Source: Streptomyces sp. NBC_01335
GTDB lineage: Bacteria > Actinomycetota > Actinomycetes > Streptomycetales > Streptomycetaceae
Reading direction: 5' to 3'
Length of the DNA: 64,000 nucleotides
NCBI RefSeq assembly: GCF_035953295.1
Contig: NZ_CP108370.1
Location: forward strand, 3,253,001 to 3,317,000
The position numbers and the translations under genes were made by a program. Shown here one piece after another: positions 1 through 64,000 of the stretch; position 1 is the first letter of the stretch, and each line of letters begins with the position of its first letter. The notes under the pieces were generated by a model that did no database searches, was not told the DNA's origin, and was given only the letters and a program-made list of their open reading frames with translations.

Positions 1-395
1 TTGATCTGTTGCCGCATCATGGATGCAGCCCCCCTCGTGTCTCGTCTTCTTCTTCGCGACGCCTTCTCTCGGCGCCTTCTCCCGACGTTCGTTTCCGGAC
101 CAGCATCGGGGCGAAGGCCCCGTGCTGCGTCATGACCCTGTCACGGATTGGTCATGGTGTGCCCGCCTGGGGCCGAAAACCATCGCCCCAGCGGTCCGAC
201 AGTGGCGCACTGGACGGGACGGACCGGAAGAGGCGCACAAGACGGGCGCCCGGCGGCGTGCGGGGCAGGGGTCGCGGCGCCGCTTCGAAGTCGCGGAGGC
301 GGAGGGTCGGGCGTAGCGTCGAGCGCGAGAGCGTCGCGCAGGTATCCGCGCGTGCGCCGTCGGTACGTACGCGCGCATGGCGCAGGAGGCTGACG
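1..395. other. No gene recognised at left edge
   Basis: Open frames cross this stretch on both strands, but they are Arg/Pro/Ser-rich translations without a ribosome-binding site or recognisable domain, so I call no gene. It serves as the upstream region of the membrane-protein gene starting at 396. In S. coelicolor the small gene afsS and the regulator gene afsR lie near afsK; I see neither here, and they may lie beyond the left edge. Confidence 0.5.
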
Positions 396-1016
396 ATGAT
401 CCGCAACGTCCTCGGCTCCGTGGTCGCTCTCGCAGGAGCGGCGGCCGTCGTCCTGAGCCCCTTCCGTGACTGGTACGACGGCCGCCCCGGGCACGATTAC
501 CGGGTGCGGGACCTCTTCGAGGGGATCACCACCACCTCGTCGGCCGTGATGGTCTCCTTGTTCCTGCCCTTCCTGGTCGTGGCGGTGCTGGCCGTCGCCG
601 GGGTCGTGCTCCGCTCGCGGCTCGTGGTGGCGCTGGCCGGGGTGGTGGCGCTCGGTTTCACCGTGCTGTGGATGGTCCGCCAGGGCCAGGCGACGGGGAG
701 CCTGACGGTGGACCCGGACGGTTCCGGGCTCCAGTGGGGAGTGGTGCTCGCCCTGGGCGGCGGCCTCCTGCTGCTGATCGGCTCCCTGGTGATGTCGGGC
801 CGGCGCCGCCGGCGCGGGCGCGGACCGGACGCGGGTGCGGGCACCCCGGACTACGACGCGCGCACCGCGCCGTACCCCACCCCCGGCTACCAGCACCCGG
901 ACACCTGGCCGCCCACGCAGGAGCCGGGCCCGTCCACGCAGACGAGCACGTATCCCGAGCCGGAACCGGACCCGTACACCGGTCCGGAGGACCCCCGCCG
1001 GCACGACGGCCCCTGA
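396..1016 (+). CDS. Small integral membrane protein with Pro/Tyr-rich tail
   Basis: The frame is open much further upstream, but the ATG at 396 has an AGGAGG six bases before it (384-389) and marks where the protein begins to look real. The 206-residue product has four likely membrane helices (about residues 3-22, 50-72, 76-95 and 112-132). An Arg-rich cytoplasmic anchor follows, then a low-complexity tail rich in Pro, Tyr, Thr and Glu. There is no catalytic motif. It faces afsK across an 81-base gap and is convergent with it. Function unknown; the position next to afsK suggests, but does not show, a role in the same signalling neighbourhood. Confidence 0.75.
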   Translation: MIRNVLGSVVALAGAAAVVLSPFRDWYDGRPGHDYRVRDLFEGITTTSSAVMVSLFLPFLVVAVLAVAGVVLRSRLVVALAGVVALGFTVLWMVRQGQATGSLTVDPDGSGLQWGVVLALGGGLLLLIGSLVMSGRRRRRGRGPDAGAGTPDYDARTAPYPTPGYQHPDTWPPTQEPGPSTQTSTYPEPEPDPYTGPEDPRRHDGP

Positions 1017-1097
1017 CGCGCGCGACGCGCGGCACGCGCGGGACGTGCCTGGCAGGCGGCTGCCGTACGCCGGTCGTCTGCCGGAAGGGGACGGCCT

Positions 1098-3524
1098 TCA
1101 CCGCGGCCGGTTGTTCCCCGTCCCCGTGCCCTTCAGCGCGTCCAGCGCGTAGACGCACCGGTCCTTGCTGCAGGCGTAGACGACTCCGGCGCGGGCGACC
1201 GGGGAGCCGGTGATCTCGCCGCCGGTGGCGAGCTTCCAGCGCAGGGTGCCGCCCGCCGCGTCCAGGGTGTAGAGGACGTGGTCGGCGGAGCCGAAGTGCA
1301 CGCGCCCGTCCGCGACGACGGGGCTGCCGACGACGTCGCCCCCGGCCGCGAACCGCCACTTCGGCGTGCCGGTCACCGCGTCGAGGGTGTAGAGCGCGCT
1401 GCCGCTGCCGACGTGCACGTTCCCGCCGGTGACCAGTACGGGTTCGATGGAGTGGCGGGCCTCCGTGGCGATGCGCCAGCGGTCCTTGCCGTTCGCGGCG
1501 TCGAGCGCGTAGACCGTACCGAGGTAGTCCGCGAGGTACACGCCTCCCCCGGTCACCGCCGGGCCGGGCGCGAACGCGGGCGGCGAGAGGAAGACGGCGG
1601 GCGCCTCGAAGTGCCAGCGCACATGGCCCGAGGCACTCTCCACGGCCAGCACCCGGGTGCCCGCCGCGACGTAGACGTTGCCGTCCGGCGCCGGGGTCAC
1701 GCGGACCGGGACACCGCCGCAGGAGGCCGCGTCACCGACGGGGTACGACCAGCGCTCGGAGCCGGTACGGGCGTCGAGGGCGCGCAGCCGGGCGTCCTGC
1801 CAGACGTACGCGATCCCGTCGTGGAGCGCCGGACCGGCCTCCGCCGTCTCGAAGTCGGTCTGGGCGCCGGCGATCTCCCACAGCTGTTCGCCGCCGCCCG
1901 CGTCCCACGCCTGGACGCCGCCGCCCCGGGTCCCGGTCAGGAGGGTGCCCCGGTCGGCCTTGAGGGAGTAGACCCAGGCGTCGGTCCGCCGCCGCCACCG
2001 TTCACCGCCGCTCATGGCGTCCAGCGCGTAGAGGGAGGGGCCGTCGGAGGCGTGGATCGCCCCGCCGTCGACGGCCATCGCCCAGGCCACGTCCCGGGTC
2101 TTGAACTGGCGCCGGCCGTTGCCGATGTCGAGCGCGTGGATCTCGAAGGACGTGACGTAGAGCAGGCCGCCCGCGACGACCGGGGTGCCCCAGACGTCGT
2201 TGGACATGCGGAAACGCCAGGGGCGCCAGCGGTCCGGTGCGGCGGGCGCCGCCTCGGGGGCGGTGGTCGGCGCCGGTACGGGCGCGGTGACCGGGGCCGG
2301 GAGCGCACCGGCGAGGCCGGCGGGCGGGCGGACCCACCCGGTGGCGGCGGCCGGGTGCGCGGCGGCGGCACCCCGGATCTCGGCGGCGCGCGGACCGGGC
2401 CCGATCGCGACCTTCGCGCCGATCAGCCGGACCGGTCCGCCGTCGGTCGAGGGCGCTGCCGGTGCCGGGGGACCTGCCGAGGGTCCGGGGCCGATGGGCA
2501 GCGCGGGCCGGGCGGGCGGCGGCGGCACCGGAGCGGTTTCGGGCAGCCGGTTGGTGTCCCAGTCGGCGGCCGGCGGGCGCGGGGGCGGCGGCGGGGCCAC
2601 CACCTGCGCGGGGGCGGGCGCCATGGTGCGTCCGCCGCCGCGCCGCCGCTCGATCATCGCGGTGGCCCGGCCGGGCAGCCAGGCCGACGCGGTGCCGCTG
2701 TCGTCGCTGCCCGAGGCGAAGAGGTGCGGGGCGAGCTGCGCCTGGAGGTCGGCGGGGCTGGGGCGGCGGGCCGGGTCCATCTGCATGCAGGACTCGATCA
2801 GCGGGCGGAGTTCGTCCGGCAGCCCCTCGGTGTCGGGGCCTTCGCGCAGCAGCATGAACACGGTCTCCACCGGGTTGGCGCCGTGGAAGGGAGCGTGGCC
2901 GGTGGCCGCGAAGACGAGGGTCGAGCCGAGCGAGAAGATGTCGCTCGCGCCGGTGACGCTGCGCGAGTCGCGGGCCTGCTCGGGCGACATGTAGGCGGGG
3001 GTGCCCACGGCGACGTTCGTCATGGTCAGCCGGGTGTTGGACACCCCGGAGGCGATGCCGAAGTCGATGACCCGGGGGCCGTCCTCCACGACGAGCACGT
3101 TGGACGGCTTCAGGTCGCGGTGGACGAGCCCGGCACCGTGGATGGACTGGAGGGCCTCGGCGATACCGGCGGCCAGCCAGCGGACGGCCTGGGTGGGCAT
3201 GGGCCCGCACTCGTTCACTATCTCTTCGAGCGAGGGGGCCGGTACGTACGCGGTGGCCAGCCACGGCACGGCGGCGCGCGGGTCGGCGTCCACCACGGCG
3301 GCGGTGTAGAACCCGCTCACCGCGCGGGCGGCCTCCACCTCGCGGGTGAACCGGACGCGGAAGAGCTGGTCCTCGGCGAGCTCGGTGCGGACGGTCTTGA
3401 TCGCGACCCGTCTGCCCGATGCCGAGCGCGCGAGATAGACGAGCCCCATGCCGCCGGCTCCGAGCCGTCCCAGCACCTCGAACGGGCCGATCCGTCTCGG
3501 GTCGTGCTGCGTCAGCTGTTCCAC
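1098..3524 (-). CDS. afsK: AfsK-type Ser/Thr protein kinase with PQQ-like propeller
   Basis: A cytoplasmic Hanks-type kinase that in S. coelicolor phosphorylates AfsR to control secondary metabolism, and DivIVA at hyphal tips. The N-terminal kinase domain (about residues 15-275) shows the glycine loop GRLGAGGMG, the VAIK lysine at about 43, the catalytic HRDLKPSN and the DFG motif DFGIA. A Pro/Ala-rich linker follows with no membrane helix. The C-terminal 370 residues carry repeated PQQ-propeller blades of the G.LYALDA..G...WR type. The length (808 aa) is close to the 799 aa of S. coelicolor AfsK, and the kinase half matches that protein very closely from memory. The longer frame starts at 3560, but the GTG at 3524, behind GGGAGG, gives the known AfsK N-terminus ([10 protein letters not shown]). 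It is transcribed alone. Confidence 0.9.
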
Positions 3525-3964
3525 TTGCCTGCCACCTCCCCGTACGAGCCCTGGTCCCACGACCTCGGCCCGCGAAATCCCGCCCCGTGCAGCGTCTCAC
3601 CACCGGGCACCACCTGGCGGTGCGCACCCCGATTCTTCCTGGCGCGGCCCCCAGTTGCGAACCCGGGGGCGAATCGGGGTGTCATCAGCCCTGTCGGTGG
3701 CAGGAGGGCGGGGCGCGCTGCTATGGGTGCGGGCCCGCACAACCGCCGTACGGGCGAGGGGCGGGAGTGCGCGGCGCGCGGGCCAGGAATGAAGTGCGCC
3801 GGAGCGGGCCGGTGTTGTACGGGTCCGGCGCGTCCGGAACGCGAGCGGGGGCGCGCACAGACCCGCTGTGCACGCCCCCTGTCCACGCGGAACGCGGACC
3901 GGCACTCCCGCGACTTCCCGTCAGTACCGGCCCACCGAACGGTCAGTACCGGCCCACCGGCCCG
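3525..3964. other. Intergenic region upstream of afsK
   Basis: Upstream region of afsK on the minus strand, extending to the stop of the MMPL exporter. Open frames here are shadows without ribosome-binding sites. The only structure I see is the 22-base tandem repeat at its right end, listed separately. I cannot point to a convincing promoter. Confidence 0.5.
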
Positions 3965-3976
3965 TCAGTACCGGCC
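3920..3976. repeat. 22-bp tandem repeat at the exporter 3' end
   Basis: Two full 22-base copies start at 3920 and 3942, each beginning GTCAGTACCGGCC. A third partial copy starts at 3964 and contains the stop codon and last codons (GRY) of the MMPL gene. The gene's 3' terminus has therefore been duplicated into the intergenic space. Confidence 0.85.
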
Positions 3977-6187
3977 GCTGAACTGCGGTACGGCGTCGGG
4001 GGCCGGGTCCTGTCCGGCGGCCGGGTCGCGGCGGGCCAGCTTCTCGCCCTCGATGTCGACCTCGGGCAGGATGCGGTCGATCCAACGCGGCAGCGTCCAG
4101 GCGTGCTTGCCGAGGAGGGTGAGGACGGCGGGCACGATCGTCATGCGGACGACGAAGGCGTCCAGGGCGACGGCGACCGCGAGGGCGAAGCCCAGGGCCT
4201 TGATGATGGCCTCGTGCGAGCCGATGAAGCCGGCGAACACCGAGATCATGATGAGGGCCGCGGCCGTGACGACCTTCGCGCTGTGGTGGAAGCCGGTCTC
4301 GATCGCGGTACGGGGGTCGGCGCCGTGCACGTACGCCTCGCGCATCCGGGTCACCAGGAACACCTGGTAGTCCATGGCGAGTCCGAAGACGATGCCGACC
4401 AGCAGGATCGGCATCAGGCTCATGATCGGACCGGTCTGCTCCAGGCCGACGAGGTCCTTCAGCCAGCCCCACTGGAAGACCGCGACGAGCGAGCCGAGCG
4501 AGGCCAGCACGGAGAGCAGGAAGCCGAGCGCCGCCTTGACCGGCACCAGGATCGAGCGGAACACCAGGATCAGGACGAGGAAGGCCAGTCCGACGACGAG
4601 GACGAGGTAGGGCGCGATGGCGGCGCTGAACTTGTCCGAGACGTCGATGTTGAGCGCGGTGGTGCCGGTGACCATGGCGCGGGCGCCGTTCTGGGCCTGG
4701 GACTTCCCGGCCAGCGAGCGGATGCTCGCGACGAGGTCCTTGGTGGCGTCGGTGGTCGGTCCGCTGCCGGGGACGACGGTGATGATCGCGGTGTCGCCGG
4801 CCTTGTTGAAGGCGGCGGGCGACACGCCCTTCACGTCCGGCAGCGCGGCGATGTCCTTGCCGAGGGAGGCGGCGGCGTCGGACGCGGTGGACGGGGTGCG
4901 GTCGTCGACGGTGACGATCAGGGGCCCGTTGAAGCCGGGGCCGAACGACTCGGAGAGCAGGTCGTACGCCTTGCGCTGGGTGGACGAGGGGGCCTTGGAA
5001 CCGTCGTCCGGGAGCCCGAGCTTGAGGTCGGTGGCGGGCAGCGCGAGGGTGCCGAGGGCGACGACCGCGAGGACCAGGACGGCGGCGGGCCGGCGCATCA
5101 CCAGGGCTATCCAGCGACGGCCGACGGTGACCTTGGCACCCTGGGCCGGGGCGGGGGCGGCACCGCGCTTGCGCGCCCGGCCGAGAACCCGCTCGCTGCC
5201 GAAGCTCAGCAGGGCGGGGACCAGGGTGATCGCGACCAGCACGGCGATGACGACGGCACCGGCGGCGGCGAGGCCCATGGCGGTGAGAAGCGGCAGGTTG
5301 ACGACGGCGAGACCGGCGAGGGCGATGATCACGGTCACGCCCGCGAAGACGACGGCGGAACCCGCCGTGCCGTTGGCGCGGGCGGCGGCCTCCCGCGCGT
5401 CGTAGCCGTCGGCGCGTTCGGCGCGGTAGCGGGACACGATGAAGAGCGCGTAGTCGATGCCGACGGCGATGCCGAGCATCGAGGCCAGCGAGGAGGTGCT
5501 GCTGTCGAGCTCGAAGGTGGCGCTGACCGCGGTGATCACGGAGGTGCTCACGCCCACCCCCACCAGGGCGGTGAGCAGCGGGAAGCCCGCGGCGACCAGC
5601 GACCCGAAGGTGATGACGAGGACGAGGGCGGCGAGCAGGAACCCGATCGCCTCGGCGGTCATCCCCTGCTCGGGTTCGGCGAGCGCGTCACCGGACGCCT
5701 CCACCGTCAGCCCCTCGTCACGGCCGGCGTCCAACGCCTTGTCGATGCCGGTGTGGTCGGCGTCGGTCAGGTCGGCGGCCCCGACGGTGTAGGTGACCTG
5801 CGCGTAGGCGGTGGCGCCGTCGGCGCTGACCGTCTTGGCGGCGAACGGGTCGCTGACCTGCGCGATGCGGGAGGAGGAGCCCTTCAGCTCCGTCAGGACC
5901 TTCTCCATGGCGGCCCGGTTGTCGGCGGCGTCGACCCGCTGCCCTTCCGGGGCGCGCACCACGACCCGGGCGCTCGCGCCCTCGGCGTTGGCGGCCGGGA
6001 ACTTCTCGGCGAGGAGGTCGAAGGCGCGCTGCGACTCCGTCCCGGGCAGCGACAGTCCGGAGGACCCCGTGTTCGTGGTGCCGGCGGCGACGGCACCGAC
6101 GGCACCGAGGACGACGGCCCACAGGAGGACGACCAGCCAGCGCCGCCGGAAGGCGAAGCGGCCGATCCTGTGCAGGAAGGTAGCCAT
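3965..6187 (-). CDS. MMPL/RND-family membrane exporter
   Basis: A 740-residue transporter of the MMPL family (actinobacterial RND relatives), which export lipids or drugs using the proton gradient. The N-terminus is cytoplasmic with Arg-rich turns, followed by a first helix at about residues 17-35. A large periplasmic loop contains a Pro/Gly-rich porter region. Five clustered helices follow (about 190-330), with the conserved GIDYALFIVSRYR motif. The second half repeats this plan, with GLAMDYQVFLVTRMRE as the equivalent motif. About 12 helices in all, typical for the family. The start ATG has only a weak GGAG 12 bases upstream. It is monocistronic. The substrate cannot be told from the sequence. 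Confidence 0.9.
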   Translation of the reverse strand: MATFLHRIGRFAFRRRWLVVLLWAVVLGAVGAVAAGTTNTGSSGLSLPGTESQRAFDLLAEKFPAANAEGASARVVVRAPEGQRVDAADNRAAMEKVLTELKGSSSRIAQVSDPFAAKTVSADGATAYAQVTYTVGAADLTDADHTGIDKALDAGRDEGLTVEASGDALAEPEQGMTAEAIGFLLAALVLVITFGSLVAAGFPLLTALVGVGVSTSVITAVSATFELDSSTSSLASMLGIAVGIDYALFIVSRYRAERADGYDAREAAARANGTAGSAVVFAGVTVIIALAGLAVVNLPLLTAMGLAAAGAVVIAVLVAITLVPALLSFGSERVLGRARKRGAAPAPAQGAKVTVGRRWIALVMRRPAAVLVLAVVALGTLALPATDLKLGLPDDGSKAPSSTQRKAYDLLSESFGPGFNGPLIVTVDDRTPSTASDAAASLGKDIAALPDVKGVSPAAFNKAGDTAIITVVPGSGPTTDATKDLVASIRSLAGKSQAQNGARAMVTGTTALNIDVSDKFSAAIAPYLVLVVGLAFLVLILVFRSILVPVKAALGFLLSVLASLGSLVAVFQWGWLKDLVGLEQTGPIMSLMPILLVGIVFGLAMDYQVFLVTRMREAYVHGADPRTAIETGFHHSAKVVTAAALIMISVFAGFIGSHEAIIKALGFALAVAVALDAFVVRMTIVPAVLTLLGKHAWTLPRWIDRILPEVDIEGEKLARRDPAAGQDPAPDAVPQFSGRY

Positions 6188-6639
6188 GAGAGTGGAGGAC
6201 TCCGTAAGTGGTGCGTGCGTGCGCGTGGTGCGTGCACACGGAAAATGCCAGGGACTGAACGGTCCGAACGGCCTGGAGGTTCAGGACGGCCCGAACGTCG
6301 GGATGGTCGGAAGGTCGGGCCGGCCTCGACATTGAGGAGCCGTGAGGTTGAGGAGCGCCGTGAGGTTGAGCGGGCCGTGGTTCCCGGGCCGCGTACCGGC
6401 GCCGGGAACCACGCGGTACCGGCCCCCGTCCCCACGGGCGGCGGTACCCCCGGCACCGTCGCCGCGTGCGACGGTACGACCGCCGCCGGCCGTACGCGGG
6501 GGGAGGGCACGACCGCCGGTGATCACCATGGTGTCGCGTGCGGGGGTCCGGACGTGTCGGCCGCAGGTACCGTTCGGTGTCCGGTCTGTCGGTCATTCGG
6601 CCGACACCGCCCGCCGGACGGCTCCTTACGCTGGTGCGC
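6188..6639. other. Divergent promoter region, exporter / histidine kinase
   Basis: Gene-free region between the divergent exporter and histidine-kinase genes. It contains a direct repeat of GCCGTGAGGTTGAG near 6340-6370. It also contains a perfect 12-bp inverted repeat, CGTGGTTCCCGG at 6376-6387 against CCGGGAACCACG at 6402-6413, with a 14-base loop. No gene ends nearby to make this an ordinary terminator. Confidence 0.6.
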
Positions 6640-7914
6640 GTGGACTGGCATCTTCCGTTTACTCCGGCCGTCAATCGGCTCATCGCCGTGTTCGGCCTCC
6701 TCGCGTTCGCCCTGACCTGGGTGGCGGACCTCGCGCTGCTGAGTTCCGCGCCGGACGCGTTCTCCCTCGCCACCAACTGGCTGTCCGTCCTGGTCACCGG
6801 ACCGCTCACGATGCTCGCCGTCGCCGAGCCCCGGCTCGCCCGGTTCCCCGTCGCCGCCAGGCGTTTCGCACCGCCGCTGCTGCCCCGCGTCTGGTGCGTC
6901 GTCGGAATGTCGCTGGCGCTGACGGGCGTCTGCCTGACCGCGCCGCCGAAGGGGTCGTCCGTCGGCGTGCTGGAGTGCGCGGGGCTGCTCGCGCTGGTGA
7001 TCCGTACCCTCGCGCAGACCGCGAGCGCGCGGAAGGCGGCCGCGTCGGCGGCGGCCCTGAGCTTCGCGGTGCTGGCACTGCCCGTACGGATGGGCCGGTG
7101 GTCGGTGATCGTCCCCGGTGGTTACGTCCTGACGGTGGCGCTCGCCATCACCATCACCCTCGGCTGCGCCATCCGCGCCCTGGAGGCCCGTCGCCGTCGG
7201 AACATCGCCGACGTCCGGCAGGCCGAACGGCTGGCGCTCGCCCGCGATCTGCACGATCTGATCGCCCACCACATGACCGGCATCATCGTCCAGGCGCACG
7301 CGGCGACGGCCATCCACTCCACCTCCCCGGAGAAGGTCGAGCCGATCCTGCGGAACATAGCCCAGGCCGGTACGGAGACCCTCGAATCGATGCGCCGGCT
7401 GGTACGGGTGCTGCGCGAGGACAACCACGTCCCGCAGCGGCCGGGCGACCTGCTCAGCGAGCTCTCCGCGCTGACGGCCGCCCACTCCGCTCCCGCCACG
7501 GCCGGTGCCCCGGCCGCCGCCGCCCGGCTGGAGGCGACCGCCGCGGCGCGCACCGCGCATCTCACGCCGGAGGTGGAGATCTCCGCGTACCGGGTCGCGC
7601 AGGAGGCCCTCACCAACGTCCGCCGCCACGCCCCCGGCGCCCAGGCCGCCGTACGCCTCGACGCGGACCGGGCGTGGCTCTGGGTCACGGTCACCAACGG
7701 CGCCTCACCGTCCGCGAACCACAACGGCTTCGGCGGCCAGAGCGGCTTCGGCCTCATCGGGCTGCGCGAACGCGTGGAGGCCCTGGACGGAACCCTGCGG
7801 ACCGGCCCGCTGCGCGACGGGGGGTGGGAGGTACGCGCACGCTTCCCGCTCCAGTCCCCGCCCCCCGCGCCCACGGCCGGCGCCGTGTGCGGCGGCTCCC
7901 CGTGGGCGGTCTGA
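6640..7914 (+). CDS. Two-component sensor histidine kinase (NarL-type, HisKA_3)
   Basis: A membrane sensor kinase. The N-terminal half carries about five hydrophobic helices, and the C-terminal half is a HisKA_3/HATPase pair. The H-box ARDLHDLIAHH puts the phospho-accepting histidine at about residue 205. The N-box is EALTNVRRH, and GFGLIGLRERVEALDG supplies the G-box. The start is uncertain: the frame is open from 6538. However, TACGCT at 6627-6632 looks like a -10 box only seven bases before the GTG at 6640, with no Shine-Dalgarno, so a leaderless start at 6634 or 6640 is likely. It is convergent with a matching response regulator 33 bases downstream rather than co-transcribed with it. The signal sensed is unknown. 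Confidence 0.88.
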   Translation: MDWHLPFTPAVNRLIAVFGLLAFALTWVADLALLSSAPDAFSLATNWLSVLVTGPLTMLAVAEPRLARFPVAARRFAPPLLPRVWCVVGMSLALTGVCLTAPPKGSSVGVLECAGLLALVIRTLAQTASARKAAASAAALSFAVLALPVRMGRWSVIVPGGYVLTVALAITITLGCAIRALEARRRRNIADVRQAERLALARDLHDLIAHHMTGIIVQAHAATAIHSTSPEKVEPILRNIAQAGTETLESMRRLVRVLREDNHVPQRPGDLLSELSALTAAHSAPATAGAPAAAARLEATAAARTAHLTPEVEISAYRVAQEALTNVRRHAPGAQAAVRLDADRAWLWVTVTNGASPSANHNGFGGQSGFGLIGLRERVEALDGTLRTGPLRDGGWEVRARFPLQSPPPAPTAGAVCGGSPWAV

Positions 7915-7947
7915 GGGGCGGCGCGTACGCACGGGTCGTGGTCACGC

Positions 7948-8646
7948 TCATCCGCGCGGCCGGACCACTCCGTGCTCCCAGGCCCATGCGGCGACCTCGA
8001 CCCGGTTGCGGGCGTCCAGCTTGGCCTGGATGCGGCCCAGGTAGGTCTTGACCGTCGACAGCGACAGGAACAGCTCGTCGCAGATCTCCTGGTTGGTACG
8101 GCCCACCGCGACCAGCCGCACGATGTCCCGCTCCCGGGTGCTGAGCAGCCCGTGCGGCTCCGGGCCCCCGTCGGGTGCCGGGGGCTCCGTCGGCACCGCG
8201 CCCTGTTCCGCGAGCTCCAGCCGCCGCAGCAGCCGTACCGTCACCGCCGGGGACACCAGGGCGTCGCCCCGGGCCGCCGCGTGCACGGCCTCCACCAGGA
8301 GGGCCGGGGTGGCGTCCTTCAGCAGGAACCCGCAGGCGCCGTTGCGCAGCGCGCCGCGCACGTAGTCGTCCTGGTCGAAGGTGGTGATCACCACGACGTT
8401 CATCGGGTCGGCGACACCGGGCCCGGCCAGCAGCCGGGTCACCTCAAGACCGTCCAGGCGCGGCATCCGGATGTCGGCCAGCACCACCCTCGGCCGCAGC
8501 CTGCGGGCCAGCTCCACGCACTCGACGCCGTCGGCCGCCTCCCCGACCACCTCGATGCCGGGCTGCGCCTCCAGGATCAGGCGGAACCCTGCCCGGACCA
8601 GCTCCTGGTCGTCGGCTATCACCACGTCAATCTGAGTCCCGGACAC
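7948..8646 (-). CDS. NarL/LuxR-family response regulator
   Basis: A 232-residue transcription factor. The receiver domain (about 5-120) has the acidic pair DD at 12-13 and the phospho-acceptor aspartate D58 in VVLADIRMP. The C-terminal LuxR helix-turn-helix (about 165-225) contains LSTRERDIVRLVAVG and NQEICDELFLSLSTVKTYLGRIQAKL. It is the obvious partner of the kinase ending 33 bases away on the other strand. The two genes converge, so they use separate promoters. The targets are unknown. The start ATG is unambiguous from the domain boundary. Confidence 0.92.
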   Translation of the reverse strand: MSGTQIDVVIADDQELVRAGFRLILEAQPGIEVVGEAADGVECVELARRLRPRVVLADIRMPRLDGLEVTRLLAGPGVADPMNVVVITTFDQDDYVRGALRNGACGFLLKDATPALLVEAVHAAARGDALVSPAVTVRLLRRLELAEQGAVPTEPPAPDGGPEPHGLLSTRERDIVRLVAVGRTNQEICDELFLSLSTVKTYLGRIQAKLDARNRVEVAAWAWEHGVVRPRG

Positions 8647-8743
8647 GGGCCCGTCCTATCACGGGGGCGGTACGGGGCCGTGGGCGCGGGTCCGCCGGTA
8701 CGGGGATCGGTGCGGGGCCGCCGGGGCGGGCGGCGGCGCGGTG

Positions 8744-9157
8744 TCAGACGCGGGCGTCGAGGCGGTGCTGCAGCGAACCGTCCGGCCCGAAGACGTCCAT
8801 CAGATAGCCCTTCTCCAGCGAAAGTCCCTCGTGCTCCGCCAGGTAGCGGGTGACCGACTTCTTGAGCTCCTGGAACGGCCGGTCGTCCTCGTCCGGGTCG
8901 TGCGTCCACACGGTCAGCAGCGGTACCCCGTCTCCGTCGGCGCTGCGCCCGATGCCGTACACGTCCGGGACCCCTCCCGCGCTGCGGTACCGCTCCGCCA
9001 GCCGCGCGGCGGCGTCGGGCGCGACGGTGGTGGTCGCGACGGGCCCGCGTGTCCCGGCACTGTCCTTCCGTTCCGACGCGGAGTCGGCGGTGCAGCCGGT
9101 CAGCAGCACGGCGCATCCGACAAGGACGAGGAGGGCCCTGCGGGCGAGGTTTCCCAT
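8744..9157 (-). CDS. Small lipoprotein, function unknown
   Basis: A 137-residue protein with a short lipoprotein signal: Arg-rich start, hydrophobic stretch, lipobox LTGC with the lipidated Cys at about residue 22. A Thr/Asp-rich linker and a small charged domain follow (about 50-137). No known domain is recognised. It lies 97 bases upstream of the response-regulator gene on the same strand and could share its transcript. Expected to be anchored on the outer face of the membrane. Confidence 0.75.
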   Translation of the reverse strand: MGNLARRALLVLVGCAVLLTGCTADSASERKDSAGTRGPVATTTVAPDAAARLAERYRSAGGVPDVYGIGRSADGDGVPLLTVWTHDPDEDDRPFQELKKSVTRYLAEHEGLSLEKGYLMDVFGPDGSLQHRLDARV

Positions 9158-9282
9158 CGCACCATGGTGGGCGTACCGCCGTACGGGGAAAGGGTGTTGC
9201 GGCCACCATGGCGCGAAGTCGCCGGATCACCGGGTGCGTGCGACCGGCACCTCGCCCGCAGGCCGCCGCCCGCCCCTCCGGT

Positions 9283-10095
9283 CTACGGCAGCATCAGCTC
9301 CGCCGGCTGGAGCACGGCGAACGCGGCGCTCTGGTCGTCCTGGAACGCCGCCATCCGCCCGTACGGGATGTCGAACGGTACGGCGGTGACGCGGCCGCCC
9401 AGCTCTGTCACCCGTTCGGCGGTGCGGTCGCAGTCGGCGACGGCGAAGTACGTCAGGAAGTGGCTGGGCATCATCTCGGGGAAGGCGTCCGTGATGACGC
9501 TCCGGCCGCCGACCGCGGTGTCGGGGCCGGGGGTGGCGCCGGGCGGGGACCACATGCGGAAGTCGACGCCGCTCTCGGCCGTCCCGGGGTCTTTGCCGGC
9601 GGCGGCGTCCAGGTCGGTGCTCCGGAAGCCGAAGACGGCGGCGTAGAAGGGGTCCACCCGGTCGGGGCGGCGGGTGTAGAGCTCGGTCCAGCAGTACGAA
9701 CCGGGTTCGTTCTGCTTCTCGAAGCCCGGCCGCTCGTCCGCCTGCCACAGCCAGAAGGCGGCGCCGTCCGGGTCGACGGCCTGCGCCAGGATCCCGGCGC
9801 GGCCCGCGCGGACCGGGTCGGTGATGATCTGGCCGCCCTCCGCGCGGATCGCGGAGACGGTGGCCCGGATGTCGTCGGTGGCGAAGTGGACGCCCCAGGT
9901 GGTGGGCATCCGGCCGTCCGTCTTGGCGGCGAGCGCGGCGACGAGCCGGCCGTCGCTGTAGGCGTCGGCGAAGGGCATGCCGTCCCCGGCGCGGAAGGTC
10001 CAGCCGAAGAGCCCGCCGTAGAAGCGCTTGCCCGCTTCGAGGTCGGAGAGGTGCACCTCCACCCAGCAGGGCACGGAGTGCGCGAATGCCGCCAT
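9283..10095 (-). CDS. Tandem VOC (glyoxalase/bleomycin-resistance fold) protein
   Basis: A 270-residue protein built from two vicinal-oxygen-chelate domains. The first (about 5-125) begins PCWVEVHLSDLEAGKRFYGG and the second (about 135-265) begins CWTELYTRRPDRVDPFYAAVFG. The frame is open to 10476, but the ATG at 10095 follows GGAAGGA and gives the usual family N-terminus. Streptomyces carry many such hydroxylase-like VOC proteins; their metal ligands and substrates differ and cannot be assigned here. It is monocistronic, with a long upstream region. Confidence 0.88.
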   Translation of the reverse strand: MAAFAHSVPCWVEVHLSDLEAGKRFYGGLFGWTFRAGDGMPFADAYSDGRLVAALAAKTDGRMPTTWGVHFATDDIRATVSAIRAEGGQIITDPVRAGRAGILAQAVDPDGAAFWLWQADERPGFEKQNEPGSYCWTELYTRRPDRVDPFYAAVFGFRSTDLDAAAGKDPGTAESGVDFRMWSPPGATPGPDTAVGGRSVITDAFPEMMPSHFLTYFAVADCDRTAERVTELGGRVTAVPFDIPYGRMAAFQDDQSAAFAVLQPAELMLP

Positions 10096-10227
10096 GGGCC
10101 GGGTCCTTCCCTCGCCGGGAGCGCGCGGTCCTGCCGCGCGGCCGCGCGCGTCACCTGTGCGTGACACCTGTCCCGGCCAACGTAACGGCGCCCGCGCTCC
10201 CCCGCGAGAGGGGACCGCGAGAGGGGA

Positions 10228-10279
10228 CGGGAGCGCGGGCGGGAGTACGGGGGCGGGAGCGCGGGCGGGAGTACGGGGG
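10228..10279 (+). repeat. G-rich 26-bp tandem repeat, two copies
   Basis: Two identical 26-base units start at 10228 and 10254. They are made of G-runs (GGG, GCGGGCGGG, ACGGGGG), and further G-runs follow to 10290. The run pattern could form a G-quadruplex on the plus strand. Confidence 0.8.
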
Positions 10280-10348
10280 CGGGCGGGGGCGACGGACTCG
10301 TCGGACGCTGTGCGCACGCGGCGGATGCGCCGTACCGGAGGGGGAAAG

Positions 10349-10382
10349 TTGTCCACCGAAGTTGTCCACAGGCTGTTGATAA
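10349..10382. promoter_or_regulatory. Cluster of three DnaA-box-like nonamers
   Basis: TTGTCCACC at 10349-10357 and TTGTCCACA at 10362-10370 match the Streptomyces DnaA box TTGTCCACA (8/9 and 9/9). An inverted TGTTGATAA at 10374-10382 reads TTATCAACA on the other strand. All three fall in 34 bases, about 200 bases upstream of a TetR gene and far from any dnaA/dnaN genes. Confidence 0.6.
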
Positions 10383-10583
10383 CACTTACTCGCGCATCCA
10401 CCCGTCCCCGGAACCGCGTGGGTGAACACGCACGTCGCAAAGGCAGCGGAAGTATCCACCGACCTCTTCGGATCACGTGAAAAAGATGGCCGAAATACCA
10501 CCCGTCGCCCTCTGCGCGCTGGGTAATTCCCCATTTGCACTCGGCCGAATCGCGCTCCGTTCACCCGTCGGTAAGCTGACGGC

Positions 10584-11234
10584 ATGACAGGACAAGTACG
10601 CACCGTCGACGGCCGCGTGGCCGGTCGACGCGGTCAGGCGACGCGGCAGAAGCTGCTCGATTGCCTCAGCGAGATGCTCAGCTCCTCGCCGTACCGGGAC
10701 GTCAAAGTCATCGACGTCGCACGGAAGGCGGGGACTTCACCCGCGACTTTCTATCAGTACTTCCCGGACGTGGAAGGCGCTGTCCTCGAAGTCGCCGACG
10801 AACTGGCCAAGGAGGGCACCGGGCTGAACGAACTGGCCTCGGGACGCTCGTGGGTCGGTAAGGCCGGCTGGCAGGCGGCCGAGGAACTCGTCGACGGGTT
10901 CCTCGACTTCTGGCGGCGCAACGACGCGATTCTCCGCGTGATCGACCTCGGTTCGGCCGAGGGCGACAAGCGGTTCAACAAGATCCGCGTGAAGATCCTG
11001 AGCTCGTTCACCAACTCCCTGACGGACGCGGTGAAGGAGCTCCAGGGCAAGGGCAAGGTGGACAAGGACGTCAACCCCGCCGCGGTGGCGGGATCGCTCG
11101 TCGCCATGCTGGCCGCCGTCGCCTCTCACCAGAAGGCCCTGACCACGGGCACCGGTGTCAAGGTCGGCGAACTCCGCCCGAACCTCGCCCTGTTGGTGCA
11201 CCTCGGTGTCACCGGCAAGAAGCCCACGAAGTAG
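10584..11234 (+). CDS. TetR-family transcriptional regulator
   Basis: A 216-residue DNA-binding protein. The N-terminal helix-turn-helix (about 15-65) contains RQKLLDCLSEML and the recognition-helix region RKAGTSPATFYQYFPD. The remaining helical domain is the ligand and dimer part, rich in Lys towards the end. It starts with ATG and no clear Shine-Dalgarno, seven bases after a TAAGCT box. It stands alone and ends before a strong hairpin terminator. Its target is unknown; the divergent VOC gene is one candidate. Confidence 0.9.
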   Translation: MTGQVRTVDGRVAGRRGQATRQKLLDCLSEMLSSSPYRDVKVIDVARKAGTSPATFYQYFPDVEGAVLEVADELAKEGTGLNELASGRSWVGKAGWQAAEELVDGFLDFWRRNDAILRVIDLGSAEGDKRFNKIRVKILSSFTNSLTDAVKELQGKGKVDKDVNPAAVAGSLVAMLAAVASHQKALTTGTGVKVGELRPNLALLVHLGVTGKKPTK

Positions 11235-11304
11235 GCGCCCGCGACGGATCCACCCCCTTCACCGGGCGGCGCACGGCCAACCCCGGACGCCCGGCATCCT
11301 GTCT

Positions 11305-11347
11305 CACCGACGGCGGGCCACACGCGCGATGTGGCCCGCCGTCGGTG
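11305..11347 (+). terminator. 18-bp perfect hairpin terminator after the TetR gene
   Basis: Positions 11305-11322 pair perfectly with 11330-11347, leaving a seven-base loop. The stem contains GGCGGGCCACA. There is no U-tract, as is common in Streptomyces. It is placed 70 bases after the TetR stop and before the next gene's start. Confidence 0.85.
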
Positions 11348-11415
11348 TACCCGGGACATGCCGCCTCCGGCGTCCCGCACCCCCCTCCCCCGCCGCGGCC
11401 TGCTGCAATGGCGCC

Positions 11416-12102
11416 ATGAGCGACGACGACGCGTCCCGTACCGACGCACACACGGCCTTCCTCCGCCTGCTGCACGCCCAGCGCGTGTGGGACACCGAGC
11501 TGCCCGGGTTCGATCCGGCGACCGCGCCCGACGCGCCCGTCCCCCTCTTCCACGCCTGGTTCGCCGAGGCCGTGGCCGCCGGGCAGCCCGAGCCGCACAC
11601 CATGGCGCTGGCCACCGTCGACGCGTACGGCCACCCGGACGTGCGGACGCTGATGCTGCACGACGCGGACGAGCGCGGCTGGCGCTTCGCGACGCACGCC
11701 ACCAGCGCCAAGGGCCACCAGCTCGCCGCCCACCCGCACGCGGCGCTCACCTTCTACTGGCCGGTGCAGGGCCGGTCGGTACGGGTGCGCGGCCCTGTCG
11801 CCCTCGGGTCCGCCGAGGAGAGCCGGGCCGATCTGCACGCCCGCTCCACCGGCGCGCTCGCCTCGGGCCTGGTCGGCCGGCAGAGCGAGGTCCTGGACGA
11901 CCTCGGGGAGCTGGCCCGCGCCTCCGACGCCGCGTGGCGGCGGGCGCAGGACGAACCCGGGGCGGAGGTGGCGAGCTGGCGACGGTACGTCGTCCAGGCG
12001 CAGGAGGTCGAGTTCTTCCAGGGCGACGCCCGCCGCCGGCACGTACGGCTCCGCTACCGCCGCCGGGGAGCGGGGTGGGTGCGGGAGCTGCTCTGGCCGT
12101 GA
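11416..12102 (+). CDS. PNPOx-like FMN-binding oxidase family protein
   Basis: A 228-residue protein with the split-barrel flavin fold of pyridoxamine-5'-phosphate oxidases. PHTMALATVDAYGHPDVRTL, the region around AKGHQLAAHPHAALTFYW and QGRSVRVRGPVAL are the FMN-site strands. The C-terminus VRLRYRR...WVRELLWP resembles the PNPOx dimerisation tail. A separate canonical PdxH lies at 46.0-46.7 kb, so this is a paralogue with another substrate. The frame is open from 11155; the ATG at 11416 gives the family-length product and avoids the terminator. Confidence 0.85.
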   Translation: MSDDDASRTDAHTAFLRLLHAQRVWDTELPGFDPATAPDAPVPLFHAWFAEAVAAGQPEPHTMALATVDAYGHPDVRTLMLHDADERGWRFATHATSAKGHQLAAHPHAALTFYWPVQGRSVRVRGPVALGSAEESRADLHARSTGALASGLVGRQSEVLDDLGELARASDAAWRRAQDEPGAEVASWRRYVVQAQEVEFFQGDARRRHVRLRYRRRGAGWVRELLWP

Positions 12103-12232
12103 GCCGCCGGGGGCGACCGCCCCCGAAGCCCTCCGCCTCCGCAGCACACGGGGCCAGAGGTGCAGCTCAGCTTTGTCGGCAATTCATCCAGGGTTTCCCC
12201 CTTGCTCGTCCGGCAAAAGCAGGCTCACCCCC

Positions 12233-13348
12233 ATGAACACCATGAACCGCGCCAAGGTCTCCGCGGCCGTCGCCGCCGCCGCCCTGCTCGTCGGGGCCGG
12301 CGCCTCGGCCGCTTCGGCCGCCCCCCACCACGCCTCCGCCCACCGGGGCAAGCCGTCCGCCTCGCACGAGCGCGAGCAGCAGCACGACCAGCGGATACCG
12401 TTCACCGCCGCGACCGTCACGGCGAACGACAACGGTTCGTACACCCTGAGCTGGACCGCCCCCGGGGTCCGCGGCGTGGTCGTCAAGGCGAACGGCAAGG
12501 TCGTCGCCCAGGGCGGCAGCCGCGCCACGGTCACCGTCAAGCACCTGCCGGCCGCCGACCGCCAGTGGTTCGACTTCGTCCCGTCGAAGGGTGGCTCGCT
12601 CCACCTCGCGGACCGCGAGATCGCGCTCCAGGGCGCGGTCAACTTCCGCGACGCGGGCGGCTACCGCACCAGCACGGGCCAGTGGGTCAAGATGGGCGAG
12701 GTCTACCGCTCGGGCGCCCTGAACACCCTCACCACCGCCGATGTCGCCAAGCTGAACCGCCTCGGCATCAAGGTCGACTTCGACCTGCGCACCGCGGGTG
12801 AGCGCACCTCGGCCCCGGACACCGTGCCGGCCGGCGCGACGTACGTGGTCGCCGACGTCATCGGTGGCGACGTCACCTCGGCGATCGACCTGTCCTCGGC
12901 CGAGAAGTCCGCCCAGTACATGGTGGACGGCGAGAAGACGATGGTCAGTTCGGCCACCGGCAAGGCGGCCTACCAGCAGGTCTTCGCGGGTCTGGCCGAC
13001 GACGACCAGCACGCGGTGCTCTTCCACTGCTCGGCCGGCAAGGACCGCACGGGGTGGGCGAACGCCGCCCTGCTGACCGCGCTCGGCGTGCCGAAGGCCA
13101 CGGTCATGCAGGACTACCTGGCCAGCAACACCTACCGGGCCGAGGCGAACGCCGCCGCGCTGGCCGCGATGCCCGCCGGCATGGCCGCCGCGTACAAGCC
13201 GATGCTGGACGTCCGCGCCGAGTACCTGAACTCCGGCTTCGACGAGGTCAAGGCCAGGTTCGGCTCGTTCGAGAACTACGAGAAGAAGGGCCTCGGCCTC
13301 TCCTCGAAGGAGATCAAGGAGCTGAAGGCCTCGCTGCTGGTCGGCTGA
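12233..13348 (+). CDS. Secreted protein-tyrosine phosphatase (Y_phosphatase3 type)
   Basis: A 371-residue exported phosphatase. The signal peptide has a basic start, a hydrophobic core of Ala/Val/Leu and probable cleavage after ASAASA near residue 30. A His-rich, hydrophilic segment and a beta-rich region (about 55-120) follow. The catalytic domain starts at VNFRDAGGYRT (about 140) and has the signature HCSAGKDRTGW, with nucleophile C266 and arginine R272. The family (also called tyrosine-protein phosphatase Pfam 13350) acts on phosphotyrosine or phosphoinositides; the external substrate is unknown. The ATG at 12233 is preferred; a second ATG lies three codons on. A perfect palindrome terminates the transcript. 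Confidence 0.92.
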   Translation: MNTMNRAKVSAAVAAAALLVGAGASAASAAPHHASAHRGKPSASHEREQQHDQRIPFTAATVTANDNGSYTLSWTAPGVRGVVVKANGKVVAQGGSRATVTVKHLPAADRQWFDFVPSKGGSLHLADREIALQGAVNFRDAGGYRTSTGQWVKMGEVYRSGALNTLTTADVAKLNRLGIKVDFDLRTAGERTSAPDTVPAGATYVVADVIGGDVTSAIDLSSAEKSAQYMVDGEKTMVSSATGKAAYQQVFAGLADDDQHAVLFHCSAGKDRTGWANAALLTALGVPKATVMQDYLASNTYRAEANAAALAAMPAGMAAAYKPMLDVRAEYLNSGFDEVKARFGSFENYEKKGLGLSSKEIKELKASLLVG

Positions 13349-13366
13349 GCCCGGAAGACTCCGGTC

Positions 13367-13400
13367 GGTGGTGCCCCTCTCCGCGGAGAGGGGCACCACC
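13367..13400. terminator. 34-base perfect palindrome between convergent genes
   Basis: A fully self-complementary sequence running from GGTGGTGCCCC to GGGGCACCACC around a CCGCGG centre. It lies 18 bases after the phosphatase stop and 41 bases before the transglutaminase-like stop, so it can terminate from both sides. Confidence 0.88.
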
Positions 13401-13441
13401 GCGTGCCGGGCCCGCGTCGCGGCCGGCCGGCGTGCACGGGG

Positions 13442-14227
13442 TCAGACTCCCGCCGCCCGCCGCCCCAGGACGGGTTCGGCCAGGAGCCTCGCCGCGCCGC
13501 ACAGGGTCTGCCCGTGCCGGGCGAAGAGTTCGTCCCGGGAGTCGACGTGCCCGAGGTCCGCGAGCAGGTACGCCGAGAGGTCGCACGAGGCGTCGGACGC
13601 GGGGCAGACCGAGGGGCCGTCCCAGTCGACCGCCGTCCGGGACAGGGCCTCGAAGAGCGTCTCGGGGCCCTCGTTCGTGAAACCTCCGCCACGCGGGCCC
13701 GGCGGAGCGATGGCACCGGCGAAGAGTTCGGACACGGTCAGCCAGCGTGCGGCGGCACCGCCCTGCAGCCCGTCGATACGGAACTCCGGCCACGCCAGGA
13801 TCACTTGGTCGGGGACGACGCGACGCAGCCGGGGAAAGCGCGGGTACCAGAACGTGCCGTCCACCACCAGTCCGCGCACCCGGGTGGGAGTGCCCCAGGC
13901 CCTCGCGACCGCTTCCAGTACGGCCATCCGCTGGCTGCACGAACCCCGGCCGAGGCGCAGGACCCGGGACACCGGCCGCGCCTCCTCCACCGAGTAGACG
14001 GGGCGCACCTCCTCGGAGATCCACCGGTGCGCGCGGCGGAGGGCCGCCACCCTCGCCTCGGGCCCGTCCCCCTCACGGTCCACGGTGCCGATGCTCCGCG
14101 CGGCGGCCCGGACGCGCGGGTGCTCGTGGTCGAGAATCCGTGTCGGCCCCGCCCCTCCGCCCGCTCCGGGCCCGCCGGCCACGGCTCGTCGGTCCGTTCC
14201 GCGCGGTGTCAGCAGAGTGCTCACCAC
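13442..14227 (-). CDS. Transglutaminase-like domain protein, His possibly lost
   Basis: A 261-residue protein whose middle resembles the transglutaminase-like fold. GSCSQRMAVLEAVARAWGTP (about 95-115) carries the candidate nucleophilic Cys, followed by TRVRGLVVDGTFWYPRFP. In active members the next strand is HAW.E; here the equivalent reads ILAWPEF, with Leu where His is expected. It may therefore be catalytically altered. The two GTG codons at 14227 and 14224 both follow GGAGGG; I take the first. The promoter is visible upstream (listed). The substrate is unknown. Confidence 0.7.
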   Translation of the reverse strand: MVSTLLTPRGTDRRAVAGGPGAGGGAGPTRILDHEHPRVRAAARSIGTVDREGDGPEARVAALRRAHRWISEEVRPVYSVEEARPVSRVLRLGRGSCSQRMAVLEAVARAWGTPTRVRGLVVDGTFWYPRFPRLRRVVPDQVILAWPEFRIDGLQGGAAARWLTVSELFAGAIAPPGPRGGGFTNEGPETLFEALSRTAVDWDGPSVCPASDASCDLSAYLLADLGHVDSRDELFARHGQTLCGAARLLAEPVLGRRAAGV

Positions 14228-14254
14228 GATCGGCCCCCTCCGTCGGTTGCGAAC

Positions 14255-14284
14255 AGCGTCCCAGGTTTCTTGAACGTGTTCAAG
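14255..14284 (-). promoter_or_regulatory. Promoter with overlapping inverted-repeat operator
   Basis: On the minus strand TTGAAC (14283-14278) and GACGCT (14260-14255) are separated by 17 bases, a good housekeeping promoter for the transglutaminase-like gene. The -35 box lies inside the inverted repeat CTTGAACGTGTTCAAG at 14269-14284 (7-bp arms, 2-base spacer), so a repressor could bind there. Confidence 0.6.
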
Positions 14285-14298
14285 TGCGGGAGACGGGG

Positions 14299-14336
14299 TT
14301 CGTGTACGGAGGGCCAGGTTTCGTGTACGGAGGGCC
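14299..14336 (+). repeat. 17-bp direct repeat, 21-bp period
   Basis: TTCGTGTACGGAGGGCC occurs at 14299-14315 and again at 14320-14336. A degenerate third copy follows near 14340-14357. It sits between the FKBP stop and the upstream gene; no function is evident. Confidence 0.75.
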
Positions 14337-14402
14337 GGGGTCCGGCTACGGACGGCCGGGCGCCCGCGACACGTACGGAGCGCCGCGGCGCCGGCACCCG
14401 GG

Positions 14403-14771
14403 TCAGGACACCTCGACCAGGTCCACGACGAAGACGAGCGTCGAGCCCGGCGGGATCAGCGAGGAGGGCGACCGCTTGCCGTAGGCGAGGCGCGGAGGGA
14501 TGACCAGCTCGCGCCGCCCGCCGACCTTCATCCCCACGACGCCCCGGTCCCAGCCCTTGATGGCCCGGCCGCCGCCCACGGCGAACTTGAACGGCTCGTC
14601 CCGCTCCCAGGAGGAGTCGAACTCCTTGCCCGTCGCGAAGGTGACCCCGACGAAGTGGACCCACACCACCTGGCCGCGCTTCGCTTCCTTCCCCTCCCCG
14701 ACGACGAGGTCCCTGATCCGCAGTTCGGTGGGCGGGTCGCCCACGGGGGGTTCGATCTCGGGCTTCGGCAT
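14403..14771 (-). CDS. FKBP-type peptidyl-prolyl cis-trans isomerase
   Basis: A 122-residue single-domain FKBP, the usual length for cytoplasmic actinobacterial members, which speed prolyl isomerisation during folding. Visible landmarks are WVHFVGVTFATGKEFDSSW, the active-site region FAVGGGRAIKGWDRGVVGMK, then GGRRELVIPPRLAYG and the final strand LVFVVDLVEV. The start gives the short acidic lead-in PKPEIEPP typical of Streptomyces FKBPs. It is separate from its neighbours on both sides. Confidence 0.93.
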   Translation of the reverse strand: MPKPEIEPPVGDPPTELRIRDLVVGEGKEAKRGQVVWVHFVGVTFATGKEFDSSWERDEPFKFAVGGGRAIKGWDRGVVGMKVGGRRELVIPPRLAYGKRSPSSLIPPGSTLVFVVDLVEVS

Positions 14772-15037
14772 CGCAGCCTCTCTCTCCGGTCCGCATTCCG
14801 GCGCTTCTCCCGGTGCGTCTCCCGGTGCGTTTTCCGGTGCGCTTTTCCCGGTGCGCCGGAATTCTCCGTATGTCGGTGATCACGCTATCCAGCGAACAGG
14901 AACTCCCGCCTCCGCCCCCGGAAAGCCGCCGGGGCGACGAAAGCCGCCCGAAAGGCCGTCCGGTCCGCTTTCCGCCGGACAGGAGCACCATGGAGTCATA
15001 GCAGGCATGTGCGGCATGTGCGGCATGGGAGGAACCG

Positions 15038-15949
15038 ATGGCCAGAGCCCGATCCCGTTACGCCCCCGACCGGGGACTGACCACGCGCATGGTGTCGACC
15101 ATGTTCTTCATCGGTCTGCTGTACGTGGTCCTCGTCGGGGTGCTGCTGGCCGTGCTGCCCGGCTCGTGGGCGGTGATCCTGATCATCACCGGCGGGCTGT
15201 TCGTCGTGCAGTTCTGGTTCAGCGACAGGATCGCCGCGTTCGGGATGGGAGCCCGCGAGGTCACCCCCGAGGAGGCGCCGGAGCTGCACGGGGCGATCGA
15301 CCGGATCTGCGCGCTGGCGGACATGCGGAAACCCCGCGTGGCCATCGCGCAGAGTGATGTGCCGAACGCGTTCGCCACCGGCCGCAACGAGAAGTCGGCG
15401 CTGGTCTGCGCGACCACCGGGCTGCTGCGAAGGCTGGAGCCCGAGGAGCTGGAGGGCGTCCTCGCGCACGAGATGTCGCACGTCGCCCACCGCGACGTGG
15501 CGGTGATGACCATCGCGTCGTTCCTGGGCGTGCTGGCGGGGATCATCACCCGGGTGGCCCTGTGGGGCGGCTTCGCCCGCAACAGCCGGGGAAACGACCC
15601 GGCGGGCATCATCATCATGCTGATCCCGCTGATCAGCGCCGTCGTCTACGCCCTCAGCTTCCTGCTCACCCGGCTGCTCTCCCGCTACCGCGAGCTCTCC
15701 GCCGACCGCACCGCCGCCCTGCTCACCGGCCGCCCCTCGGCGCTCGCCTCCGCACTGACGAAGGTCAGCGGGCAGATGGCGCGCATACCCACGGAGGACC
15801 TGCGGAAGGCTGAACCGTACAACGCGTTCTACTTCGTCCCCGCCTTCTCCTCGAAGGAGAGCTTCAGCCGGCTGATCTCCTCGCACCCGACGCTGGAGCA
15901 GCGCCTCGACCAGCTGGCCCGCATCTCCGCCGACCTGTCCCGCCCCTGA
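15038..15949 (+). CDS. htpX: HtpX-type membrane zinc metalloprotease (M48)
   Basis: A 303-residue inner-membrane protease for quality control of membrane proteins. Two N-terminal helices (about 18-38 and 40-60) precede the HEMSH zinc site (H144, E145, H148). A further hydrophobic helix pair follows (about 155-220). The third zinc ligand is the Glu of RELSADRTAA. The C-terminus holds the family motif SSHPTLEQRLDQLARI. It is followed after 34 bases by a PspAB gene, the arrangement known from other actinobacteria, which ties it to envelope stress. Confidence 0.92.
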   Translation: MARARSRYAPDRGLTTRMVSTMFFIGLLYVVLVGVLLAVLPGSWAVILIITGGLFVVQFWFSDRIAAFGMGAREVTPEEAPELHGAIDRICALADMRKPRVAIAQSDVPNAFATGRNEKSALVCATTGLLRRLEPEELEGVLAHEMSHVAHRDVAVMTIASFLGVLAGIITRVALWGGFARNSRGNDPAGIIIMLIPLISAVVYALSFLLTRLLSRYRELSADRTAALLTGRPSALASALTKVSGQMARIPTEDLRKAEPYNAFYFVPAFSSKESFSRLISSHPTLEQRLDQLARISADLSRP

Positions 15950-15983
15950 AGCGCCCTGCCCCGCACGTCCTGGAGGAACCTCC

Positions 15984-16574
15984 GTGGGTCTGTTCGACGC
16001 GATCCTCGGCCGGAGCAAGCCGGTCCGCCCGGATCTGGATCAGCTCTTCGCCGTACCGTCCGCCGCCCTGACCCTCCAGGCCGCCACCGGCTTCACGCCG
16101 TCCGGCCTGGGCTCGGTCTGCTTCGCAGGGGTGGAGGGCGCGAACTTCGCGCGGCTCCAGCAGGACGTACGGGAGCTGCTGGACGTCGACGCGGCCACGG
16201 ACCGGGGCGGGGTGCCGGTGGAGTTCAGCCAGGACGCGTACGGCTACACGTGGCTGCTCGCCCAGCAGCCGCCGGAGGACACCGCCGCCCTGGTCAACGA
16301 CCTGCACGCGGTGAACACCCTGCTCCAGGACGGCGGCTTCGGCCCGCACCTGCTCTGCTCGCTGATCGGCTTCCGCGACCCGGAGGGCCGCTCACTGGCG
16401 CTGGTGTACCTGTACAAGCGCGGCACCTTCTACCCGTTCGCCCCGGCCCCCGGCGGCGCGGAGAAGCGGGACAACGGCCTGGAGCTCCAGGTCCGCGCCG
16501 CGCTCGGGGACGACCTGCGGGTGGAGAAGGAGCTGGCCCGGTGGTTCCCGGTGTGGGGCGCGCCGGGCCTGTGA
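15984..16574 (+). CDS. pspAB: PspA-associated protein PspAB
   Basis: A 196-residue soluble protein starting GLFDAILGRSKPVRPDLDQL, a characteristic lead of the PspAB family found beside htpX and the PspA system. There are no membrane helices or catalytic motif. The GTG start has a strong GGAGG spaced seven bases. Almost certainly it is co-transcribed with htpX, 34 bases upstream. The role is presumed to be a partner in phage-shock-like membrane repair; the biochemistry is not known. Confidence 0.85.
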   Translation: MGLFDAILGRSKPVRPDLDQLFAVPSAALTLQAATGFTPSGLGSVCFAGVEGANFARLQQDVRELLDVDAATDRGGVPVEFSQDAYGYTWLLAQQPPEDTAALVNDLHAVNTLLQDGGFGPHLLCSLIGFRDPEGRSLALVYLYKRGTFYPFAPAPGGAEKRDNGLELQVRAALGDDLRVEKELARWFPVWGAPGL

Positions 16575-16777
16575 ACCGCGCGCGTGGCGCGCACGGCATC
16601 GAGCGCGGGCTGGTGCGGGCGCAGTGGGTGTCGGAGGAGGCGGAGGAGGGGATCCACGGGTCGCCGGGCGCTCACCCGACGCCGGACGGCGCACCGCCCC
16701 TGGCTCCCGCCCCGACCTCGGCGGCCGGCCTCACTCCCCGTTACGCTGATCCGAACGTATCGAACAGGGGGCACTTC

Positions 16778-17170
16778 GTGATCGCTTTCTGGCAGTTCCT
16801 CTTCCTCATATCCCTGCTCGTCCTCCTCGTCTCCGGCATCCCCTATCTGCGGAAGAGGCCGTTGCGGGCGCGCGGCGAGCAGGTGATGGCGGAGGAACGG
16901 ACCAGGACGGTGCCGAACGACGGGCGGGTCTCCATCCAGTACGCGTACCTGGACCGGAGCGGCAACGAGTACACCAAGTGGCGGCACGGGGTGTCCGTCG
17001 AGCCGGCCGGTCCGCTGGTGGGGGTGGTGTACGACACGCAGAAGCCGACGCGCGCCGAGTTCACCGCCCTGATTCCGGAGAACCCTCGGCCGAAGCGCGT
17101 CTTCCTGCTCTGCGTGGTGGCGCTGGCCGTGGTCTGCTTCGTGCCGGGGTGGATCGTACCGAGGCTCTGA
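16778..17170 (+). CDS. DUF3592-like membrane protein
   Basis: A 130-residue protein with one helix at each end (about residues 3-22 and 108-127). Between them is a beta-rich extracytoplasmic segment with GRVSIQYAYLDRSGNEY and VVYDTQKPTRAEF, resembling the DUF3592 pattern. The frame opens far upstream within the pspAB region, but the GTG at 16778 has AGGGGG six bases before it. A TACGCT -10-like box lies at 16742-16747. Function unknown. Confidence 0.75.
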   Translation: MIAFWQFLFLISLLVLLVSGIPYLRKRPLRARGEQVMAEERTRTVPNDGRVSIQYAYLDRSGNEYTKWRHGVSVEPAGPLVGVVYDTQKPTRAEFTALIPENPRPKRVFLLCVVALAVVCFVPGWIVPRL

Positions 17171-17288
17171 GCCGCCCCCGCGTCACGGCTGACGGGGCCT
17201 CAACCACCCGCGCCCCGTGATCGATTCGCAACGGATTCCGGTCTCCGCCGAGACCCGTTTCGGGGCCACGCGATTAGGCTCGACGCTC

Positions 17289-18494
17289 ATGTCCGACACC
17301 GCGCCCACTGACGGCAGTTCCGCTCGCCCCGCCGCGATCCCGGCCTCCATCGACCGTACGGAGGACCGTCCCGTCTACGTGATCGGAGGCGGGCCGGGCG
17401 GTCTGGCGGCGGCCGCGGCGCTGCGCACGCAGGGGGTGCGGGTCGTCGTGCTGGAGAAGGCGCCGCGGGTCGGCGCCTCCTGGCGGGGCCACTACGACCG
17501 GCTCCACCTCCACACCACCCGGCGCTGGTCGGCGTTGCCGGGGCTGGCGATGCCCCGGAAGTTCGGCCGGTGGGTGTCCCGGGACGACGTGGTGCGCTAT
17601 CTGGAGAAGTACGCCGCGTTCCACGAGCTGGAAGTGATCACGGGCGTCGAGGTCTCCCGCGTCGACCGGGCGCCGGGCGGGGCCGGGTGGGTGCTCTCCG
17701 CGACCGGCGGGCGGGTGCTGACGGGGCGCGCGGTGGTCGTGGCGACGGGCTTCAACCACACGCCGTACATGCCCGATTGGCCCGGACGGGAGGCGTGGGC
17801 CGGGGAGCTGGTGCACGCGGCGGGGTACCGCAACCCGGCACCGTACGAGGGCCGGAGCGTGCTCGTCGCGGGGATCGGGAACACCGGCGCGGAGATCGCG
17901 GTGGACCTGGTGGAGGGCGGGGCCTCCACGGTGCGGATCGCGGTGCGTACGGTCCCGCACATCGTGCGGCGTTCGACGGCCGGGTGGCCCGCGCAGGCGA
18001 CCGGCATCCTGGTGCGGCGGCTGCCGGTGTGGCTGGTGGACCGGGCGGGCGCGCTGATGGCGAGGGCCGCGGTGCCGGACCTCGCGGCGCAGGGGCTGCC
18101 GCGCCCCACCACGGGGCTGTACTCGCGGGTGAAGGACGGGGCGATCCCGGTGCAGGACGTGGGGCTGATCGACGCGGTGAGGGCGGGGCGGGTGCGGCCG
18201 GTGGCGGCCATCGCCTCGTTCGACGGCGCGGACGTGGTGCTGACGGACGGGACGCGGCTGACGCCGGACGCCGTGATCGCGGCCACCGGCTACCGCCGCG
18301 CCCTGGAGGGGCTGGTCGGGCACCTCGGCGTGCTGGACGGGCGGGGGCGGCCGGTGGTGCACGGTGCCAGGTCTCCGCGCGAGGCTCCGGGGCTGTACTT
18401 CACCGGGTTCTCCAACCCCATCAGCGGAATGTTCCGCGAGATGGCCCGGGACGCGGTGAAGATCGCGCACCGGATCGCCCGAGCGCCTCGCTGA
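17289..18494 (+). CDS. FMO-like flavin-dependent oxidoreductase
   Basis: A 401-residue FAD/NADPH monooxygenase-type protein. The FAD-binding loop is VIGGGPGGLAAAAAL (about 31-45). A second nucleotide site, GIGNTGAEIAVDL, lies near 200. The linker WPGREAWAGELVHAAGYRNP resembles the FMO fingerprint, and AVIAATGYR is the C-terminal ATG motif. The YUC/CzcO-like subfamily is likely; the substrate is unknown. I prefer the ATG at 17289 over the upstream GTG at 17217. A TAGGCT box (17275-17280) sits nine bases before this ATG, as for leaderless genes. Its last 74 bases overlap the convergent NTPase gene. Confidence 0.88.
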   Translation: MSDTAPTDGSSARPAAIPASIDRTEDRPVYVIGGGPGGLAAAAALRTQGVRVVVLEKAPRVGASWRGHYDRLHLHTTRRWSALPGLAMPRKFGRWVSRDDVVRYLEKYAAFHELEVITGVEVSRVDRAPGGAGWVLSATGGRVLTGRAVVVATGFNHTPYMPDWPGREAWAGELVHAAGYRNPAPYEGRSVLVAGIGNTGAEIAVDLVEGGASTVRIAVRTVPHIVRRSTAGWPAQATGILVRRLPVWLVDRAGALMARAAVPDLAAQGLPRPTTGLYSRVKDGAIPVQDVGLIDAVRAGRVRPVAAIASFDGADVVLTDGTRLTPDAVIAATGYRRALEGLVGHLGVLDGRGRPVVHGARSPREAPGLYFTGFSNPISGMFREMARDAVKIAHRIARAPR

Positions 18495-21126
18495 CCGTCG
18501 CGAAGGCGTGGGCCAGGTCCTCCCGCAGCTCCACGGTCTGCGGGTGGTCCAGACCGAGCGCCCGTACGCAGTCGGCGAGGGTCCGCTCCAGCAGGGCGAT
18601 CCCTTCCGCCGGGCGGAAGACCAGGAGGAGGGCCATCGCCACCTCGGTCCGGGACGACAGCGTCTCCGGGTGGTCCGGGCCGAGGATGCGGGCACGGTCG
18701 GCGGCGATCCCCTCGTGCAAGCGCAGTGCCACCCCGGGTTTTCCCGACACCAGGAGGGTCTGCGCGACGCTGTGCCGGGCCACCAGCGTCTCGCGGTGCT
18801 CCTTGCCGAGAAGCAGCGTCATGTCGGCGAGAATCTTCTCGTAGATCGGGAGTGCCCGGGCGTGCTCCCCGGCCTGACCGAGGGCGCCCGCCAGGAAGTG
18901 GCGGGCGCGCACCACGTCGAGGTGGTTCTCGCCGTCCCGCCGGACGCGCTCGGCGAGGTTGTGCTCGTACAGGGCGACGGACTCGCCGTGTCGCTCCATC
19001 CGCTTGTAGGTGTGGGCCAGTTCGTGCCGGAACCAGAGGGTCGTCGCGTGGTCCCGTCCGAGGTGGCGCTCGGCGTCGGCGAGGTTACGGCGGCGCAGGG
19101 TCAGGGCCCGTGCCAGGTTGCCCACCCGCTCGTACGCCTTCGCGAGGTACTCCCGGCAGCGGAGCGTGTCGGGGTGCTGCTCCCCCAGGGAGCGCAGGTG
19201 GCCCTCCAGGTTCCGCCGGTGCAGCGGTACGGCCAGGACGGGGTTGCCGTTGCTCTCGTGGGCGCCGGCGAGGGCCTCGCGCGAAGCGAGGGTGTCGAGA
19301 TGGTCCTCCCCCAGGATCCGGATCCGGTCGGCGAGGACTCCCTCGTGCATCGCCACCGCCTGCCGAGGGTTTCCCCGCTGCTTGTGCATGTCCGCGAGGC
19401 GGGAACGGACTTCCAGGGTGCGGGGGTGCTCCGCGCCACCGGTCCGGAGCGCGTCGGCGAGGGCGCGCTCGAAGAGCGCCACCGCTCCTTCGTGGTCTCC
19501 TCTCCGGTAGGCGGCCGACGCCAGGACGATCCGGAGGGCGAGGACGTCCGGGTGGTCCTCTCCCTGGAGTCTGCGTTTGTTCGCGAGCACCTCCTCGAAG
19601 AGTTCGGTCGCCCGCTCCGGCTCTCCCTGCTCCATGAGGATGCTCGCCAGGTTGCTGCGGATCGTCCAGACCTCCGGGTTGTCCTGGCCCGCGGACCCGG
19701 CTGCATCCGCGCCGAGCAGCGCCTGGGCCGCCCTGCGGAAGAGGTCACCGGCTTGGATCAGGGTGCCCGGTTCCAGCAGGAAGTTCGCCATCCAGGCCAG
19801 CAGGTGGGCCATCGCCTCCGTGTCGTCCTCGGGCGCGCTGTGCCCGGTCAGCGCTTCGGCCTGGGTGAGGAGCGCCCGTTCCAGGGGCCAGGTGCCCGGC
19901 CCCTCCTCGTCGGGAACGGCCCTGATCAGGCTCGCGGTCGCCCGCTCACGGGCGGCCGTGACGGCGTCGGCCGCGCGGTGCGGGTCGTCCGGGTCGGGCG
20001 TCCGGGCGAGGGCCTGCACGAGGCGGTGGACGGAGAGGGTGCCGTCCGCTCCGGCGGTGACCATGCTGTGGGCCACCAGCCGGCCGATCGCCTTGGCGAG
20101 TACGGGAGGCGGGGCGAGCTCGTCCAGCAGCACGCGGGGGATGCGGTCGGGGGCGTACCAGGCGAGGGTGCGCAGCACGTCTCCGGCGAGCGGGGTATCG
20201 GCGAGGCGGTCCAGGGTGACGCGCCAGACGCGGGCCACCGTGCGGTCCGCGTCGGTGGTCTCCGCACCGGTCGCGTACGTCTCGGCGGGCCAGGAGCGCA
20301 GCATGGCGAGGTAGGCGCGCGGGGTGGTGCCGTTCTCGTGGCAGTACGCGGCGGCCTGCTCGACCGCGAGCGCCAGGTGGCCGAGCTCCTCGCACACCTC
20401 GGCGGCCCCGTCGGTGTCGCGGGGCCCGGCCTGGGTGAGGACCCGGCGGAACAGCTCGACGGACTCGGCGGGGGCGAAGACGCCGAGCCGGACGGTGGTG
20501 GCGGTCAGGTGGTGCCAGCCGGTGGCGAGGCGGGTGGTGACCAGGACCCGGCCGCCCCCGCCGAGCCGGTCGAGCAACGGGCGTACGTCGTCCGGGTGGT
20601 TGACGTTGTCGAGGACGAGGAGCCAGTCGTCGTGGGCGGCGAGCCAGGCGAGGGCGCGTTCGCGTTGCAGCTCCTGCGGGAGTCCGGTCAGCCCCGGCTG
20701 GAGGGCGCGGGCGAGTCCGGCGAGCCCCGCCTCGAACCCGGCGGGGCTGTCGGCGCCGATCCACCAGCGGAGCCGGGCCGTGCGGCGCCGGGCGGCCCAG
20801 TGTGCGGCGAGGGCGGACTTGCCGACCCCGCCGAGGCCGCTGACCGCCCGCAGCACCACACCGCCGGGCGCTTCGAAAGCGGCGTCCAGCGCGTCGAGTT
20901 CGGCGGACCGGCCGACGAAGAGGGCTCCGTGCGGCAGGTTCGCGAGCCCGCCGTCCGCCGCGTCGTCGGGGATGGGGCCGTACGCCTCGACCGGTGGCAG
21001 GGTGGCGTTCTCGATGTGCAGGGCGACGGAGTTGAGGATGTCCCGCCCGGCCGCGTTGGATCCCGCGTGGGCGGAGACGGGCGGCGGCTGCGGGGTGTCC
21101 GGGCCGGGCGGCGGCCTGCGCTTCAC
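18421..21126 (-). CDS. STAND NTPase (NB-ARC) with TPR sensor repeats
   Basis: A 901-residue NLR-like protein. Residues 19-35 (AHAGSNAAGRDILNSVA) form a short motif shared with the upstream partner. The NTPase module has Walker A GLGGVGKS (97-104), Walker B LLVLDNV (169-175), the RVLVTTR sensor strand and a GHLALAVEQAA helix equivalent to the GLPLA motif. From about residue 400 to 880 run kinesin-light-chain-like TPRs of about 42 residues, marked by LG.DHP.TL..R. Such proteins sense a ligand with the TPRs and oligomerise on ATP; many act in phage defence or programmed death. The GTG start overlaps the partner's stop (GTGA), and there is no better start. There is no fused effector domain. Confidence 0.9.
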   Translation of the reverse strand: MKRRPPPGPDTPQPPPVSAHAGSNAAGRDILNSVALHIENATLPPVEAYGPIPDDAADGGLANLPHGALFVGRSAELDALDAAFEAPGGVVLRAVSGLGGVGKSALAAHWAARRRTARLRWWIGADSPAGFEAGLAGLARALQPGLTGLPQELQRERALAWLAAHDDWLLVLDNVNHPDDVRPLLDRLGGGGRVLVTTRLATGWHHLTATTVRLGVFAPAESVELFRRVLTQAGPRDTDGAAEVCEELGHLALAVEQAAAYCHENGTTPRAYLAMLRSWPAETYATGAETTDADRTVARVWRVTLDRLADTPLAGDVLRTLAWYAPDRIPRVLLDELAPPPVLAKAIGRLVAHSMVTAGADGTLSVHRLVQALARTPDPDDPHRAADAVTAARERATASLIRAVPDEEGPGTWPLERALLTQAEALTGHSAPEDDTEAMAHLLAWMANFLLEPGTLIQAGDLFRRAAQALLGADAAGSAGQDNPEVWTIRSNLASILMEQGEPERATELFEEVLANKRRLQGEDHPDVLALRIVLASAAYRRGDHEGAVALFERALADALRTGGAEHPRTLEVRSRLADMHKQRGNPRQAVAMHEGVLADRIRILGEDHLDTLASREALAGAHESNGNPVLAVPLHRRNLEGHLRSLGEQHPDTLRCREYLAKAYERVGNLARALTLRRRNLADAERHLGRDHATTLWFRHELAHTYKRMERHGESVALYEHNLAERVRRDGENHLDVVRARHFLAGALGQAGEHARALPIYEKILADMTLLLGKEHRETLVARHSVAQTLLVSGKPGVALRLHEGIAADRARILGPDHPETLSSRTEVAMALLLVFRPAEGIALLERTLADCVRALGLDHPQTVELREDLAHAFATVSEALGRSGARSSPRPGPSRGTFR

Positions 21127-21539
21127 GAGCCGTGCCGGGCGGTCGAGCCGTCGATGTCGCCGCCCGCCGCGTTCGAACCGCCGGTCGCGGTGATCCCCGG
21201 GGCGTCCGTACCCGGTGCGGAGCCGGCACCGGAGGCGGGGCCGGGCGCGGTGTCGTGCGCGGAGGCGGCCCGGATGCTGCCGCGTGCCGCGTTGGAGCCG
21301 CCGGCCGCCCGTACGGGCTCGGGGGCGGGTGCGGGCGCGGTGGGCGTACCGGCGCTGAGCTGCCGGAACGCCACCCCCAGTGCGACCACGCCCACCACCG
21401 AACCGACCACGCCCGCGATCTGGCTCGACCGCTCCAGGTGCGCCGCCGTCACCCAGACCAGCAGTCCCGCCGCCACCGCCGCACTGGCCCCGGCCAGCAC
21501 CCACCAGGTCGTCCTGCTCACTCCGCGTCTCCCCGCCAT
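21123..21539 (-). CDS. Two-TM protein with duplicated NLR-matching motif
   Basis: A 138-residue protein. Two hydrophobic helices (about 12-33 and 41-58) are followed by an Ala/Pro/Gly-rich tail. The tail carries AAGGSNAARGSIRAASA (78-94) and ATGGSNAAGGDIDGSTA (118-134). The same pattern occurs once at the N-terminus of the STAND NTPase encoded immediately downstream, whose GTG overlaps this gene's TGA. ATG at 21539 follows GGAG spaced nine bases. No enzymatic domain is visible. I infer a membrane effector or anchor recruited through the shared motif; a structural role is the alternative. Confidence 0.8.
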   Translation of the reverse strand: MAGRRGVSRTTWWVLAGASAAVAAGLLVWVTAAHLERSSQIAGVVGSVVGVVALGVAFRQLSAGTPTAPAPAPEPVRAAGGSNAARGSIRAASAHDTAPGPASGAGSAPGTDAPGITATGGSNAAGGDIDGSTARHGS

Positions 21540-21602
21540 GGGGGCATTCTCCCGCCGATCGCCTTGCCCCGCACAGGAGTTGGCGCGCGCGAGTCGAACC
21601 CC

Positions 21603-22982
21603 TCAGACCGCCGTCGCCACCGCCTTCCCGCCCCCGGGCAGGGGCGTGCGGCGGACGACGAGGGACATCAGGGCGGCCACCGCGCACAGCGCCCCGGCTG
21701 CGTACCAGACCACGTCGTACGAGCCGAAGGCGTCCCGGGCCACTCCGCCGAGGAAGGCGACCACGGCCGCCCCGATCTGGTGCGAGGCCAGCACCCAGCC
21801 GAAGACGATCGCGCTGTCGTCGCCGTACTGCTCCCGGCAGAGGGCGATCGTCGGCGGGACGGTGGCGACCCAGTCCAGGCCGTAGAAGACGATGAAGAAG
21901 ACCATCGGCGGGTGCACCGAGGGCGCCATCAGCACGGGCAGGAAGAGGAGCGAGACCCCGCGCAGCGCGTAGTAGACGGCGAGCAGCCGACGGGCGTCGA
22001 AGCGGTCGGTGAGCCAGCCGGAGAAGACCGTGCCGACGATGTCGAAGACCCCGATGACGGCGAGCAGCGAGGCGGCGGCGGTCACCGGCATGTGGTGGTC
22101 GTGGGCGGAGGGCACGAAGTGGGTGCGGATCAGACCGTTGGTCGAGGCGCCGCAGATCGCGAACGCCCCGGCCAGCAGCCAGAACGACCCGGTGCGGGCC
22201 GCGTCGAAGAGCACCCGGAGGGTCCTGGCCGTGGCGCCCCGCGCGGGGGCGGGCTTCTCCGCGTACACCCCGCCGTAGGGGGCGAGGCCCACGTCGGCGG
22301 GGTGGTCGCGGAGCAGGAACCAGACGAGCGGGACGACGACGAGCGCGGCGAGGGCGACGGTCACCGAGGCGGGCCGCCAGCCGTGCTCCTTGACGATCCA
22401 GGCGCAGAGCGGCAGGAAGACCAGCTGGCCGGAGGCTCCGGCGGCGGTCAGGACGCCGGTGACCAGGCCGCGCCGGGCGACGAACCAGCGGTCGGTGACG
22501 GTCGCGGAGAAGGACATCGCCATGGAGCCCGTGCCGAGGCCGACCAGCAGGCCCCAGTAGAGCAGCAGTTGCCAGGAGGCCGTCATCCAGACGGAGCCCA
22601 GCGCTCCGGCCGCCACCACGGTCAGCGCGGCGGCCACCACCCGCCGGATGCCGAACCGGTCCATCAGCGCGGCGGCGAAGGGGGCGGTGACCCCGTACAG
22701 CGCGAGGTCGACGGAGACGGCGAGGCCGATCTCGCCGCGCGACCAGCCGAACTCCGTGTGCAGCGGGTCGATGAGGAGGCCCGGCAGCGAGGCGAAGGCC
22801 GCGCCGCCGATGATCGTCACGAAGGTGACGGCGGCGACGATCCAGGCCCGGTGGACACGGAGACCGGCCGGGAAGCGGGCCGGAGAGCGGGACGGGCGGG
22901 AGGACGTCGTACGGCCGGTGGCCGGGGCGGGGGTCCGGTCCTCGTCCTCGTCCCGGGCGGCGCTTTCGGTTGTCTGGGTCAC
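21603..22982 (-). CDS. MFS transporter (MCT/oxalate-formate-antiporter-like)
   Basis: A 459-residue transporter with twelve predicted helices after a hydrophilic N-tail of about 45 residues. The loop between helices 2 and 3 reads DRFGIRR, the classic MFS motif A position, and GWLTDRFDARR is its counterpart in the second half. FGWSRGEIGLAVSV is typical of the monocarboxylate/oxalate-formate branch. The substrate is not deducible. The GTG start is poorly supported by a Shine-Dalgarno, and a later start is possible. It ends 63 bases before the two-TM/NLR pair, on the same strand. Confidence 0.85.
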   Translation of the reverse strand: MTQTTESAARDEDEDRTPAPATGRTTSSRPSRSPARFPAGLRVHRAWIVAAVTFVTIIGGAAFASLPGLLIDPLHTEFGWSRGEIGLAVSVDLALYGVTAPFAAALMDRFGIRRVVAAALTVVAAGALGSVWMTASWQLLLYWGLLVGLGTGSMAMSFSATVTDRWFVARRGLVTGVLTAAGASGQLVFLPLCAWIVKEHGWRPASVTVALAALVVVPLVWFLLRDHPADVGLAPYGGVYAEKPAPARGATARTLRVLFDAARTGSFWLLAGAFAICGASTNGLIRTHFVPSAHDHHMPVTAAASLLAVIGVFDIVGTVFSGWLTDRFDARRLLAVYYALRGVSLLFLPVLMAPSVHPPMVFFIVFYGLDWVATVPPTIALCREQYGDDSAIVFGWVLASHQIGAAVVAFLGGVARDAFGSYDVVWYAAGALCAVAALMSLVVRRTPLPGGGKAVATAV

Positions 22983-23187
22983 GTGTCAGAGCATCCGGCG
23001 CGGGAGGGGGTACGGGCGAGTGGCCTGGAGGCCACCTGTCGAAGGGATCGGGCCACGGGCCGACGGGCCCGCGCGCGGTGCGTACGATCGGCTGCCGGAG
23101 CCCGAACACCCGAACTTCCTTGCAAGACACGTCGTGTCGGGCAGCAGAACGCGCCCACCGCCGCCCCGAGAACGAGAACGGATCATC

Positions 23188-23574
23188 ATGTACTGGGAAA
23201 CCCGGCAGGAGTTCGACCGCCGCGCCTCGGCGCGATCCGCCTGGGGCATGGGGCTCACGGCGGTCGCGGCCGTCCTGCTGGTGTGGCTGGGCCGGCTGCT
23301 TCTGGTGCCCTTCGGCGTCACCTCCGACGGAGGGCGCGAGATCGACTGCGGCGCCCCCGTCTCGGAGACGTACTCCCCGGACAGCCCGAGCGTCTGTGCG
23401 GGCGAACGCCAGTGGCCGGAGCTCGTCGGCGTCCTCGGGCTCTCGGTTCCCTTCGCGGTGACCGGCGCCGCGCTCTGGGTCTCCGGCAGCAGCCGCAGGC
23501 GCACCGCCGAACACGTGCTGCGGGTGCTGGAACTCCAGGAGTCCGGGGAGAGGTCCGGCCGCGAGCGGTCATGA
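23188..23574 (+). CDS. Small two-helix membrane protein, function unknown
   Basis: A 128-residue protein. A charged N-terminus (about 1-18) precedes helix one (about 20-42). An extracytoplasmic segment with two Cys (in DCGAP and SVCAGE) could form a disulfide. Helix two (about 78-98) and an Arg/Glu-rich tail follow. The ATG at 23188 is the first plausible start; the ribosome-binding site is weak. It is divergent from the MFS gene on its left and convergent with the one on its right. No family is recognised. Confidence 0.65.
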   Translation: MYWETRQEFDRRASARSAWGMGLTAVAAVLLVWLGRLLLVPFGVTSDGGREIDCGAPVSETYSPDSPSVCAGERQWPELVGVLGLSVPFAVTGAALWVSGSSRRRTAEHVLRVLELQESGERSGRERS

Positions 23575-23598
23575 GCGGCAGCCGTACGGAGGGGCCCC

Positions 23599-24927
23599 TC
23601 ACCGCGCGCGTTCCAGTCGGCTGATGGGGCGGGCGCCGAGCAGTGCGGTCACGACGAGGAGGTTGACCACCGCGCCCGCGAGGAGCAGCCGGGAGGTGCC
23701 GACCGCCTCGGCGACCGGTCCTGCCAGGGCGCGGCCCGCCGCGACCATCAGGAGCGACCCCGCCACGTCGTAGGCGTGCAGGCGGTTCAGGGCCTCGGGC
23801 GGTACGTGCGTCTGGACCGTGGTGGACCACATCACCAGCCAGAACGCGGAGGCCGCGCCGGCCAGCAGCTGGCCCGCGCCGAGCACCGCCACCGGCAGGT
23901 CCAGGCCCAGCAGCACCAGGTTCACCGCGACCGCCGGGAGCGCCAGCGCGCCGGCCGCCAGCGGGCGTCGGGGGCGCAGCCGCAGGGCGAGCAGACCGCC
24001 GACCACGCTGCCCGCACCGCTGACCGCCATCATCGCGCCGTACGTCCCCGAGCCGTGGCCCTCGGTGATCCGGACGGCGGTGAGCGGGAGGCTCGGGCCG
24101 AGCACGGCGAAGCCGTACACCGTCCAGATCACGATCACCCCCCAGAGCCAGGACCGGGCCCGGAACTCCCGCCAGCCGTCGACGAGTTCGGCGACGAGTC
24201 CGCCGCGTGGCGCGTCGTCGTGCGGGGCGGGGGCGAGGCGCATCAGGAAGAGGCAGACGCCGGAGACTGCAAAGGTGGCCGCGTTCGCCACGTACACCGC
24301 ACCCGCGCTCGCCAGTCCGACCAGGATCCCCGCGAAGGCGGGACCGGCCATCGTCATCAGGGCCTCGGAGACCCGGAGCACCGCGTTGGCCCGCTGCACG
24401 TCGGTGGAGATCCGGGGCACGGTCGAGGCGACGCCCGGCTGGAACAGCGCGGCGCCGACGCCCGCGACCGCGCTGAGCGCGCAGACCGCCCAGAGCGGCG
24501 GGTTGCCGGTGGTGAAGAGGACCGCCAGCACCGAGGCGCCGGCCAGCCGGAGCGCGTCGGCGACGACCATCATCCGGCGCGGGGTGAACCGGTCGGCGAG
24601 CACTCCGCCGAAGAGGACGAAGACGGCCAGCGGGGCCATCCACGCGGAGAGCGCGTACCCCACGGAGGAGGTGGGGCGGCCCGCGCCGAGCAGTCCGGCG
24701 GTGAGCGCCACGGGGATCATGCCGTCCCCGAAGAGGGCGACGGTGCGGGCGACGAAGAAGTACCGGAAGTTGCGGTTCCAGAGCGGGGCGGCGGAGCCGA
24801 GTCCGTCCCCGAATCCGGCCGGCGCCACGGTCGGCTCCGGCCGGCCGGCCGGGGGGTGCGGGGCGTGTGCCGTCCCCATGTCTCCGTATGCGGGAATGCG
24901 CGTGGCGTCCCGTTGTTTGTCGCTCAC
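23599..24927 (-). CDS. MFS_3-type drug/siderophore exporter
   Basis: A 442-residue transporter with about twelve helices after a Pro-rich N-tail. WNRNFRYFFVARTVALFGDG starts the first helix and LADRFTPRRMMVV is the motif A loop. This is the pattern of the EntS/MFS_3 exporter branch. It is divergently transcribed from a GlxA/AraC-type regulator across 59 bases, which makes that regulator its likely controller. The start is GTG at 24927. Its substrate is unknown. Confidence 0.88.
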   Translation of the reverse strand: MSDKQRDATRIPAYGDMGTAHAPHPPAGRPEPTVAPAGFGDGLGSAAPLWNRNFRYFFVARTVALFGDGMIPVALTAGLLGAGRPTSSVGYALSAWMAPLAVFVLFGGVLADRFTPRRMMVVADALRLAGASVLAVLFTTGNPPLWAVCALSAVAGVGAALFQPGVASTVPRISTDVQRANAVLRVSEALMTMAGPAFAGILVGLASAGAVYVANAATFAVSGVCLFLMRLAPAPHDDAPRGGLVAELVDGWREFRARSWLWGVIVIWTVYGFAVLGPSLPLTAVRITEGHGSGTYGAMMAVSGAGSVVGGLLALRLRPRRPLAAGALALPAVAVNLVLLGLDLPVAVLGAGQLLAGAASAFWLVMWSTTVQTHVPPEALNRLHAYDVAGSLLMVAAGRALAGPVAEAVGTSRLLLAGAVVNLLVVTALLGARPISRLERAR

Positions 24928-24986
24928 ACCGCAGAGGTGTACCAGGCGAAGGTATATACCACTAGCGAATAACCGAGGAGGTCGTC
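24928..24986. promoter_or_regulatory. Divergent promoter-operator, MFS gene / AraC-type gene
   Basis: 59 bases separate the two start codons. They contain the perfect palindrome GGTATATACC (24951-24960), the related GGTGTACC (24936-24943) and an A+T-rich TATA core that can serve as a -10 box. The regulator's GAGGAGG lies just before its GTG. Confidence 0.5.
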
Positions 24987-25979
24987 GTGCCGCACCGTGT
25001 GGTCGTGCTCGCCCTGGACGGATTGCTCCCCTTCGAACTGGGCATCCCGCAGCGGATCTTCGGGATCGCCCGGAGCCTCGGCCCCGAGGATCCGGGCGAG
25101 CTGCTGTACGAGGTGGTGACCTGTTCCGTCCGTCCGCCCGGCCCGGTGCAGACGGACGCCGACTTCGCCGTGATGGTCCAGAACGGCCCGGAGGCCCTCG
25201 CCACCGCCGACACGGTCGTGGTCCCCGCCTCGTACGAGCTGGGCCCGGTCCACGCCGAGGGGCGGCTGACCGGCGAACTCGCCGCCGCGCTGGCCCACAT
25301 CAGACCCGGCACCCGGCTGGTCGCCATCTGCACCGGCGGGTACGTCCTCGCCGCCGCCGGGTATCTGGACGGCCGCCCCGCCACCACCCACTGGGCGTCC
25401 GCCGACCACTTCCAGCGGCTCTTCCCGAAGATCCGGGTCGATCCGGACGTGCTCTTCGTGGACGACGGGAACGTGCTCACCTCGGCCGGGGTGGCCGCCG
25501 GGATCGACCTCTGCCTCCACCTGGTGCGCCGCGACCACGGGACCGCCGTCGCCAACGACGTGGCCCGCCGCACGGTCGTCCCCCCGCACCGGGACGGCGG
25601 TCAGCGCCAGTTCATCCAACGCCCGGTGCCCGAACCCCGGTTCGCCAGCACCACCGCCGCCCGGGCGTGGGCGCTCGGCCGGCTGGACCGGCCGATCCAG
25701 CTGCGGGACATGGCGGAACGGGAGTCGATGAGCGTACGCACCTTCACCCGGCGCTTCCGCGAGGAGGTCGGCATCAGCCCCGGCCAGTGGATCACCCAGC
25801 AGCGGGTGGAGCACGCCCGCCGGCTCCTGGAGTCCTCGGCCCTCACCGTCGACCAGGTCGCCCGGCAGTCCGGCTTCGGCACCGCGACCTCACTCCGCCA
25901 GCACTTCCAGGCGGCGTTGGGCGTCCCCCCGACCGTCTACCGCAGAACCTTCCGCGCGACCGCCGACACCCGGGGGTGA
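24987..25979 (+). CDS. GlxA-family AraC-type regulator
   Basis: A 330-residue transcription factor. The N-terminal DJ-1/PfpI-like domain (about 1-190) has the nucleophile-elbow region AICTGGYVLAAAG, in which Cys is present. Two AraC helix-turn-helices occupy about 220-325: SMSVRTFTRRFREEVGISPG and TVDQVARQSGFGTATSLRQH. GTG start with GAGGAGG. It is divergent from an MFS exporter, which it probably controls. Confidence 0.92.
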   Translation: MPHRVVVLALDGLLPFELGIPQRIFGIARSLGPEDPGELLYEVVTCSVRPPGPVQTDADFAVMVQNGPEALATADTVVVPASYELGPVHAEGRLTGELAAALAHIRPGTRLVAICTGGYVLAAAGYLDGRPATTHWASADHFQRLFPKIRVDPDVLFVDDGNVLTSAGVAAGIDLCLHLVRRDHGTAVANDVARRTVVPPHRDGGQRQFIQRPVPEPRFASTTAARAWALGRLDRPIQLRDMAERESMSVRTFTRRFREEVGISPGQWITQQRVEHARRLLESSALTVDQVARQSGFGTATSLRQHFQAALGVPPTVYRRTFRATADTRG

Positions 25980-26026
25980 CCGGCTCCGGGGCGGGGCTCA
26001 CGCCTGGACACGCCCCCGCGCGGACG

Positions 26027-26536
26027 TCAGGTCAGATCGGGGTAGAGGTCGGTGAAGGCGAGCAGCGGGTCGTACGAGTCGAGCGGGGGCGGGGGCGGGG
26101 CCTCGGTGCGCTCCTGGGCCGCCGCGCGGCCGTTCCGGTCGACCTCGCACCAGATCTGCTTCCCGGTGCCCTCGGGCATCCAGCCCCACCGGTCGGCGAG
26201 CCCGTCGACCAGCTCCAGGCCACGCCCGTTGGTGTCGTCGCCCTCCGCGTGCCGCTGCTTCGGCGGGCGGGCGCTGGCGTCCGCCACCTCCACGCGCACG
26301 GTGCCCCCCGCCCCCGGCGCACCGGTCGGGCCGAAGAGCATCCGCAGTACGGCCGGACAGCCCGTGTGCACGACCGCGTTGGTGACCAGTTCCGAGATCA
26401 GGAGGATGAGCGTCTCGGCGAGCGGCTCGTCATTCCTTATCCCCGACCCTTCCAGGCGCGACCGCGCCCATCTGCGGGCACGTCCCACCTCTGCGGGATC
26501 CGCCCCGACCTCCAGCTGAACCTGAAGCACCTGCAC
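26027..26536 (-). CDS. RsbW-like ATP-binding protein (HATPase)
   Basis: A 169-residue member of the GHKL anti-sigma/kinase class common in Streptomyces. ELVTNAVVHTG is the N-box and VADASARPP and GRGLELVDGLADRWGW are the G-boxes. The last 35 residues are acidic and Pro-rich. Such proteins bind sigma factors or phosphorylate STAS partners; a STAS protein and a sigma gene lie 1.3-2 kb away. The GTG at 26536 is the first start after an in-frame stop. It lacks its own Shine-Dalgarno but follows a tiny ORF that has one (listed). Confidence 0.88.
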   Translation of the reverse strand: MQVLQVQLEVGADPAEVGRARRWARSRLEGSGIRNDEPLAETLILLISELVTNAVVHTGCPAVLRMLFGPTGAPGAGGTVRVEVADASARPPKQRHAEGDDTNGRGLELVDGLADRWGWMPEGTGKQIWCEVDRNGRAAAQERTEAPPPPPLDSYDPLLAFTDLYPDLT

Positions 26537-26539
26537 CGC

Positions 26540-26566
26540 TCACACCATCCGAACCGGCGGACACAT
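26540..26566 (-). CDS. Possible 8-codon upstream ORF
   Basis: ATG at 26566 follows AGGAGG with a nine-base spacer and encodes MCPPVRMV before TGA, ending three bases ahead of the HATPase GTG. The HATPase start has no good ribosome-binding site of its own, so re-initiation after this mini-ORF is plausible. It may be coincidence. Confidence 0.35.
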   Translation of the reverse strand: MCPPVRMV

Positions 26567-27160
26567 CGCCTCGCGCCTCCTCAGGATCACGGAACGTGAT
26601 TCCTGTGCGCGACAGCATGGTTGACGTACAGTCACCGCAACAAGCGCTTCGGGCATATTCACGCGCGAATGCGTACGCGTGGTGCATACTGTGCGACGCT
26701 CGCGGCAGGAGGCCGCCGAGACGGTCCTCCGCACCCCTGCCATCGCCGTCCGGCCCGGCCCGGTGCAGCTCCCCGAGGTACCAGTAAGGCCCCGCACCCG
26801 GTCTTCGACCGCCGCGCGGGCTGCTTCCGGAGTCTCCGGTTCCACTGGCTCTCGCATCCCACGGAGCGTACCCGAGCACGCCGACGACTCCTGCCGGTGA
26901 CGAAATGATCACGAGGCGTGCCCGATTCGGCGCGGACGGCGGCGCGGGTACGTCACCGCACGTCACCGCATGCGGCGACCGGGCTCACCCCTGGCGGAAC
27001 GGTTCGCTCCGCCGCCGGCGGGCAGCCGGGCCGGACATCTGCGCGAAGAGGGAGACAGGACGCCTGAGCGAATGCACGCCCACCCGCACGCCCGGCGCAC
27101 TACGGAGCGCGTGGCCGGAGTGCGGGGGGCTCACCCGGAGGGGCTCAGGCGGCCGCCCGG
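26567..27160. other. Gene-poor region upstream of the HATPase gene
   Basis: About 590 bases with no gene I can support. A minus-strand frame to 26857 begins with Glu/Pro-rich codons but lacks a ribosome-binding site, and its codon bias fades. The sequence around 26590-26645 (minus strand TTGCGG followed by CATGCT) may be the HATPase promoter. The G+C content dips locally near 26640-26700. Confidence 0.45.
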
Positions 27161-27183
27161 AAGCCCGGCCCGCGCGCGGGCTT
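27161..27183 (-). terminator. Hairpin directly after the EF-hand gene
   Basis: AAGCCCG (27161-27167) pairs with CGGGCTT (27177-27183) across a G+C-rich loop, ending at the stop codon of the EF-hand gene. On the minus strand it begins right after that stop. Confidence 0.6.
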
Positions 27184-27756
27184 TCAGGCGTCCGGCTCGA
27201 TCACCGTGACGTACGCGGCGAGGGCCGCCACGGCGTCGTCCTCGGCGATGCGCCCGTCCTGGTCGGTGTCCAGGCTCCGGGCGGCGAGCCGCGCGATGTC
27301 CACGTCCGCACCGAGCACCCGCAGGGCGCGCTCCACCGCGTCGACCGGAGCCGTACCGGCGGCGGACGTCCCCCGGGGCGAGGAGGCGGAGGAGGCGGAG
27401 GGGCCCTCGGCGCCGTCGGCGGCGGCGACGGCGATGGCCGCGCGCAGGAAGGGTCGGGCGATCTCCGCGAACCGCTCGGGGCTGTCCCGCAGCCGCTTCA
27501 CCGCCCCGCCGACGAACTCCTCGCGGCTGACCCGCTGGTCCCCGTCCACATCGGCGATCCCGGCCATGCCCTGCCAGAAGGCCTCCGCCCCGCTGTAGAG
27601 GGCCTGCCCCCGGTCGCATCGGGCCGTCGTGCCGAACTCGGCGAGCAGTCGGGCCGCGGCGGCGTTGAAGTCGGTCCGGTCGATGTAGCCGCTGCCGTCC
27701 TGGTCGAAGGCGGCGAAGCGGTGCGCGATCTTGCGCTCGTATTCTGCGCTGTCCAT
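27184..27756 (-). CDS. EF-hand calcium-binding protein (calerythrin-like)
   Basis: A 190-residue cytoplasmic protein. Loop one is DQDGSGYIDRTD (18-29), loop two DVDGDQRVSREE (69-80) and loop three DTDQDGRIAEDD near 163. A Ser/Ala-rich linker occupies about 115-140. Spacing matches the calerythrin/sarcoplasmic type used as Ca2+ buffers or sensors in actinomycetes. It lies between the HATPase and STAS genes on the same strand, but gaps of 0.65 and 0.1 kb argue against one tight operon. Confidence 0.92.
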   Translation of the reverse strand: MDSAEYERKIAHRFAAFDQDGSGYIDRTDFNAAAARLLAEFGTTARCDRGQALYSGAEAFWQGMAGIADVDGDQRVSREEFVGGAVKRLRDSPERFAEIARPFLRAAIAVAAADGAEGPSASSASSPRGTSAAGTAPVDAVERALRVLGADVDIARLAARSLDTDQDGRIAEDDAVAALAAYVTVIEPDA

Positions 27757-27860
27757 GGCGCGAGCGTACGACGCCCGAGGTCGTCACGTGTCAACGTGGC
27801 GCGACGGCCGTGTGACGACGCGATATGACAACCTCACCGCATCGGAGGCCTCTTGGGCTC

Positions 27861-28235
27861 TCAGGCGGGCAGCGGCTGAGCGGACTCGTCCACGGCGGCG
27901 TCCGCGTCGGGGTAGACCTCGAAGAGGCGCCGCACGCCGAGCGCGGCGAGCACCCGGTTGACGTGGGAGCCGTCCGCGGCGCCCCGGGCAGGCAGGATCA
28001 GCCGGAGCCGGCCGCCGCAGGACTTCATCAGGCGGCGGGAGGCGATCAGCACACCGACGCCGCTGGAGTCGCAGAAGAGGACCTCCGTCAGGTCGAGGAC
28101 GACCTGGTGCCGGCCGGCCGCGACGGCGCCGTGCACGGACTGACGGACGACGGGTGATGTCACCAGGTCGAGTTCGCCGTCTATCCGGAGCACGGTCCAA
28201 TCGCCCTGCTCGGCCTCGTCCACCTTCAGCGCCAC
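27861..28235 (-). CDS. STAS-domain anti-anti-sigma factor
   Basis: A 124-residue RsbV/BldG-like protein. LRIDGELDLVTSPVVRQSV and VVLDLTEVLFCDSSGVGVLI are the STAS landmarks; the Ser pair in CDSSGVG holds the phosphorylation site. The frame runs back to 28397, but the GTG at 28235 gives the standard N-terminus (ALKVDEAEQGDWTVLRIDG). A partner-switching kinase is present nearby (26027-26536), and an ECF-like sigma gene is divergent 352 bases away. Confidence 0.9.
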   Translation of the reverse strand: MALKVDEAEQGDWTVLRIDGELDLVTSPVVRQSVHGAVAAGRHQVVLDLTEVLFCDSSGVGVLIASRRLMKSCGGRLRLILPARGAADGSHVNRVLAALGVRRLFEVYPDADAAVDESAQPLPA

Positions 28236-28587
28236 GCGACTGGACCTCTCGTTCCGGGGGCTCCCGACGAGACCGGTGCCGTACCGGTGTCGATGCGGAG
28301 GATTCCGTTCCTCCTCGCGGCTGCCCATTCGCCCCTCCATGAAACACCGCCCCACTCTCCCGTGCGCACGCGGGTTTGCGGGGAGGCCGACCGGCAAGAA
28401 GCCACCCCGTCACCGCCCTCCGCCCGCTCTCCCGTCACCCGGGCCCCTTTACCATTCAGCGGCCCTCCGGCGAGGTAGTTGGCGCAAAGGTTCGTGTTCG
28501 GACCGGGCCGCGGACTACATTCAAGGTGCACGAGGGGCACGGGGGCACGTTTCGGGACCGACCGCAGGGCGCAGGGCTGGGGGTTTC
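28236..28587. other. Divergent region, STAS gene / sigma-factor gene
   Basis: 352 bases without a gene. TACATT near 28514-28519 is a possible -10 box for the sigma gene, but I see no convincing -35. No clear operator palindrome stands out. Confidence 0.4.
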
Positions 28588-29208
28588 ATGACGTACGGCG
28601 CACCTCCCCGCTGGGACCGCAGGATGCAGCAACGGCTGGCCCGCGGCGAGGCGGCGGCCCTCGGCGAGCTCTACGACCGGTTCGCCGCCCTCGTCCACAG
28701 CCAGGCCCACCGGATGCTCGACGACGATGCCGCCGCCGACATCGTGACCCGCGAGGTCTTCACCCACGTCTGGGAGAACCCGGACGCCTACGATCCCCGG
28801 CTCGGCTCCATGCGCTCCTGGGTGGCCCGGCTGGCCCACCGGCGTTCCGTGGCGCGGCTGCGTTCGGAGGAGGCCGAGGCGTACGAGGACGAGGACCGCC
28901 CCGGACCCGGCGCCGGGAGCGACCCGGGCTACGCGCCTCCACACGCCTCCGAGCTGGACGAACGTCTGCGCAAGGCGACCGCGGCGGCCCGCGCCGACTA
29001 CATCGCGGCCACCATGCCCGAGCCGTTGCGGGCCGCGCTGGAACTCGCGTACATGAAGCGCCGCGACTACCGGCAGACCGCCGCCGACCTCGGGGTGACC
29101 GAGATCGAGGCCCGCCGCCGGCTGCGGCTCGGGCTCCAGCTGCTGTCGAGCGCCAACCTCGCCCCGGTGGACGGTTTCTCGCCGCCCGGCTACGGACGTG
29201 CGCTGTGA
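28588..29208 (+). CDS. ECF-like RNA polymerase sigma factor
   Basis: A 206-residue sigma-70-family regulator. Region 2 runs from RLARGEAAALGELYDRFAAL through FTHVWENPDAYDPRLGSMRS to WVARLAHRRSVARLR. Region 4 (about 135-190) has MPEPLRAALELAYMKRRDY and QTAADLGVTEIEARRRLRLG as its helix-turn-helix. The GTG of the following anti-sigma gene overlaps its stop (GTGA), so the two are translationally coupled. ATG at 28588 is chosen because the longer frame upstream lacks the fold. Confidence 0.9.
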   Translation: MTYGAPPRWDRRMQQRLARGEAAALGELYDRFAALVHSQAHRMLDDDAAADIVTREVFTHVWENPDAYDPRLGSMRSWVARLAHRRSVARLRSEEAEAYEDEDRPGPGAGSDPGYAPPHASELDERLRKATAAARADYIAATMPEPLRAALELAYMKRRDYRQTAADLGVTEIEARRRLRLGLQLLSSANLAPVDGFSPPGYGRAL

Positions 29209-30722
29209 GCGGCTACGACGACGGGAACGACGGAAGCGGCGCCACCGGGGACGAGGTCCGGCGCGCACGGCGCATACCGGGACCGCGCAGCGCCCCGGAC
29301 GACCTGGCCCTCGGCTCCGTACCGCGCCCGGTGCTCCCCTCCGACCTGGAGGATCTCGCGGACCTGACGGACGTGGCGGACCTGACGGACCTGCCCGGGG
29401 CGAAGGACACGGAGGACGGCCCGGCGGCGGCCGAATACAAGACCGAGGCGGAGGCCGAAGACAAGGCCGTGGCCGAGGCGGGGACAGTGGCGCACGAGGA
29501 GTTCGAGGCCGGCCCGGAAGCGGAACCGGAAGCCGAAGCGGTGCCGCGGCCCCGTCGGCGGGCGGAGGAGCCGCCCCCGTTCGTGCTGCCGACCGTACCC
29601 GTGCCGGTGATCCCGATGCCGGAGGCCGCGCACTCCGTGCTCCGGTCCCTCCTCGGCGCGTGGGCGCTGGCCGCCTGCTCGGCCGAGGAGAGCGCGACCG
29701 TCGAGGAGCACCTCGCCACGTGTCAGCCCTGCCGCGACGAGGGGACGCGCCTGCGGGACGCGGTGGGGCTGCTGCACACCGACCGTTCGCTGGACCTCGA
29801 CCCGAAGCTCCGCTCCCGGGTCATCGAGGGCTGCCTCGAACGGCGTCCGGCCGGAATCCCGCTGCCGGAGTGGGCGGCGCCGTACGACGCGGAGACCGCC
29901 CGGCTCGACGCCCTGCTCCGGGACATCGGCGACGCCGAGTGGCACGCGCCGGTGCGGCTGCGGTGGTTCGAGGACGAGAAGCCCGCCACCCGGAAGACGA
30001 CGGTGGCCGGGGTGATCTCCCATCTGCTGGCCGTCGACGGCATCGTGGCCGACGCGCTCGACCTGCACGATCCGTCGGGCCCGCGGGACCTGCCGCGTAC
30101 GCCGACCGCGCGCACGGAGGCCGTCTGGGCGGAGTCGTCCCGCCCCGCGACCCGGTCCGTCCGCATCCCGTGGCGCGACCTGAACCACACCCTGCTGCGG
30201 ACGGTCTCGTTCGCCGAGCACGCGGTGGCGGACGACTCCGTCTCGTACGGCAGCTTCTCGCTGTCGGTCCGGGACTCGCTCCTGGAGCGGGCCTTCGAGT
30301 GCTGGGTGCACGGCTGGGACATCGCGCGGGCGGTCCACTATCCGTACGACCCGCCGGCCGCCGGGCACCTGAACCGGATGGTCGACCTCGCGGCCCGGCT
30401 GCTGCCCGGTGCGCTCGCGGTACGGCGCCGGGCGGGGCTGGCCTCCCCGGCGAAGGAGCTGGTCGCGGCGGGTTCGCCGGGGCGCTCGCTCCACCTCGAA
30501 GTGGAGGGCCGGGGCGGCGGGGACTGGTACATCCCGCTGGACTCGCCCGCCGCCGTCGGTTCGGCCGACCGCGCGGTGGCCCAGATCGCCCTCGACGGCG
30601 TGGAGTTCTGCGAGCTCGTCGCGGGCCATGTGCCGCCGGTGGAAGCGGCGGTGGGGCAGGTCGGCGACCGCCAGGCCATCAACGACGTGCTGTTCGCGGC
30701 GGCCTCGCTCAGCCGGCTGTGA
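29205..30722 (+). CDS. Zinc anti-sigma factor with MDMPI-like domain
   Basis: A 505-residue protein. The first 135 residues are acidic and low-complexity (DLADLTDVADLTDLP, then Glu/Ala repeats). A ZAS zinc-finger domain follows (about 140-200), with the H..xC..C motif EEHLATCQPC. The C-terminal 290 residues resemble the mycothiol-dependent maleylpyruvate isomerase/DinB fold (RLDALLRDIGDAEWHAPV, TVAGVISHLLAVDG, CWVHGWDIARAV). The coupled GTG start overlaps the sigma gene. It should bind and hold that sigma factor in a redox- or zinc-dependent way; no membrane helix is seen, so the complex is cytoplasmic. Confidence 0.88.
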   Translation: MSGYDDGNDGSGATGDEVRRARRIPGPRSAPDDLALGSVPRPVLPSDLEDLADLTDVADLTDLPGAKDTEDGPAAAEYKTEAEAEDKAVAEAGTVAHEEFEAGPEAEPEAEAVPRPRRRAEEPPPFVLPTVPVPVIPMPEAAHSVLRSLLGAWALAACSAEESATVEEHLATCQPCRDEGTRLRDAVGLLHTDRSLDLDPKLRSRVIEGCLERRPAGIPLPEWAAPYDAETARLDALLRDIGDAEWHAPVRLRWFEDEKPATRKTTVAGVISHLLAVDGIVADALDLHDPSGPRDLPRTPTARTEAVWAESSRPATRSVRIPWRDLNHTLLRTVSFAEHAVADDSVSYGSFSLSVRDSLLERAFECWVHGWDIARAVHYPYDPPAAGHLNRMVDLAARLLPGALAVRRRAGLASPAKELVAAGSPGRSLHLEVEGRGGGDWYIPLDSPAAVGSADRAVAQIALDGVEFCELVAGHVPPVEAAVGQVGDRQAINDVLFAAASLSRL

Positions 30723-30773
30723 CACCGACGGTGACCGCGGCGCCCCGGCCGGCCGGGCGAGGAGGGGCGACCG

Positions 30774-31673
30774 TCAGGCGAAGATCACCGTGCGGCGGCC
30801 GTTGAGCAGGATGCGCCGCTCCGCGTGCCACTTCACCGCGCGCGCCAGCGCCTGGCACTCCACGTCCCGGCCGATCGCGACGAGTTGGTCCGGGGTGACG
30901 CCGTGGCCGACCCGCTCGACCTCCTGCTCGATGATCGGGCCCTCGTCGAGGTCGGCCGTCACGTAGTGCGCGGTCGCGCCGATCAGCTTCACGCCGCGGG
31001 CGTGCGCCTGGTGGTAGGGGCGGGCGCCCTTGAAGCTCGGCAGGAAGGAGTGGTGGATGTTGATGATCCGGCCGCTGAGTTCCTTGCAGAGGTCGTCGGA
31101 GAGGACCTGCATGTAGCGGGCGAGGACGACGAGTTCGACGTTCTCCGCGCGGACCAGCTCCAGCAGCTCCGCCTCCGCCTCCGCCTTGGTGTCCCGGGTG
31201 ACGGGGATGTGCCGGAAGGGGACGTTGTACGAGCCGACCAGCTCGGCGAAGTCCTCGTGGTTGGAGACGACGGCCGCGATCTCCACCGGCAGTGCGCCGA
31301 TCCGGGACCGGAACAGCAGGTCGTTCAGGCAGTGCCCGAACTTGCTGACCATCAGCACCACCCGCATCCGCTCCGACGCGCGGTGGATCTGCCACTCCAT
31401 GTGGAAGGAGTCGCCGATCGCGGCGAAGCTGGCCCGCAGCTTCTCCAGCGACACCGGGGAGGACGCCGAGAAGTGGACCCGCATGAAGAACAGACCCGTG
31501 TCGTGGTCGCCGAACTGCTGGCTGTCCTCGATGTTGCAGCCGGTCATGAAGAGATAGCTCGACACGGCGTGCACGATGCCCTGTTTGTCGGGGCAGGACA
31601 GGATGAGGACGTACTGCTCGGAGTCGGCGTCCGGGGCGTCCGGGGCGGGGGAAGCGGGCTGCGGCGCGGTCAT
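30774..31673 (-). CDS. purU: Formyltetrahydrofolate deformylase
   Basis: Hydrolyses 10-formyl-THF to formate and THF, balancing one-carbon units. Of 299 residues, the N-terminal ACT domain (about 15-95) starts YVLILSCPDKQGIVHAVSSY. The formyltransferase-like domain has the catalytic HHSFLPSFKGARPYHQAHARG region and LIGATAHYVTADLDEGPIIEQ. The length and motifs are full. ATG at 31673 is preferred to the GTG at 31691, whose Shine-Dalgarno is too close. It is monocistronic, convergent with the anti-sigma gene. Confidence 0.95.
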   Translation of the reverse strand: MTAPQPASPAPDAPDADSEQYVLILSCPDKQGIVHAVSSYLFMTGCNIEDSQQFGDHDTGLFFMRVHFSASSPVSLEKLRASFAAIGDSFHMEWQIHRASERMRVVLMVSKFGHCLNDLLFRSRIGALPVEIAAVVSNHEDFAELVGSYNVPFRHIPVTRDTKAEAEAELLELVRAENVELVVLARYMQVLSDDLCKELSGRIINIHHSFLPSFKGARPYHQAHARGVKLIGATAHYVTADLDEGPIIEQEVERVGHGVTPDQLVAIGRDVECQALARAVKWHAERRILLNGRRTVIFA

Positions 31674-31701
31674 CCCCGTAGCCTGCCACACCCTCCCGGT
31701 C

Positions 31702-32148
31702 TCAGGCCGATCTGGTCATGATGCGGAGGACGTCCAGCGAACGCGGCGGGACGTCCGGGTCGTCGCCATCGTTGGTGGCGAGCAGCACATGGGCCTCGCG
31801 GGTGGTCTGGACGGCCTCCGGCCAGCCCGCGTGCTCCAGGTAGGCGGAGACGGGGGCGTCCGCGCCGACCTGGTGCATGATGCGCAGCACCCGCAGCACG
31901 GCGGCGTCCACGGCGGCGGCCTCGGCCGGGTCGCGGAAGATCGTCCCTATGTACTTCTCGGCGGACCAGTTGTCGAGCCAGGTGTCCTCGACCAGGCGGT
32001 ACACGGCGTCGGTGACGTCGCCGTACCCTTCCTGGCCGGCCAGCCAGCACTCCTGGTGGAAGACGGGGTCGGAGAGCATGTGCAGCGCCGAGCGCACGTT
32101 GCTGCGCCAGCGCCACCACGGCATGTCATTGAGCGGCATGCCGTCCAT
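31702..32148 (-). CDS. SCO4402-family protein, function unknown
   Basis: A 148-residue soluble protein beginning MDGMPLNDMPWWRWRSNVRS, a lead I recognise from the actinobacterial SCO4402 family. It is helical and rich in Trp, with WLAGQEGYGDVTDAVYRLVE. No catalytic motif is recognised. The frame extends to 32199 and several Met codons compete; none has a strong Shine-Dalgarno. It lies 28 bases upstream of purU on the same strand and may be transcribed with it. Confidence 0.75.
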   Translation of the reverse strand: MDGMPLNDMPWWRWRSNVRSALHMLSDPVFHQECWLAGQEGYGDVTDAVYRLVEDTWLDNWSAEKYIGTIFRDPAEAAAVDAAVLRVLRIMHQVGADAPVSAYLEHAGWPEAVQTTREAHVLLATNDGDDPDVPPRSLDVLRIMTRSA

Positions 32149-32322
32149 GGTGGTGGAGCGGCGGCCTCGACGGGAAGAGTTCTCCGAACCTGGGTGCACG
32201 GTTGTCGATCGTACGTTCCCTCTCGTCGGGTTTGTACGGGCCCCCGGAGTTCACCGTCCCGCCACGCGCCGTTGCCTTTCGCACACAGCTCCGTTACCCG
32301 GGGCCCGGCAGGCTCCGTCTCC

Positions 32323-33654
32323 ATGACCGGACGGCGACGCGCCCCTCTTCTCGGCTCCTTCGGCCCTCTCGGCCGCTTCGGCCCCTTCGGCTCTTCCGGG
32401 GCCGCGGGCACGCGCCGGCTCCTCGTCGGGGCCACGGCGGCCGGAGCCCTGCTGCTGTCCGGCTGCGGGGCGCTCCCCGGGGCGGCCGCGGACTCCGGGA
32501 GCACGGTCACGGTGATGACCTGGGCGCCGGGCGCCTCCGACGACGCGGACTCGGTGACGATGGCCGGGGTGACGGCGATCGCCTCCACCTACGCGAAGTG
32601 GGTCAACGCGCGGGGCGGTCTCGGCGGCCACGAGCTGAAGGTGCTCACCTGCGACGAGGAGGACTCCCTCGCGGGCGCCGAGACGTGCGCGCGGGAGGCG
32701 GTCGACCGGGACGTGGCGGCGGTGGTGGGCTCGTACAGCCGGCACGGCCAGACCTTCATGGCACCGCTGGAGGCCGCGGGCATCCCGTACATCGGCGGGT
32801 ACGGCGCGTCCGACGGGGAGTTCCAGAGCTTCGTGTCGTACCCCGTCAACGGCGGTCAGGCGGCGCTCCTGGCGGGCAACGGCAGGCAGCTCGCCGGCTC
32901 CTGCGACACGGTGTCCCTGGTCCGTCCCGACTCCATCGTCGGGGACAGCATGGCGGCGCTGCTCGACGCCGGGCTGGCCCTCGGCCACCGGCACGCGGCC
33001 GCCGACGTGGTCGCCCCCGAGTCGGCGACCTCGTACGACTCCGAGGCCGCGAAGGCGCTCCACGCGGCGGACGACGGCTGTGTCACCGCCGTCCTCGGCG
33101 ACCGCACCGGCACCTTCTTCGACTCCTTCCGCCGGCTTCCCTCCAACGACGGCGGCGTGAGGATCTCCTCGGTGCTCGGCAGCGTCAGCCAGCCGCTCAT
33201 CGACAGCACCGGCGGCCGCAACAGCCCCTTCGAGGGGGCGTACGTCACCGGGTGGTACCCGGTTTCCTCGGACGCCCGCTGGAAGGAGATGCGCGAGGCG
33301 GTCCGGAAGTACGCCTTCGAGGACGACAGCATCGACCCGGCGGACTCGGCCGTGCAGACCACCTGGGTCGCGTACACCGTGCTGACGGCCGCCGTCGAGG
33401 CGCTCGGTGACGGCGAGGTGCGTGCGTCGGCGGTCACCTCGGTGCTCAACCACGGGCTGAAGGTGGACACCGGCGGCCTCACCCCCGAGCTGCGGTGGCG
33501 TTACCAGGACATGCTCGGCTCGGCCGCGTACCCCCGGATCGTCAACGGCACGGTCACCTTCCAGGTGGTCCGCGGGGGGCGACTGGTGTCGCAGAAGACG
33601 GGGTTCACGGACGTCACGGAGACCCTGTCCGACGCGAAGGCCGTCCGGGGCTGA
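32323..33654 (+). CDS. Substrate-binding lipoprotein (branched-chain amino acid type)
   Basis: A 443-residue exported lipoprotein. An odd Gly/Phe/Pro-rich cytoplasmic lead (SFGPLGRFGPFG) precedes a hydrophobic stretch and the lipobox LLSGC at about 48-52. The mature part is a Peripla_BP_6 domain with TYAKWVNARGGLGGHELKVL and AVVGSYSRHGQTFMAPLEAAG. It would deliver a small ligand to an ABC permease, but no permease or ATPase gene of that type is adjacent, so it is an orphan. A hairpin follows the stop. Confidence 0.88.
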   Translation: MTGRRRAPLLGSFGPLGRFGPFGSSGAAGTRRLLVGATAAGALLLSGCGALPGAAADSGSTVTVMTWAPGASDDADSVTMAGVTAIASTYAKWVNARGGLGGHELKVLTCDEEDSLAGAETCAREAVDRDVAAVVGSYSRHGQTFMAPLEAAGIPYIGGYGASDGEFQSFVSYPVNGGQAALLAGNGRQLAGSCDTVSLVRPDSIVGDSMAALLDAGLALGHRHAAADVVAPESATSYDSEAAKALHAADDGCVTAVLGDRTGTFFDSFRRLPSNDGGVRISSVLGSVSQPLIDSTGGRNSPFEGAYVTGWYPVSSDARWKEMREAVRKYAFEDDSIDPADSAVQTTWVAYTVLTAAVEALGDGEVRASAVTSVLNHGLKVDTGGLTPELRWRYQDMLGSAAYPRIVNGTVTFQVVRGGRLVSQKTGFTDVTETLSDAKAVRG

Positions 33655-33661
33655 GCGGCGC

Positions 33662-33708
33662 CGAAGCCCCGGGCTCCGCACGCGTGAGGTGCGGGGGCCG
33701 GGGCTTCG
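33662..33708. terminator. Hairpin between convergent genes
   Basis: CGAAGCCCCGGGCTCCGCAC (33662-33681) pairs, with two mismatches, with the segment ending GGGGCTTCG at 33708, around a seven-base loop. It lies between the binding-protein stop and the convergent membrane-protein stop. Confidence 0.75.
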
Positions 33709-33721
33709 TGGCGCTTCGGGC

Positions 33722-35206
33722 TCAGAGCTCCGTGTAGGCGCGGCTGGTGAGGCCGTACTTCTCGGCGATGGAGTTCCACAGGCCGGACGCCTGCTTCTTG
33801 GCGGTGGTCGCCTCGCCGCTCTTCACGCCGGCCCTGCTCGTCTCATTGGTGTTGGCCGCCTTGCCGCCCTTGCAGGCCTTCTTGCCCTTCGCCTGGTGCG
33901 CCCAGTTCGCGTAGTGCTCGTCGGCCGAGGCCGAGGCCTCCCAGGCACGGGTCAGGGAGGAGGCGAGCGCGGCGTGGTCCGGCAGCTGGTCGATCGCCAC
34001 GCTCTTCAGCCGGGTCACCAGATCACGGCGCTGCTGGGCGGCGCCCTTGAGGTCGGAGGCCGCCTGGTCCAGGTCCTTGCAGCTCTTGATCTTCTCGACG
34101 GCCCCGATCACCGTCTCCCGGCTGTTGTTGCTGTCGGCGAGCAGCTTGTCCAGCTCCACCGCCTGCGGCTTCGCCGGGTCCTCGGCGGCGGGCGCCGAGG
34201 AGTCGGCGGCCGGCGAACTCGCCGAGGCCACCGGCTGCTTGTCGTCCTTCGACTCGCCGCCGCCGCTCAGCAGCGCACCGGCGCCGAGGCCGACGACCGC
34301 GCAGCCGATCACCACGGCCGCGATGAGCGGGATGTGCGCGGACCTGCGGCGCGGCGCGGGCTCGGGCTCGTACGCCTGCTGGGGGCTCTCGTACCCCTGG
34401 GGGCCCTGGTAGCCGGGTGCGTACCCCTGCTGCTGTGCCTGGGGCGGGAGTTGGCCGCCGGGGTAGCCCTGGGGCGGTCCGGCGGGCTGCCCCTGGGGGT
34501 GGCCGCCGTACTGCTGGTGGGCGGGCTGCTGGTGGTGCGCGGGGTCGACCCGGGGCATCTGCGTGGTGGCGCCGGCCGGTTCGTCGTTGCGGAAGAGGTT
34601 GTCGAACTCCGCGGGGGGACGCCGGTCCTCCGGTGCCCCCGGGCGTATGCCGTACGGGGCGCCCGGGGGCGTCGGCGGGATGTACTGGGTCGCGTCGCCG
34701 TCCTGCCCGGCCGGGACCGGTGCGATGAACTGCGTGGCGTCGGAGTCCCCGCCCGGCGCACCACCCGGTACGGCCTCCGGCGGCAGCGGCTGCGCGAACG
34801 GCTGCGGCTGGGCCGGGGGCATCGGCCCGCCCTGCTGCGGCGGCTGATACGGGTTCGGCTGCCCGCCCTGGTAGCCGCCGGGCGCCGGGAGGTACTGCGT
34901 CTGCTGACCCTGCTGGTACGGGTCGGGGGCGCCGTACCCGCCCTGCTGCGGGTAACCGCCCTGCTGCGCGTAGGGGGACGGCTGCTGCTGCCCCTGCGCC
35001 GGGGCGCCCGGGTGCTGCTGCTGTGGCGCCTGGGACCACGCCTGGCCGTCCCACGGGGAGCCACCCGCCGGGGCGGACTCCTGCGGGCGGCCGTTCGCCG
35101 CCGCGGGGTTCCAGGGGGCACCACCGTCCGCGGGCAGCACGACACCTTCGTGGGCGGGCCGTACAGCAGGAAGCTGCTGATCGTCACCCTGTCCGCTCTG
35201 CGTCAC
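33722..35206 (-). CDS. Pro/Gln-rich single-pass membrane protein
   Basis: A 494-residue protein. Residues 1-285 are low-complexity Gln/Pro/Gly/Tyr (QQGGYPQQGGYG, PQGYPGG). This part carries two matched acidic motifs, DATQFIAPVPAG and DATQYIPPTPPG, and TTQMPRVDP, which resemble Thr sites phosphorylated by Ser/Thr kinases in actinobacteria. One helix lies at about 290-312. The outer domain (about 315-494) is helical and Lys/Ala-rich with two Cys (KSCKDLDQ, KACKGG). It is monocistronic. The role is unknown; a scaffold regulated by kinases is plausible. Confidence 0.8.
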   Translation of the reverse strand: MTQSGQGDDQQLPAVRPAHEGVVLPADGGAPWNPAAANGRPQESAPAGGSPWDGQAWSQAPQQQHPGAPAQGQQQPSPYAQQGGYPQQGGYGAPDPYQQGQQTQYLPAPGGYQGGQPNPYQPPQQGGPMPPAQPQPFAQPLPPEAVPGGAPGGDSDATQFIAPVPAGQDGDATQYIPPTPPGAPYGIRPGAPEDRRPPAEFDNLFRNDEPAGATTQMPRVDPAHHQQPAHQQYGGHPQGQPAGPPQGYPGGQLPPQAQQQGYAPGYQGPQGYESPQQAYEPEPAPRRRSAHIPLIAAVVIGCAVVGLGAGALLSGGGESKDDKQPVASASSPAADSSAPAAEDPAKPQAVELDKLLADSNNSRETVIGAVEKIKSCKDLDQAASDLKGAAQQRRDLVTRLKSVAIDQLPDHAALASSLTRAWEASASADEHYANWAHQAKGKKACKGGKAANTNETSRAGVKSGEATTAKKQASGLWNSIAEKYGLTSRAYTEL

Positions 35207-35609
35207 CGGGACTCCTACGTGTCAACCTACGGAATCGTCGGCTCACGCTATCGGGTGGTTGCCCGGGTTCGCCAAGCGCGTCCGCTGCCCGCACCGTCCC
35301 TTCACGACCCGGACGGCCGCGCGACGCCTCCACGGGCGCGCGGCGGCGAGCGGCGAACGGGCCTCCACGCACCGGAGGAACCCGCAGCTCAGCAGCGTCC
35401 CGGCGGCCGGGCCCGGGTCCGCCCGGCCCGCGCGGGACGGCACCCCGCGCACCCGGGCCGGGCCCCGCACCGAGACATCCGCCACGTCGTCCGGGCGCCG
35501 GAGCACGCGCACGTACCGGAGTGCGGTCGGCGCACACCTTCCCGTACGGCGCGTGCGGCGGCAGCCGGTCCGGGCCCCGCGCACGCCCGCGCGTCCGGCC
35601 CGCCGCCCG
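35207..35609. other. Intergenic region, no feature recognised
   Basis: 403 bases of very G+C-rich sequence upstream of the Pro/Gln-rich gene. Frames here translate to Arg/Pro-rich strings without start signals. I see no repeat or clear terminator. Confidence 0.5.
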
Positions 35610-36992
35610 TCAGGCGGCCTGGAGGTCCAGGCGCGCGCTGAACTCGCGGACCGACGACTCCTCCCCGTACGGCAGCAGCCGCTGCTGGAGGTCGTCGAGG
35701 TACTCCGCGCCCCGGCTGGAACGCACCGTCTCCAGCAGCTCCACCGCCCGCAGGCCCGTGTAGCAGGCCTGTTCGACCTCGCGCTGCTGGACCTGCGCGG
35801 AGGCGAGCAGCACCAGGGCGATGCCGCGCCGGCGGGCCCTGGTCCCGGGAAGCGCGGCGAGCGCCTCCTTCGCCCGGCGGGCGGCGGCGGTGCCCTGGCC
35901 CAGATCGCGGTGGCAGTGGGCGAGTTCGTCGGCGAGGTACCCCTCGTCGAAGTGCGCGATCCAGGACGGGTCGTCGCCGGAGGACGCGTCGGCCCGCTCC
36001 AGCGCCTCCACCGCCCGGCCGGCCACCTCCTCGCAGGTGCCCGCGTCGCCCAGGGCCGCGTGCCCGCGCGCCTCGGCGGCGAGGAACATCGCCTCCGCGC
36101 GTGGCGTCACCTGTCCGCGCGCGCCCTCCTGCGCCGCGCGGGCGAGCTGCGCGATCTCCCGGGGGTTGCCGAACTGGGCGGCGAGGTGGCTCATCGACGC
36201 GGCCAGCACATAGCCGCCGTAGGCACGGTCGCCCGCCGCCTGGGCGAGGCGCAGCGCCTGGATGTAGTAGCGCTGGGCCAGGCCGGGTTGGCCGGTGTCG
36301 ATCGCCATGTAGCCGCCGAGTTCGGTGAGTCGGGCCACCGCGCCGAACAACTCCCGGCCGACCGACTCCCGGTACGCCCCCGAGAGCAGCCCGGAGACCA
36401 CGCTGTTGAGGTAGTGGACCAGCACCGGGCGGACGTGCCCGCTGCCGAACCGGTGGTCGAGGTCGACCAGCGCGGCGGTCATCGCACGGACCGCTTCCAC
36501 GTCCGAACGCCCCACCCGGGCCCCGGCGTTCCGCGCGACCTGGGAGTCGGTGGCGGTGATCAGCCAGTCCCGGCTGGGCTCGACCAGGGCGGAGGAGGCG
36601 ACGGTGGAGCCGGAGAGCAGGTCCCGGCGGCCCACGTCACTGCGCCACAGCTCGCAGACCTGCTCGATGGCCCCGAGCACCGTCGGGGCGAACTGCAGGC
36701 CGACGCCGGAGGCGAGGTTCTTGCCGTTGGCCATGCCGATCTCGTCGATGGTGACCGTGCGGCCGAGCTTGCGGCCGATGGCCTCGGCGATGATCCCCGG
36801 CGCCCGGCCCCGGGGCTGCTGCCCGCGCAGCCAACGGGCCACGGAGGTCTTGTCGTACCGGAGATCGAGTCCCCGTTCCGCGCCGACCATGTTGACCCGG
36901 CGGGCCAGGCCGGCGTTGGAACACGCGGCCTCCTGGATGAGGGTCTGGAGCCGTTCGTTCGGCTGTCGGGCTACGAGTGGTCTGGCTGCCAT
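35610..36992 (-). CDS. NsdA-like TPR regulatory protein
   Basis: A 460-residue Streptomyces regulator type. An N-terminal helix-turn-helix-like segment (about 10-85) with SNAGLARRVN and DKTSVARWLRGQQPRGRAPG is followed by an all-helical TPR-like domain (ARLTELGGYMAIDTGQPGLA, ALRLAQAAGDRAYGGYVLAA, ADELAHCHRDLGQGTAAARRA). NsdA and relatives repress sporulation and antibiotic production in S. coelicolor. The ATG at 36992 follows GGGGGAG. Upstream lies a perfect hairpin. The exact orthologue is not certain. Confidence 0.82.
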   Translation of the reverse strand: MAARPLVARQPNERLQTLIQEAACSNAGLARRVNMVGAERGLDLRYDKTSVARWLRGQQPRGRAPGIIAEAIGRKLGRTVTIDEIGMANGKNLASGVGLQFAPTVLGAIEQVCELWRSDVGRRDLLSGSTVASSALVEPSRDWLITATDSQVARNAGARVGRSDVEAVRAMTAALVDLDHRFGSGHVRPVLVHYLNSVVSGLLSGAYRESVGRELFGAVARLTELGGYMAIDTGQPGLAQRYYIQALRLAQAAGDRAYGGYVLAASMSHLAAQFGNPREIAQLARAAQEGARGQVTPRAEAMFLAAEARGHAALGDAGTCEEVAGRAVEALERADASSGDDPSWIAHFDEGYLADELAHCHRDLGQGTAAARRAKEALAALPGTRARRRGIALVLLASAQVQQREVEQACYTGLRAVELLETVRSSRGAEYLDDLQQRLLPYGEESSVREFSARLDLQAA

Positions 36993-37374
36993 GGACTCCC
37001 CCTGGAGAACGCGGTGACAGGTGAACAGGTGGTGGCATCGGACGGGCAGTGGCATCACTGCCCGTCGCCGACTCAAGCAATGCGCTCATTCCTCTGTATT
37101 CGGTACGACCGGCATGAGTGCTGCTGTTTTCGGCCACTTCACGCAAAAGACCCGTGCGTCCCGTCCCACGGCCCCCGGAACAGCCCGAGGACCGAGCCGA
37201 CGCACGGCCCCCGGCCGTGTCAGGCACAGCCTCGCCTTCCCTACCCACCCGTAGGCGCCCGGCCCCGCACGCGCCCCCGCCCATGCATCCGTGCGCCCCG
37301 TATGCGGTGCCGATGCACCGGCACGGCGGTCCGGCGCACCGTAACCACCGGTGGCGCGGGGAGTTGTGCTGGAC
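36993..37374. other. Divergent region with an 11-bp inverted repeat
   Basis: Between the NsdA-like and PrimPol genes. GACGGGCAGTG (37041-37051) and CACTGCCCGTC (37056-37066) form a perfect inverted repeat with a four-base spacer, 49-74 bases upstream of the NsdA-like start. It may be an operator or a 5'-UTR hairpin. The rest shows nothing I can name. Confidence 0.5.
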
Positions 37375-38052
37375 GTGGAAAAGCCGATCACAGTCACGGG
37401 CAACGCCCCGGTCCCCCCGCAGCGCCGCGAGCAACTGCTCGACGCCGCCGTCCGGTACACGGAGGAACGCCACTGGGACGTGTTCCCGGGCAGTTGGCTG
37501 GAGGCGGTGGACGGACACGAACGGTGCTGCTGCGGCGACGCCCGCTGCGCCCTCCCCGGCGCGCACGCCCTGCGTCCCGACTGGGCGGGGCAGGCTACCG
37601 GCAGCGGGGCGGCGGCCCGCCGGATGTGGTCCAAGCACCCGGGCTCCTCCATCCTGCTGCCGACCGGCCGCAGCTTCGACGTGATCGACGTGCCGGAGTC
37701 GGCGGGCTTCCTGGCGCTCGCGCGGATGGAGCGGATGGAGCTGACGCTCGGCCCTGCCACCTGCACCCCCGACCGCCGCATGCTCTTCTTCGTCTCCCCC
37801 GGCGCCGCCGCCAAGGTCCCCGACCTCGTCCTGCACCTCGGCTGGAACGCCGCGTCGATCGACCTCGTCGCCCGGGGCGAGGGCCACTACGTCGCCGCCC
37901 CGCCGACCCGCGTCGGCGGCCGGGGCGCGGTCCAGTGGGCCCGCCGCCCCACCACCGCCAACCGCTGGCTGCCCGAAGCGGAGGAGCTGGTCAGCCCGTT
38001 GGCGTACGCCTGTGCCCGCGAGGCGGCGGACGCGCGGTCACGCACCTCATAG
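37375..38052 (+). CDS. Stand-alone PrimPol-type primase/polymerase domain protein
   Basis: A 225-residue protein of the bifunctional DNA primase/polymerase N-terminal family. Landmarks are RHWDVFPG, the Cys/His cluster CCCGDARCALPGAH (metal site), then SILLPTGRSFDVIDVP and GEGHYVAAPPTR. There is no helicase domain, so it is the short chromosomal type found in streptomycetes, with no integrase or plasmid genes nearby. GTG codons at 37351, 37366 and 37375 are all possible; only the last is well spaced (11 bases) from GGGGAG. Activity is untested for this type. Confidence 0.82.
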   Translation: MEKPITVTGNAPVPPQRREQLLDAAVRYTEERHWDVFPGSWLEAVDGHERCCCGDARCALPGAHALRPDWAGQATGSGAAARRMWSKHPGSSILLPTGRSFDVIDVPESAGFLALARMERMELTLGPATCTPDRRMLFFVSPGAAAKVPDLVLHLGWNAASIDLVARGEGHYVAAPPTRVGGRGAVQWARRPTTANRWLPEAEELVSPLAYACAREAADARSRTS

Positions 38053-38161
38053 GGCGTGTCTGACAATTCCCGTCGGGCGGGTGGTGTCCGCCGGGTGACG
38101 CCTGGCACGCGTGTTCGCCCTACGCTGACCCCCAGGAGCGGGGACAGCGAGAGGTCGTGTC

Positions 38162-38974
38162 ATGCCTGACCGGACAGAGACGGACAGCACCAGGGAGGCC
38201 GCGCAGGCGCCACCCGCCGTGCGGGTGCAGGGGCTGTGGAAGCGGTTCGGGGAGCAGGTGGCCGTCTCCGGGATCGATCTGGACCTGCCGGCGGGCCGGT
38301 TCATCGGTCTGGTCGGGCCGAACGGCGCGGGCAAGACGACCACGCTCTCCATGGTGACGGGGCTGCTGAGGCCCGACATGGGGAAGGTCGAGATCGGCGG
38401 CCACGACGTGTGGGCCGACCCGGTCGCGGTGAAGGCGCGGATCGGGGTGCTGCCCGAGGGGCTGCGGCTCTTCGAGCGGCTCTCCGGGCGTGAACTCCTC
38501 GCCTACAACGGCCGTTTGCGCGGCATTCCCGGCGCCGAGACCGACAAGCGGGCCGCCCAGTTGCTGGACGTGCTGGATCTGGCCGGGGCGCAGCACAAGC
38601 TGGTCGTCGACTACTCGACCGGGATGCGGAAGAAGATCGGGCTGGCGGCGGCGCTGCTGCACAATCCCGAAGTGCTCTTCCTGGACGAGCCGTTCGAGGG
38701 CGTCGACCCGGTCTCCGCGCAGGCCATCCGGGGTGTGCTGGAGCGCTACACCCGTTCCGGGGCCACCGTCGTCTTCTCCAGCCATGTGATGGAGCTGGTC
38801 GAGTCGCTCTGCGACTGGGTGGCGGTGATGGCGGGGGGCCGGATCAAGGCGCAGGGCCCGCTCGCCGAGGTGCGGGGCGCGGCGCCCTCGCTCCAGCAGG
38901 CGTTCCTGGACCTGGTGGGCGCGCGTGCGGCGGACGGCGCGGACAACCTCGACTGGCTGGGCGGCGGGCGATGA
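38162..38974 (+). CDS. ABC transporter ATP-binding protein
   Basis: A 270-residue ATPase. Walker A is GPNGAGKTT, the signature region YSTGMRKKIGLAAALL and Walker B VLFLDEPFEG. A TACGCT -10-like box lies at 38121-38126, and the ATG follows GAGAGG. It overlaps the permease gene by ATGA, so the two form one exporter. The substrate is unknown; the organisation is that of ABC-2-like exporters. Confidence 0.93.
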   Translation: MPDRTETDSTREAAQAPPAVRVQGLWKRFGEQVAVSGIDLDLPAGRFIGLVGPNGAGKTTTLSMVTGLLRPDMGKVEIGGHDVWADPVAVKARIGVLPEGLRLFERLSGRELLAYNGRLRGIPGAETDKRAAQLLDVLDLAGAQHKLVVDYSTGMRKKIGLAAALLHNPEVLFLDEPFEGVDPVSAQAIRGVLERYTRSGATVVFSSHVMELVESLCDWVAVMAGGRIKAQGPLAEVRGAAPSLQQAFLDLVGARAADGADNLDWLGGGR

Positions 38975-40623
38975 GCGTCCTCGACGGCCGGCCGGGCCCG
39001 GTCGCTCCGGCCCCGGACGCCGGGACCGACGGGCTCGTCCCGCTCTTCGTACGGCTCAAGCTGGCGCTGCTCCGCAACGGGCTGCGGCAGTCGGCCGGGC
39101 GGCGGGCGGCGTTCGTGGTGACCCTGGTCGTGGTGGTGCTGATCGCGGCGGGGCAGTTGCTGGGGCTGGTGCTGCTGCGCGGTGAGGGGCGCGACGCGGC
39201 GACCGTGGTGGTGCTGGCCACCGGGGTGCTGGCGCTGGGGTGGGCGGTGCTCCCGCTGTTCTTCCCGAGCGGGGACGAGACGCTGGACCCGAGCCGGCTG
39301 GTGATGCTGCCGCTCCGGCCGCGTCCGCTGGTACGGGCCCTGCTGGCGGCCTCGCTCGTGGGTGTCGGGCCGCTGTTCGCGCTCTGCCTGCTGGTGGGTT
39401 CGGTGCTCGCGGTGGCGCACGGGTCGGGCGCGGTGGTCGTCGGGGTGGTCGCCGTACCGTTGGCGCTGCTGATCTGCGTGGCGCTGGCGCGGTCCGTCGC
39501 CACGGCCAACATCCGGCTGCTGACCTCGCGCAAGGGCCGTGACCTCGCGGTGCTGAGCGGGCTGGTGATCGCGGTGGGCATCCAGTTCGTCAACTTCGGC
39601 GCCCAGAGCCTCGGCCGGGCGGGCGGGCTCTCCTCCCTGGAGCCGGTGGCCGGCGTGGTGCGGTGGCTGCCCGCCGCCTCGGCGATCGGCGCGGTGGACT
39701 CCGCGTCGGGCGGCTCGTACGGCGAGGCGGTGGCGCAACTCCTCGTCTCGGTGGTGTCGTTGGCCGGGCTGCTGTGGTGGTGGCAGCGCGGTCTGGTGAC
39801 GCTGATGACGGCCCCGGACGGCTCGACGATCGCCGCCGCCGGGCCGCCGCGCGAGAAGGCCCGGGGCGGCCGGGGCCCGAGGCTGGGCCGGCTGCTGCCC
39901 GAGGGCCGGACCCGTACGGTGATGGGCCGGAGCCTGCGGTACGTGCTGCGGGACCCGAAGACGAAGGGCGCCTGGATCACCTCGCTGACGGTCGGGCTGA
40001 TCGTGCCCGTGTTCAACGCACTCCAGGGCGCCGGCTCGGCCTACTTCGCCTGCTTCGCGACGGGGCTGCTCGGGATGCAGATGTACAACCAGTTCGGCCA
40101 GGACACCTCCGCCTTCTGGATGGTGGCGCAGACCATCGCCTCGCCCCGGGACGCGTACGAGGAGCTGCGGGCCCGTGCCCTGGCCCTGGCCGTCGTCACC
40201 GTGCCGTACACCCTGGCCGTGGGCGCGCTGACCGCCGCGCTGCTCGGCTCCTGGGGGTCGCTCACCGGGGTGTTCGGGGTGTCGTTCGCGCTGCTCGGCG
40301 GGATGCTCGGGCTGGGCGCGCTGGCGTCGGCGCTCTTCCCGTACTCGATCCCGCAGGAGGGCGGGTTCAAGAACGTGGCGCCGGGGCAGGGCGGACTGGC
40401 CTGGATGTCGGGCGTCGGCGGCATGGTGGGCTCGGTGCTGGTGGCCTCGCCGGTGGTCGTCCTGACGGTGGTGCTGACCGTGACGGACCACCGCTCGCTC
40501 TGGCTCGTGGTGCCGGTGGGCGCGGCGTACGGCCTGCTCGCCGCCTGGGCGGGGCTGCGGCTCGGGGCGGCGCGCACGGCGGCCCGGCTGCCGGAGATCC
40601 TCGCGGCGGTCAGCAAGGGGTGA
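38971..40623 (+). CDS. ABC transporter permease
   Basis: A 550-residue membrane protein with about twelve hydrophobic helices in two blocks (about 40-260 and 335-540), separated by a cytoplasmic loop ending RTVMGRSLRYVLRDPKTKGA. Coupled to the ATPase by a 4-base overlap. No substrate-binding protein gene is nearby, so it is probably an exporter. A strong hairpin follows. Confidence 0.88.
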   Translation: MSVLDGRPGPVAPAPDAGTDGLVPLFVRLKLALLRNGLRQSAGRRAAFVVTLVVVVLIAAGQLLGLVLLRGEGRDAATVVVLATGVLALGWAVLPLFFPSGDETLDPSRLVMLPLRPRPLVRALLAASLVGVGPLFALCLLVGSVLAVAHGSGAVVVGVVAVPLALLICVALARSVATANIRLLTSRKGRDLAVLSGLVIAVGIQFVNFGAQSLGRAGGLSSLEPVAGVVRWLPAASAIGAVDSASGGSYGEAVAQLLVSVVSLAGLLWWWQRGLVTLMTAPDGSTIAAAGPPREKARGGRGPRLGRLLPEGRTRTVMGRSLRYVLRDPKTKGAWITSLTVGLIVPVFNALQGAGSAYFACFATGLLGMQMYNQFGQDTSAFWMVAQTIASPRDAYEELRARALALAVVTVPYTLAVGALTAALLGSWGSLTGVFGVSFALLGGMLGLGALASALFPYSIPQEGGFKNVAPGQGGLAWMSGVGGMVGSVLVASPVVVLTVVLTVTDHRSLWLVVPVGAAYGLLAAWAGLRLGAARTAARLPEILAAVSKG

Positions 40624-40663
40624 GCCCCGCGCCGGGCCGGGCGGTCGGCGAGGGGTGGGAGCG

Positions 40664-40692
40664 TCCACGGGGGCCCGGCGGGCCCCCGTGGA
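40664..40692. terminator. 13-bp perfect hairpin between convergent genes
   Basis: TCCACGGGGGCCC (40664-40676) pairs perfectly with GGGCCCCCGTGGA (40680-40692) across a three-base loop, between the permease stop and the hydrolase stop. Confidence 0.9.
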
Positions 40693-40697
40693 GCCCG

Positions 40698-41615
40698 TCA
40701 GGACACCACCGGCTCCGGGGACGCGTCGGCCAGTGCCGCCAGGAAGGGTTCGACCGCGACGCGCCAGGCGTCCGGCCGGTCGTAGTGGACGAGGTGGCCG
40801 GCGTCGGGCACCTCGGCGTACTGCCCGAGCGGCAGCACCCGGACCATCTCCTGGGCCTCGGCGCGGCCCAGTTGGGCATCCGTCCCGCGCAGCACCAGGG
40901 TCGGGCAGCGGACCTGCGCCAGCTCCTCCCAGTGCGCGTCCAGGACCCAGGTCGCCCGGGACGCCAGCATCTGGCGGCGGGAGAAGACGGGCCGCCAGCC
41001 GTCCTCGCCCTCGGCCATCACCTCGGCGAAGAACTCGCCGCGTGCGGGGTTGGGGCGCTCCACCCACGGATCGTCCTCGCCGAACCACTTGCGGACGGCG
41101 GCGAGGGTCGCGAAGGGGACCGGCCAGGAGTCGAGCCAGTCGCTCCACTCGCGCTGGGTGGCGGCGCCCGGCGCGGAGGCCCGCATGTCGCAGATGACCA
41201 GCGCCCGGACGAGGTCGGGGCGTTTGGCGGCGAACTGCCAGGCGGTGAGGGCGCCCATGGCGTGCCCGACGAGGGTCACCGGGCCGAGGCCGAGCTGTTC
41301 GACCGCGCTCTCGACGTCGTCCACGTACGCGTCCCGGGTGTACGGGCCGTCCGCGGGCTTCTCGCTGCGGCCGTGGCCGCGCTGGTCGAGCCCGACCACG
41401 CGGTACCGCTCCGAGAGCCATTGGGCCTGGGCGGCCCAGTGGGTGGCCCGGCCCATCAGTCCGTGCAGCAGTAAGACCCCCGGCGCACTCGCTTCCTCCG
41501 CGCGCCCCTTGGGCGGATCGGTGAACTCCCAGGCCGCGAGCCGGACGCCGTCCGAGCCCGTCACATCGATGCGCCGCACCATATGTCCTGGCATCCCCTT
41601 CTGGTTCTCGATCAC
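40698..41615 (-). CDS. Alpha/beta-hydrolase fold protein lacking the Ser nucleophile
   Basis: A 305-residue protein of the alpha/beta-hydrolase fold. LLLHGLMGRATHW is the oxyanion strand and GLDQRGHGRS is the usual loop. The acid is expected in VLRGTDAQLG and the histidine in VPDAGHLVHYD. The nucleophile elbow, normally GHSMG, reads GHAMG: the codon is GCC, Ala. The gene is otherwise full-length, so this is an altered member rather than a decayed one. Start GTG at 41615 has GAGG upstream; ATG at 41594 or 41582 are alternatives. A LexA-like box lies 24 bases upstream. Confidence 0.85.
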   Translation of the reverse strand: MIENQKGMPGHMVRRIDVTGSDGVRLAAWEFTDPPKGRAEEASAPGVLLLHGLMGRATHWAAQAQWLSERYRVVGLDQRGHGRSEKPADGPYTRDAYVDDVESAVEQLGLGPVTLVGHAMGALTAWQFAAKRPDLVRALVICDMRASAPGAATQREWSDWLDSWPVPFATLAAVRKWFGEDDPWVERPNPARGEFFAEVMAEGEDGWRPVFSRRQMLASRATWVLDAHWEELAQVRCPTLVLRGTDAQLGRAEAQEMVRVLPLGQYAEVPDAGHLVHYDRPDAWRVAVEPFLAALADASPEPVVS

Positions 41616-41638
41616 GGGTGGCCTCGCCGCTCACACTA

Positions 41639-41654
41639 TCGAACCTTTATTCGA
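41639..41654. promoter_or_regulatory. LexA/SOS-box-like palindrome
   Basis: TCGAACCTTTATTCGA: the left arm TCGAAC and right arm ATTCGA differ by one base from the symmetric TCGAAC-N4-GTTCGA of Gram-positive SOS boxes. It lies in an A+T-rich dip 24 bases upstream of the hydrolase start. Confidence 0.5.
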
Positions 41655-42198
41655 AAATGGCGCGTCCGGCGGTCAACACCGCTCGTTCGGGTGACTACGT
41701 TCCATGATTGGCCGCCGCCGACCTGGGGAGATGTTCAGCGGGGAGCGGGCCGCTCGGGGATGACGGTCCGCGGGAACGACCCTGGGAGCTCGGGGCTCCG
41801 GGTCGACACCGGGGAGGACGGGTCCCGGCGCCTCCGGGCGCCGGGCTCTCCGGCCTCCCGGCCACCGCCTCCGCCGCGCTCGCGACCGCGGCGGGGGCGC
41901 GTGCGCCGTCGCACGCCCCCGGGGCGGCGCCGGCGCGCTCCACGACCCGACGCCGACGGCCGGAGAACACCTCCGGGACACGGTCCGCCGGGCGGGCCGG
42001 GCCGCCCCGGGCGGTGCCCGGTGGAGGCGTACGTGGGCGCACGGGGGGCGCGTACCGCTGCACATGCTGGTACGACGGGCGCATTCCCTGCTCCTCCCCT
42101 GCCGCACGGCCCACCCGGCCGGCGACCTCAGGTCATATGCCTGGCTCAAGCCTGGCACGCGAGCCGCCCGGCCGCTGCAATTCCGTACGGAAAAGAGA

Positions 42199-42236
42199 AA
42201 GCGGGCGTCACGGTTCGATGACCGTGACGCCCGCTT
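42199..42236. terminator. 16-bp perfect hairpin
   Basis: AAGCGGGCGTCACGGT (42199-42214) pairs perfectly with ACCGTGACGCCCGCTT (42221-42236) across six bases. It lies 219 bases beyond the dmdR1 stop (minus strand). No plus-strand gene I trust ends just before it. Confidence 0.8.
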
Positions 42237-42425
42237 CTCCGGTGCCGTGCGGCGGGACGCGGAGCGTGGTGGGGGGTTCCGTCCCTGCTCGGAGCGTGCG
42301 CGGCGCGCGTACGCCACCCCCGGGCGCCCGACGGCGTCCCGACGGCGGCTTCCCAGCACCCGGGGCGCGGGGCCGCCGCTCGTGCCCCCTCGTGCTCCGG
42401 GCCGTGCGCACCCCCGCTCCGGCGG

Positions 42426-43322
42426 GTGCTCCCGCGCCCGCCCGCTCGGGTCGCTCAGCGCTTGGCGACGAAGACGTGCGAGGCGACCTCGCTGTCCAGC
42501 TCCGCCGCCTCACCGCCCGAGCCGACCAGCACGCCGCCCGCCGCCGCCGTCACGCTGACGACGGCGCCCGGCTGGACCCCGGCGCGCCGGAGCGTGTACA
42601 TCAGCTGGGCGTCGGTCTGGATGGGCTCGCCGATCCGGCGCACCACGACGGTCTTGCCGTCGCTGCCCGGGTCCAGCTCGGCCAGGCTGACCATGCCCTG
42701 CCCCAGGAACGGATCGGCCTCGGCGTGCTCGCCCAGCTCCTCCAGGCCCGGGATCGGGTTGCCGTACGGGGACTCCGTGGGGTGGCGCAGCAGCTCCAGC
42801 ACCCGCCGCTCCACGGCCTCGCTCATCACGTGCTCCCAGCGGCAGGCCTCGGCGTGCACCTGCTCCCACTCCAGGCCGATCACGTCGACGAGCAGGCACT
42901 CGGCGAGCCGGTGCTTGCGCATGACGCGGGTGGCCAGGCGCCGGCCCTCCTCGGTCAGCTCCAGGTGGCGGTCCCCGGCGACCTGGACCAGTCCGTCGCG
43001 CTCCATCCGGGCCACCGTCTGGCTGACGGTCGGACCGGACTGGTCCAGCCGCTCAGCGATACGGGCGCGCATCGGGACCACGCCTTCCTCTTCCAGTTCG
43101 AGGATGGTGCGGAGATACATCTCCGTGGTGTCGATCAGTCCGGACATTCGTGCCCCTCATAACTGTGACAGTGAAACGTCATGCTGCCGTGTTGCCGCCG
43201 TGCTGTGCCCCTCGTCCAATTCTGACGCATCGCGCTGTCAACCGTGCCGTGCCCGTCGACAGGGCCGACCGCGGACGGCCGGGGAGGCTCTTGACAGTGC
43301 GGTGGTCCGGACCGCAACGTGA
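42426..43322 (+). CDS. adm: Antisense ORF across dmdR1, candidate adm
   Basis: A 298-codon plus-strand frame runs the full length of dmdR1 in the opposite direction. Its product is Ser/Arg/Thr-rich and has no recognised domain; on sequence alone I would call it a shadow. I list it because an antiparallel gene, adm, with effects on siderophore and antibiotic production has been described at this locus in S. coelicolor, with products near 32 kDa, a size this frame fits. That match is from memory. Confidence 0.3.
   Translation: MLPRPPARVAQRLATKTCEATSLSSSAASPPEPTSTPPAAAVTLTTAPGWTPARRSVYISWASVWMGSPIRRTTTVLPSLPGSSSARLTMPCPRNGSASACSPSSSRPGIGLPYGDSVGWRSSSSTRRSTASLITCSQRQASACTCSHSRPITSTSRHSASRCLRMTRVARRRPSSVSSRWRSPATWTSPSRSIRATVWLTVGPDWSSRSAIRARIGTTPSSSSSRMVRRYISVVSISPDIRAPHNCDSETSCCRVAAVLCPSSNSDASRCQPCRARRQGRPRTAGEALDSAVVRTAT
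42455..43147 (-). CDS. dmdR1: Iron-dependent DtxR-family repressor
   Basis: A 230-residue Fe2+-dependent repressor of siderophore and iron genes (DmdR1/DesR/IdeR). The helix-turn-helix (about 5-70) includes TTEMYLRTILELEEEGV and QSGPTVSQTVARMERDGLV. The metal-binding dimer domain has HRLAECLLVDVIGL, EACRWEHVMSEAVERRV and HPTESPYGNPIP. The C-terminal SH3-like domain follows. The ATG has GAGGGG before it. The divergent neighbour is a SIS-domain gene, as in S. coelicolor. A long antisense ORF covers the whole gene (see findings). Confidence 0.95.
   Translation of the reverse strand: MSGLIDTTEMYLRTILELEEEGVVPMRARIAERLDQSGPTVSQTVARMERDGLVQVAGDRHLELTEEGRRLATRVMRKHRLAECLLVDVIGLEWEQVHAEACRWEHVMSEAVERRVLELLRHPTESPYGNPIPGLEELGEHAEADPFLGQGMVSLAELDPGSDGKTVVVRRIGEPIQTDAQLMYTLRRAGVQPGAVVSVTAAAGGVLVGSGGEAAELDSEVASHVFVAKR
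43291..43320 (+). promoter_or_regulatory. Promoter with DasR-like operator between -35 and -10
   Basis: TTGACA (43291-43296) and CAACGT (43315-43320) are 18 bases apart. Between them sits the palindrome GGTCCGGACC (43304-43313). Over 16 bases (43301-43316) it matches the DasR dre consensus ASTGGTCTAGACCAST at about 11 positions, including both GGTC/GACC arms. Confidence 0.6.
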
Positions 43323-43390
43323 TCGGCACCTGGCCGTGGTCGGACACGACCCGAGCCGACGCCCACCCCACGCCGAAAGGGCTCCCCCCG

Positions 43391-44146
43391 ATGAGCGAGA
43401 GCAAGCTGGCCGGCCAGTTCTTCGACGCGGCCATCGGGCTGCTGGCCCGGGTCCGCGACGAGGAGTCCGCCTCCGTCGCGGCGGCCGGGGCGGCGGTCGC
43501 CGACACCATCGCCGCGGGCGGCCGGCTCTTCGCCTTCGGTGCCGGGCACTCCTCGCTCGCCGCGCAGGACGTGGTCTACCGGGCGGGCGGCCCCGCCCTG
43601 ATGAACCTCCTCGCGGTGCCGGGAACGGTCGGGGTCGACGTGATGCCCGCGACCCTCGGCTCGGCGCTGGAGCGGGTGGAGGGGCTCGCCACCACCGTGC
43701 TCGCGGCCAGCCCGGCCAGGGCGGGCGACCTGCTGGTGATCATCTCCCTCTCCGGCCGCAACACCCTGCCCGTCGAGATGGCCCGCGAGGCACGGGCGCG
43801 CGGCCTCACCGTGATCGGGGTGACCTCGGTGGCGTACGCCGCCGCCACCTCGTCCCGGTCCGCCACCGGCGGCTTCCTGCTCGACCACTGCGACATCGTG
43901 CTGGACAGCAAGATCGCGGTGGGCGACGCGGAGCTGACCACCGACGGGGTCGGCGCCCCGTTCGCCCCCGCCTCCACCGTCGTGACCAGCGCGCTGATGC
44001 AGGCGACGATGGCCGCCGCCGCAGAGGAACTGGCCGCCCGCGGCATCGAGCCGCCGCTGCTGCGCTCGGGCAACGTGGACGGCGGCCACGAGTGGAACCG
44101 GCGGGTGTTCGACGAGAACCGGGACCGGATCTTCTACCAGCACTGA
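43391..44146 (+). CDS. nagS: SIS-domain aminosugar-phosphate enzyme, NagS-like
   Basis: A 251-residue single SIS-domain protein. FAFGAGHSSLAAQDVVYRAGG and LVIISLSGRNTLPVEMARE hold the phosphosugar-binding Ser/Gly loops. VGAPFAPASTVVTSALMQ and SGNVDGGHEWNRRV complete the site. At this position in S. coelicolor (SCO4393) the enzyme has been described, as I recall, as acting on GlcNAc-6-phosphate (NagS) and as a determinant of aminosugar toxicity. The DasR-like operator upstream supports an aminosugar role. ATG at 43391 is chosen after AAAGGG. The gene symbol rests on orthology by position, not on proof. Confidence 0.75.
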   Translation: MSESKLAGQFFDAAIGLLARVRDEESASVAAAGAAVADTIAAGGRLFAFGAGHSSLAAQDVVYRAGGPALMNLLAVPGTVGVDVMPATLGSALERVEGLATTVLAASPARAGDLLVIISLSGRNTLPVEMAREARARGLTVIGVTSVAYAAATSSRSATGGFLLDHCDIVLDSKIAVGDAELTTDGVGAPFAPASTVVTSALMQATMAAAAEELAARGIEPPLLRSGNVDGGHEWNRRVFDENRDRIFYQH

Positions 44147-44190
44147 CCCGCCCGGCACCCCGCACCGACACCCCGGCGCCCCGCCCAGGA

Positions 44191-44213
44191 GGCGGACCCG
44201 GGGGCGGTCCGCC
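44191..44213. terminator. Hairpin between convergent SIS and PAS genes
   Basis: GGCGGACC (44191-44198) pairs with GGTCCGCC (44206-44213) across a seven-base G+C loop. Confidence 0.7.
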
Positions 44214-44219
44214 CGGGGG

Positions 44220-45614
44220 TCAGCCGCCCGTACGGCCGTCGAGCAGCAGCGCCAGGTCCACCGCGGAGGCCACCCGGACCGCCGCGCTCTCCGCGTGGGC
44301 GGCGTCCTCCCGCTCGAAGGCCGGGCGGTCCGCCGTACGCAGGAAGGTCACGACCCCGAGGGTCCGGCCCCGGCTGCGCAGGGCCGCGCACAGGGCGTGC
44401 GCGGTGTGCCGGGGCCAGTGGCGCTCCCTCGCCCAGGACTCCCCGGCGGGGCCCGCGCTCACCCGGACCGGGGCGATCCGGTCCAGCGACTGGAGGGCCG
44501 GGTGGCCCGCGTCGTAACGGGCGGGGAGCGAGCCCCCGGCGACCAGCAGGCAGGGGCCCGGGGCGTCGGTGGGGGTGGCCGCCGTACGGACCAGGCGCTC
44601 CCCCGCCACCAGGTCGAGCAGCGCGTGGTCGGCGAACCCGGCCAGCGAGAAGTCGAGGGTGGTCGTCGCCGCCTCCCACGGGTCCTCGCACTCGGCTGCT
44701 GCTCTGGCCGCCCGGTGCAGTTGGGCGGAGCGGAACCGCAGCCGGGCCGACGCCTGCTCGGCGGTGCGCGCTTCGGTCACGTCCTGGAACAGCCAGGCGA
44801 CCCCGAGCGGCACCGCCTCCTCGGTGAGGGGTGAGCAGAGCCGGAGGAAGCCGCTGCGCCAGCAGCGCCGCCGCTCGCCCTCGCGGCCGCGCAGGGTCAG
44901 CCAGAGTTCCGCGGGGGCGGGCGGCGCCCCGGCGGCGAGCACATGGTGGAAGGCGGCTTCGAGGTCCTCCACCCCCTGGAGGACGACCTCGCCGAGGGGG
45001 CGGCCGAGCAGGGAGGTCCGGCCGCCGCCGAGCGCCCGCGCCGCGTGCGCGTTGACGACGGTGGGCCGCAGGTCGGCGTCGACCAGGACCACGCCCCAGG
45101 GCCCGTCCTGGAAGAGCGCCTCACTCAGCGCGATGGAGCGTTCCAGGTCGATCTGGGCGTGCGCCTCGCTGAACGCGCAGTAGACCCCGGCCGGTCCGCC
45201 GCCCTCGCCGCGCATCCCGGCGGCCTGCATCCGGACGAGGACCCGGCCGCCGTCCTTACGGACCAGCGCGAACTCGTGGACCTGGCGGCCCGCGGAGTCC
45301 TGGATCGCCATCAGCCGCCGCCGCACCTCGTCGGCGTCGGGCCCGCGCACCGCCCAGCCGGCGAAGCCGTCCCGGCCCACGACCTCGGCGGCGGCCCAGC
45401 CGAGGACGCGTTCGGCCTGGCGGTTCCAGTGCGTGACGGTGCCCTGGGCGTCCAGCGCGAAGAGCGCGGTGTCCATGCCGTCGAGGAGCGCGGCGAGGAG
45501 TGCGGCGCCGGGTCCGGCCACACCCGCCGCTCGTGAGGTGCTGGTGGCGTCGGTGGCACCCGAGGCGTCCGACGCGGACTGGTCGGCCGTACCGCTGCCC
45601 ATGGAAGGACTCAT
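44220..45614 (-). CDS. PAS-PAS-GAF-like cytoplasmic sensor protein
   Basis: A 464-residue protein. PAS one (about 40-160) has DTALFALDAQGTVTHWNRQA and WAAAEVVGRDGF. PAS two (about 170-290) has GVVLVDADLRPTVVNAHAA. A C-terminal GAF-like domain (about 315-460) ends VRVASAVDLALLLDGR. There is no kinase, PP2C, GGDEF or HTH output domain, so it must signal through a partner. ATG at 45614 is chosen; the frame runs back to 45914 through the small-transcript region. Confidence 0.82.
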   Translation of the reverse strand: MSPSMGSGTADQSASDASGATDATSTSRAAGVAGPGAALLAALLDGMDTALFALDAQGTVTHWNRQAERVLGWAAAEVVGRDGFAGWAVRGPDADEVRRRLMAIQDSAGRQVHEFALVRKDGGRVLVRMQAAGMRGEGGGPAGVYCAFSEAHAQIDLERSIALSEALFQDGPWGVVLVDADLRPTVVNAHAARALGGGRTSLLGRPLGEVVLQGVEDLEAAFHHVLAAGAPPAPAELWLTLRGREGERRRCWRSGFLRLCSPLTEEAVPLGVAWLFQDVTEARTAEQASARLRFRSAQLHRAARAAAECEDPWEAATTTLDFSLAGFADHALLDLVAGERLVRTAATPTDAPGPCLLVAGGSLPARYDAGHPALQSLDRIAPVRVSAGPAGESWARERHWPRHTAHALCAALRSRGRTLGVVTFLRTADRPAFEREDAAHAESAAVRVASAVDLALLLDGRTGG

Positions 45615-45753
45615 TCCGTACCCCCGCAGAACGTGCCGTCCCCGCTGTCCGTGCCGCAGCCCTGGCGGCACGCGTACCGGCGTGCGTTTATGCACGTCAG
45701 ATACCCATTGAACTCGACCGTGCCGCGCCGCACACCTGCTTCCGATAAATAGG

Positions 45754-45782
45754 TTGTGCGGCCCGGACGAGGTTTCTAGGCT
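45754..45782 (+). promoter_or_regulatory. Housekeeping-type promoter of the small transcript
   Basis: TTGTGC (45754-45759), 17 bases, then TAGGCT (45777-45782). Transcription would start near 45789, just before the Shine-Dalgarno at 45796. Confidence 0.65.
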
Positions 45783-45815
45783 TGCCGCACACGCTGAAAG
45801 GAGGTGATCCGAAAA

Positions 45816-45854
45816 GTGCAGTCTTATCGGATTCGTGAGGTGGCTGCGGGCTGA
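45816..45854 (+). CDS. 12-codon ORF with a near-perfect Shine-Dalgarno
   Basis: GTG at 45816 encodes VQSYRIREVAAG before TGA at 45852. Upstream, GAAAGGAGGTGATCC (45796-45810) is complementary to 15 consecutive bases of the actinobacterial 16S rRNA 3' end; the AGGAGG core is 11 bases from the GTG. The peptide has no run of one amino acid, so it is not a classic attenuator leader. No operon follows on this strand. It could be a translated small protein or a ribosome-binding decoy. Confidence 0.5.
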   Translation: MQSYRIREVAAG

Positions 45855-45916
45855 CAGCCCGTCGTCGCACATCGTGCACCTCGGCAGGCTGTCTGCCGAA
45901 ACCCAAGCAGTCACCG

Positions 45917-45979
45917 ACCCGCAGGCTCGCCGGTAGATCCGGCCGGCTCCTCCTCACGGAGGGACCCGAGCCTGCGGGT
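45917..45979 (+). terminator. Three-way-junction terminator of the small transcript
   Basis: A 13-bp perfect outer stem ACCCGCAGGCTCG / CGAGCCTGCGGGT holds inner hairpins CCGG-TAGAT-CCGG (45930-45942) and CCTCC-TCAC-GGAGG (45949-45962). It can also stop pdxH transcripts coming from the other side. Confidence 0.75.
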
Positions 45980-46013
45980 TCCGCTTGTTCCGCCTCTTCG
46001 TCCGGTACGTGCC

Positions 46014-46736
46014 TCAGGGGCAGAGGCGCTCCACGCGCCAGCCGGTGGACCCGGGCGCCGGGGGGCGTACGTACCGCAGCCGGTCGTGCAGCCGGTTCTC
46101 GTGGCCCTGCCAGAACTCCACCGTCTCCGGCACGACCCGGAAACCGCCCCAGTGCGGCGGTACGGGCACCTTCTCGCCCTCCGGGTAGCGGGCCGCCAAC
46201 TCCTCGTACCGCTCGGTGAGCTCGCGGCGGGAGCCGATGACCGTGGACTGGGCGCTCGCCCACGCGCCGAGCTGGGAGCCGTGCGGGCGGGTACGGAAGT
46301 ACGCCACGGTCTCCGCGCGGCTCACGCGCTCCGCGACGCCGGTGACGACGACCTGGCGGGCGAGCGGGTGCCAGGGGAAGAGCAGCGAGACGTAGGGGTT
46401 CGCGGCCAGCTCCCTGCCCTTGCGGGACTCGTAGTTGGTGTAGAAGACGAAGCCGCTCGCGTCGAAGCCCTTGAGCAGCACCGTGCGGGAGGACGGGCGG
46501 CCGTCCGGCGCGGCGGTGGAGACCACCATGGCGTTCGGCTCGTGCAGGACGCCTCCGGCGGCGACCTGCCGGAACCAGCGGGCGAACTGGTCCATGGGCT
46601 CGGCGGCGAGATCCTGCTCGGCGAACGCCTCGGAACGGTACTGCTCGCGCATCGCCGCCGGATCGATGGTGCAATCGGAGGACGGGGAGGCGGCCGGACG
46701 GGAAGCGGACGGAGGTGTCGGGTCAGCTGTGGGCAC
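46014..46736 (-). CDS. pdxH: Pyridoxamine/pyridoxine 5'-phosphate oxidase
   Basis: The FMN enzyme that makes pyridoxal 5'-phosphate from PNP or PMP. The 240-residue product has [20 protein letters not shown], the FMN-site strands [20 protein letters not shown] and [20 protein letters not shown], and the C-terminal substrate motif [17 protein letters not shown]. The terminal WRVERLCP is the standard PdxH ending. GTG at 46736 is chosen behind AGGATGGG; the frame extends to 46844. It is divergent from the citrate-synthase-like gene. Confidence 0.95.
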
Positions 46737-46971
46737 GGGCCCATCCTGCCGCAGCGGGCCGGGGCCGAACGAGCCGGGAGCGACGCTGTCGCGCGTCGAG
46801 CGGCGGTCCTGCGCGACACGCGGGGGTGCTGTGCGGGACATCACCCTTCCTTGCCCCGGGGGAAGCCGCCACTATCGGGGGTCAGGTCCCACGGAGGGCC
46901 TTTCGGGGCTTCGGGCTTCGTACCCGGGGCCTCACCGACACAGCTCGCATCCGCACAGAGGGAGCCGCCTG

Positions 46972-48081
46972 ATGTCCGCATTCGTACCCGGACTTGAGGG
47001 AGTCGTCGCGTTCGAGACGGAGATCGCCGAACCGGACAGGGAAGGCGGGGCGCTCCGTTATCGCGGGATCGACATCGAGAACCTCGTCGGCCAGGTGTCC
47101 TTCGGCAACGTCTGGGGGCTGCTGGTGGACGGGGCGTTCAACCCCGGTCTGCCGGCCGCCGAGCCGTTCCCCATCCCGGTCCACTCCGGTGACATCCGGG
47201 TCGACGTGCAGTCGGCGCTGGCGATGCTCGCCCCGGTGTGGGGCCTGAAGCCGCTGCTCGACATCGACGCGGCGACGGCCCGCGACAACCTCGCGCGGGC
47301 GGCCGTGATGGCCCTGTCGTACGTGGCCCAGTCGGCGCGCGGGCAGGGGCTCGCGATGGTGCCGCAGCGCGAGATCGACAAGGCGGAGTCCGTCGCCGAG
47401 CGGTTCATGATCCGCTGGCGCGGCGAGCCCGATCCCCAGCACGTGAAGGCCGTCGACGCGTACTGGACCTCGGCCGCCGAACACGGCATGAACGCCTCCA
47501 CGTTCACCGCCCGGGTCATCGCGTCGACCGGCGCGGACGTGGCGGCGGCACTGTCCGGCGCGGTGGGCGCCATGTCGGGTCCGCTGCACGGCGGCGCCCC
47601 GTCCCGGGTCCTCGGCATGATCGAGGAGATCGAGCGGACCGGGGACGCCACCGCGTACGTGAAGCAGGCGCTGGACAAGGGCGAGCGGCTGATGGGCTTC
47701 GGCCACCGCGTCTACCGCGCCGAGGACCCGCGCGCCCGGGTGCTGCGGCGCACCGCGCGCGAACTGGCCGCGCCCCGCTTCGAGGTGGCTCAGGCTCTGG
47801 AGAAGGCGGCGCTGGAGGAGCTGCACGCCCGGCGCCCGGACCGGGTGCTGGCGACGAACGTGGAGTTCTGGGCGGCGATCGTGCTGGACTTCGCGGAGGT
47901 CCCGGCGCACATGTTCACCTCGATGTTCACCTGCGCCCGCACGGCCGGCTGGTCGGCGCACATCCTGGAGCAGAAGCGCACGGGCCGGCTGGTGCGGCCC
48001 TCGGCGGAGTACGTGGGCCCGGCGGCCCGGGACCCGCGCGAGATCGACGGGTACGACTCGATCACGCCGATCACGGGCTGA
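46972..48081 (+). CDS. Citrate synthase-family protein with altered catalytic Asp
   Basis: A 369-residue protein of the citrate/methylcitrate synthase fold. The first active-site His is in GPLHGGAPSRV and the second in GFGHRVYRAEDPRA. The third residue, normally Asp in NVDFY, is Glu here (TNVEFWAAIVLD). The length is somewhat shorter than hexameric citrate synthases. Streptomyces have a separate main citrate synthase, so this is a paralogue, probably acting on another acyl-CoA or with modified catalysis. ATG follows GAGGGAG. Confidence 0.85.
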   Translation: MSAFVPGLEGVVAFETEIAEPDREGGALRYRGIDIENLVGQVSFGNVWGLLVDGAFNPGLPAAEPFPIPVHSGDIRVDVQSALAMLAPVWGLKPLLDIDAATARDNLARAAVMALSYVAQSARGQGLAMVPQREIDKAESVAERFMIRWRGEPDPQHVKAVDAYWTSAAEHGMNASTFTARVIASTGADVAAALSGAVGAMSGPLHGGAPSRVLGMIEEIERTGDATAYVKQALDKGERLMGFGHRVYRAEDPRARVLRRTARELAAPRFEVAQALEKAALEELHARRPDRVLATNVEFWAAIVLDFAEVPAHMFTSMFTCARTAGWSAHILEQKRTGRLVRPSAEYVGPAARDPREIDGYDSITPITG

Positions 48082-48095
48082 GCACCGGGCCCCGC

Positions 48096-48119
48096 GCCCC
48101 GGAGCCTCACCGCCGGGGC
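48096..48119. terminator. Weak hairpin between convergent genes
   Basis: GCCCCGG (48096-48102) pairs with CCGGGGC (48113-48119), 15 bases after the citrate-synthase-like stop. Confidence 0.5.
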
Positions 48120-48155
48120 CGCTCCCCCGACCCGGCCCGGTCCGGGCGAAAGGCC

Positions 48156-48899
48156 CTACGCCCTGGCACCGCTGTCGCGCAGCAGGGCCGTGTAGGCGCC
48201 CTCCGCCGCCCGGCCCGCGACGGTGCCGGGCGGGGTGAGGGCGAGGAACGAGGCGGTGTCACCGTGGTGGATGATCCTGCCGTCGTAGACCACGGTCACG
48301 TGGTCGGCCTCCTCGGCCAGGTCGGCGACGTCATGGGTCGAGAGCAGGACCCGGATGTCGCTAGTGAGTCCCGCGAGCATGTCCCGGAACACCCGCCGCT
48401 GATACGGGTCGAGGCCCGCGGTCGGTTCGTCGAGCAGCAGCACACGGGCCCCGTGCACCAGCGCCCCGGCCACCCCGACGCGCCGCAGCTGGCCGCCGGA
48501 GAGGCGGTCGCTGCGCTCGTTCATCCGGTCGGCGAGGTCGACCTGCACGAGGGCCTGCCTGGCCCGTTTCCAGGCGTCCGGGCGGCTCATGCCCTTGAGC
48601 CAGCCGATGTACGCGACGTACTCGCGTGCCGTGAGGCCGGGCATCGGGGTGATGTCCTGCGGCATCCACGCCACGTCCTGCCGGTACTGCCGGGTGCCCG
48701 CGGCGATCCCGTCGAGGTGGACGCTGCCGCGCTGCGGGCGGGTCACCGAGGCCGCGAGCTTCAACAGGGTCGACTTCCCGGCGCCGTTGGGGCCCAGCAG
48801 GATGGAGAGCCCGTCGGGAAGGGCGTAGTCGAAGTCCTTCAGTACGGGCTGACGGCCGCGTCGGTAACGGTAGGTGCAGCCGGAGAGTTCGAGGGTCAC
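48156..48899 (-). CDS. ABC transporter ATP-binding protein
   Basis: A 247-residue ATPase. Walker A is GPNGAGKST, the Q-loop is in VAWMPQDITPM, the signature is LSGGQLRRVG and Walker B is VLLLDEPTAGLD with the H-loop LLSTHDVADL. Its GTG overlaps the upstream permease stop (GTGA). It is the third gene of a fully overlapped operon. The type is that of ABC-2/lantibiotic-immunity-like exporters, but no lantibiotic genes are visible. Confidence 0.92.
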   Translation of the reverse strand: MTLELSGCTYRYRRGRQPVLKDFDYALPDGLSILLGPNGAGKSTLLKLAASVTRPQRGSVHLDGIAAGTRQYRQDVAWMPQDITPMPGLTAREYVAYIGWLKGMSRPDAWKRARQALVQVDLADRMNERSDRLSGGQLRRVGVAGALVHGARVLLLDEPTAGLDPYQRRVFRDMLAGLTSDIRVLLSTHDVADLAEEADHVTVVYDGRIIHHGDTASFLALTPPGTVAGRAAEGAYTALLRDSGARA

Positions 48900-49474
48900 G
48901 GGGCCTTCCTCGGGGCGAAGATCAGAGCGGTCAGGCCGGCGGTGAACACCAGCAGGGAGGCGACTGCCGCCGGGACGTCGTGGGCGGACTCCGGCACGAC
49001 GGTCCACCACCGCGGCGTGTTGCCGCGGAAGCCGATCCCGACGACGAGTACGAGCCAGGCCACCGGCACCAGGACCGCCGAGGCGCCGAACACGGCACGC
49101 CCCAGCAGCATGAGCCCGGCCAGGAAGAGCACGTCGCGGCCCGCCGCCGCGGCCTCCTGCGTCCCACCGGCCGCGGCGACCAGCAGGGCGCAGCAGAGCG
49201 CCGCCGCGCAGACGACGGCGACGAGTGCGGCGTCGTACCGGCCCACCGGCCGTACCCCGGAGTCCTCCGGGGCGGGAACACGCGATTCCAGCGCGTGCAT
49301 GAGGCAGGCGACGAGCGGCACGGGCACGAAGAGGGTCAGTGCGACCCGGGGCGAACCGATGAGCGAGGGCAGGACGACCTGCGTGTTCTGCACGACGAGC
49401 AGGGGGAGCAGGAAGGCGGCCAGGGCCAGCGGGACCATGATCCTCGCCCGCCGGGCACCGATCCACCACCTCAT
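48896..49474 (-). CDS. Small membrane subunit of the ABC transporter
   Basis: A 192-residue protein with about six hydrophobic helices and almost no loops. It begins MRWWIGARRARIMVPLALAA. ATG overlaps the preceding gene's TGA, and its own stop overlaps the ATPase start. No named family is recognised; it is assigned as a permease subunit from context. Confidence 0.8.
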   Translation of the reverse strand: MRWWIGARRARIMVPLALAAFLLPLLVVQNTQVVLPSLIGSPRVALTLFVPVPLVACLMHALESRVPAPEDSGVRPVGRYDAALVAVVCAAALCCALLVAAAGGTQEAAAAGRDVLFLAGLMLLGRAVFGASAVLVPVAWLVLVVGIGFRGNTPRWWTVVPESAHDVPAAVASLLVFTAGLTALIFAPRKAP

Positions 49475-50748
49475 GCCGTACCCCCCGCGCAGGAGTCGAG
49501 GCTCTCGCGTATCCAGGCCTTCTGGGCGGCCGGCGAGGTACCGAGGACGGTACGGACCTCTTCGCCGACCCGGTCCTCGATCTCCCGGCTCTCCGGAGTG
49601 ACGCCTTCCCGGCCGCGGTGCAGTCGGTACATGTCGACCTGCCCGGTGTGGGTGGCACCCCAGAGCCATACGGCGTGGGCCCGGACGACGGGCACCTCGG
49701 CACAACGGAACTTCAGCGCCCGGACCATGACTTGGTAGCCCGCCTCGTGCGGCTGGTCGGCGCTCATGAGGGTCATCCGCCACACCCGGTCGGCGGAGCC
49801 CGCCCGGGCAGGTCCGTCGAGCATGTCCTCGATCCGCTCGGGGGCGGCGCCGGGGACACCGGCGGCCCGCAGGGCGCCCAGCGTCGCGGCGGCCTCGCGC
49901 TGGATGCGGGCGAGGTTCGCGGTGGCCACCCGCGGCACGCACACCCGGGGGTGCACGCCCGTGCAGTCCACCGGGGCCTGCCCGGTGGCCATGGGCGGGG
50001 TGTGCGGCCAGTCCCGGGCCAGGTGCTGGGCACCCAGGACCCCGGCCGCGGCGACGCCCAGCGCGAGGACGCCGCGGAGCACCCGGGGGCCGAACGGCAG
50101 CCACAGAAGCATCAGCCCCACCGCGACGCCCCCGGCCAGCAGGACGGGAGCCGCGACGGACACGAAGCGGGGCACCTCGCCGAAGCCGATGTCGGAGAAC
50201 TGTCCGGACACATGCCGGATCCAGTAGGGCTGTGTGGCCCGCGTGAACGCGACCGCCACCCAGTCGACGACCGCGACCACCGGAGTCGCGATCAGGCGCG
50301 GCAGGAAGGACCCGATGGCGAACCCGACGACGGCGTGGGCGACGACGATCAGCATGCCCATCAGCGGCAGTCGCAGGGAATCCAGAGTCGGAGCGGTGCC
50401 GCTGCGCGCGAGGGAGACGGCGGGAGGAAGCAGCAGGACGAGCCAGGAGAGAATGACCACGGGAAAGAGCACGTTCGCCGCGACCCGATAACGGCTCCGG
50501 GAGGGCAGCGATTCCCAGACGTGCGCCTTGCGCAGCCGCCCGCTTTCCCATACGCCGAGAGCGGCGGCAACAGCATAGGCCAGCGCATAAAGGACCATCA
50601 GCGGAGCCGACACTATCGCCGGAGCCCAGTGGTGATAAGTACTCGGCGGTGCGCTTTCCCCCGTCAGATAATAGAGGGCGGCCATCAGCAGGACGGCGGG
50701 GCCGGCCCAACGCACACTGCTGCTTCTCAGTGCGGTCGTAAATTTCAT
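49471..50748 (-). CDS. Large membrane subunit with extracytoplasmic domain
   Basis: A 425-residue protein. About six helices lie in the first 255 residues (for example ANVLFPVVILSWLVLLLPPA). A soluble C-terminal domain (about 260-425) follows, with Cys in DCTGVHPRVCVP, KFRCAEV and SLDSCAGG. This layout resembles ABC permease-like proteins with a DUF7224-type tail. It is the first gene of the three-gene operon; each junction is a 4-base overlap. Its role could be transport or sensing of the substrate. Confidence 0.78.
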   Translation of the reverse strand: MKFTTALRSSSVRWAGPAVLLMAALYYLTGESAPPSTYHHWAPAIVSAPLMVLYALAYAVAAALGVWESGRLRKAHVWESLPSRSRYRVAANVLFPVVILSWLVLLLPPAVSLARSGTAPTLDSLRLPLMGMLIVVAHAVVGFAIGSFLPRLIATPVVAVVDWVAVAFTRATQPYWIRHVSGQFSDIGFGEVPRFVSVAAPVLLAGGVAVGLMLLWLPFGPRVLRGVLALGVAAAGVLGAQHLARDWPHTPPMATGQAPVDCTGVHPRVCVPRVATANLARIQREAAATLGALRAAGVPGAAPERIEDMLDGPARAGSADRVWRMTLMSADQPHEAGYQVMVRALKFRCAEVPVVRAHAVWLWGATHTGQVDMYRLHRGREGVTPESREIEDRVGEEVRTVLGTSPAAQKAWIRESLDSCAGGTA

Positions 50749-50773
50749 CGAGACTCACAGGGGGTAAGGATGC

Positions 50774-50803
50774 GTCCCGGGGCCGCGGCCGCGGCCCCGG
50801 GAC
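50774..50803. terminator. 30-base perfect palindrome
   Basis: A fully self-complementary G+C sequence, GTCCCGGGGCCGCGG followed by its complement, between the secreted-protein stop and the ABC operon start (both minus strand). It should terminate or attenuate read-through from the secreted-protein gene into the operon. Confidence 0.85.
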
Positions 50804-50814
50804 GGAGAATCCGA

Positions 50815-51243
50815 TCAGCCGTCGGCCTTGGTGGTGTCGACGCTGACGCTGTTCACGGTGAGCTGCGGGCCGAAGGTCGAGCCACCGATCTTCATGATCT
50901 GGAAGTACACGTCCTTCTTACCTGAACCCAGATCGGTCCACTCGCCGTTGCTCGTACTGCCGTTGAAGCAGGCGGTGAACGTCTTGTTGTCGTAGGAGTC
51001 GTCCGGCTGCAGGCTGATGTCCCGCCACATCTGCACATCGGTGCTCTTGGTGACACCGGAGTCGGTGTGACAGCCGCTGAACTGGACCTGCGAGTACAGC
51101 TCGTCGGACCAGCGGCGGGACTCGAAGGAGACGCTGGCGGCGGTGATGCTGCTCGTCCAGTTCGCCTCCGCCGTAGGAGCGAGAACGAGAGCGATGACTG
51201 CGGCGGTACCTGCCGTAGTGGCCACACGGGCAGAAAGCTTCAC
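50815..51243 (-). CDS. Secreted small protein, function unknown
   Basis: A 142-residue exported protein. The signal peptide (basic start, Ala/Val/Leu core, probable cleavage after PTAEA near 28) precedes a mature domain of about 115 residues rich in Ser, Thr, Asp and Trp. Two Cys (SGCHTDSG and TACFNGST) could form a disulfide. It looks like a beta-sandwich, but no family is recognised. The GTG at 51243 has GGAG nine bases upstream. It uses fewer G+C-rich codons than its neighbours and lies beside an A+T-richer gap, hinting at acquisition together with the ABC operon downstream. Confidence 0.75.
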   Translation of the reverse strand: MKLSARVATTAGTAAVIALVLAPTAEANWTSSITAASVSFESRRWSDELYSQVQFSGCHTDSGVTKSTDVQMWRDISLQPDDSYDNKTFTACFNGSTSNGEWTDLGSGKKDVYFQIMKIGGSTFGPQLTVNSVSVDTTKADG

Positions 51244-51634
51244 AATATTCCACTCCGAATGCCGTCCGGGCACCAAAAGTGGAGCTTGTGCGCCTTCCCC
51301 ACCCCCCGCGCTTGCGAGAAGGCCCTCCTCGCAATGAACGGACGGTAACACCAGATGAAATCGCGGGACAACGATTCGTCCGACGAAGCAGAAACCGCTG
51401 TGACGTGAGTGACGGTTACCAAGTAGAAATATGCAGAGTGTCCCGGTGTATGGCATTTTGATTTGCCGTCGATATCCCAGATATCACCGATTCCCGGTAA
51501 GCGCATTCTTCACAGGCCACCCAGGGAGCGGACCGCTGCCGCACACGATGGGCCGGGCACGCGTACCTCCTCGTCCGAAAACCCACCGCCGCGCGCCCGC
51601 CGACGCGCTGCTCACCGGCGCCCTGCCCGTCGGC
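51244..51634. other. A+T-richer intergenic stretch
   Basis: 391 bases with clearly lower G+C than the rest of the window. It contains the repeat GATATCCCAGATATC (51471-51485). No gene is supported. It separates the secreted-protein/ABC block from the catabolic operon. Confidence 0.55.
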
Positions 51635-52261
51635 TCAGTCCAGCGCCCCGTCCACCAGCGCCGCCCACTGGGCCACGACCCTCCGGCGGCGGGCGGTGTC
51701 GTCGGTGAGGAGGTTGGCGAGGCCGAGGCCCCGGGCCATGTCCAGGAGGCCCTGGACCGTCTCGCGTACCCCGGGCCTGCTCTCGTCGGCGCGGAGCAGG
51801 GCGACGGCGATGCGGTGGGTCTCACGGCCGACGCGGGCTTCGAGCTCGGTGACCCGGGGCCGTAGTTGCGGCTCGTTGGAGGCGGCCACCCAGAGCTGGA
51901 GCGCGGCACGGAAGAGCGGTCCGGTGTACAGGTCCACGAGCGCGGCGACTACTTCGGCGCGGCCCTGCACGGGGAGTGCCCGCAGTGCGGCGGAGCGCTC
52001 CTCGGCCACGTACTCGACGGCGCCGGTGAACAGGTCCTCGCGGGTGGGGAAGTGGTGCTGGGCGGCGCCCCGGGAGACCCCGGCCCGTTCGGCGACGACG
52101 GAGACCGTGGAGCCCGCCCAGCCGTGGGCGGCGAGGCAGGCCACGGCGGCCTCCAGGAGGCGCTGCCGGGTGACCCGGCTGCGGTCCTGCTTGGGCGACT
52201 TGGCGGCGCCCACGGCCGTTCTGACGTGGGGCGTGTCGTTCGGGGGCGTCACCACACCCAT
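51635..52261 (-). CDS. TetR-family regulator of the catabolic operon
   Basis: A 208-residue regulator. Helix-turn-helix: RQRLLEAAVACLAAHGWAG and AERAGVSRGAAQHHFPTRED (about 28-75), then a helical ligand domain. It is the last gene of the eight-gene run; its start overlaps the enoyl-CoA hydratase end by 13 bases. A GTG at 52252 would give the commoner 4-base overlap. It probably senses an acyl-CoA and binds the palindrome upstream of the first gene. Confidence 0.9.
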   Translation of the reverse strand: MGVVTPPNDTPHVRTAVGAAKSPKQDRSRVTRQRLLEAAVACLAAHGWAGSTVSVVAERAGVSRGAAQHHFPTREDLFTGAVEYVAEERSAALRALPVQGRAEVVAALVDLYTGPLFRAALQLWVAASNEPQLRPRVTELEARVGRETHRIAVALLRADESRPGVRETVQGLLDMARGLGLANLLTDDTARRRRVVAQWAALVDGALD

Positions 52262-53025
52262 GCGGGGTCCCGTCGTTCGAGGAAGGCCGTCATCCCCTCC
52301 CGTGCGTCGTCGGAGGCGAAGAGCGCGGTGGACAGGGCGACGAGGTCTTCGGCGTGTTGGTCGAAGCTCTCCAGCACGGTAGCCGTGACCAGCTGCTTCG
52401 ACGCCATCAGCCCCTGCGGGGAGGCCCTGCGCAGTCCGTCGAGTACGGGTTCGAGCGCCTTGTCGACCTCGTCCGCGCCCTCGCCCGGGGCGAGGGCCGC
52501 CGCCGGGTCGCCCGCCGCGAGGGTGACCAGCGAGATGCGGGCGGCCTCGGCCGCGTCGAACCGTTCCCCGGTGAGGAAGTAGCGGGCGGCGGCGGAGCGT
52601 TCGAGGCGGGGCAGCAGGGTCAGCGAGATCACCGCCGGGGCGAGGCCGAGCCGCGACTCGGTGAGCGCGAAGCTCGCCCCGGGCCCGGCCACCGCGATGT
52701 CGCACGCGCCGAGCAGGCCGAGTCCGCCGGCCCGGACATGGCCGGTGATCCGGCCCACCACGGGCTTGGGCAGGGCGACGATCTTCCGCAGCAGGGCCAC
52801 GAACTCGCGGGGATCGGCGGGTGATTTCAGGTCGGCCCCGGCGCAGAAGGTGCTGCCGGTGTGGGTCAGGACGACGGCGCGTACGGCGGCGTCCGCCGCG
52901 CAGGCGTCGAGCGCCCGGGCCAACTCGCCGACCAGTTCGGCGGAGAGGGCGTTGCGGCGGGCGGGGGCGTCCAGGGTGAGCGTGGTGATGCCCCGGTCGT
53001 GGACGGGTGCGGCGAGGCTGCTCAT
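52249..53025 (-). CDS. Enoyl-CoA hydratase/isomerase family protein
   Basis: A 258-residue crotonase. The oxyanion segments are TFCAGADLKSP and the GHVRAGGLGLLGACDIAVAG region. FALTESRLGLAPAVISLTLL holds one of the two catalytic Glu. The first catalytic Glu of hydratases, found in GGGCELA, is not present (GGLGLLGA), as in specialised members. ATGA overlap with the ligase gene upstream. It should hydrate or isomerise the carboxylated enoyl-CoA made by the operon. Confidence 0.9.
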   Translation of the reverse strand: MSSLAAPVHDRGITTLTLDAPARRNALSAELVGELARALDACAADAAVRAVVLTHTGSTFCAGADLKSPADPREFVALLRKIVALPKPVVGRITGHVRAGGLGLLGACDIAVAGPGASFALTESRLGLAPAVISLTLLPRLERSAAARYFLTGERFDAAEAARISLVTLAAGDPAAALAPGEGADEVDKALEPVLDGLRRASPQGLMASKQLVTATVLESFDQHAEDLVALSTALFASDDAREGMTAFLERRDPAWVW

Positions 53026-54686
53026 GCGGGGCTCCCTTCGGCGCCGGCGGCCCGCTGCCCCGACGCCCCGTCCCGGTCCCGGAGCTCGCGGTCCCGGAGT
53101 TCGCGGTCCCGGAGTTCGCGGTCCCGGAGCTCGCGGCGGAGGATCTTGCCGGAGGTGGCCCGGGGTACCGCGTCGATGAACTCGGCCCGCCGGACCTTCT
53201 TGTACGGGGCGACGCGCTCGGCGACGTAGGCGAGCACGTCCTCGGGGGTGAGCTTCCGGGCGTCCGGGGCCGGTGAGCGGACCAGGAACGCCTTGGGGAT
53301 CTCGTTGCCCGCGTCGTCGTACACGCCGATGACGGCCGCGTCGGCGAGGTGTTCGTGGCCGAGCAGCAGGGCCTCCAGTTCGGCGGGGGCGACCTGGTAG
53401 CCCTTGTACTTGATCAGCTCCTTGACCCGGTCGACGACGTACAGCCAGCCGTCCGCGTCGACCCGGCCGACGTCCCCGGTGTGCACCCAGCCGTCCGCGT
53501 CGATCATGGCAGCGGTGGCGTCGGGCCGGCCGAGGTAGCCCTTCATCACCTGGGGGCCCCGGATGAGGATCTCGCCCTCGGTGCCGGGCTCCGCGTCCTG
53601 CCCGGGGTCGGTGAGCCGGACGATCCGCATCTCGGTGCCGGGGATCAGCTTGCCGACCGTGCCGGCCGGCGGGTTCTCCTCGGAGAGCGGCACGACGTGG
53701 GTGCCCGGGGAGAGCTCGGTCATGCCGTACGCCTGCCGTACGGGAGGCAGCCCGAGCCGCTCCGAGCAGGCGCGGGCCAGCTCGGCGTCGAGCGGGGCGG
53801 CGGCGGAGACGATGTAGCGGAGCGAGGAGAGGTCGTAGCGGGCGACGGCCGGGTGCTTGGCGAGGGCCAGCACGATGGGCGGGGCCACGTACAGCCCGGC
53901 GATCCGGTGCTTCTCGATGGCGGCCAGGAACTGGTCCAGGTCGAAGCGGGGCAGCACCACCACGGTCGCCCCGTGCCGGAGCGGCCCGTTCATCAGCGCG
54001 GTGAGCCCGTAGATGTGAAAGAAGGGCAAAACGGCCAAAACTGGCTCATCCGGGGCGAGGGGGGCCAACGGCTGGAGTTGCTCCAGGTTGGTGGCGATGG
54101 AGGTGTGGGTGAGCATCACCCCCTTGGGGGCGCCGGTGGTGCCGGAGGAGTAGGGCAGCACGGCGATGTCCTCGTCCGGGTCGATCTCCACCTGCGGTTC
54201 GGGGGCGGTGGAACCGAGCATGTCGAGCACCGAGGTGTGCCCCTCGGCGGCGTCGCAGACGAATATCCGCCGTATTCCGCCCGCGAGTCCGGCGGCGCGG
54301 CGGGCGGTGTCCAGGAGCGGGGAGACGGTGACGATCCAGCGCGCGGAGGAGTCGGTGAGCTGCTTGGCGAACTCCTCGGCGGTGGCCAGCGGGTGGACCG
54401 TGGTGACGGAGGCGCCCGCTCGCGTCGCCCCGTAGAACACGGGCGGGTAGGCGATGGTGTTGGGGCTGTGGAGGGCGAGGACGTCACCCTTGCGGAGCCC
54501 GGCCTCGGCGAGCGCGGCGGCGATCCGCCGGTGGAAGTGGTCGAGCTGGGCGTAGGTGAGGGCCATCCCGTTGGTCCCGTCGACCAGGGCGACGGTCTCC
54601 CCGAACTCGGCGGCCCGGCCGAGGACGGCTTCGTGGATGGGTGTGCTGAGGATGGCGACGTCTGCGTACTCGCTGCGGAACACCAT
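53022..54686 (-). CDS. 4-coumarate:CoA ligase-like acyl-CoA synthetase
   Basis: A 554-residue AMP-forming ligase. YSSGTTGAPKGVML is motif A3, QAYGMTELSP motif A5, GWLYVVDRVKELIKYKGYQV the hinge region, and the catalytic Lys lies in RATSGKILRREL. The S. coelicolor counterpart (SCO4383) is known as a 4CL-like enzyme. Beyond the catalytic Lys the chain carries four copies of ELRDR from a 15-bp repeat, plus an Ala/Gly tail. It activates the free acid for the pathway. Confidence 0.93.
   Translation of the reverse strand: MVFRSEYADVAILSTPIHEAVLGRAAEFGETVALVDGTNGMALTYAQLDHFHRRIAAALAEAGLRKGDVLALHSPNTIAYPPVFYGATRAGASVTTVHPLATAEEFAKQLTDSSARWIVTVSPLLDTARRAAGLAGGIRRIFVCDAAEGHTSVLDMLGSTAPEPQVEIDPDEDIAVLPYSSGTTGAPKGVMLTHTSIATNLEQLQPLAPLAPDEPVLAVLPFFHIYGLTALMNGPLRHGATVVVLPRFDLDQFLAAIEKHRIAGLYVAPPIVLALAKHPAVARYDLSSLRYIVSAAAPLDAELARACSERLGLPPVRQAYGMTELSPGTHVVPLSEENPPAGTVGKLIPGTEMRIVRLTDPGQDAEPGTEGEILIRGPQVMKGYLGRPDATAAMIDADGWVHTGDVGRVDADGWLYVVDRVKELIKYKGYQVAPAELEALLLGHEHLADAAVIGVYDDAGNEIPKAFLVRSPAPDARKLTPEDVLAYVAERVAPYKKVRRAEFIDAVPRATSGKILRRELRDRELRDRELRDRELRDRDGASGQRAAGAEGSPA
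53075..53134. repeat. 15-bp tandem repeat in the ligase 3' end, four copies
   Basis: Four in-frame units of GGTCCCGGAGYTCGC start at 53075, 53090, 53105 and 53120. The outer copies have C and the inner two have T at the variable base. They add repeated ELRDR to the C-terminus. Confidence 0.9.
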
Positions 54687-54767
54687 GACGGTCCCCTGTC
54701 GACGCGGTGGGCGGCTGGAAGCGGTACTTCTGGGCGCGGGCGCCCGGGAGAGAGTGCCCGGACGGGG

Positions 54768-55928
54768 TCAGTACGACTTCGGCAGGCCCAGCGACTGGTG
54801 GGAGACGTAGTTGAGGATCATCTCGCGGCTGACCGGGGCGATCCGGGCGACGCGGGCGGCGGTGATGAGTGAGGCGAGTCCGTACTCGCGGGTGAGGCCG
54901 TTGCCGCCGAGGGTGTGCACCGCCTGGTCGACGGCCTTCACGCACGCCTCCCCGGCCGCGTACTTGGCCATGTTGGCGGCCTCGCCCGCACCGATGTCGT
55001 CGCCCGTGTCGTAGAGGGCGGCGGCCTTCTGCATCATCAGCCGGGCCAGTTCGAGTTCGACGTGGGCGACGGCGAGCGGGTGGGCGATGGCCTGGTGGGC
55101 GCCGATCGGGGTCTTCCACACCTGGCGGGTCTTCGCGTACTCGACGGCCCGCGCGAGCGCGTACCGGCCCATGCCGATACCGAAGGCGGCCGTCATGATG
55201 CGTTCGGGGTTGAGCCCGGCGAAGAGCTGGAGCAGCCCGGCGTCCTCGTCGCCGACGAGCGCCTCGGCGGGCAGCCGCACGTCGTCGAGGGCCAGCTCGA
55301 ACTGCTTCTCCGGGGCGTGGAGTTCCATGTCGATCCGCGAGCGCCCGAACCCGGGGGCGTCGCGCGGGACGATGAAGAGGCAGGGCTTGAGCTTCCCGGT
55401 GCGGGCGTCCTCGGTGCGGCCCACGATGAGCGTGGCGTCGGCGATGTCGACGCCCGAGACGAAGACCTTCCGGCCGGTGAGCAGCCAGTCGTCGCCGTCG
55501 CGGCGGGCGGTGGTGGTGATCCGGTGCGAGTTGGAGCCGGCGTCCGGCTCGGTGATCCCGAAGGCCATGGTGAGGCTGCCGTCGGCGAGGCCGGGGAGCC
55601 ACTGCCGCTTCTGCGCCTCGGTGCCGAAGCGGGAGATCACCGTGCCGCAGATCGCCGGGGAGACCACCATCATCAGCAGCGGGGCACCGGCCGCACCCAA
55701 CTCCTCCAGGACGATGGAGAGTTCCGCCATTCCGGCGCCGCCCCCGCCGTACTCCTCGGGGAGGTTCACGCCCAGGTAGCCGAACTTGGCCGCCTCGGAC
55801 CAGAGTTCGTCGGTGTGCCGGCCCTCCGCGATGACGGAGGCCATGTAGGCGCGCCCGTAGCGCTTGCCGAGGGCGGCGACGGCGGCGCGGAGCGCCTGGT
55901 GCTCGGCGGATTCGAGGACGGTGCTCAT
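54768..55928 (-). CDS. Acyl-CoA dehydrogenase
   Basis: A 386-residue flavoenzyme. FAD/substrate motifs are MAFGITEPDAGSNSHRITTT and GRKVFVSGVDIADATLIVG. The C-terminal helices have TPIGAHQAIAHPLAVAHVEL and HTLGGNGLTREYGLASLI, whose Glu is at the catalytic base position. ATG overlaps the stop of the carboxylase alpha gene (ATGA). In an Atu-like route it would be the citronellyl-CoA-dehydrogenase step; other branched acyl-CoAs are possible. Confidence 0.92.
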   Translation of the reverse strand: MSTVLESAEHQALRAAVAALGKRYGRAYMASVIAEGRHTDELWSEAAKFGYLGVNLPEEYGGGGAGMAELSIVLEELGAAGAPLLMMVVSPAICGTVISRFGTEAQKRQWLPGLADGSLTMAFGITEPDAGSNSHRITTTARRDGDDWLLTGRKVFVSGVDIADATLIVGRTEDARTGKLKPCLFIVPRDAPGFGRSRIDMELHAPEKQFELALDDVRLPAEALVGDEDAGLLQLFAGLNPERIMTAAFGIGMGRYALARAVEYAKTRQVWKTPIGAHQAIAHPLAVAHVELELARLMMQKAAALYDTGDDIGAGEAANMAKYAAGEACVKAVDQAVHTLGGNGLTREYGLASLITAARVARIAPVSREMILNYVSHQSLGLPKSY

Positions 55929-58027
55929 GGCTGCGGTGCCTCCTGTGGCGTGTCCTGGGCATGAGGTGCTTCCCCCGCGAGGGGCGGGTCCTGCGCTGTC
56001 TCTTGCGCTGTCTCTTGGGCTGTCTCCTGTACGACGGCGAGCAGCGCGCCGACCTCCACCTGGAGGCCCGGCGCGGCGTGGAGCGCGGTGAGGGTGCCGG
56101 TGGCGGGGGCGAGGATGCGGTGCTCCATCTTCATCGCCTCCAGCCAGATCAGCGGCTGCCCGGCCTCGACGGCGGACCCGGGCGCCAGCCCTTCCGCGAG
56201 GCGGACGACGGTGCCGGGCATGGGGGCGAGCAGGGAGCCGGGTTCGCCGCGGGCGGCGGGGTCGGTGAAGCGGGGCAGGGCGGTGAAGGCGTGGGAGCCG
56301 TCCGCGGTGTCCACGTACACCTGGTCGCCGTGGACGGTGACGGCGAACCGGCGGGTTATGCCGTCGAGTTCGAGGGTGACCCGGTCGGGGCGGGCCTCCG
56401 TCACGCGGATGCCCCCGGCCTCGTGCGGGACGGGTCCGGTGCGGGTGGCCCGGTAGGCGGTCTCGTACTCCCCGGCATCGGGTTCGGCGCGGTGGCGCTT
56501 GGTCTGCGGCTGGGAGGGGATGTTGCGCCAGGCGCCGAAGCGGGCGGGTACGGCGGCGTGCGCCGGGGTCCGTACCGCATCCCCCGCGCCCCCTGTCGTA
56601 CGGGCCGCTTCCCCGGCGTTCCGTGCCGCTCCCCCTGCCGTACGGGCCGCCGCGTCGGCGAGGGTGGCGGCCAGGGCGGCGCGGCGGACGGCCGGCTCGT
56701 CGGGGGCGGGAGTGAGGGCGGCGAGGTGGCGGTCGTAGAACCCGGTGTCGAGGCGGGCGGCGAGGAAGTCGGGGTGGCGCAGGGAGCGGACCAGCAGGTC
56801 CCGGTTGGTGACCGGGCCGTGGACGCGGGCGCGTTCCAGGGTGCGGGCGAGGAGCCGTACGGCCTCGGTACGGGTGGCGGCGTGGGCGACGACCTTGGCG
56901 AGCATCGGGTCGTAGTGCACGCCGATGGTGTCGCCGCCGGTGTACCCGGCGTCCAGGCGGACCCCTGGCTCCTCGGGCAGGTCGAGCGCGTGCAGGAGTC
57001 CGGTCTGCGGGCGCCAGTCGTGGGCGGGGTCCTCGGCGTAGAGCCGGGCCTCCACGGCGTGCCCCTCGGGGGCGGGGGGTTCGGCGGCGGGCAGCGGCTC
57101 GCCCTCGGCGATCCGCAGCTGGAGGGCGACCAGGTCGAGCCCGAACACCGCCTCGGTGACGGGGTGTTCGACCTGGAGTCGGGTGTTCATCTCCAGGAAG
57201 TACGGCCGCCCCTCGGCGGAGACCAGGAACTCCACGGTCCCCGCGCCCCGGTAGCCGACGGTCCGGGCGGCGGCCACCGCCGCGTCGTGCAGCCGGGTCC
57301 GCAGCTCCTCGCCGAGGCCGGGCGCGGGGGCCTCCTCGACGACCTTCTGGTGGCGGCGCTGGAGGGAGCAGTCGCGGGTGCCGAGCGCCCAGACGGTGCC
57401 GTGGTCGTCGGCCATCACCTGCACCTCGACGTGCCGGCCGCGCTCGACGTACGGCTCCGCGAACACCTCGCCGTCCCCGAACGCGGACTCCGCCTCCGCC
57501 CTGGCGGCGGTCAACTCCGCCGACAGAGCGTCGAGTTCCCGTACGATCCGCATCCCGCGCCCGCCGCCGCCCGCCGCCGCCTTGAGCAGCAGGGGCAGCT
57601 CTTCCTCGGTCGCCGAGGCCGGGTCGACGGGGGCGAGCAACGGGACCTCGGCGGCGGCCATCAGCTCCTTGGCGCGGGTCTTCGACGCCATCTGTTCGAT
57701 CGCCTTGACCGGCGGGCCGACCCAGGTGAGCCCGGCGTCCTGCACGGCGGCGGCGAAGGGGGCGTTCTCGGAGAGGAAGCCGTACCCGGGGTGCACGGCG
57801 TCGGCCCCCGCCGCGAGCGCCGCGGCGACGATCAGGTCGCCGCGGAGGTAGGTGTCGGCGGGCGCCGCGCCCGGCAGCCGTACGGCGAGGTCGGCCTCGC
57901 GGACGTGCAGGGCGCCGGCGTCCGCGTCGGAGTACACGGCGACGGTGGTGATGCCGAGCGCCCGGCAGGTGCGGAAGATCCGGCAGGCGATCTCGCCGCG
58001 GTTGGCGACGAGCAGGGAAGTGATCAC
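55925..58027 (-). CDS. Acyl-CoA carboxylase alpha subunit (biotin carboxylase + BCCP)
   Basis: A 700-residue protein. The biotin carboxylase domain (about 1-445) starts LLVANRGEIACRIFRTCRAL. The ATP-grasp loop is AAAGGGGRGM, and VEFLVSAEGRPYFLEMNTRL follows. A variable Ala/Gly/Arg-rich linker spans about 455-490. The biotinyl domain has LIWLEAMKMEH, with Lys in EAMKM as the biotin site. The C-terminus is extended by ETAQ repeats and a Pro/Ala tail. GTG at 58027 follows AGAGGA; the frame opens at 58057. It pairs with the beta subunit encoded 52 bases upstream. Confidence 0.93.
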   Translation of the reverse strand: MITSLLVANRGEIACRIFRTCRALGITTVAVYSDADAGALHVREADLAVRLPGAAPADTYLRGDLIVAAALAAGADAVHPGYGFLSENAPFAAAVQDAGLTWVGPPVKAIEQMASKTRAKELMAAAEVPLLAPVDPASATEEELPLLLKAAAGGGGRGMRIVRELDALSAELTAARAEAESAFGDGEVFAEPYVERGRHVEVQVMADDHGTVWALGTRDCSLQRRHQKVVEEAPAPGLGEELRTRLHDAAVAAARTVGYRGAGTVEFLVSAEGRPYFLEMNTRLQVEHPVTEAVFGLDLVALQLRIAEGEPLPAAEPPAPEGHAVEARLYAEDPAHDWRPQTGLLHALDLPEEPGVRLDAGYTGGDTIGVHYDPMLAKVVAHAATRTEAVRLLARTLERARVHGPVTNRDLLVRSLRHPDFLAARLDTGFYDRHLAALTPAPDEPAVRRAALAATLADAAARTAGGAARNAGEAARTTGGAGDAVRTPAHAAVPARFGAWRNIPSQPQTKRHRAEPDAGEYETAYRATRTGPVPHEAGGIRVTEARPDRVTLELDGITRRFAVTVHGDQVYVDTADGSHAFTALPRFTDPAARGEPGSLLAPMPGTVVRLAEGLAPGSAVEAGQPLIWLEAMKMEHRILAPATGTLTALHAAPGLQVEVGALLAVVQETAQETAQETAQDPPLAGEAPHAQDTPQEAPQP

Positions 58028-58079
58028 GTCAGTCCTCTCAGTCCTCTCTGTCCTCACAGCGCTCCCGTTCTCCCGCGTC

Positions 58080-59678
58080 TCACATCCGGAAGACGCCGAA
58101 GCCGCCGCGGGTGCCTTCGACGGGTGCCGTGTGGATCGCGGACAGGCACATCCCGAGGACGGTCCTGGTGTCGCGGGGGTCGATGACCCCGTCGTCGTAG
58201 AGCCGCCCGGAGAGGAAGACCGGCAGCGACTCGGCCTCGATCTGCTGCTCCACCAGGGCGCGCAGTCCGGCGTCGGCCTCGTCGTCGTACGGGCGGCCCT
58301 TCGCGGCGGCGGAGGCGCGGGCCACGAGGGAGAGAACGCCCGCGAGCTGTTGCGGGCCCATCACGGCGGATTTGCTGCTGGGCCAGGCGAAGAGGAAGCG
58401 GGGGTCGTAGGCGCGTCCGCACATGCCGTAGTGGCCGGCCCCGTAGGAGGCGCCCATCAGCACGGAGAGGTGCGGGACCCTGGAGTTGGAGACCGCGTTG
58501 ATCATCATCGCGCCGTGCTTGATGATGCCGCCCTGTTCGTACTCCTTGCCCACCATGTAGCCGGTGGTGTTGTGCAGGAAGACCAGCGGGATGTCGCGCT
58601 GGTTGGCGAGCTGGATGAACTGGGCGGCCTTCTGCGACTCCTCGCTGAACAGCACCCCCTGCGCGTTGGCGAGGATGCCGACCGGGTAGCCGTGCAGCCG
58701 CGCCCAGCCGGTGACCAGGCTGGTGCCGTAGAGCGGCTTGAAGGCGTCGAAGTCGGAGCCGTCGACGAGCCGGGCGATGACCTCGCGCGGGTCGAACGGC
58801 ACCTTGAGGTCCCCCGGCACGATGCCGAGGAGCTCCTCCTCGTCGTACTTCGGCGGTTCGGCGGGGCCGGGATCGGCGTGCGCCTTGCGCCAGTTGAGGC
58901 GGGCGACGATGCGGCGGGCCTGCCGCAGCGCGTCGTGCTCGTCCACGGCGAAGTGGTCGGCGAGCCCGGAGGTGCGGGCGTGCATCACGGCGCCGCCGAG
59001 CGACTCGTCGTCGCTCTCCTCGCCGGTCGCCATCTTCACCAGCGGCGGGCCGCCGAGGAAGACCTTGGACCGGTCCTTGATCATGACGGTGTGGTCGGAC
59101 ATCCCGGGGACGTACGCGCCTCCGGCGGTGGAGTTGCCGAACACCACGGCCACGGTGGGGGTTCCGGCGGCGGAGAGCCGGGTGAGGTCGCGGAAGAGGG
59201 CCCCGCCGGGGATGAAGATCTCCTTCTGCGAGGGCAGGTCGGCGCCCCCGGACTCCACCAGGCTGACGCAGGGCAGCCGGTTGGCGAAGGCGATCTCGTT
59301 GGCCCGCAGCGCCTTCTTCAGCGTCCACGGGTTCGAGGCGCCGCCGCGTACGGTCGGGTCGTTGGCGGTGATCAGGCACTCGACGCCCTCCACCACCCCG
59401 ATCCCGGTGACGAGCGAGGCGCCCACCGTGTAGTCGCTGCCCCAGCCGGCCAGCGGCGACAGTTCCAGGAACGGGGTGTCCGGGTCGATCAGGAGCTCGA
59501 TCCGCTCGCGGGCGGGCAGCTTCCCGCGCGAACGGTGCCGCGCCACGTACTTCTCGCCGCCCCCGGCCAGCGCCTTCGCGTGCTCGGACGCGAGCGCGTC
59601 GAGCTTGGCGAGCAGGGCGGCCCGGTTGGCGGCGTACTCGGGTCCGGCGGTGTCGAGCCCGGTGGGCAGGACGGTCAT
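58080..59678 (-). CDS. Acyl-CoA carboxylase beta subunit, MCC/GCC type
   Basis: A 532-residue carboxyltransferase. GGAYVPGMSDHTVMIKDRSK and VFLGGPPLVKMATGEESDDE are characteristic of methylcrotonyl- and geranyl-CoA carboxylases rather than acetyl/propionyl enzymes. ANAQGVLFSEESQKAAQFIQ and SYGAGHYGMCGRAYDPRF complete the site. ATG with GGAGG six bases before it. With the alpha subunit it would carboxylate an unsaturated branched acyl-CoA. The adjacent AtuA-like gene favours the geranyl type. Confidence 0.93.
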   Translation of the reverse strand: MTVLPTGLDTAGPEYAANRAALLAKLDALASEHAKALAGGGEKYVARHRSRGKLPARERIELLIDPDTPFLELSPLAGWGSDYTVGASLVTGIGVVEGVECLITANDPTVRGGASNPWTLKKALRANEIAFANRLPCVSLVESGGADLPSQKEIFIPGGALFRDLTRLSAAGTPTVAVVFGNSTAGGAYVPGMSDHTVMIKDRSKVFLGGPPLVKMATGEESDDESLGGAVMHARTSGLADHFAVDEHDALRQARRIVARLNWRKAHADPGPAEPPKYDEEELLGIVPGDLKVPFDPREVIARLVDGSDFDAFKPLYGTSLVTGWARLHGYPVGILANAQGVLFSEESQKAAQFIQLANQRDIPLVFLHNTTGYMVGKEYEQGGIIKHGAMMINAVSNSRVPHLSVLMGASYGAGHYGMCGRAYDPRFLFAWPSSKSAVMGPQQLAGVLSLVARASAAAKGRPYDDEADAGLRALVEQQIEAESLPVFLSGRLYDDGVIDPRDTRTVLGMCLSAIHTAPVEGTRGGFGVFRM

Positions 59679-59740
59679 GCGGTGACCTCCGGTGCGGGAA
59701 TCGAATGCGGGAATCGAATGGGGGGTGGTAGGTGCGCCGC

Positions 59741-61651
59741 TCATTCCGGGTCGAGCAGCGAGACCGGGACTGCCAGATGGCGCGAGCGGAGCCACTCCCC
59801 CAGCGCCTTGGCCTGCGGGTCGAACCGGGCCTGCGCTGCGACACCCTCGCCCAGCAGTCCACGGACGACGAAGTTCACCGCCCGCAGCTGCGGGAGCACA
59901 TGCCGCTCCACATCCAACCCGCCTGTCTCCGGGAGAAGTTCGCGGAACCGCTCGACGGTCAGCTCGTGCGCGAGCCACCGCCAGGCGCGGTCGTCGCGCA
60001 CCCACACCCCGACGTTCGCGTCCCCTCCCTTGTCGCCGCTGCGCGCCCCGGCGAGCAGCCCGAGCGGCACGCGCCGGGTCACCTCGGGCGCCGGCGCGGG
60101 CGGCAGCGGGACCTCCGGCTCCACGAGGTCGAGCACCCGGGTCACCGCCGGCGCGGGCATGGCCTGCCGTGTCCCGTCCGGCAGCACGGCGGTGTGCGCG
60201 ACCTCGGAGGCCGGTACGTAGGCGGCCTCGAAGACCCCGTACGGGGCGCCCTTCCCGGGCGGGGCGGTGACGTGGAACCCGGGGTAGCTGCCGAGGGCCA
60301 GTTCCACCGCGGCCCCGGAGACCGCCCTGCCCACCGCCTCCGGGTCCTGGTCGCGCACCACGAGCCGGAGCAGCGCGCTCGCGGTCTCCTCGGTGGGCGC
60401 GTCGGGGTGGTCGGTGCGGGCCAGCTCCCAGCGGACCTCGGCGGGCGGCTTCCCGGACCGGTCGAGCGCGTCGGCGAACTGCTCCTGCACCAGAAGGGAC
60501 TTGGCCTCGATGTCGAGTCCGGTGAGGACGAAGACGACCTCGTTGCGCCAGCCGCCGAGCCGGTTGAGCCCGACCTTCAGCGTGGGCGGCGGCGCCTCGC
60601 CCCGTACCCCGCTGATCGCGACCCGGTCCGGCCCCTCCTGGGCGAGCCGTACGGTGTCGAGGCGGGCGGTCACGTCGGGTCCCGCGTACCGGGCGCCCCC
60701 GGTCTCGTACAGCAACTGCGCGGTGACGGTGGAGAGGTCGACCACCCCGCCGGTGCCCGGGTGCTTGGTGATGACGGACGAGCCGTCCGCGTGGATCTCG
60801 GCGAGCGGGAAGCCGGGGCGGCGTACGTCGTGGTCGCCGAAGAAGGCGTAGTTCCCACCGGTGGCCTGCGTACCGCACTCCAGGACGTGCCCGGCGACGA
60901 CGGCACCGGCCAGGGCGTCCAGGTCGTCGGGGCCCCAGCCGAAGTGGGCGGCGGCGGGCCCGGTGACCAGGGCGGCGTCGGTGACCCGGCCGGTGACGAC
61001 GATGTCCGCGCCCGCCCGCAGACAGGCGGCGATCCCTGCGCCGCCGAGGTACGCGTTGGCGGTGAGGAACCCCTCGGGCACCGGCCGGCCGTCACCCTCC
61101 ACATGGGCGACCCGCACCGGAATCCCGAGCTTGTCGGCCAACTCCCGCACGGCATCGGCGAGTCCGGCCGGGTTGAGGCCGCCCGCGTTGGCGACGATCT
61201 TCACCCCGCGCTCGACGGCCAGCCCGAGCCCCTCTTCGAGCTGCCGCAGGAAGGTGGTCGCGTACCCGCGCGAGGGGTCCTTCAGACGGCTGCGGCCCAG
61301 GATGAGCATGGTGAGCTCGGCGAGATAGTCGCCGGTCAGGACGTCGAGCGGCCCGCCGGTCAGCATCTCGCGCATCGCGTCGAACCGGTCGCCGTAGAAC
61401 CCTGAGGCGTTGCCGATGCGCAGGGGGGTGGGCGCGGGCGGGTCGAGCGGGTGCGGGCGGGCGGGGTCCGCGACGGGCTCGGTCGGCTCGGTGACGGAGA
61501 CGGGGATCGAGACGGGGAGCGTGAGCGCGGCGGGGGCGTCGACGGAGCCGGGCGCCGCGGTGGGGGTCTGCGCGGCGGGGGTCTGCACAGCGGCGGGGGT
61601 CTGCGCGGCGGGGGTCTGCGCGGACGTGGACGGTACGGGCGGGATGGTCAT
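59741..61651 (-). CDS. atuA: AtuA-like (DUF1446) acyclic terpene utilisation protein
   Basis: A 636-residue protein. An N-terminal low-complexity region (about 1-75) has repeated QTPAA. The DUF1446 domain starts LRIGNASGFYGDRFDAMREM and includes IVANAGGLNPAGLADAV and GADIVVTGRVTDAALVTGP. The C-terminal part has LLAGARSGDKGGDANVGVWV. AtuA is needed for citronellol/geraniol growth in Pseudomonas, but its reaction is unknown. It overlaps the TIGR03084 gene (ATGA) and lies 62 bases before the carboxylase. Confidence 0.88.
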   Translation of the reverse strand: MTIPPVPSTSAQTPAAQTPAAVQTPAAQTPTAAPGSVDAPAALTLPVSIPVSVTEPTEPVADPARPHPLDPPAPTPLRIGNASGFYGDRFDAMREMLTGGPLDVLTGDYLAELTMLILGRSRLKDPSRGYATTFLRQLEEGLGLAVERGVKIVANAGGLNPAGLADAVRELADKLGIPVRVAHVEGDGRPVPEGFLTANAYLGGAGIAACLRAGADIVVTGRVTDAALVTGPAAAHFGWGPDDLDALAGAVVAGHVLECGTQATGGNYAFFGDHDVRRPGFPLAEIHADGSSVITKHPGTGGVVDLSTVTAQLLYETGGARYAGPDVTARLDTVRLAQEGPDRVAISGVRGEAPPPTLKVGLNRLGGWRNEVVFVLTGLDIEAKSLLVQEQFADALDRSGKPPAEVRWELARTDHPDAPTEETASALLRLVVRDQDPEAVGRAVSGAAVELALGSYPGFHVTAPPGKGAPYGVFEAAYVPASEVAHTAVLPDGTRQAMPAPAVTRVLDLVEPEVPLPPAPAPEVTRRVPLGLLAGARSGDKGGDANVGVWVRDDRAWRWLAHELTVERFRELLPETGGLDVERHVLPQLRAVNFVVRGLLGEGVAAQARFDPQAKALGEWLRSRHLAVPVSLLDPE

Positions 61652-62490
61652 ATGGCGTCACTCCCAGGAGCGTTCGAAGGACCGTGCTCGCCCTCTCTTC
61701 TGCCCTCGCGTGGCGCGCGCCCCGCACCCGGCGGCCCGGCGAACGCCTGCGCGATGTCCAGCCAGCCATCGGCCTCGGCGCCGACCGCCCGCAGCGCGAG
61801 GTCGTCGCGGTGGGCGCGCTGGGTCACCAGCAGACAGAAGTCCAGCAGCGGTCCGGTCACCCGCTGCGCCGCACCCTCGGGCCCGTAGGCGATCAACCCG
61901 CCTTCCGGTGCTTCGAGTTCGACCCGGAACGCCTCTCCTGGCGGCGTGGCACCCCGCACGAAGTAGGCGTAGTCCCGGGCCCGTACGCCGATCCTGGCGA
62001 CATGCCGCAGCCGCCCGGTCGGCGCCCGTACGACACCGAGCGCGTCGGCCACGTCCTGCCCGTGCGCCCAGGTCTCCATGAGCCGTGCGGTCGCCATCGA
62101 GGCGAGGCTCATCGGCGGCCCGTACCAGGGGATGCGGGTGCCGGGTGCGGCCTCCCGCAACACCTCCTGGAGCCGCTCCCGCCCGGCCCGCCACCGCCGC
62201 AGCAGCTCCGGCGGCGAGGCGGCCGCGACGGCGGCCACCGCCGCCTCGTCCACGAAGCTGTCCGGCGCGGCGAGCGCGGCCGCCACCTCCGCCCCGAACG
62301 CCCCGGGGTCCGTCGCGGCGGTCACCGCGACCCCGTCGGTCCAGGTCAGATGCGCGATCTGGTGGGCGATCGTCCAGCCGGGCGCAGGGGTCGCCGCCGC
62401 CCACTCCTCTTCACTCAACTCCGCTACGAGCGAGTCGAGTTCCTCGCTTTCGTCCCGCAGATCGTCGATCACGGCGATGGCATCGGACAC
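61648..62490 (-). CDS. TIGR03084-family protein (DinB/MDMPI fold)
   Basis: A 280-residue actinobacterial protein of the wlf/TIGR03084 type in the DinB-like metal-binding fold. IAVIDDLRDESEELDSLVAE leads, then WTIAHQIAHLTWTDGVAV with the first His ligands and METWAHGQDVADALGV with the last. This family is regularly the first gene of AtuA/carboxylase operons in actinobacteria. GTG at 62490 follows GAGGGGAG; the longer frame lacks support. It is the promoter-proximal gene of the eight-gene run. A mycothiol-dependent role is a guess. Confidence 0.88.
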   Translation of the reverse strand: MSDAIAVIDDLRDESEELDSLVAELSEEEWAAATPAPGWTIAHQIAHLTWTDGVAVTAATDPGAFGAEVAAALAAPDSFVDEAAVAAVAAASPPELLRRWRAGRERLQEVLREAAPGTRIPWYGPPMSLASMATARLMETWAHGQDVADALGVVRAPTGRLRHVARIGVRARDYAYFVRGATPPGEAFRVELEAPEGGLIAYGPEGAAQRVTGPLLDFCLLVTQRAHRDDLALRAVGAEADGWLDIAQAFAGPPGAGRAPREGRREGEHGPSNAPGSDAI

Positions 62491-62540
62491 GTGCGCTCCC
62501 CTCGGGGCATGGCGTGGTGCCCCGGAGCATTCCAGCGCCC

Positions 62541-62576
62541 GCAGAAACAAGCAAGCATGCTTGCATGATTTTCTGC
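62541..62576. promoter_or_regulatory. Nested palindromic operator of the catabolic operon
   Basis: The perfect 14-bp palindrome GCAAGCATGCTTGC (62551-62564) is nested inside outer arms GCAGAAA (62541-62547) and TTTCTGC (62570-62576). It lies 51-86 bases upstream of the first gene's GTG, in a locally A+T-richer patch. Size and symmetry suit a TetR dimer or dimer pair. Confidence 0.7.
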
Positions 62577-62610
62577 GGACGCGCTCCTCCCCCGAGCGGC
62601 GGCCGAGCGT

Positions 62611-63441
62611 CTACGGCCGCGCGCCCTCCATGCGGTCGAGCAGCGTCCGGGCTTCGACGGTGCGGCGGTGGTCCGGGCCGAAGGAGGCCAGGCATGCCTC
62701 GTGACCCGCAGCAGCCTTGCGGCGGGCCTCGTATACGCGACCAAGCCCCAACAGGGCTTTGGCGAGGACGAGTTCGACGGCGCCCCGGTCCGCGCGGCGC
62801 TGCTGTTCGGGCAGCGCGCGGTACAGCCTCTCCGCCCCCTGCGCCTCGGCGAGAGCATCTTCGTAGCGGTCCTGGCCGTTGAGACTGCGGGCCAGGCCGA
62901 GCCGCAGGACGAGCGACATCCGGTCAGGCTCGCGACGGGTGGCCAGAACCTCGCGGGCGAGCCTCTCGGCCTCCTGATGACGCCCCTGCCCGTTGAGGGC
63001 GAAGACCAGCCCGTTGCGGGCGGCCACCGCCAGGAGCTTCATCTCCGGGCCGGTACCGCGATCCGCGACCTCGGCGACGGCCGCGCACTCCGCCTCGCAC
63101 TCGGCGTGCCGCCCGAGCGAGGTCATCTGCTGGGCCCGGTCCGAGCGTAGCTTCAGGGTCAGCCAGTGATCGGCCCCGAAAGCCCTGTCGAAGGCGGGCA
63201 GCGCTTCGTCGTAGGCGGCGAGCGCCTCGACGTGACGGCCCTGGGCGCCCGTCGCGAGCGCGGCGATGTTCAGCGCCACCGCCGCGTACGCGTCGCCGTC
63301 GGGCCGCGATCGGGCCACGGTCCGGGCTTCTGCCTCCGCCTCGACGTAACGCCCTGCTTCGTAGAGCGCTTTGGCCTCGGCCACAGGTGTTCCCGTCATC
63401 TTCTGTGCGTCGCTTCGGCCGCGCGATCGGAAGAGTTTCAT
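62611..63441 (-). CDS. TPR-repeat protein, function unknown
   Basis: A 276-residue soluble protein. After a basic start (KLFRSRGRSDAQK) it consists of five to six TPR-like helix pairs: EAKALYEAGRYVEAEAEART, EALAAYDEALPAFDRAFGAD, RNGLVFALNGQGRHQEAERL, GLARSLNGQDRYEDALAEAQ, LAKALLGLGRVYEARRKAA. The GPDHRRTVEARTLLDRM pattern resembles the kinesin-light-chain TPRs of the NTPase at 18.4-21.1 kb. There is no NTPase domain. ATG at 63441 is uncertain; an upstream ATG at 63453 is close. Confidence 0.8.
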   Translation of the reverse strand: MKLFRSRGRSDAQKMTGTPVAEAKALYEAGRYVEAEAEARTVARSRPDGDAYAAVALNIAALATGAQGRHVEALAAYDEALPAFDRAFGADHWLTLKLRSDRAQQMTSLGRHAECEAECAAVAEVADRGTGPEMKLLAVAARNGLVFALNGQGRHQEAERLAREVLATRREPDRMSLVLRLGLARSLNGQDRYEDALAEAQGAERLYRALPEQQRRADRGAVELVLAKALLGLGRVYEARRKAAAGHEACLASFGPDHRRTVEARTLLDRMEGARP

Positions 63442-63524
63442 GACCGGGAGCATACAAATGCCGCGCAGGCTGTCCGACCCGCCAAAAGACGGCATCCATA
63501 GGGCACTTGCCGTCGCCCTCCACG

Positions 63525-64000
63525 TCACGGAGCGGTGAGCGGTGCCGCACCGATGAGCCGGGTCACCGTCCCCGTTCCGGCGGCGCGCCCCCGGAAGCGG
63601 AACGCGAAGTGCCACCCGCTCTCCAGAGCCACCGCCCCGTCCAGGGCGACCGTCACACAGGCCGTGTGCAGCGGGTGGAGCACGTCCGTACCCGGTGCCA
63701 GTGTCACGGTGCCCCGCACCCCGTCCACTCCGAAGTGGAAGACGAGCGCGTCACCGGTACGGACCTCCGCGCCGCCCTGCTCCTCCGGCAGCAGGGCGAG
63801 GGCTGCGGCGAAGGAGCTGTGCGCCCCGATCGTGCCCGGCTGCGCGAGCACCCGCCCCCGCACGGCCGCGTCCGCCACGGAGTGGGGCAGCAGGAGGCCG
63901 ACGTTCCCTCCCGCCTCTCCGACACGTGTGGGTGTGCGGCCCGGCCCCTCGATCCCGGCGACGCGGACGGGCGTGCCGGTGCGTTCACCACCGACGATCT
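63525..64000 (-). CDS. EF-Tu-like protein, C-terminal part, cut by window edge
   Basis: The frame reads through the right edge. The visible 157 residues match EF-Tu domains 2-3: TPVRVAGIEGPGR, then EAGGNVGLLLPHSVADAAVR and GRVLAQPGTIGAHSSFAAAL (EF-Tu: GQVLAKPG.I..H..F.A.V). The strand pattern ends ESGWHFAFRFRGRAAGTGTV before TRLIG. Domain 3 is shorter and far more divergent than in true Tuf, lacking the long aminoacyl-tRNA-contact loops in familiar form. It is therefore an EF-Tu-related paralogue, not the main factor. The GTPase domain, if present, lies outside. Confidence 0.75.
   Translation of the reverse strand, partial: IVGGERTGTPVRVAGIEGPGRTPTRVGEAGGNVGLLLPHSVADAAVRGRVLAQPGTIGAHSSFAAALALLPEEQGGAEVRTGDALVFHFGVDGVRGTVTLAPGTDVLHPLHTACVTVALDGAVALESGWHFAFRFRGRAAGTGTVTRLIGAAPLTAP

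Follow-up and report, generated by a model that had tools for sequence, protein, structure and literature searches.

Two kinds of described system come close to the gene pair studied here. In bacterial amyloid-signalling (BASS) systems, as two papers describe them, motifs common to adjacent Bell and NLR genes are present singly or two- or threefold (PMC9815663, PMC7889193), and the effectors are described as carrying Bell domains or, less often, CHAT or TIR domains (PMC7889193). In the fungal HET-S/NWD2 pair, by the account in PMC12881547, one receptor copy of the motif (R0) is matched by two effector copies (R1 and R2), and amyloid templating activates a membrane-acting domain. We analysed a stretch of 64,000 nucleotides from Streptomyces sp. 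NBC_01335 (NZ_CP108370.1, positions 3,253,001 to 3,317,000), here called the window, where an original prediction made from the letters of the DNA had read two overlapping genes as a BASS-type pair.

Both ORFs are present on the minus strand where they had been predicted, and the ORF list and the sequence bear out the GTGA in which the membrane protein gene stops and the receptor gene starts (Table 1). A possible partner start at the same -1 position, giving the same four-base overlap, is found in 38 of 52 related loci and in 30 of the 37 that are non-redundant, the start being taken as the first ATG, GTG or TTG near the upstream stop. The membrane protein and the receptor are therefore probably made together. 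Six neighbouring genes were scanned (M48 peptidase, PspAB, flavin monooxygenase, two MFS transporters and an AraC-type regulator) and none is a defence gene; neither protein of the pair has a PADLOC match.

Table 1. Coordinates of the gene pair and its features, numbered from the first nucleotide of the window
Feature	Position	Strand	Basis
Two-helix membrane protein, 138 aa, proposed effector	21123..21539	-	ORF; AF2; two hydrophobic peaks
First hydrophobic helix, residues 5-35	21435..21527	-	AF2, pLDDT 83 over residues 11-30
Second hydrophobic helix, residues 41-62, Gly-rich	21354..21419	-	AF2; alignments
Motif copy 1, membrane protein residues 78-94, AAGGSNAARGSIRAASA	21258..21308	-	Sequence; kept in orthologues
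Motif copy 2, membrane protein residues 118-134, ATGGSNAAGGDIDGSTA	21138..21188	-	Sequence; best conserved of the regions compared
GTGA overlap, membrane protein gene stop and receptor gene start	21123..21126	-	Sequence
STAND NTPase with TPR repeats, 901 aa, proposed receptor	18421..21126	-	Pfam, NCBIfam, AF2, Foldseek
Receptor motif copy, residues 19-35	21022..21072	-	Sequence; N-terminus predicted disordered (AF2)
P-loop GLGGVGKS, residues 97-104	20815..20838	-	Sequence; mostly invariant or nearly so in a 45-sequence alignment
TPR array, about residues 480-880, proposed sensor	18487..19689	-	Pfam, AF2

The membrane protein consists of a basic N-terminus, the first helix, a short loop, the second helix, a P/A-rich linker, motif copy 1, a second linker, motif copy 2 and a four-residue end. 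Its AF2 model is poor overall (pLDDT 57), with the two helices clear, and two hydrophobic peaks are found in all 37 non-redundant family members, so that the two predicted hydrophobic helices are supported. In 34 of these 37 members the N-terminal piece has a net positive charge, some of the pieces ending where the profile match ends, and in none does the loop have one. By the positive-inside rule the basic side of a membrane protein is the cytosolic one, and a basic N-terminus followed by a non-positive loop probably puts the tail on the cytosolic face, which is the receptor's side. Only short GC-rich units were found as tandem DNA repeats in the gene, which gives no indication that the repeat in the protein arose by recent duplication of the DNA.

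No match above cut-off to Pfam or NCBIfam was found for the window protein and 19 members of its family. Assignment to a known 2TM effector family was rejected, as the profile matches among the 19 members are weak only (Pfam SLATT_3, E 0.075; NCBIfam SLATT_3, 0.057; PADLOC 2TM Effector, 0.031; PADLOC RTasSLATT, 0.012, the best E-value of these). The 70 relatives found in a protein search are either without a name or called hypothetical or uncharacterized. Within the genus, 101 of 295 genomes have the family. A class sample has it in 24 of 296 genomes, which are spread over 10 of 105 genera and include 10 of the same genus, and a phylum sample has it in 8 of 396; all these counts may include some false weak matches.

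The receptor is a STAND-type NTPase with superstructure-forming TPR repeats. Pfam finds TPR_12 and TPR_10 strongly; the NB-ARC match that the original prediction had named stays below its cut-off (14.0 against 23.5 bits), as does AAA_16 (23.5 against 32.6 bits), and what stands of that assignment is the STAND NTPase with TPRs. The AF2 model is good overall (pLDDT 85, pTM 0.75), with residues 1-40 mostly below 50, so that the receptor motif is probably carried on a flexible lead. Foldseek gives as its top PDB match by E-value the STAND-TPR protein 6mfv (TM-scores 0.27 and 0.36), and among the best 50 matches listed Avs3 (8dgc) ranks 15 and Apaf-1 (3sfz) ranks 47.

The motif that joins the two proteins can be seen directly in the sequence, as originally claimed: it occurs twice in the membrane protein's tail and a third time, as AHAGSNAAGRDILNSVA, at residues 19-35 of the receptor. 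It is rich in Gly, Ala and Ser, and the linkers around it are rich in P, A and G. Many amyloids are rich in Q, N or aromatic residues, and this motif has no such richness. Among close orthologues the two tail copies have mean majority fractions of 0.82 and 0.96, above those of the linkers (0.64 and 0.67) and of the helices (0.76 and 0.79), figures drawn from 20 of 24 alignment rows after P0020 and L020-L022, which have other motif types, were left out. The copies are thus conserved in orthologous pairs, where they also co-vary, and the motif is neither absent nor unaligned there. Some family members (L101, L109) have three tail copies.

Pattern searches at the DNA level show how closely the motif is tied to such pairs. 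A degenerate pattern for G-x-N-A-A has 48 sites in the window's own genome, and among the 30 fetched only the three of this pair continue as the motif. A stricter pattern, GxNAAGxD[I/V/M], has 11 sites in 7 of the 295 genomes of the genus; eight of the 11 fall in four pairs, where membrane protein and receptor contribute one copy each, and the remaining three are in ORFs without resemblance to either protein. Read backwards as a control, the stricter pattern has two sites. The motif is therefore not equally common in unrelated proteins. The peptide GGS[NV]AAGGD alone matched 126 stretches in genome contigs, eight of which encoded relatives of the pair (seven Streptomyces and one Yinghuangia, three being the same loci as in G252, G194 and G046). 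All three motif copies are present in five of these eight loci and are kept in orthologues of named Streptomyces species; two have one tail copy and the receptor copy by the regex used, and the Yinghuangia locus (L229) has none.

Co-variation between the two genes was measured on loci of the membrane family. Altogether 73 were read, mostly stronger matches of the genus search with a few from other searches. Six without a downstream ORF of 200 aa within 200 nt were removed, as was L110, which reads in-frame into its partner, leaving 66; L105 and L076 were spared by the length cut despite their short partners. A further 14 without a long in-register ORF were dropped to give 52, three of the 14 having a significant match (L092, L130, L138), and redundancy reduction at below 60% identity left 37.

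The motifs of these loci fall into several classes: GSNAA, SVAA/SIAA, GAIVA, SIAS/SIVAGRD, (D/E)RSVAAGGD...TGD, GNAIGD, ANTG and an I-x-G-x-x-x-Q-V type. Where the type differs between loci, it differs in both genes alike. Each tail was aligned locally with the N-terminal 160 residues of each partner, in reading frames that had been chosen by best score, a choice applied to all loci alike. The mean score was 71.6 with the own partner against 44.2 with other partners (z 12.9, p <= 5e-5; 37 non-redundant loci, 20,000 permutations). Controls in the same 37 loci gave z 0.5 for the membrane half and z 0.7 for the reversed tail. In a partial Mantel test that controlled for membrane-domain and NTPase similarity, tail and receptor N-terminus remained correlated (r 0.32, p 2e-4), and the membrane domain itself did not follow the receptor N-terminus when tail similarity was allowed for (r 0.02, p 0.35). 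It had been predicted that the motif would stand N-terminally in NLRs and C-terminally in neighbouring membrane proteins and would co-vary between them, and on these measures it strongly does.

Just 10 of the 37 tails score higher with their own partner than with any other, the median rank of the own partner being 3, because loci sharing a motif class match one another; specificity between tail and receptor is at the level of the motif class. Four genomes among the 52 loci have two pairs each, and there the own score exceeded the cross score in eight of eight comparisons from the tail and seven of eight from the receptor, the exception being the L124 receptor in G268 (48 with its own tail, 50 with that of the other pair). 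A regex classification of motif type was too loose in these two-pair genomes and was not used. In 51 of the 66 loci retained for their downstream ORF, tail and partner match at shuffle p <= 0.05, a count favoured by taking the best-scoring frame where several were open. Of the 15 without a significant match, 11 have no long in-register ORF directly downstream, and four (L088, L129, L131, L076) do have one. Six loci of other genera were compared too: five match more weakly (z 2.1-2.7), and the sixth has no downstream ORF of 150 aa. At the level of sequence, the wiring of receptor to membrane protein by the motif is well supported.

The search for relatives of the receptor gave 1192 proteins at E <= 1e-10 among 7994 candidates scored. 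In the best 120 of the 1192, the N-termini carry varied short motifs, with the GxNAA type in 21 of 120, the window's own included. We surveyed the region upstream of 30 related receptors and kept the 27 with a recognisable P-loop, leaving out the three without one. A partner lies upstream in 17 of these 27: seven are of the present membrane family (the window's among them), four of a second membrane family and six are soluble helical proteins of about 140-165 residues whose tail bears a matching motif. The other 10 have no such partner upstream. The score between tail and receptor N-terminus has z >3 in 15 of the 17 partner loci and is weak in L186 (1.4) and L192 (2.1). The partner in L206 looks shortened.

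The two membrane families match each other in hhalign with a probability of 96.5, the motifs supplying part of that signal. Homology of the membrane protein with the soluble helical partners was looked for and not found, the hhalign probability being 0.4 from only four soluble sequences. The soluble partners resemble Bell proteins by description rather than by comparison with a Bell sequence. One relative of the receptor, P0125, has PF13365, which we take to be a trypsin-type domain, and a protease-like stretch at its start. By eye, L198 and L201 look like P0125. With varied partners in some loci and a fused protease-type domain in another relative, the receptor N-terminus looks like an output socket that takes either a fused effector or a motif connecting the receptor with an effector made separately.

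The PADLOC family STAND_TPR, described as associated with a cas1-less I-E system in Streptomyces, was matched by two of eight partner NTPases tested from other genomes. Besides the patchy distribution of the membrane family, these matches are the only hints of a role in defence. The window's own genome has 24 matches to relatives of the NTPase, 15 of them with loci, two of which are the window gene itself; among the 13 other loci, four without a P-loop were left out and the nine that were read have no such motif.

We favour, as moderately probable, the reading that a like-with-like motif wires the receptor to its effector, in a signalosome resembling those of BASS and HET-S whose receptor would act as template for a hairpin effector in the membrane. 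The receptor's TPRs would sense a trigger, and ATP-driven oligomerisation, as the STAND fold suggests, would gather the disordered N-terminal motifs. The gathered motifs could then nucleate a beta-arch or beta-solenoid stack, which would recruit and template both tail copies of the membrane protein, a step whose motif matching is seen across loci. Clustered hairpins might perturb or perforate the membrane, and the damage would lead to cell death or dormancy, most likely against a phage or other intruder. Taking the membrane partner as the effector seems reasonable from the gene comparisons because related receptors carry other partner types at the same place. The disorder predicted around the receptor motif and the same-register strands that AF2 gives both tail copies, at low confidence, also agree with the favoured reading. 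Counting against it are specificity at the level of the motif class only, the loci without a significant tail/partner match, the weaker match in other genera, the low AF2 confidence and the lack of Q, N or aromatic richness in the motif, the few partners that are small membrane proteins, and the absence of a PADLOC match or of defence genes among the neighbours scanned. The layout and the motif co-variation that underlay the original BASS-type reading thus hold strongly, and the interpretation as a whole is partly supported.

The motif might instead serve docking without amyloid, a possible though rather doubtful reading in which a small folded beta-roll would hold the receptor at the membrane, with the membrane protein as an anchor or an envelope-stress co-sensor rather than a killer. 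Several observations agree with it. Both tail copies have strands at identical motif positions (NAA, I-x and the S/T-A end) in the low-confidence AF2 model, which puts them in the same register, and Pfam YadA_head gives sub-threshold matches to three proteins of the second membrane family, in their motif region (E 0.019-0.045), and to one of the 19 members of the present family (E 0.048). Weak matches to the envelope-stress protein PspM occur in three of the 19 members, below the curated cut-off (best E 3.3e-4; 20.6 bits against 80). Some membrane proteins have no receptor directly downstream, and in L105, L076 and L218 the partner is a small membrane protein with the motif and no receptor; such partners fit a scaffold, and the simple receptor-effector model does not explain them. 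However, Pfam and AF2 show no other recognisable effector domain in the receptor, and a soluble motif partner, or the trypsin-type domain of P0125, at the same place fits an output better than an anchor.

A signalosome of BASS type could also have a developmental job, in hyphal or sporulation cell fate, instead of defence. Such a role would suit the family's concentration in a multicellular genus, the lack of a PADLOC match for the pair and the absence of defence genes among the neighbours scanned. Yet a family that is patchily present (101 of the 295 genomes) and has several motif classes looks more like a conflict system than like conserved development, and the CRISPR-associated STAND family matched by two of the eight partner NTPases also speaks for conflict; we consider the developmental role unlikely.

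It is very improbable that the receptor belongs to an FxSxx-COOH peptide-modification system, with the motif incidental. The receptor does match NCBIfam NF040586 (FxSxx_TPR) with 421 bits against a cut-off of 300, but the genome's one above-cut-off FxsB lies at 1.53 Mb near another NTPase that scores 1042 bits with the same model, about 1.7 Mb from the receptor gene at 3.27 Mb, and no radical SAM enzyme is found among the six neighbours scanned, so that membership is largely refuted by gene context. That the motif match is a by-product of Gly/Ala/Ser-rich linkers in a GC-rich genome, as the P/A/G-rich linkers and the short-peptide hits might suggest (126 stretches, eight encoding relatives), is hardly credible and is refuted at the level tested by the shuffle, reversed-tail and membrane-half controls, the partial Mantel test and the pattern searches; composition by itself does not explain it.

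For the favoured pair of receptor and templated membrane effector, the principle of motif-shared NLR/effector signalling is already known and the two-helix membrane family would be the new part. Among the papers listed by literature searches, none has a title or an opening of its abstract on such a family, and the founding BASS description may cover it. If the reading is right, about a third of the sampled genomes of an antibiotic-producing genus have a receptor-triggered membrane switch whose membrane part is unnamed or hypothetical in annotation. Co-varying motifs in one scaffold would be a natural library for prion-like signalling specificity, including pairs that coexist in one genome, and a single receptor family whose outputs range from membrane and soluble proteins to a protease-type domain would identify a short motif as the exchangeable wire of bacterial NLRs. 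More tentatively, these proteins may form a large undescribed class of putative amyloid-gated membrane effectors, in which the cognate NLR would template a beta-solenoid from the tail motifs of a pre-inserted two-helix hairpin. The hairpins would then cluster into a pore as their cytosolic side becomes ordered. Such effectors would be a modular alternative to Bell and HeLo executioners, exchangeable for soluble helical or protease outputs on the same type of receptor, and distinct motif classes may keep parallel pathways in one cell apart.

Among known systems, SLATT and CBASS 2TM effectors are likewise small two-helix membrane effectors and predicted pores; the membrane family has no profile match to them above threshold, and no nucleotide-signal enzyme is present among the six neighbours scanned. 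The repeats of NWD2 are WD repeats. The bacterial receptor, in contrast to what is described for HET-S/NWD2, has TPRs, the motif sequence is a different one and the bacterial effector is a predicted integral hairpin, a domain for which 19 members of the family give no Pfam match to HeLo. What is shared with that pair, as described, is the arrangement of two C-terminal effector copies and one N-terminal receptor copy in neighbouring genes (PMC12881547) and a membrane-acting output, which in the bacterial pair is proposed only.

Effector-associated domains (EADs), as described, are similar in that one adaptor copy is in a protein of the NTPase system and another in the effector of an adjacent gene (PMC7159879, PMC8195603). 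They are described as domains, whereas here a motif of about 17 residues is found in tails predicted to be disordered. From BASS, as published accounts present it, the pair differs in its partner, a two-helix membrane domain of about 65 residues with a tail, which has no profile similarity to the four soluble helical partners compared. The likeness to those accounts lies in a short motif that stands at the NLR N-terminus and again at the C-terminal end of the protein encoded by an adjacent or overlapping gene (PMC7889193, PMC8086366, PMC9815663, PMC12261475), a match that here holds across loci, and in the existence of several motif families, in single, double and triple copies, in multicellular actinobacteria.

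The window receptor, a STAND NTPase with TPR repeats (18421-21126), scores above the cut-off of NCBIfam NF040586 (FxSxx_TPR, 'equivalog'). The label probably over-calls it, since the FxsB-linked protein of this genome is another one, encoded elsewhere (G000:C1:1521802-1524267). Partner NTPases at two related loci, L088 and L143, matched the PADLOC model STAND_TPR (338 and 402 bits), which is described as associated with an I-E system of Streptomyces that lacks cas1.

Relatives of the membrane protein at eight loci (L087, L089, L101, L103, L108, L109, L139 and L141) have no receptor directly downstream. Their tails are mostly of the S(V/I)AAGGDIG..STG type, and unlinked receptors may be their partners. 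Two further candidates for orphan membrane proteins, L071 and L074, were rejected when receptors were found nearby: a motif-bearing receptor lies ~1 kb away on the other side of L071 (L071/L211, G133:C22), while one follows L074 after ~1.3 kb, with a second, shortened membrane protein in between (L074/L206, G140:C1). At L110 one frame runs through membrane protein, receptor motif and NTPase: either the genes are naturally fused or the record contains a frameshift.

At L105:3491-4492, L076:1878-2687 and L218 the membrane protein is followed by the gene of a small protein in place of the receptor. Each of these carries the motif at its N-terminus, then hydrophobic helices, and they are possibly a third component or adaptor; the match between tail and small partner at L076 is not significant (p 0.07).

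The membrane protein (21123-21539) weakly matched PspM (20.6 bits versus a cut-off of 80) and has a PspAB gene in its neighborhood (see table), which may be coincidence or may reflect a link to envelope stress.

Features near the membrane protein gene and upstream of related receptors
Feature	Location	Remark
PspA-associated protein B gene (PspAB)	window 15984-16574	~5 kb from membrane protein gene, 21123-21539
Second membrane-protein family, upstream of related receptors	L188:4152-4598, L189:977-1462, L197:3891-4340, L202:1196-1495	one or two motif copies
Soluble helical proteins (~140-165 residues), upstream of related receptors	L191, L193, L195, L199, L208, L212	motif copies at C-terminus

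Related receptors are also preceded by proteins of other families. One is a second membrane-protein family, which resembles the first in profile comparison. The motif regions of three of its members (L188, L189 and L197) and of one first-family member matched the YadA head repeat below threshold (E 0.019-0.048), hinting that the motif could form one turn of a beta-roll. The soluble helical partners, among which a Pfam scan found no family above cut-off, are Bell-like. On the receptor side, one motif class, TFTQIGTQINQ, found at the N-termini of the receptor relatives P0080, P0103, P0112, P0117 and others, is presumably reminiscent of the RHIM core.
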